Source: an uncultured Bacilli bacterium
GTDB lineage: Bacteria; Bacillota_I; Bacilli_A; RF39; UBA660
Reading direction: 5' to 3'
NCBI GenBank assembly: GCA_949439935.1
Contig: CASRZA010000004.1
Span: 1-36,871, forward strand
Length of the DNA stretch: 36,871 nt
The first letter of the stretch is position 1. Every line of letters starts with the position of its first letter. Of the stretch, positions 1-36,871 are shown in pieces. Position numbers and translations under genes: made by a program. The notes beneath the pieces were generated by a model. The model had not been told where the DNA came from, made no database searches, and saw only the letters and a program-made list of their open reading frames with translations.

Positions 1-311
1 CACGCTTCCGCTTCGAGGCAAAGCCTCGGGGTATGAACCCGTCCTAACAATCAAATTATAGAGAATAATAGTTTTATAAAGTTAAATGAGCATCAGTGAA
101 TACAGAAAATATAATTTCCACTCTCGACACGGCAATGCTAATTTTTAGTTTAATATTACATAATATTATTAGAATATTTATAATCGATATATGTTTACTG
201 GATTAAAAAACAGTCAAAAATGCCAAAAATATCATATAAGAAAATGCGTTCTACTAGTAGTATAAACGTTTTTATTATGGTATAATCTACATACTTGAAG
301 GAGAAATAGAT

Positions 312-1595
312 ATGAAAAAACTAAAGATTATAGCGATCGTCTTTACGATGATGTTCGTTCATTTACTAAATGTAGATGCAGCTTCATTTGGAATGACGTC
401 TTCCAAAAACCAAGTTTCACCGAATGGAACTTTTACAGTTAAAGTAGGTGGAGAATGTATAGGAAGAGTAGACTTAAAAGTGAGCAACGGAAGCCTCTCA
501 TCTTCTAGTATATGGGTAGAACAAGGTTATATAACCGTAACAGTCACGGCAGGGGCCTCTGGAAACGTGACAGTCACAGCGACACCAGTAACAGGTTTTT
601 CTGATCCCGATGCAAATTTATACAACCCAGGTTCTAGAAGCGTTACGGTAAAGATCGCTGAACCTACTACAACCAAGCCTGGAACGGTGACGACTACAAA
701 GAAACCTAACAACAATGGTACTACTTTAAAAAAATCCCAAGACAACGATTTAGCCAGTCTAACTGTCAGTGAAGGTACACTGTCACCAGCATTCGATCCT
801 GAAATTACAGAATATACTTTAAACTTACCGAAAGATAATAAAGAACTTACTATTAAGGCTTCTACTAAAGACTCAAAAGCTAAAATAAATGGTGCAGGTA
901 AAGTCACTTTAAAATTCGGTCAAAATGTCATCGAAGTCGTCGTTACAGCAGAAAACGGTTCAAAAAAGACGTATCGTATAAAAGCATATGTCGATGAATC
1001 TCCAGACGTTTTCTTAGACTATCTAGATGGAAAAATAGGAATCGTTAAAAACGCCGAAGGAATTCCTGCTTTAGAAGGATTCGAATCAAAAGAACACGAG
1101 ATCGATGGAAAAAAGATAACTATTTTCACTAAAGATAAGCTGTCTTTAATATATGGTTTAAACGGCGAAGAAAGAAACTATTACCTTTTCGACAAAGAGA
1201 AAAATACGATCATAAATCTCTTGACTCCCGTCACTATAAAAGACCACATCCTCTTCGTGATAGATAAAAAGATCGAAGAAGATTATCTAAAAAAAGAGAC
1301 AGTCGCAAGGGGCGACGAAAAATTCGCATGTTACAAATTCGACCGAAGCGATGCGAACTACTGTCTTTTGACAGCTATAGATAAAGAAGGAAATTACAAA
1401 GAATATCTGTACGAGACTACAGAAGAAACGTTCCAACTATATCCAAAATTCTTACTCGATTATAGTGGTGATGAAAAATCCAAAAATGATATTATATTAT
1501 ACGTTCTAGGCGGTCTTCTAGGTGTATCTTTCATCGTTATTATAGTTATGGTATCGAATACGAAAAAGGGGAACAAAAATGAAAAAAATAAATAA
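312..1595 (+). CDS. Secreted, C-terminally membrane-anchored beta-sandwich protein (Ig/cohesin-like N-terminal domain plus cadherin-like beta-sandwich domain)
   Basis: N-terminal signal peptide; 'LASLTVSEGTLSPAFDPEITEYTLNLP...ITVKAS'-type cadherin-like beta-sandwich (PF12733-like) segment; C-terminal hydrophobic helix YVLGGLLGVSFIVIIVMV followed by basic tail. Confidence 0.75.
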   Translation: MKKLKIIAIVFTMMFVHLLNVDAASFGMTSSKNQVSPNGTFTVKVGGECIGRVDLKVSNGSLSSSSIWVEQGYITVTVTAGASGNVTVTATPVTGFSDPDANLYNPGSRSVTVKIAEPTTTKPGTVTTTKKPNNNGTTLKKSQDNDLASLTVSEGTLSPAFDPEITEYTLNLPKDNKELTIKASTKDSKAKINGAGKVTLKFGQNVIEVVVTAENGSKKTYRIKAYVDESPDVFLDYLDGKIGIVKNAEGIPALEGFESKEHEIDGKKITIFTKDKLSLIYGLNGEERNYYLFDKEKNTIINLLTPVTIKDHILFVIDKKIEEDYLKKETVARGDEKFACYKFDRSDANYCLLTAIDKEGNYKEYLYETTEETFQLYPKFLLDYSGDEKSKNDIILYVLGGLLGVSFIVIIVMVSNTKKGNKNEKNK

Positions 1596-4464
1596 GATTT
1601 TAACTTTAATTTTTGCTCTTTCCTTATTCTTCATACCGAGTTCGAGCTTTCAAGACCCACGAATAATCGATACGGCCATTTCGCATAAAGAATCCTTAAA
1701 CCAATTTAGGACAGCAGAAAAGAGAAATATAGAGAACATCGCGATATTTATCAGTTTCGATGGAGATGCGACAAAAGTACCACATCCGATCGACGATGAA
1801 CAGAGTATCAAAAATGCCGAAACGATCTTTAATTCGGACGACCTGTTCGACATGGTCGGACCAAATGGAATCGTCAAGGTGCCTTCTTTCAAAAAATATT
1901 ATGAAAAGCAAAGTTATGGTGCACTTTCGATCTCGACCAGTTTTCTTCCTAAAAAAGATGGCAAAGTAGTATCTTTCCAAGATCCTAATCCGATCGGTTA
2001 TTATCTAAAATATTCGACTGGCAATACTATAGGATACAGGGATAATGCCGAACTGTTAAAAAGAGAAACCGAACTAGTTGAGAACGCACTTGCTCATATC
2101 TCAAGCGAGATAACAAACCTAAACTTTACAGCAGACGACTTGGATACCGATAAAAACGGGTATATAGATGCCATTACTCTCATAGTAGAGACACAGAAAA
2201 ATATGCCTACCACTATATCGTGGAACGATCTTTTGTGGTCACACATGAGAGATAACGACGGTATACAGTCTTCACTGTTGGGCAAAAAAGTAAGATCATA
2301 TACTTTACTTCAAGCGTCCGATTATACCGAAGCCGCGGGATTGTTCTCTTTAAACAGAGGAACCTATGGAACTTTAGTACACGAATTTGGACATTCTTTG
2401 GGATATAAAGATCTCTATCGATATGGAAGTTCTACTTCAAAACCCGTAGGATTCTATGATATCATGGGTAGCTCGATCGGTTCTAATCCCCAAGATTTCC
2501 TGACATACTTCATAAGTGAATACGATGCTTCCACCGCGTGGCATACACCGATTCCGTCTATCGATAAAACGACTGAAAATATAACTTTATACAAACCGAA
2601 ATTTATCGATAAAGACGAGAAAAGAGCACTAAAACTGTTGATAGATGGTACTCCAGAACAATTCTTTGTAGTAGAATACTACGAAAAAAGAGATACCTTC
2701 AATACTTATACTGCCGACCAAAGTGGAATAATAATCTACAGAGTCAACGAAGATAATAAATACTTAGGAAGTTCAGATGACAGCAATGACGGTAAATATG
2801 ATCACATATATGTGTTTAGACCGGGTGAGACTAGTTTAGGAGCCGGACAAGGTAATTTGACACAAGCTACCTTGAATATGAATAGGCCTACGTTCGGTAA
2901 AGATTTAAACCTCGCAGACAAAACTTTCGACGGCGAAACGCTTTTCTTATCTAATGGATCAAATACTGGTATAAAGATAAATGTGACCGCTGAGACATCT
3001 GAATCGATCACTTTCACGGTTACATATCCATCACACGATGGGAGTGGAACCCAAAGCGACCCTTACTTAATCGGCGATGTCGACACTTTTGTTTATCTCA
3101 TGGGACTTAACACGAAGAATAAATTTTACAAATTGACATCTGACCTAGATTTTAAAGATGTCAAAAATTACCCCTTAATCGACTTTGAAGGCTCTTTAGA
3201 TGGAGATGGAAAAACTTTAAAAAATATCTCTTCCACTGACTCTGGAATATTCGACAATTTAGGAAATTTCGGTGCACATTCGACTATAGAGAATCTGAAC
3301 ATAGAGAATCTAACCGCCTATACAAAGGGCGGAAATCACTTAGGAGCTTTGGCAAATTATGCAAGTAATGTTACGATTAAAAACGTCCACATAAAAAACG
3401 GAACTGTTACGAATGAAGGAAACTCTATTAACTCGATCGTGTCGACAGGCGGTTTCATAGGAAGTGCAGACAACACTGTCGTAATCGAAGATTCTTCGAC
3501 AAAGATACATGTCAGTGCGAACCAGACAGTCGGAGGATTCTTAGGGATCAACATGGGCGCTAAAATAAAAGATTGCTTTGCCCAAGGATCTATAGAAAGC
3601 AAATTGAGAAAGGGTGGCTTTATAGGCTTACAAGCTATAACATCATCACCTTATATAGCGCCAGAAAACGCCTTCTTTGATTCTAGTGAAGATGAAAATT
3701 TAAAAGCAGTTGGTGGTTATGCACAAAACATGCACGATCTATCCATTTTAGATGAAAATTCGTTATCTAAAAACATAACAGCTATTTCACTTGGTAAGAA
3801 TCTCACAATTAAAGAAAATTCACATGCCAATGTTCCAATAAAAACGACTCCTAATAAAAACGTCACTTATGATGTCACGATAGAAAATAAAGACGTCGCA
3901 AGCTATCAAAATAAATTGTTACTGGGACTCAAAACAGGAACTACAAAAGTTTACATCGACGTTTTAGTAGGCAAAGGTCGCATGCGTCTAGAGACAAATA
4001 TAGTCGTCGAAAGAGGAGATGGATCTTTAAGTGAAAATGAATTTCTCGTTCTGTTAGGATTACACAAGAAAAATGACTTTGTCGTCGGATTCAATTTAAA
4101 CACGCCGATAAATGACATAAAGGACAAAATCTCCAATATAACAGGTACATCTTTAAAAAGCTTCACCGATTCGACAGGAACAGAACTGCAAGGCGGTATA
4201 ATCAGCACGGGTATGGTCTTCACGGTTACTATAGATAATACTGATTATACATATACGATCGTAATCAAAGGAGATGTAAATGGAGATGGTCTCATATATG
4301 CGACAGACTATGTCAAAATTAAAAATTACATCATGAACAAAGGCACTTTGACAGGCCCTTATGCGTTTGCTGCAGACATAGACGGCGACGGAAAAATATA
4401 TGCGACAGATTACGTCCAGATCAAAAATCACATCATGGGTAAAAAACCTATAGAACAAAAATAA
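1579..4464 (+). CDS. M6-family-like secreted metalloprotease with GLUG/beta-helix-like middle region and C-terminal dockerin-like repeats
   Basis: Signal peptide; HEFGHSLGYKDLYRYG zinc motif (HExxH near 2380-2394); two Ca-binding dockerin-type repeats GDVNGDGLIYATDYVKIKNYIM / ADIDGDGKIYATDYVQIKNHIMG at the C-terminus. Confidence 0.88.
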   Translation: MKKINKILTLIFALSLFFIPSSSFQDPRIIDTAISHKESLNQFRTAEKRNIENIAIFISFDGDATKVPHPIDDEQSIKNAETIFNSDDLFDMVGPNGIVKVPSFKKYYEKQSYGALSISTSFLPKKDGKVVSFQDPNPIGYYLKYSTGNTIGYRDNAELLKRETELVENALAHISSEITNLNFTADDLDTDKNGYIDAITLIVETQKNMPTTISWNDLLWSHMRDNDGIQSSLLGKKVRSYTLLQASDYTEAAGLFSLNRGTYGTLVHEFGHSLGYKDLYRYGSSTSKPVGFYDIMGSSIGSNPQDFLTYFISEYDASTAWHTPIPSIDKTTENITLYKPKFIDKDEKRALKLLIDGTPEQFFVVEYYEKRDTFNTYTADQSGIIIYRVNEDNKYLGSSDDSNDGKYDHIYVFRPGETSLGAGQGNLTQATLNMNRPTFGKDLNLADKTFDGETLFLSNGSNTGIKINVTAETSESITFTVTYPSHDGSGTQSDPYLIGDVDTFVYLMGLNTKNKFYKLTSDLDFKDVKNYPLIDFEGSLDGDGKTLKNISSTDSGIFDNLGNFGAHSTIENLNIENLTAYTKGGNHLGALANYASNVTIKNVHIKNGTVTNEGNSINSIVSTGGFIGSADNTVVIEDSSTKIHVSANQTVGGFLGINMGAKIKDCFAQGSIESKLRKGGFIGLQAITSSPYIAPENAFFDSSEDENLKAVGGYAQNMHDLSILDENSLSKNITAISLGKNLTIKENSHANVPIKTTPNKNVTYDVTIENKDVASYQNKLLLGLKTGTTKVYIDVLVGKGRMRLETNIVVERGDGSLSENEFLVLLGLHKKNDFVVGFNLNTPINDIKDKISNITGTSLKSFTDSTGTELQGGIISTGMVFTVTIDNTDYTYTIVIKGDVNGDGLIYATDYVKIKNYIMNKGTLTGPYAFAADIDGDGKIYATDYVQIKNHIMGKKPIEQK

Positions 4465-4470
4465 AAATCT

Positions 4471-4503
4471 AAAATTCTAATTTAAACAGTTAGAATTTTT
4501 ATT
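4471..4503 (+). terminator. Rho-independent terminator after the M6 protease gene
   Basis: 10-bp stem AAAATTCTAA / TTAGAATTTT with 9-nt loop, followed by T-rich tract. Confidence 0.8.
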
Positions 4504-4511
4504 TATATAAA

Positions 4512-4540
4512 TTGAATAGACTTCTGATCCGTGATATAAT
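4512..4540 (+). promoter_or_regulatory. Sigma-70 type promoter of the nuclease-DnaB operon
   Basis: TTGAAT (4512-4517), 17-bp spacer, TATAAT (4535-4540), then RBS AGAGGTG before ATG 4563. Confidence 0.75.
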
Positions 4541-4562
4541 TTTTTTATAAAGAGGTGACAAA

Positions 4563-5786
4563 ATGTTCAAAGAGTTTTTCCAATACGACGAAAATATTAA
4601 CTATTTGAAAAAATACTATGATCTCGACAATTCTTTGAAAAGATATGGGATCGAACGTATGGAAATTAAACACAGTAATTTTCTGAGATGGGCTTTAAGT
4701 CCAAATAACAGCAAAAGCTTAGGCACATTCTCATTGAAATGGTTCATAAAGTTGATCCAAACAAAACTTAGTGCTAATAGACGATTAAAAAAAATAGACC
4801 TCGACCAGTCCTGTCTCGAGGAAATAGATATCTTACGAGAGAAAAAGAACATTGATCTCTTAATAACTTTCAAAATAGGTTCCGAATGCTTTTCTATAGT
4901 CATCGAAAATAAAATATTTGCCAATATTCATGGAAAGCAACTTTCAGCCTACAAAGAAAAAATAGGAACAATATATAAAGAGAAAGGATTAACGTTCGAT
5001 GAAGAACTCGTAGAATACATTTTTCTCTATACAGAGTTTAAAGAAGATGCTAACGACGAAATAGAAAAAGCCAAACACGAGGGTTATATACCACTAACAT
5101 ATCAAGAACTTTATGAAAGTGTCCTAAGCAAAATGGCAGAATATTCGTTAGATTATACATTTACGATTAACATATTAGATTACATTCATGGTCTAGCCAG
5201 CTACATAGTCGATGGTTATGGAACTATGATTACAACAAAACAAGATGCAGAGTGCCTTGAAAGAATATTTAAAAAAAATGAAATGAAAGATTTAATTATC
5301 TCTTTGAGAGATTCATCTACAGAGGCTTACAATTTTTACAGTGACCCAAAGAACAAAGCATTTATAACATTATGTTTTATAAAATATACAAGTTTACTTA
5401 ATAAAAAAGTACAACTTGATGAAAATGAATCTGAAATCAAAAAACATTTGAATGCTATCTTAAACAAACAAAGATATATGCTCACTGTGGAAAACAAAAC
5501 AGAGAATTTCAGGAGTATAAGAAAAATGCTCCTGTACATAATAATTGATTATTTTTATAAAGAGAAAAATTACTCGGTAGAAGATATAGAAAAAAGATTA
5601 AATTCTCTTTTTCCTTGGAAATTGATAATCTCAACCGATGAAGAAATTCAAAAATACAAATACTGGTATGAAAAGGTCATGATAAGTGAAAAAGAATATT
5701 ACGTCTTGACTAACTGGGCACCACAAGACTATGATGATTTCAAAGACACTATGAATTCTGCTAATTTAGGATTTAAAGTTGAATAG
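4563..5786 (+). CDS. PD-(D/E)XK nuclease superfamily protein (PDDEXK_4/PF14281-like)
   Basis: 'HSNFLRWALSP..' N-terminal signature and catalytic-type core NIDLLITFKIGSECFSIVIENKI (D...E-x-K). Confidence 0.75.
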   Translation: MFKEFFQYDENINYLKKYYDLDNSLKRYGIERMEIKHSNFLRWALSPNNSKSLGTFSLKWFIKLIQTKLSANRRLKKIDLDQSCLEEIDILREKKNIDLLITFKIGSECFSIVIENKIFANIHGKQLSAYKEKIGTIYKEKGLTFDEELVEYIFLYTEFKEDANDEIEKAKHEGYIPLTYQELYESVLSKMAEYSLDYTFTINILDYIHGLASYIVDGYGTMITTKQDAECLERIFKKNEMKDLIISLRDSSTEAYNFYSDPKNKAFITLCFIKYTSLLNKKVQLDENESEIKKHLNAILNKQRYMLTVENKTENFRSIRKMLLYIIIDYFYKEKNYSVEDIEKRLNSLFPWKLIISTDEEIQKYKYWYEKVMISEKEYYVLTNWAPQDYDDFKDTMNSANLGFKVE

Positions 5787-5800
5787 TAAAAGAGGATAAC

Positions 5801-6436
5801 ATGAAAGAGCAAGATTTAGAGAATATACTCGAAACATTAAGACAGAAACGCCCAGTTTTTGTTTCAGAAGCAGATTTTCAATTCGCCTTAGCGTGGTCGA
5901 TACAATCGAAATTCAAAAATGCAGAGATAAGATTAGAATATCCACCAGAATACGATCCGAACGTTCACATCGATATCCTAGTAAAAATAGGGGTTGATTG
6001 GTATCCGATAGAATTAAAATACAAAACGAGAAAATGCGAAAAGGAAATCGACGATGAAACTTACTTTTTAAAAGAGCACGGCGCGACAGATGTGAACTGT
6101 TACAGGTACTTAAAAGACATCGAAAGGATACAGAGATTCAAAAAAGTACCTCAATTCAAAAGAGGTTTTACCATATTTTTGACGAATGATTTGAGATATA
6201 CTGATAGTCCAAAAAAGGAAGACTCTATTTATAAAGACTTTTCTCTAAAAGAAGGTTTAATAAAAGAGGGCGTTCTCGCTTGGGATAAACGAGCTAGCAA
6301 AGGCACCATGAAGGGCTGTGAGAAACCTTTAACAATGGATTCTAAATACTCGGTTTACTGGAAGATGTACAGTCAGCTCGATGACAGCAAAACTGGAACG
6401 TTCAAGTATTTAATTAACACTATAGAAAAGGAGTAA
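5801..6436 (+). CDS. Second putative PD-(D/E)XK restriction-endonuclease-like protein
   Basis: VHIDILVKIGVDWYPIELKYKTRK (D...ExK) core; starts 15 bp downstream of the previous nuclease gene. Confidence 0.6.
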   Translation: MKEQDLENILETLRQKRPVFVSEADFQFALAWSIQSKFKNAEIRLEYPPEYDPNVHIDILVKIGVDWYPIELKYKTRKCEKEIDDETYFLKEHGATDVNCYRYLKDIERIQRFKKVPQFKRGFTIFLTNDLRYTDSPKKEDSIYKDFSLKEGLIKEGVLAWDKRASKGTMKGCEKPLTMDSKYSVYWKMYSQLDDSKTGTFKYLINTIEKE

Positions 6437-6442
6437 TTAAAA

Positions 6443-7237
6443 ATGACTATACTAAAAAAAATAAGCGAAATTCAAATGACTGAAGAGATGAACAAGTCAT
6501 ATAAACTCGGTTTCGATCAGCTAGATACACTTGTAGGCAAAGTAAAAAGTGGGACGATAATTACTATAGGTGCAAGACCAGCGATGGGGAAATCCACATT
6601 TCTAAATCGCATAGCTTTGAATCTTTTATCTGAGTATAATGAGCCTATCTTATACGTTGGACTCGAAACCAATAAAGAAAGATTAGCGTTACAGCTCGCA
6701 TGTTTGGCAAAAGATGTTTCATTTAGAGATGTCTTTAATGACGATGAAAAATCAAAAAAGATTTTAGATGAATTTAAAGAAAAGAATTACGAACTGTTCA
6801 TTACAGATGATTGTATAAATATCGACGACCTTGAAAGTTTATTAAAAGAAAATAGACAGATAAGATTTCTCTTTATTGATTATATTCAGCTACTCGGAGA
6901 TGACAATGCAAATAATAGCATAGAACGAGTAGGTAATGTACTTAATAAAATTAAAAAACTAGCTAATGAATATAATCTCGTCGTCATCCTGCTTTCTCAA
7001 CTGTCGAGAAATGTCGAATATAGATTAGAAAAAAAACCACAGTTGACAGATTTAAAAAGCTGTGGAAACATAGAAAACGTATCTGACATCGTAATATTTC
7101 TCTATAGAGAATCTTATTACTCGAAGGAAGCTAAAAATGATGCGACAGAAATAATCGTTTCCAAAAACAGATATGGTTCAGTTGGCAGTGCCTTTCTCGA
7201 CTATGACAAAATGACTGGTCGCTTCTCAGATTATTGA
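6443..7237 (+). CDS. DnaB-like replicative helicase C-terminal (RecA-fold) domain protein lacking the DnaB N-terminal domain
   Basis: Walker A GARPAMGKST, Walker B FLFIDYIQLL, H4-like SQLSRNVEYRLEKKPQLTDLKSCGNIENVSDIVIFLYR; only 264 aa; 6 bp after the preceding ORF. Confidence 0.85.
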   Translation: MTILKKISEIQMTEEMNKSYKLGFDQLDTLVGKVKSGTIITIGARPAMGKSTFLNRIALNLLSEYNEPILYVGLETNKERLALQLACLAKDVSFRDVFNDDEKSKKILDEFKEKNYELFITDDCINIDDLESLLKENRQIRFLFIDYIQLLGDDNANNSIERVGNVLNKIKKLANEYNLVVILLSQLSRNVEYRLEKKPQLTDLKSCGNIENVSDIVIFLYRESYYSKEAKNDATEIIVSKNRYGSVGSAFLDYDKMTGRFSDY

Positions 7238-7249
7238 TAAAAGAAAACG

Positions 7250-7362
7250 AATATGAATTGCATATCACGGGCGTTTCGCAGTGAATATTAAAATGTTACT
7301 TTATACATATCTAACGATATGTAAACCATTATGAATGGTTGTTTAAATGTTGGAATTCAAAA
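7250..7362 (+). ncRNA. Candidate retron msr-msd non-coding RNA
   Basis: Directly upstream of the retron RT: imperfect a1/a2-like pairing TGAATTGCA (7254-7262) with TGGAATTCA (7351-7359), 8/9 pairs; msr-like stem ATATCAC..GTGAATAT with inner GCG-TTT-CGC (7262-7288); perfect hairpins TACATATC-TAAC-GATATGTA (7304-7323) and AACCATT-ATG-AATGGTT (7324-7340). Confidence 0.6.
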
Positions 7363-7376
7363 GGTGGTAGTCAAAA

Positions 7377-8399
7377 ATGAATAGTTATGAAAATCTAGTC
7401 TGTCATATTTTAAATATTAGATATGACACATTGAAAAGAGTCTTAGGTGAACACAATTACAGGACGTTCAAAGTCCCTAAGAAAAGTGGAGGATATAGAA
7501 ATATTTCGGCTCCACACATATGTCTAAAGAACGTTCAAGAGAGTTTAGCGCAGTACATTGATAAGAAATACGAGTTTTTGGATTGTCAATATGGCTTTAT
7601 AAAGAATCGAAGCATCGTAGATAATGCAGTTTTGCATAAGAAGGCCAAATACATACTAAATATCGATTTAAAAAACTTTTTTCCTTCTATTAATTTTGGA
7701 AGAGTTCGGGGAATTTTTATGGCAAAGCCGTTTAATTTTCCTAAAGAGGTTGCAACCATATTAGCAAAAATAAGCTGTTATCACAACGAACTTCCACAGG
7801 GATCTCCTTGTTCTCCATCTCTTTCGAATATAGTTTGTTATACATTAGATCAAAAAATGATGAATATGAGTGGTCAATATGGATTTACCTATTCGCGATA
7901 CGCCGATGACATTACTATCTCAAGCGATAGACCTTTTCCAAAAGAGATAGTCACGCGTACGAAAGACAACATCGTCATCGTCGGAAAAAAATTAAGACAT
8001 ATAATCGAAAGTCAAGGATTCATTATCAATGAAGATAAAACAAACTATAGTTGGAACAACGAACGCAAAGAAGTGACTGGACTGATCGTCAACGAAAAAG
8101 TAAATGTCAAAAAGATATATGTAAAACAGTTGAGGGCTCTTCTAAATAATATCGATAAAGAAGGACTTTATTTCACAGCAAAAAAATATTTTAAATGTGA
8201 AAACATCAGCTTAAATGCTTCCCAAAGAAAGAAGTTAATAAAAAAACTTCGAAATATCGTCGAGGGAAGATTAAACTTTTTATCGATGGTTCGAGGCGCG
8301 AACGATTTAGTTTACCAAAAATATTTGGAAAAATATTTGGATATATTGCATAAAGAAAATCTGTATTCACCTAGCTTGAGAAAAAAATTAAAAATTTGA
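7377..8399 (+). CDS. Retron-type reverse transcriptase
   Basis: 340 aa; retron NAxxH motif (NAVLH, 7623-7637), LPQGSPCSPSLSN, catalytic YSRYADDITIS (YADD 7899-7910), VTG motif (EVTGLIVN, 8073-8081). Confidence 0.92.
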   Translation: MNSYENLVCHILNIRYDTLKRVLGEHNYRTFKVPKKSGGYRNISAPHICLKNVQESLAQYIDKKYEFLDCQYGFIKNRSIVDNAVLHKKAKYILNIDLKNFFPSINFGRVRGIFMAKPFNFPKEVATILAKISCYHNELPQGSPCSPSLSNIVCYTLDQKMMNMSGQYGFTYSRYADDITISSDRPFPKEIVTRTKDNIVIVGKKLRHIIESQGFIINEDKTNYSWNNERKEVTGLIVNEKVNVKKIYVKQLRALLNNIDKEGLYFTAKKYFKCENISLNASQRKKLIKKLRNIVEGRLNFLSMVRGANDLVYQKYLEKYLDILHKENLYSPSLRKKLKI

Positions 8400-8500
8400 C
8401 TACAATCACCAATAAGTGACAAATAATGCTTTTGTTGCTTTTTCTTTTTTAAAAAAAATGGACTTTTCTATGAATGATACATGCAGACTAGGAAGAAAGA

Positions 8501-8529
8501 TTGCCACTTGTCGAATAATGTGATAAAAT
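8501..8529 (+). promoter_or_regulatory. Sigma-70 type promoter for the 8565 gene
   Basis: TTGCCA (8501-8506), 17-bp spacer, TAAAAT (8524-8529); RBS AGGAGG before ATG 8565. Confidence 0.6.
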
Positions 8530-8564
8530 CAAAGTGTTAAAACGATAACTCAGGAGGTTTAAAA

Positions 8565-9578
8565 ATGACAAAGAAAGAAACTACAACTAAAACAAAAACG
8601 GAAAAGATAAAAGAAGAAGCTCTCGACATCGAGAATATTGAAAAAGAGATTACACTCAGCCTACAAAAGACAGCTAAGGAATTACAGGAAGATCTCGTCA
8701 CAAAGATCGACGAACAGATAGAATATAGAATTGATAAAAGACTCAAAGAGGAAGAGAAGAAAATGACTAAAAGACAGACCTTTAAAATAGTCAGACTGAA
8801 CATAATAATACTCATACTTCTCGTGGTCATAGGATACCTCGTTTACTGTCTGTTCGAAGTAGACTATTTTAAGTTTAGGCAAGTTACAATCGTGCCACCA
8901 AAGACAGATGTAAATAATAATAGGGAAGACGAAACACAGAATGATGATTCGACGACAGATAAATCTAAAGAAGAAGAAAAACTCGAAAAAGAGAGACTGA
9001 TGAAAGAAAAAGCCTTGAAAGAATACAGATATCTCGTAGAAAATCTACAGATAGAAGACGCTTCGATCAAAGAACTATATGAAGATAATACAACGCCTTC
9101 ATCTATGTCTAATGAATTAAAACTAAAAATCGCCTATAAAAATCTAAAAGATGCTGATATGACAAAAGAAGATGGAATAACTTCTTTTACAAAAGAGGCG
9201 TTACTCGATTCTGCAAAAAAAATCTTTGGCGAAGAAATAACTTTAAAAAATGAAACTTTCATTTACAATAAATCGCGCTTTATGTTTTATAACGATGCTT
9301 ATGTAGGATTTAAAGAAGAAGAGGAAAAATGCGATTATGTATATGAAATAATAGATGTAGATGTCGCCAAAAAAGACACATTAGAATTCAAGGTGCTGAT
9401 TGCCAAAACGAATTATCAAGGAAGTTTACTCGATTTTAAAGACCAAATCATAGATAACGAATACAAAAAAGATGGCTTATTATCATATAAAGAAAAACTG
9501 AATACTTATGTTTTCGAATTCAAAAGCGAAGGCGACAGGTACACTTTCAAAAGTGTAAAAATAGAAAGGCAAGATTAA
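8565..9578 (+). CDS. Single-pass membrane protein with charged coiled N-terminus, unknown function
   Basis: Long Lys/Glu-rich N-terminus, TM segment IVRLNIIILILLVVIGYLVYCLF, extracellular C-terminal region. Confidence 0.6.
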   Translation: MTKKETTTKTKTEKIKEEALDIENIEKEITLSLQKTAKELQEDLVTKIDEQIEYRIDKRLKEEEKKMTKRQTFKIVRLNIIILILLVVIGYLVYCLFEVDYFKFRQVTIVPPKTDVNNNREDETQNDDSTTDKSKEEEKLEKERLMKEKALKEYRYLVENLQIEDASIKELYEDNTTPSSMSNELKLKIAYKNLKDADMTKEDGITSFTKEALLDSAKKIFGEEITLKNETFIYNKSRFMFYNDAYVGFKEEEEKCDYVYEIIDVDVAKKDTLEFKVLIAKTNYQGSLLDFKDQIIDNEYKKDGLLSYKEKLNTYVFEFKSEGDRYTFKSVKIERQD

Positions 9579-9580
9579 AT

Positions 9581-9892
9581 ATGGCTACGACAGAATCTTT
9601 TATAAACTACGTTTGTGAACAACTCACGGGAATAGGAGAAATAAGATATAAAAAGATGTTTGGAGAATACATGGTTTATATAGAGGAGAAACCAGTGGTA
9701 ATCGTCTGCGAGAATACAGCTTTTGTAAAAAAACTCGACTACATAGAACCCTTGATGGAAGGAAGCGACGTCGGATTTCCTTATAAGGGAGCAAAAGAAC
9801 ACTACATACTAGATTTAGAAAATGATATAAGTAGGGAAGTAGTTGCAAAACTTGTAGAGGTAACTCCCGTTCCAAAGAAGAAAAAGAAATGA
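9581..9892 (+). CDS. TfoX N-terminal domain family protein
   Basis: IRYKKMFGEYMVYIEEKPVVIVCENTAFVKK... typical of TfoX/Sxy N-terminal domain. Confidence 0.8.
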   Translation: MATTESFINYVCEQLTGIGEIRYKKMFGEYMVYIEEKPVVIVCENTAFVKKLDYIEPLMEGSDVGFPYKGAKEHYILDLENDISREVVAKLVEVTPVPKKKKK

Positions 9893-9951
9893 CAAAAAAA
9901 GACGCTTATTAGGCTTTTCAGAAAGTCTAAAGGTCTTTTTATTTTGTCACT
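9890..9951 (+). terminator. Terminator-like inverted repeat
   Basis: TGACAAAA..AAAGAC paired with GTCTTTTT..TTTTGTCA flanking an internal loop region; T-rich 3' side. Confidence 0.5.
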
Positions 9952-10428
9952 TTAAAATCGGTACAAAAAGGCGAGAACGATTTTTATTTATTTTTTTCTT
10001 AGATGATGTTATCTTTCGCACAAGGAGAATACTGAAATAGAAGTATTAAAAATTGAAGACATATCTAAAACGTAATGACGACAGACAATCGAAGATGCGT
10101 CGCTAACGAAATAGGTCTATAAATCTTGAGAACATATTCCTAGTTTCTAGATCCCTCATAAGATCTCGGATCTTTTTCCCTTTTGAATTCTTTTGTCGGT
10201 ATTCATCTAGGAAAAGAGATATTTCTCGCCTGAGGCAATTTATGCCGAGCTCTCGATTACATTTAAACATTATATTTCGGGCGACATTTACTACTGCATC
10301 TGGCACTAATCACTCATCACTCGATAAATTTCTTGTCTATTACATACATTTCATCAAAAAATCAATTTTAATGAAATAATTTCGAACTTCATGATATAAT
10401 AAATTCAAGAAAAAGGAAAATGTAAAAT

Positions 10429-10704
10429 ATGAAAAAAGACTTACTGACTATTCCATATGTAGGTAAAAATACTAAAGAAGATCTTATAAATCTAGGCATC
10501 AAATATGTCGAAGATCTTAAAGGAAAAGATCCCTTAGAATTGTACTTACAGGATTGTAAATTAAAAAGATACACCGAAGATAGATGCCAACTATACGTCT
10601 TTAGAGTGGCCGTTTACTATGCAGAGCACGACAATTGGGATCCAGAAAAGCTAAAATGGTGGTACTGGAAAGATAAAGAATATACGACCGAAGGTAAAAA
10701 ATAA
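10429..10704 (+). CDS. Cdd1-like ('pathogenicity locus' family) helix-hairpin-helix protein
   Basis: LLTIPYVGKNTKEDLINLGIKYVEDLKGKDPLELY...DRCQLYVFRVAVYYA...LKWWYWKD is the family pattern. Confidence 0.8.
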   Translation: MKKDLLTIPYVGKNTKEDLINLGIKYVEDLKGKDPLELYLQDCKLKRYTEDRCQLYVFRVAVYYAEHDNWDPEKLKWWYWKDKEYTTEGKK

Positions 10705-10761
10705 ATATGGGAAAAGGTTTAGCCAAAACAGAAAGATTATGGAAATAAAGTGAGTTTTGGC

Positions 10762-10912
10762 ATTTCAAAAGAGAAAGTCGAAGAGTTTTTTAGCCTGTAC
10801 GATGAGGTTTTAAACTAGCACGCGCGCGTGCGCGACGAAAAAGTGCGCGCGCACCTCAAAAAGTGCGCGACTAATTTTCCATAATATGCTATAGTTTATT
10901 TGTAAGAGAGAA
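10762..10912. repeat. 151-bp direct repeat, copy 1 (contains the orphan 3' end of an HTH-TM regulator gene plus GC-rich palindromes)
   Basis: Nearly identical to 15837-15987 (3 mismatches seen by eye, no gaps); encodes ...ISKEKVEEFFSLYDEVLN* without the rest of the gene. Confidence 0.95.
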
Positions 10913-11024
10913 CGCTACATTCTTTCTTACATGACACCTAGAAATTTTTAACATTTAATAATTATTATCCGGTAACAACCATGTAAATGATTTGTTATAA
11001 ATTAAAAATGGAGGAGGTGAAATA

Positions 11025-11618
11025 GTGAAAATAGTAAAATATTCTCTACTCGTCTTATGCCTAGCATTGATGATAAATTTTGTTAATGCTTTTGCAGGCT
11101 ACAAAGTACCTACGACTAATATAGTTCCAGTAGATTTTTGTACATTGGCTCCGGGAAAAACTTGGGATTCTGGTTATTATGATAAAAAAAATAATGTCAG
11201 ACAGTCGTATAATTTTCAAGAAAGTATGACAACTATAACAGATAGACCTTGTGGTAGTTGCAAATTTACAGCAACTCTTGAACTTCAAAATCATATGTAC
11301 CTTAGTTCAGTAACAGGCGTATATCGAGAGAACAAGTATTTTAACGCGAAATCCACACTCGACACTGAATACAACATCGAAATAAAACGTGGAGAGTTGA
11401 CTGCCGTCACAAGCTATCACACAGGAGACTGGTACATAATGAAAGTCAATCCGTGGGAATCTATCCCAACTAATTTACGACGAGAAGAGGTAAATAATTA
11501 TGAAGTTTATAAGAGAGCATTTTTTATCGATAATACTGTTTTTAATTTTATCGATTTCCTTAATATTAGGAGTTCAAAAGGCACATCAATGGAAAGTGTT
11601 CGGCGACAAAATAGTTAA
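11025..11618 (+). CDS. Small secreted protein, first gene of an ABC-transporter operon (possible bacteriocin-like or cognate peptide; function uncertain)
   Basis: Signal peptide MKIVKYSLLVLCLALMINFVNAFA; RBS GGAGGTG; 3' 119 nt overlap the next ORF so the true C-terminus is doubtful. Confidence 0.5.
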   Translation: MKIVKYSLLVLCLALMINFVNAFAGYKVPTTNIVPVDFCTLAPGKTWDSGYYDKKNNVRQSYNFQESMTTITDRPCGSCKFTATLELQNHMYLSSVTGVYRENKYFNAKSTLDTEYNIEIKRGELTAVTSYHTGDWYIMKVNPWESIPTNLRREEVNNYEVYKRAFFIDNTVFNFIDFLNIRSSKGTSMESVRRQNS

Positions 11619-12384
11619 AGAAATGATCGTAGAGTGTCAAAATTATAATGGAAAATACGAAGATGAAATACAAGAAAACGATTGCGAACAACTCTTGAAC
11701 AATAATGATCCTTACTATATAGAGTACTTCCAGTTTTTTGGCATGATCGATGCAGCTTCATTTTTACCTCTTACTTGTACTTTTATTCAAATTATATTAT
11801 TAGTGATATGTTTTAGCTACTATATATGTCATCATCTAAAAAATAAGGGCATCTCAAATTACATCTATAGAGAAACATATCCTAAATATAAAAAAAGACT
11901 CATATTGAATACTTGGCCTCCAGTTTTGATAGTGCCGATACTTATGACCGTCAAAATTATCATATGTTACATTTATACGGGAAATTGGGACACCTACAGT
12001 GGAAACCCAATAAATGGAGAAGTTTCGATGTATCTATTTACATATGTCGCCTTAGCATTCTTAAAAATATTGACATTTTCCAATGTGACATTAATAGTAT
12101 CGAGAAAACAACACAATTTTATACTATCTGCAGTACTGAGCTTCTTAGCAATAATCGCCATCGAGTTATCGTTAGAATGTGTAGTTAATCCGCTGATCCA
12201 CTCTATAACAAATTCTGACATAGGGTTAATATTCAATATAATCGCTTATGGAGATTTTGCCGATCCTTTCGGATTGATTCCACCACTCATTTTTGCAGTG
12301 TGCACAGCAATCTTGTCTTTCATAGTAGTAGAATTGATGTATAAGGATGGAGAAAAACTTGTCATAGATTGTGAAGCTAATTAA
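11500..12384 (+). CDS. Multi-pass membrane protein (ABC-operon associated)
   Basis: Several hydrophobic segments; ATG preceded by AGAAGAGG; adjacent to ABC ATPase. Confidence 0.65.
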   Translation: MKFIREHFLSIILFLILSISLILGVQKAHQWKVFGDKIVKEMIVECQNYNGKYEDEIQENDCEQLLNNNDPYYIEYFQFFGMIDAASFLPLTCTFIQIILLVICFSYYICHHLKNKGISNYIYRETYPKYKKRLILNTWPPVLIVPILMTVKIIICYIYTGNWDTYSGNPINGEVSMYLFTYVALAFLKILTFSNVTLIVSRKQHNFILSAVLSFLAIIAIELSLECVVNPLIHSITNSDIGLIFNIIAYGDFADPFGLIPPLIFAVCTAILSFIVVELMYKDGEKLVIDCEAN

Positions 12385-12397
12385 GAGGAGAAACTAT

Positions 12398-13042
12398 ATG
12401 AAAATTGAAATAAAAAATGTTACAAAAAAATTTAAAGAAAATACAGTCATTAAAAATACAACTCTAACATTCGAGGGAGGACATATATATGGTTTATTTG
12501 GAAGAAATGGTTCAGGAAAGAGCGTCTTTCAAAAACTCGTATGTGGGCTTTATACACCTACCACAGGTCAAATTCTCTTAGATGGGAAAGATATCAACGA
12601 AAAAAATGCCTATCCGACAAATATTCGAGGACAAATAGAAAATCCCTCATTCTTTCCCGATATGTCAGGTTTTCAAAATCTGGAGTTACTTGCAGAAATT
12701 CAAAATAAAATAGGTAAAGAAGAAATTCTAAAAGCTCTAGATACAGTAAACCTCACGACCGAAAAAGATAAAAATTTTTCTAAGTATTCCCTAGGTATGA
12801 AACAAAAATTAGGAGTCGCTCAAGTGATTATGGAAGACCCAGATATCATAGTTTTAGATGAACCTTTTAATGGTATAGAAAGAAAAACTGTAGACAAAAT
12901 AATCGATTATTTGATCACCAAGAAAGAAGAGGGCAAACTCATAATCGTTAGCACGCATATCATGGACGATTTAAAACGTCTCGCAGATATAAATTATGAA
13001 TTCGACGATGGAGAAATTACCGAGGTAAAAAATGTCGAATAA
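12398..13042 (+). CDS. ABC transporter ATP-binding protein
   Basis: Walker A GRNGSGKS, signature YSLGMKQKLGVAQ, Walker B IIVLDEPF; RBS AGAGGAG before ATG 12398 (ORF track starts earlier at 12371). Confidence 0.95.
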   Translation: MKIEIKNVTKKFKENTVIKNTTLTFEGGHIYGLFGRNGSGKSVFQKLVCGLYTPTTGQILLDGKDINEKNAYPTNIRGQIENPSFFPDMSGFQNLELLAEIQNKIGKEEILKALDTVNLTTEKDKNFSKYSLGMKQKLGVAQVIMEDPDIIVLDEPFNGIERKTVDKIIDYLITKKEEGKLIIVSTHIMDDLKRLADINYEFDDGEITEVKNVE

Positions 13043-13781
13043 AATTAAAATGAGTTTTAATAGAGCCAAGCAACATCTAAACGGAAAATATTTAGCTATA
13101 CTATTTATAGGCCTTCTCATCTTAACTCTATCTGAACTGGCAAGTAACAAACCAGTCGCAAACTTCTGGTTTTGTATGTACACATCTTTGACTGGAACTT
13201 TAACAAATTTAGGTTTATTTACGTTGCTCATAATAAATGTCTTCTTTTACAACAGAGAATTTAAAACTGATTATATTTTGTATAATCGCTATGGCAATTA
13301 CGAAAAGAAAATAAAGAAAGATATGCTATCGATAATTATAATGTCGTTGATACTTTTTCTCGTATATCTCATATTGACCGTATCAGTTTCTGTAGTAGAT
13401 TCTCTAAATAACTTTAATTCTCTAGAATACATTTATTATGAAATAGACAGCAAAATATATATATTTTTTTCTATAGTAAGACTAACTTCCTTTGTGATCT
13501 TAATACCTTTAATCGTATATATAATAACACTAATAAAAAATAAAATCGTCTACACAGTTCTGATGGCAATCATCCTTTCATCGTTGATGGTTCCTTTATC
13601 TACTGGAATCGCAATAACATCTTTTTTTGAAAGTCCCATTACATTCATGGGATATCTTTGTAGCCTTAAATTTTCATCATTTCAAACAGAGATCGTTTAT
13701 TCCATAATCGTTTTTGCCATTTATCTCTTAATATTTGGCATCGCATACACATACAGAATTAGTAAGAAGGTAGATATATAG
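13032..13781 (+). CDS. ABC transporter permease-like membrane protein
   Basis: Multiple TM segments; overlaps end of the ATPase gene. Confidence 0.65.
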   Translation: MSNKIKMSFNRAKQHLNGKYLAILFIGLLILTLSELASNKPVANFWFCMYTSLTGTLTNLGLFTLLIINVFFYNREFKTDYILYNRYGNYEKKIKKDMLSIIIMSLILFLVYLILTVSVSVVDSLNNFNSLEYIYYEIDSKIYIFFSIVRLTSFVILIPLIVYIITLIKNKIVYTVLMAIILSSLMVPLSTGIAITSFFESPITFMGYLCSLKFSSFQTEIVYSIIVFAIYLLIFGIAYTYRISKKVDI

Positions 13782-14404
13782 TGAAATATCAATATAACGT
13801 TTTTTCAGAAGTCGTTAAAAAATCTTTAAAATATTTTATTTTACAAGTCGGTTTTACTTTTCTGTCGATTTTACTTTTTTTCAGATTAAGTCACCCGATC
13901 GAATTAGTACAGGCAAAATATATTTCTTTTGTAGGAATCCCGACGATAGAGAATTTTTCCTCATTACATCTCATTACATTATATAACACGTTCTTTATGA
14001 TCTACATCTATATAATGCTGTTTAATTATGAGAAATTTCATTCATTTGAAAATGTTGCTCTTAGAAGCAATCCTAAAAAACACTTTCTATTCAAAGCTCT
14101 CTTTGCATTCATAATCACTTTGCTTTTAGATCTATTTTACTTTTCGATCGTTTTTGCAAACTTCAAAAAACATATCGTTTTTAACCCAGCAGATATTCTG
14201 AATTTAATCATCTACCATACGGTTCTATTCATTAGTATATATACGCTTTCTTATAAGTACAAAACATATAAAATATTATCATTGATCATATTTGTTTTAT
14301 CAATCTTATCTATAGCATTTTATAGACTACATTACTGTATCATATGGATCATAACGCTGTTTATCTATAATATTTTCACTATGAGTTTTAAGAATATCGA
14401 TTGA
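13781..14404 (+). CDS. Membrane protein, likely second permease-like subunit
   Basis: Multiple TM segments; start overlaps stop of preceding gene. Confidence 0.6.
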   Translation: MKYQYNVFSEVVKKSLKYFILQVGFTFLSILLFFRLSHPIELVQAKYISFVGIPTIENFSSLHLITLYNTFFMIYIYIMLFNYEKFHSFENVALRSNPKKHFLFKALFAFIITLLLDLFYFSIVFANFKKHIVFNPADILNLIIYHTVLFISIYTLSYKYKTYKILSLIIFVLSILSIAFYRLHYCIIWIITLFIYNIFTMSFKNID

Positions 14405-14442
14405 CAAAGTCGTTAAATTTATAACATGACGACTAAAAAATT

Positions 14443-14733
14443 ATGAATGTAAAGGAACAAGGAAATGAAAAAATAGAAGTTTCTGACTTAAATAAAAAAG
14501 ATAAAATTGTCGAGTTGTTGATGGAGAATATCATTCCTGTCGAGACCAATACAAATTATGCTGGAACAGATAAAGAAATAAGTACATACATAATTAAAGA
14601 AAGGCTCTTAAAAAATAATAATAATAAATACTATATATTTAGAACTATTCCAGATTATGAAGAGTTATATTCTTTTGCTATAAACTTATCGATAATAGTC
14701 GATAAAGAAAAACGAAAGAATTCATACTCATAA
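14443..14733 (+). CDS. Small hypothetical protein
   Basis: 96-aa ORF only; no recognised motif. Confidence 0.3.
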   Translation: MNVKEQGNEKIEVSDLNKKDKIVELLMENIIPVETNTNYAGTDKEISTYIIKERLLKNNNNKYYIFRTIPDYEELYSFAINLSIIVDKEKRKNSYS

Positions 14734-14813
14734 AGTAATAGTTGCTTAAAATAAAGTGAATCATACTTTTTTTCTTTGGATTTTAATGTTATAATCAAGG
14801 AAAGAGGTACGAG

Positions 14814-15893
14814 ATGGATAATAAAATAGGAAAATATATTAAAGATCAAAGAGAAGAAAGAAATTTAACTCAAACAGAATTGGCAGATAAACTATATGTA
14901 AGTCGACAGACTATATCAAAATGGGAGAACGGAATAAACAAACCAGATAGAGTTACATTCAAGAAGGTCGAAAATGTTCTTGGTTCTAGCTTTGAAGATT
15001 ACAAAAAAAAGAAAAGAAAAGAGATATCAGACATTTCAAAGAAGAAGAAAAAAAGTTTGGCATTAGGATTATTCTTTATGTCGTGCTTAGTTATACTAAC
15101 TGTATACTTTGCCTACTACTTCATAAACACCTACGATAAAACTCAAATTTACATCGTCACTGGAGAATCGGAGCGATCTGTTGTAACAAGTGGGCTATAA
15201 GTAGAAACTCCTGAGAGAAGATATTTCAATTTAGGTAACATCATATCTATAGAATCAAAACAGATAGACGAAGTAGAACTTTACTACTTGAAAGATGATC
15301 AAGAACACCTGATAATAAAGGGGAACCCATACACGATATCGATAAGAGAAGACGTAGGATACGAAGAATGTTTCAAAGAAGAAAATCGAAATTATATTTT
15401 AAACAGTTTACACATGAAAATCTATTATAAAGATGATATTGTCGACGACGTAAAACTTACACTTTTTAAGGGCTACTCAAATGATAAGCTCTTTTTTCGA
15501 AACTCACAACCCATCGGATTAAAAGAACAAGAGGGTATCGAGGTAGATAGATTTCAAAAAGAAAAACTCGTTTCCAAAATAAAAAAGAACTTTAAACAAG
15601 ATAAAGAAAACGAAGAATTATCGACATATACTGTAAAAGAAAAAAATCTAGAGAAAAAGTTTTACTACATAGATATGTCGCCTTTTTTATTTTTAGAAGT
15701 TTACAATGGCAAAAGATCGATAGAAGAGTACACCTTATCTTTGCTGACTTCCGAATTAAATTACACCGACAAACGAACAAGTAATTCTTGGCGCTATTGC
15801 GAAGGAGAATTTGTTTGTGACAGCGATAATTGTGAAATTTCAAAAGAGAAAGTCGAAGAGTTTTTTAGCCTGTACGATGAGGTTTTAAACTAG
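14814..15893 (+). pseudogene. XRE-family HTH regulator with TM segment and extracellular domain, interrupted by an in-frame TAA
   Basis: IGKYIKDQREERNLTQTELADKLYVSRQTISKWENGINKPD HTH, then TM; stop TAA at 15198-15200; the same frame is open from 15201 through ORF 15288-15893. Confidence 0.75.
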
Positions 15894-15987
15894 CACGCGC
15901 GCGTGCGCGACGAAAAAGTGCGCGCGCACCTCAAGAAGTGCGCGACTAATTTTCAATAATATGCTATATTTTATTTGTAAGAGAGAA
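15837..15987. repeat. 151-bp direct repeat, copy 2
   Basis: Matches 10762-10912; includes the intact 3' end of ORF 15288-15893 and palindromes GCACGCGCGCGTGC and GTGCGCGCGCAC. Confidence 0.95.
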
Positions 15988-16125
15988 TCTTTTGCAAGCA
16001 ACCTGAAAAATCATTTACTAAGAAAACGTTTTCAACGATCCATGGCAGTTTGAAGACATAAAGGAGGAAGGATAATTAAGATAATTTAAAAATTAAAATT
16101 TTTTTTAAAAAGAAAGTAGGAATTC

Positions 16126-17358
16126 ATGTATATGAAAAAAATGAAAAAAAATATGACAACGTGGATTGCCATTTTATTAATAGTTCCCTTTTTAGGAACT
16201 TCAAAAATTAATGCATTAGAATATAACAATAGACTTTCAAATATAAATATTGAAAGAAATACTAATTATTCAAAGAAATTAATAGAAACATATATTGAAG
16301 AAAATAAATTATACTTTGATAATGTATCAAAAGCAATTGATAAAAGTCAACAGATGCAAGAGATATTATTTAATGACAGTTTAGATAATATATCAAATTA
16401 TCCTGATTATATAGGTGGTTCATACATAGATGATAATGGCAACTATACAATCCAGATTGTTAAATCTAACGTTCCATCAAAAAAAGGTGAAAACTTTTCA
16501 TCTTATAAAAAAATTATTGATCTAGAATCAATAAGAATAGAATATGTCGAAAATTCACTAAATGAACTGAATAAATTAAATAATAAAATAATTTCTTATT
16601 TTTCGCAAAATAAAAACAATATTGGATTGATAGCTAATTACGTTGACATTAATAAAAATAGTGTAATTATTGAATTAGAGGATACTTCTACCGAAGTAAT
16701 TGAAAGATTTAAAAAAGATGTGATAGACTCATCTCATATCAGTTTTATCAGAAGAAAAGATAACTACAGCTGATTTAAACCCAGGACAGTCTTTAGAATC
16801 ACTTATTCAGTGTTCAGTCGGTTTTAGAGCCAAGCGCAATAATAAAGTTGGTTATGTTACTGCTGGTCATTGTTTATCTGACCAGTAGGATCAAGTATCA
16901 ATACTGGTATAGTAAGAGTAAATAAAGTTACTGAAAAATTAGATGCAGCGTTTGTCGAGACGCATGCAAGTTATAATCCTACAAATACATTAAACAAAAC
17001 CATAGCAGCAACTACCACATTAAGCGTCAAAAACTCAAATCCTATCTTCCAAAAAGGAACACCAGTAGGTAAAGTAGGCCAAGAAGCTGGAATGAAAATG
17101 GGAAAAATAACAAATACTAATTGGTCAGGAAATGTAAAAGATGTTAATACTGGAAGTTCAATATATCATACTGGAATGATATCGACCGATATTTATAATC
17201 AGCAAGGAGACAGTGGAGCACCAGTATTATTATACAGTTATTCTAATAAAACAGGCGATTTATTAGGAATAAGTTTTGGTGGATATGATAAAGGTAACTT
17301 ATCAATAATTAATCCTTTAAAGACTGTCCTTGATGGATTAGGAGTTATTAGATATTAA
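16126..17358 (+). pseudogene. Secreted S1 (trypsin/streptogrisin-like) serine protease with two compensating frameshifts
   Basis: N-term in frame 1 (ORF 16126-16773); His motif YVTAGHC in frame 2 (~16760-16885); Asp/Ser region LDAAFVE...QQGDSGAPVLL back in frame 1 (~16882-17358). Confidence 0.85.
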
Positions 17359-17360
17359 CA

Positions 17361-17396
17361 TTAAAAATCATATTGTTCCAACAATATGATTTTTAA
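17361..17396. terminator. Strong bidirectional terminator
   Basis: Perfect 17-bp stem TTAAAAATCATATTGTT - CC - AACAATATGATTTTTAA. Confidence 0.85.
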
Positions 17397-17430
17397 CAGA
17401 TTAATTCATTTATAAGAAAGGTTATATGAA

Positions 17431-17880
17431 ATGTTAAATAATAGAAAAAGTAAAATAATACTAATACTTTCAATCGGAATTATTTTAATGCTTTTTAGTG
17501 TTACTATCATAGAACACATGCAAAATAGAAATCGAATAAAGATGAATAGCATCAAAGAAATATCAATGACAATAAAAAAAATATCACAAGGCAAAATGAC
17601 AATAGAAATTACAGATACTACAAATAACGGCAACTATTATGGAGGCTACTTTAGAATTGAAAAAGAAATAGATGGAAATTGGGAGGAATTGAAAAAGAAA
17701 AATAATAATCCTACCACCATGCAAGGATTATGCGTGAAGGAAAATAACAAACTGGATATTAAAATAAATTTAAATGATGAATACGACAAGTTAGAAAAAG
17801 GTAATTATCGTTTAATAATTAGAACTACTTTACCAAAAAATATACCATATGAGTTTTCTACGAACTTCGAAATTACTTAA
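17431..17880 (+). CDS. Membrane-anchored Ig-like domain protein
   Basis: N-terminal TM; GGYFRIEKEIDGNWEELKKK...DEYDKLEKGNYRLIIRT resembles bacterial Ig-like (Big_14-type) folds. Confidence 0.5.
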   Translation: MLNNRKSKIILILSIGIILMLFSVTIIEHMQNRNRIKMNSIKEISMTIKKISQGKMTIEITDTTNNGNYYGGYFRIEKEIDGNWEELKKKNNNPTTMQGLCVKENNKLDIKINLNDEYDKLEKGNYRLIIRTTLPKNIPYEFSTNFEIT

Positions 17881-17910
17881 TATAAAAAAGGTTTAAAAGG
17901 AGTTTAAAAA

Positions 17911-18509
17911 ATGAGAATAAAAAAAGCAGTTTTAATCGCAATCATAGGAGTTATAGTACTAATAGGAATTTTCTTTTCCTATAAATTATATTTAACAAAC
18001 AGGTATAATTATAAAACGAGCAAGTCTCTAGATTTAAAAATGGCGGACACATGGAAAATGAATCTTATATCTTAAAGGACATCAGTAAAAATGCTGGCTT
18101 GAGTTATATAAAGTTTTTAACTTTAATTTCAACATTGAGTAAATCAGACTTTACAGATGATGAAAAAAAAGGAAAAGTTTTCAAAGAATTCTTGGACGAT
18201 CACGAATTCAAAAACGATGTCGAATTGATAAAATATATAGTCGAATTTAAAGAGGATCAAAACAGCATATTGTCTAGCACAAAAAAGATCAAAGAAAACT
18301 ATGTAGTTAAATATTTAAAAGACAACGTTCTTGTGAATGGGACATTTCACCCTATGGAGGGAAAATACACCGGTTATGTCACGGAAGACGTCGATAAATA
18401 TGAAGTGAACCTTATCGAGGGAGATACAAAATATACGATTACTTTTAGAAATAAAAGTTACTTTCCAAAAGAAAAAGTCATCGAACTAGTAAGTTCTATC
18501 AAAATATAA
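17911..18509 (+). pseudogene. Degenerate paralogue of the 19156-19863 membrane-anchored protein (internal deletion plus frame disruption)
   Basis: TM N-terminus MRIKKAVLIAIIGVIVLIGIFFSYKLYL in one frame, C-terminal part FLDDHEFKNDVELIKYIVEF...YFPKEKVIELVSSI (ORF 18051) in another; aligns to EFMEKHEFKDDTEFIKYLLEY...YFDKEKVMELLSTI. Confidence 0.7.
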
Positions 18510-18548
18510 ATGGTTTATTGAGATAACTATTGCTGCCTTATAAGAATA

Positions 18549-18580
18549 GTTGAACTGAAAATTCTTCGGTTCAACTAATT
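18549..18580 (+). terminator. Rho-independent terminator
   Basis: 11-bp stem (one G-T) GTTGAACTGAA - AATTC - TTCGGTTCAAC followed by TAATTTTTAT. Confidence 0.8.
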
Positions 18581-18623
18581 TTTATATTATCGACAGAAAG
18601 CGAGAAATTTTATGAATTAAAAA

Positions 18624-19071
18624 ATGGTTAAAATAACTATATATTTATTAATACTGACACTATTTATATTTGTCTTTTCTGTAATTACACTTTCTAGACA
18701 GGTAGCTATCAAAGTTGAAAGAGCTTTTAATCAAAAGTAGAAAGATATAATAGCTTACTAGAATCTATCATAGAAGACACAGTACAAATAATCGTAGATA
18801 TTCCAACAGAAGTCTTTGAAGAGAGAAAATATGGTTCGAAACAGTACACGATAAATGATAAAGGAAATATCGATCAATTCTTTACGGTAATTAATGGTTC
18901 TACTCTTGCTGAGGACGACGGTATATTTCAATTAGGGTATGACTTTAAATATACGATGCTAGATAAAACGGCAAGATAATTGGAGAAATATCAGATCCTG
19001 ACTTCACGATAAACGAAGATACATATCAACTTTATTTTGATACAAAAAATATGAGAAAGATAATAGAATAA
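18624..19071 (+). pseudogene. Remnant of a small membrane-anchored protein gene with at least two frameshifts
   Basis: MVKITIYLLILTLFIFVFSVITLSRQ... then RYNSLLESIIEDTVQIIVDIPTEVFEERKYGSKQYTINDKGNIDQFFTVINGST... then GEISDPDFTINEDTYQLYFDTKNMRKIIE* in successive frames. Confidence 0.55.
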
Positions 19072-19155
19072 TCTTGTAGATCTTTTTTAAAAGCTATCAT
19101 TATTGCTAAAATGGCTAAAATCTGTTATCCTTGAAGTAGAAGAGGAGTAATCTAC

Positions 19156-19863
19156 ATGAAAAAGAAGAATATCATATTATATGTAACGATAGGATTTATA
19201 TTTTTAATAGGAGCATACTTAACTTACAAAACTTACATCATAAATAAATATAGCTTTAATGATGAAATCAAACTGGACATAAGTTTAAAAGAACCTTGGA
19301 AAATAGAAATCAAAACATTAAAAGATAAAGAGTACCTTAAACTAGGTGAGGTTAGAATAAAAAATGAATTTAAAAAATTCAAACGAGACGAGAATAAAAA
19401 CAGCTATTCACTAAAAGACAAAGAAGGTAACCAGACGGCTAACATAAGCTATTTTAAATACGTCACTTATACAGATGGCTTGACGACCAACTTGATCATA
19501 AACGGAAGCACCGACCAAGACCAAAAAGTTATAGAAGAATTTATGGAGAAACACGAATTTAAAGATGATACAGAATTCATAAAATACTTACTAGAATATG
19601 AGCAGAAAAAACAAAATTTATTCGCAAACACAAAGATGATTAAGGATGGCTATGTAGCCGAGTACCTAAAAAACAACATTTTGGAAGACGGAAACATTTA
19701 CATCTTAGAAGGCGACTACAAAGGCTATGTGATCGAAGACGAAGAGAAATTTGAAGCTAATATTCTAGATGAAAGTACGAAACATATCATAACATTTAAA
19801 GGGAAGGATTATTTCGACAAAGAGAAAGTGATGGAGCTTCTAAGTACAATTGACATTCTCTAA
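19156..19863 (+). CDS. Membrane-anchored protein, intact paralogue of 17911-18509
   Basis: N-terminal TM and soluble domain; RBS AGAGGAG upstream. Confidence 0.65.
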   Translation: MKKKNIILYVTIGFIFLIGAYLTYKTYIINKYSFNDEIKLDISLKEPWKIEIKTLKDKEYLKLGEVRIKNEFKKFKRDENKNSYSLKDKEGNQTANISYFKYVTYTDGLTTNLIINGSTDQDQKVIEEFMEKHEFKDDTEFIKYLLEYEQKKQNLFANTKMIKDGYVAEYLKNNILEDGNIYILEGDYKGYVIEDEEKFEANILDESTKHIITFKGKDYFDKEKVMELLSTIDIL

Positions 19864-19886
19864 AAACTTGAATATTTAATAAAAAC

Positions 19887-19941
19887 TTAACAAAATGTTA
19901 ACAAGTCGTTTATAGATTTCTTAACATTTTTATTTTAAAAT
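19887..19941 (+). promoter_or_regulatory. Putative response-regulator operator (four tandem TTAAC-type repeats) and -10 element
   Basis: TTAACAAAATG (19887) TTAACAAGTCG (19898) TTTATAGATTTC (19909) TTAACATTTTT (19921); TAAAAT at 19936-19941; same geometry as 21413-21467. Confidence 0.65.
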
Positions 19942-19961
19942 AAACTCGAGGTTGATTATTT

Positions 19962-20708
19962 ATGGTCCGATTAATAAACTCTAACTCATATAGACTTAGA
20001 AAGAGTCCAGTATTTTGGTTTTCACTTCTCGCGATGTTTCTGTCGGGAATTTATTTCTACTTTAACAATTATTTGCCCCGATGCGAAGGATGTGAAAACG
20101 AAGTAGGGGCAGTGTTATTTAACTATGCCGTCCTCGGGAACATCCTGGTCACGATTTTCATATGTAAATTCTTAGGAACTGAATATAAAGATGGAACATT
20201 AAAAAATAAAGTGATCATAGGTTGCTCGCGTTTTAAAATTTATTTATCTAACCTGATTACTTGTATTTTTGTAAGCATCCCTTATAACCTCGCGTTTATT
20301 ATATCTGTATTATCGATAGGTCTAATGGTGAAATTCAGCATTACACTGCAACCTACAGATATCATCTATAGTTCGATATGTTCTATTTTATTGTCGGTCT
20401 CTTTCTGTTCCTTTTTCACGAGTATAGTACTAAACATTTCGAACAGCTCATCTTCGACGATCATATCCTTAAGCATCATGATATGGTCTCTCTTGCTCTC
20501 AAGTGGATTGCCTGGAAAGATTTCCTATGCGACAGGGACGAGAAAAATTATATTAGAATTTATCTACGATTTTATACCTTTGAGCCAAGGGCTACAGCTC
20601 GCGAATCTGAGAGGAAGTCATTTTATGTTGAGCATATATTCATGCATTCTCATACTCGTTTCGACTTCCTATGGCCTCTTAATATTTTCTCACAAAGATA
20701 TAAAATAA
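19962..20708 (+). CDS. ABC transporter permease (orphan, no adjacent ATPase)
   Basis: Six-TM-like pattern; similar layout to the 22399 permease (SxRLxxSxxFW N-terminus, GTEYKDGTLKNKVIIGCSRFKIYLSN vs GAEQSDGGIRNKISIGHKRNNIYLSN). Confidence 0.8.
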   Translation: MVRLINSNSYRLRKSPVFWFSLLAMFLSGIYFYFNNYLPRCEGCENEVGAVLFNYAVLGNILVTIFICKFLGTEYKDGTLKNKVIIGCSRFKIYLSNLITCIFVSIPYNLAFIISVLSIGLMVKFSITLQPTDIIYSSICSILLSVSFCSFFTSIVLNISNSSSSTIISLSIMIWSLLLSSGLPGKISYATGTRKIILEFIYDFIPLSQGLQLANLRGSHFMLSIYSCILILVSTSYGLLIFSHKDIK

Positions 20709-20756
20709 AAAGGTAAAGCTGTGATATAATAACAAAAAAGAAAGAAGCGAAAGAAT

Positions 20757-21416
20757 TTGAAAAAGATCTTGATAGTAGAGGATGAATCGAGCATCCATTC
20801 CATTTTAAAAGACATCTTAGAAGAAGAAAATTACGAGACTTTCGACGCCTACTCTGGTACAGAGGCTCTTATGCTTCTAGAAAGAGAAACCGTCGACTTA
20901 ATTCTTCTAGATCTCATGTTGCCGGGATTGAGTGGCGAAGATATAATCGAAAGAGCTAACCATATTCCTATTATCGTTTTAAGTGCTAAAATCGACCCTA
21001 GTGACAAAGTGAACTGCCTTTTAAAAGGCGCAAACGATTATGTGACGAAACCATTCGACAAAGAAGAACTAAAAGCCCGAATCAAAGTTCAACTTCGGTC
21101 GAGCGACAAAAACAATTCATTAGAATACAAAGACCTACAACTGCTTCAAGATAGACACACCCTTTTAGTAAAAGACCAACAAGTAAATTTAACTAAGACA
21201 GAATATGCCATAATGAAGCAGCTCCTTCTAAATGTCAAAAACGTCGTCACTAAAAACAAACTGTTAGACCTAATCGCGATGGATACAGAGGATTGCAACG
21301 AAGATTCTCTGCGCGTCCACATCAGTAACATCAGAAGAAAGATCAGGGTGTTCTCTGAAGAAGAATACATAGAATCCATCTGGGGTGTCGGTTTCAAAAT
21401 CAAAGAACAAAATTAA
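20757..21416 (+). CDS. OmpR-family response regulator (TTG start)
   Basis: Receiver ILIVEDESSIHSILKDIL...LILLDLMLPG...DYVTKPF; winged-helix C-terminus ...RVHISNIRRKI...IWGVGFKI. Confidence 0.93.
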   Translation: MKKILIVEDESSIHSILKDILEEENYETFDAYSGTEALMLLERETVDLILLDLMLPGLSGEDIIERANHIPIIVLSAKIDPSDKVNCLLKGANDYVTKPFDKEELKARIKVQLRSSDKNNSLEYKDLQLLQDRHTLLVKDQQVNLTKTEYAIMKQLLLNVKNVVTKNKLLDLIAMDTEDCNEDSLRVHISNIRRKIRVFSEEEYIESIWGVGFKIKEQN

Positions 21417-21467
21417 CAAATTATTAACAAATCGTTAACCATTTTCTTAATACTTTTCTACTAAAAT
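21413..21467 (+). promoter_or_regulatory. Putative response-regulator operator and promoter for the ABC exporter
   Basis: TTAACAAATTA (21413) TTAACAAATCG (21424) TTAACCATTTTC (21435) TTAATACTTTTC (21447); TAAAAT 21462-21467. Confidence 0.65.
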
Positions 21468-21491
21468 GGGAAAAGAAAGGAAGAAAAAAAT

Positions 21492-22406
21492 ATGAAATAT
21501 GTTTTAGAAACAGATAAAATTTTAAAGAAATACAAAGATTTCAAAGCGCTCTCCAATTTGAATATCCACGTCGAAGAAGGAGCCATCTATGGCCTAATCG
21601 GCCGAAACGGAGCAGGTAAGACTACTTTGATACGTGTCATCTGTGGCTTACAAAAACCGGATGGGGGAACGTATAGACTCTACGGTATCGAAGATACAGA
21701 CAAAGCTATTATAGAAGAGAGAAGAAGGATGGGGGCAATAATCGAAACGCCGAGCCTTTATCAAGACATGACAGCGAGAGACAATCTCATCATGCAATAT
21801 AAACTAGTAGGTCTTCCATCGATGGATGGAATCGATGAGCTTTTAAAGCTAGTCGATCTCGAACATACCGGCAAAAAGAAAGTAAAAAACTTCTCTTTAG
21901 GTATGCGTCAGAGACTTGGAATCGCCGTCGCACTCGCGAATAATCCAGACTTTCTAATTCTAGATGAACCGATAAACGGACTAGATCCTCAGGGTATAGT
22001 CGAAATGCGTGAACTCATCTTGAAACTTAATAGAGAAAAGAAGATAACGATTTTAATCTCGAGTCATTACCTAGACGAACTCTCAAAAATTGCGACTCAC
22101 TATGGATTCATGGACAAAGGAACGATCATCAAAGAGATAAGTGCCGATGAACTCGAAAAAAAGATGCAAAAGAGGATCGAGATTAAAGTCGCAGATGCTG
22201 CCAAATTTACAAACTTCTTCGAAGATAGAAATATTACATATGAAGTCTCAGATAGTCGCACCATAAACATTTATGGAAAATTTAATTTAACTAAGTTGAT
22301 CGGTGAATTAGCCAAAACTGGAATCGAAGTCGAAGAAATACACGAGAAAGAAGAAACTCTAGAAAATTACTTTATCAATCTCATCGAGGAGGAACATCAT
22401 GAATAG
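21492..22406 (+). CDS. ABC transporter ATP-binding protein (antimicrobial-peptide-type exporter)
   Basis: GRNGAGKTT, FSLGMRQRLGIAVALANNP, FLILDEPINGLDP. Confidence 0.95.
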   Translation: MKYVLETDKILKKYKDFKALSNLNIHVEEGAIYGLIGRNGAGKTTLIRVICGLQKPDGGTYRLYGIEDTDKAIIEERRRMGAIIETPSLYQDMTARDNLIMQYKLVGLPSMDGIDELLKLVDLEHTGKKKVKNFSLGMRQRLGIAVALANNPDFLILDEPINGLDPQGIVEMRELILKLNREKKITILISSHYLDELSKIATHYGFMDKGTIIKEISADELEKKMQKRIEIKVADAAKFTNFFEDRNITYEVSDSRTINIYGKFNLTKLIGELAKTGIEVEEIHEKEETLENYFINLIEEEHHE

Positions 22407-23226
22407 ATTGTTATCTGCAAGTTTTTCAAGACTTAAAAATCATAAAGCCTTTTGGCTGCTCACTATATTCGACATCGCACTCGCGGCCTTCGTCCTCCTC
22501 GGTCAATACAGACAATCTATAGTTTACGATTACAAAGTCTATGTCGAGAATATCGTCATGGGATATTCTATGTTTATAGGAATAATACTTTCAGTCTTCT
22601 CTAGTTTATTTTTAGGTGCCGAACAATCGGACGGGGGTATCAGAAATAAAATAAGCATAGGGCATAAGAGAAACAACATTTATTTATCGAACGTAATTAC
22701 AAATTCTCTCGTAGGAATATATTTTTGTGCACTCTTTATGACGATCGTTGCAAGCGTAGGCATACCTCTCTTTGGACCTATATCGATTCCATTGATAAAA
22801 CTTTTCGCGATGCTCGGGTGTTTAATCCTACTCGTAATCACATTCTCAGCAATTTTCACCTTCTTCGCGATGCTCATAACCAATAAAGTCGTAAATGCTA
22901 TCACGTCGATTCTGTTCTCCTTCGTACTTTTTGCCTTGGCAACGAGTTGGATAAACATTTTAAACGCTCCTCCGATGATTCGAATGGCTACTATGTCAGG
23001 TCAAAGCGATTACGATGTCATAGAGATGCCCAATCCAAAATATCCGAGTGAAAAACAAAGAAAACTTTACGAGACTCTCATGGACATCAGCCCCGCAGGA
23101 GAAGCAATCCAACTTGCCAATTTGTCACCACGAGACCTAAAAGTCTTGCCACTTTACTCGACAGGTATTACAATAGTCCTATCTGGGTTAGGCCTCTTTA
23201 TCTTCAAAAGAAAAGAGTTCAAATAG
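22399..23226 (+). CDS. ABC transporter permease
   Basis: Multiple TMs; overlaps ATPase end; homologous layout to 19962 permease. Confidence 0.85.
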   Translation: MNRLLSASFSRLKNHKAFWLLTIFDIALAAFVLLGQYRQSIVYDYKVYVENIVMGYSMFIGIILSVFSSLFLGAEQSDGGIRNKISIGHKRNNIYLSNVITNSLVGIYFCALFMTIVASVGIPLFGPISIPLIKLFAMLGCLILLVITFSAIFTFFAMLITNKVVNAITSILFSFVLFALATSWINILNAPPMIRMATMSGQSDYDVIEMPNPKYPSEKQRKLYETLMDISPAGEAIQLANLSPRDLKVLPLYSTGITIVLSGLGLFIFKRKEFK

Positions 23227-23232
23227 AATAGG

Positions 23233-24123
23233 GTGATGACTATGAGTATCTGGTTTTATCTGTCTTTACTTTCGACACTAACAGCATTTCTTCTCTTAAT
23301 AAAAATAATATCTATGAAAAAAGAGATAAAAAATATTGAAAAGTCAATTGACAGAATACTAAACTGTGATACGAATAGCTTGATCACTGTCATCTCGAAC
23401 GATACTGATTTAAAGAAACTTGCCACTTACTTAAACCTAAGTCTAAAACGGCTACGTAAACTCGAGATCGAATATAGTCGAGGAAACCTGGAACTCAAAA
23501 ATTCTATCACGAATATATCTCACGATCTTAGGACGCCTCTTACAGCCATAAGGGGCTATCTCGATCTATTTGACCCCAAAAATTTGACAAAAAAACAAAA
23601 AGACTATTTAACTTTCATCAGAAAGAAGACAGACGACTTGACTAAACTTACAGAACAACTGTTTGCTTATTCTAAAACCTTAGAATCGTCCGTTTTTGTA
23701 AAGAAAGAAAAAATATGCTTAAACGACATTCTAGAGGACGTCGTCGCGAGTTCCTACAGTCTTTTTAAAGAAAATGATCTCGAACCTTCAGTCGCGATGC
23801 CGAACAAAAAAATATATAAAAATTTAGATGAAAACGCCTTAAAAAGGGTACTAGAAAACGTCATCTACAATGCGATCAAATATAGTGAAAACGAAGTTGC
23901 CATAACTCTAAATGATGAAGGCCTTATAACCGTGTCGAACACGACGACGAAGTTAACACATACGTCCGTAGAAAAGATTTTCGATAGATATTTCACCGTC
24001 GAGAATGCTAAAAAGTCGGCAGGAATAGGGCTCTCCATTGCCAAACAGCTAGTCGAATTAAACGGTGGCCAAATAAGCGCCAAATTAAAAGACAACCACT
24101 TGGTCGTCACGCTCGAATTTTAA
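23233..24123 (+). CDS. Sensor histidine kinase
   Basis: N-terminal TM; H-box NISHDLRTPLTAIRGYLDL; N/G boxes NVIYNAIKYS, SAGIGLSIAKQLVELNGG. Confidence 0.93.
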   Translation: MMTMSIWFYLSLLSTLTAFLLLIKIISMKKEIKNIEKSIDRILNCDTNSLITVISNDTDLKKLATYLNLSLKRLRKLEIEYSRGNLELKNSITNISHDLRTPLTAIRGYLDLFDPKNLTKKQKDYLTFIRKKTDDLTKLTEQLFAYSKTLESSVFVKKEKICLNDILEDVVASSYSLFKENDLEPSVAMPNKKIYKNLDENALKRVLENVIYNAIKYSENEVAITLNDEGLITVSNTTTKLTHTSVEKIFDRYFTVENAKKSAGIGLSIAKQLVELNGGQISAKLKDNHLVVTLEF

Positions 24124-24147
24124 AAAATCCATTCTTTTATAACACAC

Positions 24148-24171
24148 AAAATGCGCTTAAATGTGCGTTTT
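24148..24171. terminator. Bidirectional terminator between convergent genes
   Basis: AAAATGCGC - TTAAAT - GTGCGTTTT stem with two wobble pairs, flanking A/T runs. Confidence 0.65.
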
Positions 24172-24597
24172 TTCATACACATTTTTAATCTCTCTAGGGA
24201 GCTCATCAGGTATCATCGCTTTAACCTCTTTTTCACCTAACTTCTCTGCAGTTTCATAGTACCAACACTTGAACTTTATCATATCTAATGCATTCTCGAG
24301 CTCTAAGATTTTGCTTTCGATATCTTTTTTTTGTCTTAAAAACATCTCCTTTCTATCCGTGACAGTCTCTTGACCTAAAGAAACCAACTCCATAAATTTT
24401 TTGATATCCTTAATCTGCAGACCGGACTTCTTAAGACATTCGATCACTCTTAAAGCCTCCACGTGTCTCTCATCAAAAAGTCTATTCCCACTCGCATCTC
24501 TATCCAGATCCAAAAATAATCCTTCCTTGTCATAGTATCTCAAGGTCGGTATAGATAAAGCGAACATTTTAGACATCTCTCCAATCGTATACGTCAT
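24157..24597 (-). CDS. MerR-family regulator (AdhR/NmlR-like subgroup suggested)
   Basis: MTYTIGEMSKMFALSIPTLRYYDKEGLF HTH; conserved Cys context VIECLKKSGLQIKDIKKF. Confidence 0.88.
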   Translation of the reverse strand: MTYTIGEMSKMFALSIPTLRYYDKEGLFLDLDRDASGNRLFDERHVEALRVIECLKKSGLQIKDIKKFMELVSLGQETVTDRKEMFLRQKKDIESKILELENALDMIKFKCWYYETAEKLGEKEVKAMIPDELPREIKNVYEKTHI

Positions 24598-24621
24598 TTT
24601 AACATCTCCCTAAAATTTCTC

Positions 24622-24652
24622 TTGACCTAAAGTTAGATTTAGGTATTACAAT
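24622..24652 (+). promoter_or_regulatory. MerR-type promoter/operator
   Basis: TTGACC (24622-24627), 19-bp spacer, TACAAT (24647-24652); perfect dyad ACCTAAA-GTTAGA-TTTAGGT (24625-24644) in the spacer. Confidence 0.85.
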
Positions 24653-24704
24653 TATCTTAACACAAGGAAATTTTCCATTGTCAATGAAAGGGTGATAACA
24701 AAAC

Positions 24705-25635
24705 TTGAAGTATTTAAAAATTTGTCTTATATGTACATCGTTTGTAACTTGCATCTTTGTAACTACTATTTTTATCGATAAGAAAGGAGATGACCCGATG
24801 AACTATAAAATTGACAATTCTAGTTTTAACTTTGAAACAAAGTCGGTAACACTTAATTCAGGTTATACGATGCCTTTAAATGGTCTTGGAACCTACAGTC
24901 TTACAAAAGAAACTTGTATATCTTCTGTAAAGACGGCTTTAGAGTATGGAGTAAGGCTCATAGATACAGCCCACATATATGGTAATGAAAAAAGAAATAG
25001 GTAAAGCGATTAAAGAGTCGAATGTCAACCGCGAAGAAATCTTCATCGAAACCAAATTATATCCTAATCAATACGACGATCCAGAAAAGGCAATCGAAGA
25101 AGCACTTCAAAAACTAGACGTTGAGTATATCGACTTAATGCTTTTACATCATACGGGTAAAAATGATATCAAAGCTTATAAAGCTATGGAACATTACGTC
25201 GAAAAGGGCAAAATTCGTTCCATAGGTTTATCAAATTGGTATATCGAAGAACTAGAGGAATTTCTTCCTCAAATAAATATTACGCCGGCTCTTATCCAAA
25301 ACGAAATTCACCCATATTACCAAGAAAACGACGTAATTTCCTACATTCAAAGTAAAGGTATCGTAGTCCAAGGCTGGTACCCACTCGGAGGAAGAGGTCA
25401 TACGAAGGAACTTTTAGAAAACGAAGTTCTAAAAGAGATAGCCAAAAATCATAAAGTAACTGTCGCTGGGACGATTTTGAGGTGGAATTTACAAAAGGGA
25501 GTAGTCGTAATTCCTGGCTCTAGTAATCCCGAACATATCAAAGAGAATACTGAAATTTATCATTTCACACTTACAGAAGATGAGATGGCTAAAATCGACA
25601 GTTTGGACCGCAACGAAAAACACGATTGGTATTAG
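24705..25635 (+). pseudogene. Aldo/keto reductase with N-terminal hydrophobic segment, split by a frameshift in an A-run
   Basis: LNSGYTMPLNGLGTYSL...RLIDTAHIYGNEK|(K)EIGKAIKESNVNREEIFIETKLYP...; GAAAAAAGAAATAGG at ~24988-25002 has one A too many. Confidence 0.85.
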
Positions 25636-25644
25636 GAGGAATAA

Positions 25645-26253
25645 ATGGATAAAAAAATGATCATAACTACAGGTATATTATTCATCATAATTATACTAGG
25701 AATATTTACCTATACTTTAATGAGCAAAAACTCATTTGCTGACAAACCAGAAGAAACTGAAAAGGACGGTGAAAATGACAAGATAAAAAGAAAAATCGGA
25801 GTTATCTATTTTTCTGCAACTGGTACTACTAAAGAAATCGCAGATTACATTAGTCAAACGACAGGAGGCGACCTAATTGAAATAGTACCAGAAGAAAATT
25901 ACACATCGGCAGATTTAAACTATACCGACGACGATTCTCGTGCGAATAAGGAACAAAAAAGTGTAAACGCTAGACCAAAGATTAAAAATAAACTTCAAAT
26001 CGAGGAGTATGACACTATTTATTTAGGTTATCCTATATGGTGGGGAATGGCACCTAAGATAATATATACACTTTTAGATACATACGATTTTAAAGATAAA
26101 GAAATCATTCCTTTCTGCACTTCGGGAGGATCCAGTATAGATGTGAGTGTAGAAGACCTCAAAGAACTTGCCAAGAATGCCGTGTGGCATGATGGTAAAA
26201 GATTCTCGAAAACTTCTAAAGACGAAATCGAGAACTGGGCTATTTGGAAATAG
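25645..26253 (+). CDS. Flavodoxin-like protein with N-terminal membrane anchor
   Basis: IGVIYFSATGTTKEIADYI FMN-binding loop; YDTIYLGYPIWWGMAPKIIYTLLDTYDFKDKEIIPFCTSGGSS. Confidence 0.9.
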   Translation: MDKKMIITTGILFIIIILGIFTYTLMSKNSFADKPEETEKDGENDKIKRKIGVIYFSATGTTKEIADYISQTTGGDLIEIVPEENYTSADLNYTDDDSRANKEQKSVNARPKIKNKLQIEEYDTIYLGYPIWWGMAPKIIYTLLDTYDFKDKEIIPFCTSGGSSIDVSVEDLKELAKNAVWHDGKRFSKTSKDEIENWAIWK

Positions 26254-26323
26254 TCGAAATTTTAGTAATAAAAGATTGTAAAAAATCAAAGTTTATAAGA
26301 AAATATAATTGGAGGAATATTAA

Positions 26324-27199
26324 ATGGAAAAAGCAAAAGTATATTTTACAAAAGAAATAACACCAGAAAGTTTGGTTAAACTATATGAAAAATTGGGAAT
26401 AAGTCTCGAAGGAAAGGTAGCGGTCAAACTACACTCAGGCGAACGAGGCAATAGAAACTACCTCAAACCCGAATTTGTAAAACCCTTAATAGAACACGTG
26501 AAAGGAACTGTAGTCGAATGTAATACTGCCTATCCAGGATTCTCAAGAGATACTACAGAAAAACATATGAAATTGATGGAAGATCACGGTTGGTCCAACT
26601 ACTTCGACGTCGACATCATGGACTCTCTAGGTCCAGACATCGAACTCGAGATTCCAAACGGAACGGTCATTAAGAAAAACTACGTCGGAAAAAACATGGT
26701 CAACTACGACTCAATGCTCGTTTTATCTCACTTTAAAGGTCATGCGATGGGCGGCTTTGGAGGTGCATTAAAGCAACTTTCAATAGGATGTGCTTCTTCA
26801 TACGGAAAAAAATACATACACTGCGCAGGCGACCCTGATGGGGACATGATGGAAACAGACCAAGAGTTCTTCGTAAAATCGATGGGTGATGCTTCTTCGA
26901 GTGTTCACGAGTTCTTCAAAGGCAAAATTGTCTATATAAACGCGATGGTCAATCTCTCCGTCGATTGTGACTGCGACGGGAACGCCTCTTTACCTTGCAT
27001 GAAAGATATAGGAATCCTTGCAAGCCTTGACCCAGTCGCAATCGATCAGGCATGTGTCGATATGATCTATAAAAGCGATGATGTTGGCAAAGAAAAAATA
27101 ATCGCAAGAATGGAAGAGAAGAAAGCATTTCACATTTTAGAAACGGCTGAAAAATTGAGTGTTGGTACGAAGGAATACGAACTCATTGATATCGATTAA
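26324..27199 (+). CDS. DUF362 domain protein
   Basis: VAVKLHSGERGNRNYLKPEFVKPLIEHV...LSHFKGHAMGGFGGALKQLSIGCAS... Confidence 0.88.
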   Translation: MEKAKVYFTKEITPESLVKLYEKLGISLEGKVAVKLHSGERGNRNYLKPEFVKPLIEHVKGTVVECNTAYPGFSRDTTEKHMKLMEDHGWSNYFDVDIMDSLGPDIELEIPNGTVIKKNYVGKNMVNYDSMLVLSHFKGHAMGGFGGALKQLSIGCASSYGKKYIHCAGDPDGDMMETDQEFFVKSMGDASSSVHEFFKGKIVYINAMVNLSVDCDCDGNASLPCMKDIGILASLDPVAIDQACVDMIYKSDDVGKEKIIARMEEKKAFHILETAEKLSVGTKEYELIDID

Positions 27200-27228
27200 G
27201 TAAATTAACTAGTGATTTACTTTTTTTT
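27198..27228 (+). terminator. Rho-independent terminator
   Basis: AAGTAAAT - TAACTAGTG - ATTTACTT then T-run. Confidence 0.75.
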
Positions 27229-27273
27229 CTAATAAAGTAGTATAATAGACTTGAAAGAAAAGAGGAACTATAA

Positions 27274-27705
27274 TATGCTAACTATTAATGGACGTCCATT
27301 TGCTACTACTTTACAAGAACTATTCGTAGGAGATTTTACGAAAGATGGCAAGAAAGGATACAACGTTTAAATTTTGAAAACGAAGAAAGTCAAAAAAAGG
27401 GATATATCAATCTCGGTGCTGGATTCGAAAAAAATTGTGACGTCGGAATCTTTCTCAATCGAGAATATTAGGTAAACCTTATGACCACCAAGATGAACAA
27501 TTTATATATTTTGAAGTATACGATACGGAAAACTTTTTTGTTACTGAGATTGAAAGTAAGGTCATATACGATTAGAAGATGCAAAAGATAACACAGTAAA
27601 ATTATCATTTGAATTAAACGATGAACTCATTAAAATAAAATACAACGATTATATACACATTAACTTACGACGAGGACGAGAAACCTTTTTAGGTAAACTA
27701 AGATA
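27274..27705 (+). pseudogene. Decayed small gene(s) of unknown function
   Basis: RBS-like AGAGG then MLTINGRPFATTLQELFVGDFTKDGKKGYNV*, followed by coding-like NFENEESQKKGYINLGAGFEKNCDVGIFLNREY and GKPYDHQDEQFIYFEVYDTENFFVTEIESKVIYD in changing frames. Confidence 0.4.
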
Positions 27706-27812
27706 AAAAATATAAACATCTGAAATTGTAAATATAATGTTAATAAGACAGTTTGCCATTGAATTTGTAATCTCTTTTTTATATACTAAGCGCAAGAAAG
27801 AGGGAAAAGTTT

Positions 27813-28589
27813 GTGGAAAAAAAGAAAATAGTAATCATAATTTCGATAGCATTTGCAATAATTTTGATAGGAGTAGCTTATTTCGTCGGAACAAAACAGA
27901 CTGCAACAAATAAGCCTGAACCGCCAGTAAGTGACACTGATAAAGACACAGATATGGATAATGAAGAGTCTTCAACTAAGCCGTCTAAAAAAGATATAGT
28001 TCAAGGTAAAAAGTTCGTCACGATGAATACAGATAGTTATATATCATTTCCATCCAAAGGTAACTTCACTAAGTACTCTGTGAAAAACGACGGCAGCCAT
28101 AGTACAGACAGTGGGAAATACACAGTAAATAACAAAAGAATAACTTTGGATACATTAAAAAAGGACGCATACTATCGAGAAGATTATATCCTATTAAAAG
28201 ATGGATTATATCATGAGGATATCTATACCATGTATTACGAAAGTACAAAGAACGACGATTTCATCAAAAAGTTAAATGGTGTTTTGCCGGATTACATCAA
28301 AAATTCTGTCGAAAATAGCGAGAACTTAAAAAAGCTTCTCGAAAAGATAGAAGTAGATAACATCGACTATTGCTATAAAGGTATATCTGATGATGTTGAA
28401 TTCTCATGCTCTGTCGATTATAGAGTCTACCTAAAAAATTACGATTCTAAAAACGAAGATGAATACGAAGACCTTTTCGCGGGATCTAGTCCGACCTTTA
28501 AAAAAGACTACGTTCTAAGATCGAGTTTCTTCTCATTCAAACCGAGTGGCGAAGAATACAAGGTTACGGGATCTGGAACTGGGTTATAA
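27813..28589 (+). CDS. Membrane-anchored extracellular protein, unknown function
   Basis: N-terminal TM IVIIISIAFAIILIGVAYFVG followed by D/T/P-rich linker and soluble domain. Confidence 0.6.
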   Translation: MEKKKIVIIISIAFAIILIGVAYFVGTKQTATNKPEPPVSDTDKDTDMDNEESSTKPSKKDIVQGKKFVTMNTDSYISFPSKGNFTKYSVKNDGSHSTDSGKYTVNNKRITLDTLKKDAYYREDYILLKDGLYHEDIYTMYYESTKNDDFIKKLNGVLPDYIKNSVENSENLKKLLEKIEVDNIDYCYKGISDDVEFSCSVDYRVYLKNYDSKNEDEYEDLFAGSSPTFKKDYVLRSSFFSFKPSGEEYKVTGSGTGL

Positions 28590-28600
28590 CATTATAAGCG

Positions 28601-28628
28601 AGCAAGAAAAATCCTTGCTTTTTTCTTT
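28601..28628 (+). terminator. Rho-independent terminator
   Basis: AGCAAG - AAAAATC - CTTGCT then TTTTTCTTTT. Confidence 0.8.
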
Positions 28629-28678
28629 TATTTATTTTTAAACTGTGTTATAATTTTTATTAGAATAAACGGGAGTGT

Positions 28679-31600
28679 ATGGCGATGAAAATATATCTAT
28701 ACTTAAAAAATAAAATCTTGTCTTTCACGATACCTCAAAAAGTATCAGGTAACTTCAATTTCGATGAAGATCCTATGGAAGAATCTAAACTCATCAACAT
28801 CGAAGCTCTCGACTCAGAATGGCATATCTATTCGACCTCCGAAGTAAGCGTCATGTCAAACGGCATGGTGCAAGGTCGGATACGTCTCGAAAAAAACAAT
28901 TACTATGTCATCAAAAGAGCAGGGATAGAATATTTGATATTCGTGACAGATACTTTTGACCCCAGTTTTTTGCCATATAGCTTCACTAAAGAAATAAATC
29001 TAGTCATAGGAAACGACTCCTCTTGCAACGTCAAATTCAATTGTCCTTATGTAAAAGGTATCGCCGGTAAAATAAGGATGGAAGGAAACTATATAATGCT
29101 AGATACGGGAACTTGTCCTATCTATCTAAACAACGCAGTAGTAGAACCTAACACGACTAGTCACATCGTCAAAAGTGGCGATCAATTAAACGTCTATGGT
29201 CTTAAGATAATGATATTAAACGGATTTCTTCTTCTAAATAATCCTAGCAACTGGATGAGTTGCAATTTCAGTTCGGCCCATCTCTCGTCTTATCAATTAT
29301 CCTATGGAAATGAGCCACAAGATTTAGAAATAAAAGATAAAGAATTATATTCAAAAGAACAGTACTTTTCTAAAGCACCTAGGATTAGACGAATAATAAA
29401 GACTAAAGAGATCGATTTGAGTCCACCGCCGCGCCAAGAAGGCGAGCAAGAGATGCCTCTTTTATTGACGGTTGGTCCTATGCTTACGATGGGATTAGTC
29501 TCTGGAATGATGCTTCTGAACACACTCTCGAGAGTGTCGGCAGGCACGGCTACCTTTCAGCAAGCCCTGCCTTCGATCGTTTCTTCGATCGCGATGCTCG
29601 CTTCGACGATCCTCTGGCCGACGCTAACTAGAATGTTCAACAAGGTGATAAAGGCACGGCGAAAAAGAGAGCTTATAAATAAATATACAAAATACTTAAA
29701 TAAGAAAAGAGAAGAACTCGAGACAGAACAGAAACTTCAAAAAGAGATTCTCTTTGAAAATTTGATCCCGATTTCCGAATGCCTGAACATCATTCAGACG
29801 GCTCGCGCGAGATTTTGGGATAGGCGAGTCGACCAAAACGACTTCTTACAAGTTCGCGTAGGTGTAGGAAACGAGCTTTTAGACGTCAAAATAAACTATC
29901 CAAAAGAAGGTTTTACGATCGACGAAGACGATTTAAAAAGAGAAGCAGACCTTTTAGTGAAAGAATTTAAATACATTCCCGACGTACCGATCAGTTATTC
30001 GCTATTTCAAAATAAAATCACCGCGATCATGGGTGAAAACGAGAAATGCCATAACATGCTCAACAACATAATTTTACAACTTTTAACTTTTTACAGTTAC
30101 GAAGATATAAAGTTAGTTGTCATAACGACACCGTCGAACGAAGGCAAACTGGCATACACTCGCTACTTGAAGCATTGTTTTTCGAACGACCTACAGATGA
30201 GATTTTTCTCTTCGTCGGTAGAAGGTGCAAAAAACTTATGTGACTATCTCAACATGGAACTTCAAAACAGGATACAATTATCCGAGGGTGAAACTAGGCT
30301 ATTTAAACCTTACTATGTCATCATCACTGACAATTACTCACAGATAAGAAGACACCAATTCGCCAAGACTTTAACCGAGATGGACGCAAACGTAGGGTTC
30401 AGCCTATTGATACTCGAAAAACAGCTGAGTAAGCTACCTAGCAAATGTGCAAATTTCATCAACCTAGACACCAACTCTTCGACTATACTTAAAAACTCGT
30501 TCGAATCGCAAGAGATGGTGCCATTTAAAGATGAAGTAAACGGTAACATAGACATGCTTGCAGTCACGAGATTGCTCTCTAACATTCCGATCGAATTCGA
30601 AGAAGGAAACAAACAACTGCCAGATACGGTCACATTCCTCGAGATGGAACGCGTAGGAAAAGTAGAACAACTTAACATTTTAAATAGATGGGATACGAAC
30701 GATTCGACGACCAGTCTTAGAGCCGAAATCGGTTTAGACGAAGAGGGCAGTATGATGTACTTAGACCTCCATGAAAAATACCATGGACCTCACGGACTGA
30801 TCGCCGGTATGACGGGGTCAGGAAAATCCGAATTCATCATCACGTACATTTTATCGATGGCTGTCAACTATAGCCCAGACGACGTCGCGTTCATCTTGAT
30901 CGACTACAAAGGTGGAGGCCTCGCCGGTGCGTTCGAAAACAAAGCGACAGGAATCTCTTTACCACACTTGGCAGGAACGATCACAAACTTGGATAAAGCA
31001 GAGATGGATCGTACTCTCGTCAGTATAGACAGTGAAATAAAACGTCGTCAAAAAATGTTCAACGAAGCTCGCGATCGCCTAGGCGAAAGCACGATCGATA
31101 TCTACAAATATCAAAGATATTTCAAAGAAGGAAGGCTTGCCGAACCGGTCCCACACCTTTTTATCATCTGTGACGAGTTCGCAGAGTTAAAAAGCCAACA
31201 GCCAGACTTTATGGACAACCTGATAAGCGTCGCTCGTATAGGACGTAGCTTAGGAGTCCACCTGATACTGGCAACCCAAAAACCGAGTGGAGTAGTAAAC
31301 GACCAAATATGGTCGAACACAAAATTCAGAGTCTGTCTTAAAGTTCAAGATGCTCAAGACAGTAAAGAGATGTTAAAACGTCCAGAAGCCGCGAGCATTA
31401 AGCAGACGGGACGTTTCTACCTACAAGTAGGATATGACGAATACTTCGCCCTAGGACAATCTGCCTGGTGTGGAGCAAAGTATTATCCGAGTGAGAAGAT
31501 AGTCAAACAGGTCGACAAAAGTGTCAACTTTATAGACGACAATGGAAACACGATCAAAAGTATCCAATCGGGTACCAACATCAAAATCGAAGCTCAAGGA

Positions 31601-33265
31601 GAACAGATCGCTGCCATAATGAAAAATATCATCGAAGTATCAAATATGACGAAAAAAAGAGCTCGTCGTCTGTGGTTAAACGCCATCGATCCTATCATCT
31701 TAGTCGACAACCTCGAGAAAAAATACAACTTTAAGCCAGTTGCTTACGACGTCCGTGCTATCATAGGAGAATACGATGCACCGGAAAGACAAGAACAGAA
31801 CTTGCTTACATACGATTTAGCAAAAGAAGGAAATACTGTAATATACGGAAACGACGAAATTGAAAGAGAGAACATCCTAAATGCCATTCTCTATTCGATA
31901 TGTAAAACCCACAGTTCCAAAGAGATTAACATCTATGCGATAGACTACGGTTCAGAGCAACTTAGAATATTCAGTGGATTCCCTCAAGTCGGAGGCATGG
32001 TCTATCTAGGTGACGACGAAGGACTAAAAAATTTATTCAAACTAATTATGGAAGAAGTCAAATCGCGCAAGAAAAAGTTGATCCCATTCGGTGGAACACT
32101 AGAAGCATACAATTCAAGAAACGAGAAAAAACTTCCACAGATCATGTTCGTCATAAACAATTACGAAGGACTCACCGAAATCTATAATACTATCTATGAA
32201 GACATTTCGTCGATCGCGAGAGAATGTGAACGATACGGAATAACTTTCTTGATCACTTGCAATTCTACAGCGTCGCTCGGTCGTCGAGTATCACAAGCGT
32301 TTAATAACAAATATGCACTTCACCTCGCAGATTCATCCGACTATTATGGAGTTTTCAACACCAAATCGAAGACTCGACCTCGCGATATTCAAGGAAGAGG
32401 TCTGGCCTCTACAGACGGCATACACGAATTCCAAACGGCATCTATAGTTCCAGAAGAAATGAACTTGAACGAATATATCTACCAAGTGTCAGAAAAGATC
32501 AAAAACTTGGACAGCACTTCTGCTAGAGCTATACCTGCACTTCCAGAAAGGGTTACTCTTGACTTAGTTGCAAAAGATATCACGTCGTTAAATAAAGTTC
32601 CTATAGGTATTTCGAAAGAATCTTTAGAGACAGTAAAATACGATTTTACAGCCTATGCGGCGACGACTATCGCATCTAACAAATTGTCGAATATCGACAA
32701 CTTTATGGATTCTCTCGTAGATGTACTCATGAGAATAAATGGACTCACTGTCTTCTTCGTAGATACGATGCAATCGCTGCCGAGCGTCAAAGACAAAGTC
32801 TACGACAACAGAAAAGTTAGCTACTTCGATTCAGCCTTCGATGAATGTTTAGATAAACTTATCGCGATCGAGGAAAATCCTGAAAATAAAAAATTCAACA
32901 TATTATATATTTTCTATGGTTTAGAAAAGCTTAAGTCGAAGGCAGATCCTGCGAAAATCGAAAAGTTATTCGGTTCGATTAAAACTACCGAGAATAGCAT
33001 GATGATAATGTGCGACGGTGCTAAGAACTTAAAATCGCTAGACTTAGACATGTGGTATTCTAAGATCAAAAATAATACCGACGGGTTATGGATAGGGCGA
33101 GGTTTAGGTGAACAACAGAGTTTTAGGATGACGAGGATAACAAAAGAGATGAGTGCCGATTATCCAAACAATTTCGGCTTCTACATATCTGAAAGTAATG
33201 CCGAACTCATAAAGCTTTTAGAGTTTAAGACTCTTTCAAAGGAGGGACAAAACGATGAAGAATAA
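28679..33265 (+). CDS. essC: Type VII secretion FtsK/SpoIIIE ATPase EssC
   Basis: 1528 aa; FHA-like N-terminus, TM pair, FtsK domain with Walker A GMTGSGKSEFI, HLFIICDEFAELK, later degenerate ATPase modules. Confidence 0.93.
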   Translation: MAMKIYLYLKNKILSFTIPQKVSGNFNFDEDPMEESKLINIEALDSEWHIYSTSEVSVMSNGMVQGRIRLEKNNYYVIKRAGIEYLIFVTDTFDPSFLPYSFTKEINLVIGNDSSCNVKFNCPYVKGIAGKIRMEGNYIMLDTGTCPIYLNNAVVEPNTTSHIVKSGDQLNVYGLKIMILNGFLLLNNPSNWMSCNFSSAHLSSYQLSYGNEPQDLEIKDKELYSKEQYFSKAPRIRRIIKTKEIDLSPPPRQEGEQEMPLLLTVGPMLTMGLVSGMMLLNTLSRVSAGTATFQQALPSIVSSIAMLASTILWPTLTRMFNKVIKARRKRELINKYTKYLNKKREELETEQKLQKEILFENLIPISECLNIIQTARARFWDRRVDQNDFLQVRVGVGNELLDVKINYPKEGFTIDEDDLKREADLLVKEFKYIPDVPISYSLFQNKITAIMGENEKCHNMLNNIILQLLTFYSYEDIKLVVITTPSNEGKLAYTRYLKHCFSNDLQMRFFSSSVEGAKNLCDYLNMELQNRIQLSEGETRLFKPYYVIITDNYSQIRRHQFAKTLTEMDANVGFSLLILEKQLSKLPSKCANFINLDTNSSTILKNSFESQEMVPFKDEVNGNIDMLAVTRLLSNIPIEFEEGNKQLPDTVTFLEMERVGKVEQLNILNRWDTNDSTTSLRAEIGLDEEGSMMYLDLHEKYHGPHGLIAGMTGSGKSEFIITYILSMAVNYSPDDVAFILIDYKGGGLAGAFENKATGISLPHLAGTITNLDKAEMDRTLVSIDSEIKRRQKMFNEARDRLGESTIDIYKYQRYFKEGRLAEPVPHLFIICDEFAELKSQQPDFMDNLISVARIGRSLGVHLILATQKPSGVVNDQIWSNTKFRVCLKVQDAQDSKEMLKRPEAASIKQTGRFYLQVGYDEYFALGQSAWCGAKYYPSEKIVKQVDKSVNFIDDNGNTIKSIQSGTNIKIEAQGEQIAAIMKNIIEVSNMTKKRARRLWLNAIDPIILVDNLEKKYNFKPVAYDVRAIIGEYDAPERQEQNLLTYDLAKEGNTVIYGNDEIERENILNAILYSICKTHSSKEINIYAIDYGSEQLRIFSGFPQVGGMVYLGDDEGLKNLFKLIMEEVKSRKKKLIPFGGTLEAYNSRNEKKLPQIMFVINNYEGLTEIYNTIYEDISSIARECERYGITFLITCNSTASLGRRVSQAFNNKYALHLADSSDYYGVFNTKSKTRPRDIQGRGLASTDGIHEFQTASIVPEEMNLNEYIYQVSEKIKNLDSTSARAIPALPERVTLDLVAKDITSLNKVPIGISKESLETVKYDFTAYAATTIASNKLSNIDNFMDSLVDVLMRINGLTVFFVDTMQSLPSVKDKVYDNRKVSYFDSAFDECLDKLIAIEENPENKKFNILYIFYGLEKLKSKADPAKIEKLFGSIKTTENSMMIMCDGAKNLKSLDLDMWYSKIKNNTDGLWIGRGLGEQQSFRMTRITKEMSADYPNNFGFYISESNAELIKLLEFKTLSKEGQNDEE

Positions 33266-33539
33266 CAAAGTGTTGGTCCGTTTGATCGTACCAGAACTCG
33301 ATTACGCTTTCGACGTCTTCATCCCGATAAATGAGATCATGTGGAAGGTCAAAAAACTCTTAGCGAAATCTATCTCTGACTTAACGGGCAGTTTTCTAGA
33401 CATAAATGCCGAATACACGCTCGTCAACAAAGTGACGAGTCAGCCTTATGACAACAACCAAATAATCGCAAATACGGATATCAGAAATGCGACAGAACTC
33501 ATCTTCTTAGCTGTCAGAAAGAACAATGTAGGACTCTAA
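33255..33539 (+). CDS. YukD/EsaB-like ubiquitin-fold protein
   Basis: 94 aa, directly after essC; VRLIVPELDYAFDVFIPINEIMWKVKKLLAKSI beta-grasp-like pattern. Confidence 0.75.
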   Translation: MKNNKVLVRLIVPELDYAFDVFIPINEIMWKVKKLLAKSISDLTGSFLDINAEYTLVNKVTSQPYDNNQIIANTDIRNATELIFLAVRKNNVGL

Positions 33540-34231
33540 TGACAAAAATGGGTTTATTCGGATTCGGAGGATCAGAAATGACAGGTTACAACTGCGAGCA
33601 AGTTAACGCTTTGAGAGATGTAATCAATAACACAGCTCAAGAAGCTGGAAGAAATATTGTAGAAAGGTTACACAGTGACATAATCGTTCCTATGTCGACG
33701 GTATGGTATGCTCCAGAAGCAGTTACTTTCTTTGAAGGATTTGCAGATATAGTAAAAGACTCTGGAACTAATATTACTCAAGCTTTCGATTTGTTTAGAG
33801 CAGCTATACAAGCAGCAGGTCAAAATTGGGCTGAAAACACTGGTGGACAAGCACCAGTGCTTGCAACACTTGAAGAGGTAATATTAACCTTAAACGTGTC
33901 TGACATTCAGCCAGAGAATGCTGGAAGTGTCCTCATAGACGAAAAACAAGCAACAAATATAGCCAACAAACTAGGTCAAGTCGAAGAGAACATCAAATCA
34001 GAATTACAGGCACTTGCCAACAATCTTGATGCAGAAAGCGCATTCATAGGTCACGGACAAGCTGATGCTTTACAAAAATGCTTTGTCAACATCAGTGGTG
34101 AAATTCATAAAATTTTCAAATATCTAACTGAAGGAGAAAAATCTCTACAAGGTCAAATCAATGCTGCTGTTACAAAATACCAAGAAGTTTCCAGTGGTAT
34201 TTCAAACTCTTTCAACAACAATAGCAATTAA
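33539..34231 (+). CDS. WXG100-like T7SS substrate, apparently two WXG100-like modules in one chain
   Basis: Helical protein; first half with VWYAPEAVTFFEGFADIV (W-x-x-x-A/E turn), second half DEKQATNIANKLGQVEENIKSEL...FIGHGQADALQKCFVNIS; alternative better RBS (GGAGG) start at 33578. Confidence 0.65.
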   Translation: MTKMGLFGFGGSEMTGYNCEQVNALRDVINNTAQEAGRNIVERLHSDIIVPMSTVWYAPEAVTFFEGFADIVKDSGTNITQAFDLFRAAIQAAGQNWAENTGGQAPVLATLEEVILTLNVSDIQPENAGSVLIDEKQATNIANKLGQVEENIKSELQALANNLDAESAFIGHGQADALQKCFVNISGEIHKIFKYLTEGEKSLQGQINAAVTKYQEVSSGISNSFNNNSN

Positions 34232-34451
34232 CAGTAGCTTTAGAGACCCTCGAATGTAATAAAGCATTTAAAAAGAACGATATTTTAAATCATTAAAATA
34301 TAAATATGAAAGAATTTTAAAACCAGTTTTCGCCCGAATAAATATTGTAAACCGATAGTCAAAATGTTTGACAACGACAAAACTATAGAATTATAATTAA
34401 TACGAATTGTAATTCTTTTTAATTATAAAAAAGGTTTAGGAGTAATAGAAA

Positions 34452-36830
34452 ATGACAGAAAATATAGAGACTGAGCAAATAGAAAAGGATAATAGAATTA
34501 TAGGATTGACATCGAAAGAAGTTGAGACTCGCTTTCTAAACGGACAAGTAAACGTAGCTATAAATCCACCATCTAAAACGACGAAACAGATCGTCACATC
34601 CAACCTATGCACGTATTTCAATCTCGTTTTTTTGATAATTTCGATACTGTTAATCGTAGTAGGATCGTTTAAAGAATTAACGTTCTTACCGATAATAATC
34701 GCCAATACGCTCATCGGAATCTTCCAAGAACTTCGTGCGAAGAAAGTGTTAGACAATTTGACGATGCTGAATACGCCTAGTGCAGTTGCCATCCGAGATG
34801 GAAAAGAGGTCGAAATTTCTGTACATGAACTTGTCAAAGATGACGTCGTCATCTTCAAAGCTGGGAACCAAATTCCTGCTGACTGTAAGGTGATAGAAGG
34901 ACATGTCGCAGTCAACGAATCACTTTTGACAGGAGAAGAAAATGAGATACACAAATCGATCGGAGATACCTTGATGTCAGGAAGTTTCATCGTCTCAGGA
35001 GAATGTTATGCTCGCCTTGATAAAGTTGGAAAAGACTCTTACATATCTAAATTGACACTCGAAGCGAAAGCTATCAAGACAGGGGAACAATCAGAGATCA
35101 TAAGGTCGTTAAATAAGATCGTTAAGACCGTCGGAATAATCATCATTCCAGTCGGAGCAATCCTTTTCTATCAACAGTTCTTCGTTCTGGGAGAGAATGC
35201 TAAGATAAGCATCGAAGCGATGGTCGCAGCGATTTTAGGTATGATACCAGAAGGCCTATTCCTACTTGCAAGTGTGACTCTCGTCATCAGTGCGATGAAA
35301 CTCGCGACCGAAAAAGTTTTACTACATGACATGAAATCGATCGAGACACTCGCACGCGTCGATACGTTATGTGTCGATAAGACTGGAACGATTACAGATG
35401 GAACGATGAAAGTTGTCGACGTCTATCATGTGAATAAAAGAATAGATACAGAAAAATTGACAAATTTGATCGGAGACTTTGCTGCAGCACAAAACAACGA
35501 CAACATCACTATGGAAGCAATAAAAAAACACTTCACAAGCAACACGGGAAAAAAAGCGCGTTCTGTCGCCGGATTTTCCTCAAAATATAAATACAGCGGG
35601 GTCGAGTTTGAAGACATTTCGTTGGTACTGGGAGCGCCAGATATTCTCCTTTCTTCCAACTATGAAAACTACAGAGATAAAATAGAAGAATACAACAAAG
35701 TCGGCTATAGAGTACTAGCATTTGGAAAGTCCTCTTCAGTTCCTGATGGAAATGAATTGACTGGAAAAGTGGAACCATATTCTTTGATAGTACTAGAAAA
35801 TCCTATAAGAGAAAAAGCAATTGAGACATTCCAGTATTTTTACAAGCAAGGGGTCGATATCAAAGTCATCTCCGGCGACAATCCTCTGACCGTCTCCAAA
35901 ATCGCAGAAAAAGCGAAAATAGAAAATGCTAGTCAGTATTTAGATATGCGTACGATTAAAACAGACGAAGAATTAGAAGAGGCAGCTATAAAATATACTG
36001 TATTCGGTCGAGTTACTCCAGAACAAAAAAGAAAACTCGTTCGCGCGCTAAAAAAAGCTGGTCACACCGTCGCTATGACGGGTGATGGAGTCAATGATGT
36101 CCTCGCGTTGAAAGACGCAGATTGTTCCATTGCGATGGCCTCTGGTTCAGATGCTGCAGTTCAAACTAGTCAACTCGTTTTACTCGAATCAGACTTTGGA
36201 AAAATGCCAGCAGTCGTAAGAGAAGGTAGAAAAGTAGTCAACAACTTACAAAGATCGGGAAGCCTCTTCTTAGTAAAGAATATCTTCTCTCTAGCAACGG
36301 CATTCTTATCGATATTCTTTGCCATTCGATATCCACTTAAACCATCTCAGATTTCACTAATTTCTATGTTTACGATCGGAATACCAGGACTTTTACTTTC
36401 GCAGATACCTAACACAGAACTGATCAAAGGCAACTTCATAGGAAACATAATGGCCAAAGCCCTTCCAGGCGGAGTGACGAATACTATCCTCGTCATCATG
36501 ATGGTCTTAGCAGGGATTCTTTTCGATATAGACATGGACGAAATTTCTACAGCGTCGACGATACTATTAGGAATAGTAGGGCTTTTGGTACTTTATTCCA
36601 TAAGTAAACCTATGGACATTTTTAAAACTTGTATATGGGTAACATGTACGGTAGGAATGACTTTAAGTGTACTGTTATTTAAAGATCTTTTCAGTTTAAA
36701 CGAAGCACTATCTTTCCAAACGTTATATATATGCCTTTTATTAGTAGGGTTGGCAAAACACGTATTCAGGGCTGTCACGATCGCTACTGAATGGTTAATT
36801 GCTTTACCTAAAAAGATCAAAAAAGCATAA
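34452..36830 (+). CDS. Cation-translocating P-type ATPase
   Basis: LLTGEE, LCVDKTGTITDGTM phosphorylation motif, MTGDGVNDVLALKDADCSIAMASGSDAA hinge. Confidence 0.95.
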   Translation: MTENIETEQIEKDNRIIGLTSKEVETRFLNGQVNVAINPPSKTTKQIVTSNLCTYFNLVFLIISILLIVVGSFKELTFLPIIIANTLIGIFQELRAKKVLDNLTMLNTPSAVAIRDGKEVEISVHELVKDDVVIFKAGNQIPADCKVIEGHVAVNESLLTGEENEIHKSIGDTLMSGSFIVSGECYARLDKVGKDSYISKLTLEAKAIKTGEQSEIIRSLNKIVKTVGIIIIPVGAILFYQQFFVLGENAKISIEAMVAAILGMIPEGLFLLASVTLVISAMKLATEKVLLHDMKSIETLARVDTLCVDKTGTITDGTMKVVDVYHVNKRIDTEKLTNLIGDFAAAQNNDNITMEAIKKHFTSNTGKKARSVAGFSSKYKYSGVEFEDISLVLGAPDILLSSNYENYRDKIEEYNKVGYRVLAFGKSSSVPDGNELTGKVEPYSLIVLENPIREKAIETFQYFYKQGVDIKVISGDNPLTVSKIAEKAKIENASQYLDMRTIKTDEELEEAAIKYTVFGRVTPEQKRKLVRALKKAGHTVAMTGDGVNDVLALKDADCSIAMASGSDAAVQTSQLVLLESDFGKMPAVVREGRKVVNNLQRSGSLFLVKNIFSLATAFLSIFFAIRYPLKPSQISLISMFTIGIPGLLLSQIPNTELIKGNFIGNIMAKALPGGVTNTILVIMMVLAGILFDIDMDEISTASTILLGIVGLLVLYSISKPMDIFKTCIWVTCTVGMTLSVLLFKDLFSLNEALSFQTLYICLLLVGLAKHVFRAVTIATEWLIALPKKIKKA

Positions 36831-36846
36831 TTACCAAAAAACTCTT

Positions 36847-36869
36847 AAAACCTCATTTGAGGTTTTTTT
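36847..36869 (+). terminator. Rho-independent terminator after the P-type ATPase
   Basis: AAAACCTCA - TT - TGAGGTTTT with T-run. Confidence 0.85.
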
Positions 36870-36871
36870 CG

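Follow-up and report, generated by a model that had tools for sequence, protein, structure and literature searches.

A putative two-hairpin retron RNA between a DnaB-like ATPase gene and an unfused reverse transcriptase gene in a gut bacterium

Retrons are bacterial elements in which an RNA template gives rise to small DNAs, and in most of them the msd forms a single long hairpin, while their reverse transcriptases (RTs) carry the family motifs NAxxH and VTG; the msr of Eco1 folds into two stem-loops. Type XI retrons (RT-protease, designated RT-Protease_XI in PADLOC; L009-L011 in our set) have a fused protease, an a1/a2 stem of 9-10 bp or longer and a longer, AT-rich msd. In Retron-Eco2/Ec67 (type I-C, RT-Toprim), one msr stem-loop is followed by 9 nt of ssRb and 11 nt of RNA:DNA duplex, and the msd of 67 nt folds into one hairpin (PMC12405507). 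The msDNA of Retron-Eco8 (RT plus OLD nuclease) displays two DNA stem-loops (PMC12887533), and in the retrons studied the effectors are restrained by the RT-msDNA complex (PMC13158370).

In this work, we analysed a retron whose host is a gut bacterium, within a window of 36,871 nucleotides (the whole stretch of DNA under analysis). The type XI RTs are 44-47% identical to the window RT, and a1, the UUGC branch site, the msr stem-loop and the a2 flank of their RNAs align with the window RNA; in contrast to type XI, the window has an unfused RT, a DnaB-like neighbour and a predicted msd of two compact hairpins. With Eco2 it has in common the single msr stem-loop and a 20-nt linker, and the predicted msd is of similar length, whereas the DNA of Eco2 forms a single long hairpin and its RT carries a Toprim RNase as a fused domain. 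The two DNA stem-loops of Eco8 resemble the two hairpins of the predicted window msd, but in Eco8 the msr also has two stem-loops and the effector is OLD, and the Eco8 RT is not the closest to that of the window. The window retron belongs to the I-C/XI/XII branch, in which it stands out by its unfused RT, a predicted msd of two compact hairpins and a putative DnaB-like partner.

The locus and its reverse transcriptase

Four closely spaced genes encode a PDDEXK_4 protein, a PD-(D/E)XK-like protein, a DnaB-like protein and, past the ncRNA, the RT. This run is preceded by a promoter-like site (4512-4540), although shuffled sequence contains such sites at least as often. The DnaB-like and RT genes are separated by a spacer of 139 nt in the window and of about 130 nt in the relatives. 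The features are the following:

4563-5786, + strand: gene of the PDDEXK_4 nuclease family, which opens the likely operon
5801-6436, + strand: PD-(D/E)XK-like protein (IDI...IELKYK), candidate effector, separated by 6 bp from the DnaB-like gene that follows
6443-7237, + strand: ATPase of 264 aa consisting of a DnaB C-terminal domain only, Walker A/B intact, putative retron partner
7254-7259, + strand: a1 arm, UGAAUU, inner 5-6 bp of a1/a2
7260, + strand: G presumed to be the branch point, in the conserved UUGC and immediately 3' of a1
7266-7283, + strand: msr stem-loop, CAC/GTG plus a GCG-UUU-CGC tip (7271-7279), with an internal bulge
7284-7303, + strand: single-stranded linker of 20 nt, conserved, with a UAUUAAAnUGUUA core
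7304-7323, + strand: msd hairpin 1, 8 bp, arms 7304-7311/7316-7323, TACATATC-TAAC-GATATGTA, loop UAAC
7324-7340, + strand: msd hairpin 2, 7 bp, arms 7324-7330/7334-7340, AACCATT-ATG-AATGGTT, loop AUG
7343-7353, + strand: predicted template start, UUAAAUGUUGG, with AAAUGUURG common to type XI
7354-7359, + strand: a2 arm, AAUUCA, from alignment and covariation
7377-8399, + strand: retron RT of 340 aa without a fused effector, motifs YADD, NAxxH (83-87) and VTG (233-235)

Elsewhere in the window, inspection by eye recognised a type VII secretion set at 28679-34231 (a large EssC-like ATPase, a small ubiquitin-like protein and a WXG100/LXG-like protein) and, at 1579-4464, a secreted M6-like metalloprotease (HEFGHSLG) with dockerin-like repeats at its end.

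By its sequence, the RT is an unfused retron RT of the I-C/XI/XII branch: the three motifs that mark the retron RT family (YADD, NAxxH and VTG) are all present, matches to retron profiles reach about 380 bits with types XI and XII and 336 bits with I-C, and the closest relative with a solved structure is Retron-Eco2/Ec67 (E 9e-72). The fusions that define each of these types were absent. The serine-protease domain of type XI was not found, the RT ending at 340 aa and giving no protease match; neither was the Toprim fusion of type I-C, nor the TIR fusion of type XII, for which the score was 337.9 bits against a cut-off of 600.

Relatives were collected by RT searches of 388 genomes of the same family and by one scan of a species-level genome collection, yielding seven RTs at 60-68% identity in three further lineages (L022/L023/L024/L025, L026 and L027/L028). 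YADD is replaced by YVDD in one relative, and NAxxH and VTG are invariant among the first four. Phylogenetically, the RTs linked to DnaB cluster together and separately from XI and I-C, a grouping that the tree supports moderately (80/82). In other families (L014-L017), we also observed longer RTs with a fused domain (528-591 aa, Toprim-like by eye), which have msr-like hairpins of their own upstream. A phage origin was considered as well and found no support, because no relatives emerged when viral contigs were scanned with the RT itself, with its alignment and with two RNA patterns; among phage records, only distant RTs were present, the best at 33% identity over full length and 44% over part.

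Structure and conservation of the spacer RNA

An earlier note, made from the sequence by eye, had proposed the retron order a1 - msr hairpin - msd hairpins - a2 - RT for this spacer, and had named absent covariation in homologues as evidence against it. In all seven relatives the spacer RNA occupies the corresponding place, downstream of the DnaB-like gene and upstream of the RT, and five distinct RNAs, all from one bacterial family, could be aligned end to end. In this alignment covariation is present: nine pairs display changes on both sides with pairing kept (two in a1/a2, three in hairpin 1 and four in hairpin 2), and the covariation score of 0.239 exceeds the shuffled mean of 0.125 and was reached by none of 500 shuffles, while control structures slid by 1-3 columns scored at most 0.100. 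The proposed order holds in the four lineages, and its frame is common to type XI.

Every element named in the earlier note was present at the coordinates given there. The a1/a2-like pair of 7254-7262 with 7351-7359 is indeed paired at 8 of 9 positions, G7260 against G7353 being the sole mismatch, and the two perfect hairpins of 8 and 7 bp lie where they had been described, abutting without a gap (7323/7324); in 5000 dinucleotide shuffles of the spacer, a perfect hairpin of 7 bp or more never abutted one of 8 bp or more. From the msr-like stem drawn at 7262-7288, the part at 7266-7283 was supported, but the outer ATAT pairs are absent in some relatives. This stem-loop is invariant across the four lineages except for one loop letter and one bulge letter, and its sequence is among the best-kept parts of the spacer, an invariance that is neutral on its pairing. 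RNA folding of the spacer recovered the proposed structure without constraint (7250-7363, z = -2.5; 1 of 200 shuffles equally good). The Rfam search of the sequence gave no match above threshold.

Further, a covariance model, an approach the earlier note had recommended for upstream regions, was built from the five RNAs, with the type XI RNAs left out. Run against the 388 whole genomes of the family, it retrieved six sites, every one of them directly upstream of an RT; two of these belong to RT-protease (type XI) retrons, in the L009 and L010 genomes (E about 2e-6). A phylum-wide search returned the window itself and weak matches with no RT nearby, and nothing else; those in other families (E 0.008-0.03) were taken as chance. 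In the alignment, type XI has a1 and UUGC in common with the window RNA, as well as the msr stem-loop and the AAAUGUUAGAA stretch that leads into a2; the difference lies in the msd interior.

This common frame bears on the a1/a2 stem, which the earlier note had rightly called short. Its length is 5-6 bp in three lineages (6 bp in the window) and up to 10 bp in the fourth, L027/L028; in type XI it spans 9-10 bp in L009/L010 and forms a longer bulged stem in L011. Since the frame aligns with these type XI RNAs, the window a1/a2 reads as a shortened canonical stem. The structured ncRNA beside the RT is closed by a1/a2 inverted repeats, as is expected of a retron. The weakness of a1/a2 in the window might instead suggest an RNA that is bound by the RT and is no template for branched msDNA, the RT working otherwise, for instance as a defence-associated RT; we regard this as very improbable, given an RT that is squarely of the retron kind by profiles, motifs and closest solved structure, and a frame common to type XI retrons with a long a1/a2. 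The placement of the hairpins between two same-strand genes would also suit a terminator, an attenuator or a translation control element within the operon, but the same frame occurs upstream of fused type XI RTs, and this explanation is scarcely credible to us; as to a terminator, no U-run is present and none was called. Comparative sequence evidence thus supports the 7250-7363 spacer as a conserved retron ncRNA (msr-msd).

The presumed branching G and the predicted msDNA

G7260 of UUGC sits directly after a1 and is invariant in all relatives, type XI included. It corresponds in position to rG15 of Eco2 (PMC12405507), and by this analogy it is presumed to be the branching G, priming by its 2'-OH; the single mismatch of the 8/9 a1/a2 pair falls on this same base. 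The first copied base is probably 7353. The linker at 7284-7303 is 20 nt long, equal to the ssRb (9 nt) and RNA:DNA duplex (11 nt) of Eco2 combined, and by the same analogy the cDNA 3' end would lie near 7293, within the conserved linker. Because the one msr stem-loop and the 20-nt linker match the anatomy of Eco2, we infer a cDNA of ~61 nt, from about 7353 to about 7293, that would contain both hairpins. Folding of the predicted cDNA strand (7353-7293) gave two hairpins with z = -4.6, a value reached by none of 200 shuffles.

A product of this size would not be the very small DNA that the earlier note had anticipated, as the Eco2 msd has 67 nt (PMC12405507). Two covarying hairpins lie within the predicted msd, and a two-lobed msd has a precedent in Eco8 (PMC12887533).

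The assignment of hairpin 1 to the msr or to the msd rests on analogy, because type XI retrons likewise have a hairpin right after the msr stem. Hairpin 1 could accordingly be a second msr stem-loop, as the hairpin directly following the first msr stem in L009/L010 and the two msr stem-loops of Eco8 (PMC12887533) would suggest, so that copying would be confined to hairpin 2 and its flank and the cDNA, at about 30 nt, would be exceptionally short. This arrangement seems unlikely, as the abutting hairpins leave no single-stranded stop site between them, and the 20-nt linker before hairpin 1 matches the Eco2 stop region in length. The preferred reading is that both hairpins belong to the msd.

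The DnaB-like partner and the proposed mechanism

The protein encoded upstream of the ncRNA resembles the replicative helicase DnaB in its C-terminal RecA-like ATPase domain, its Walker A/B motifs and its fold, which matches solved DnaB, but the N-terminal domain is absent. Consistently with this, it is not a full-length DnaB by profile (180.6 bits against a cut-off of 385, with the C-terminal domain alone covered), and the host has a separate DnaB of 457 aa, encoded on another contig and 32% identical to it. In each relative, a gene for a DnaB C-terminal domain only (246-275 aa) lies directly upstream of the ncRNA and RT; it is the only other gene common to all lineages. From this gene order, the DnaB-like ATPase may be the partner or effector of the retron. 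As DnaB-like proteins are common on mobile elements, the retron could be real and the gene a chance or hitch-hiking neighbour with no role in it. We hold this to be improbable, since the gene is directly upstream of the ncRNA in 4/4 lineages at 47-53% identity while the other flanking genes differ, and since it has lost the N-terminal domain and retained the ATPase motifs.

The remaining neighbourhood is variable. The PDDEXK_4 gene was not found near the relatives, and the PD-(D/E)XK-like protein has a homologue (41% identity) in the L022-L025 clusters, at L024:1708-2340. As the model of this protein is poor (pLDDT 56) and its fold matches to HincII and Hjc are weak, its PD-(D/E)XK identity is graded as likely. 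Directly before the DnaB-like gene, OB-fold genes were observed at L024:3596-4084 (PolC-OB-like), L026:3403-4023 and L027:3740-4129, and shrunken Pol III alpha-like genes lie downstream of the RT at L024:6305-7309 and L027:6129-8126 (PF07733; PHP domain in L027), these two being roughly collinear at about 24% identity; neither an OB-fold gene nor a Pol III alpha-like gene is present in the window. L024:7310-7964 corresponds to a second DnaB C-terminal-like gene, which reads as a decaying copy because a stop breaks its frame before the Walker A region, and L027:1491-3671 encodes a kinase-phosphatase-RNA ligase (RNA repair) directly before the OB-DnaB-RT cluster.

With the integration of these findings, we consider it probable that the spacer is the msr-msd of a phage-defence retron of the I-C/XI/XII branch, with a two-hairpin msDNA of ~61 nt and the DnaB ATPase as partner. 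The a1/a2 stem would close the RNA and the RT would grip the UUU-tipped msr stem-loop; synthesis would start from the 2'-OH of G7260 and copy from about 7353 to about 7293, stopping in the conserved linker. The resulting msDNA of ~61 nt would fold into two short hairpins and remain joined to the msr RNA. The RT-msDNA complex would most likely bind and restrain the DnaB C-terminal ATPase, and in some lineages also a nuclease; the ATPase would be held back until a phage disturbs the complex, serving as the effector arm of phage defence, a role suggested by gene order.

A more tentative idea, which we rate as possible but doubtful, is that of a separate retron type assembled from replisome pieces, in which an unfused RT and a two-hairpin msDNA go together with the C-terminal ATPase of DnaB and, depending on the lineage, with the OB-fold and shrunken Pol III alpha-like proteins; such a retron might act as a decoy or sensor for fork-seizing phage proteins or as a fork-directed effector. 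No retron with DnaB as its partner was found in PADLOC or in the literature searched, a main retron classification paper lying outside its scope, and the novelty of the pairing is to be read as "not found" rather than as proven.

If these readings are true, the locus would add to the known retrons a type that is partnered by the ATPase of a replication helicase and makes a compact, two-lobed msDNA. Being small and natural, it would further serve as a test case for two questions, namely what share of the msd interior is required by a retron RT and how msDNA is coupled to different effectors, and its short, regular template may provide a scaffold for retron-made DNA tools.
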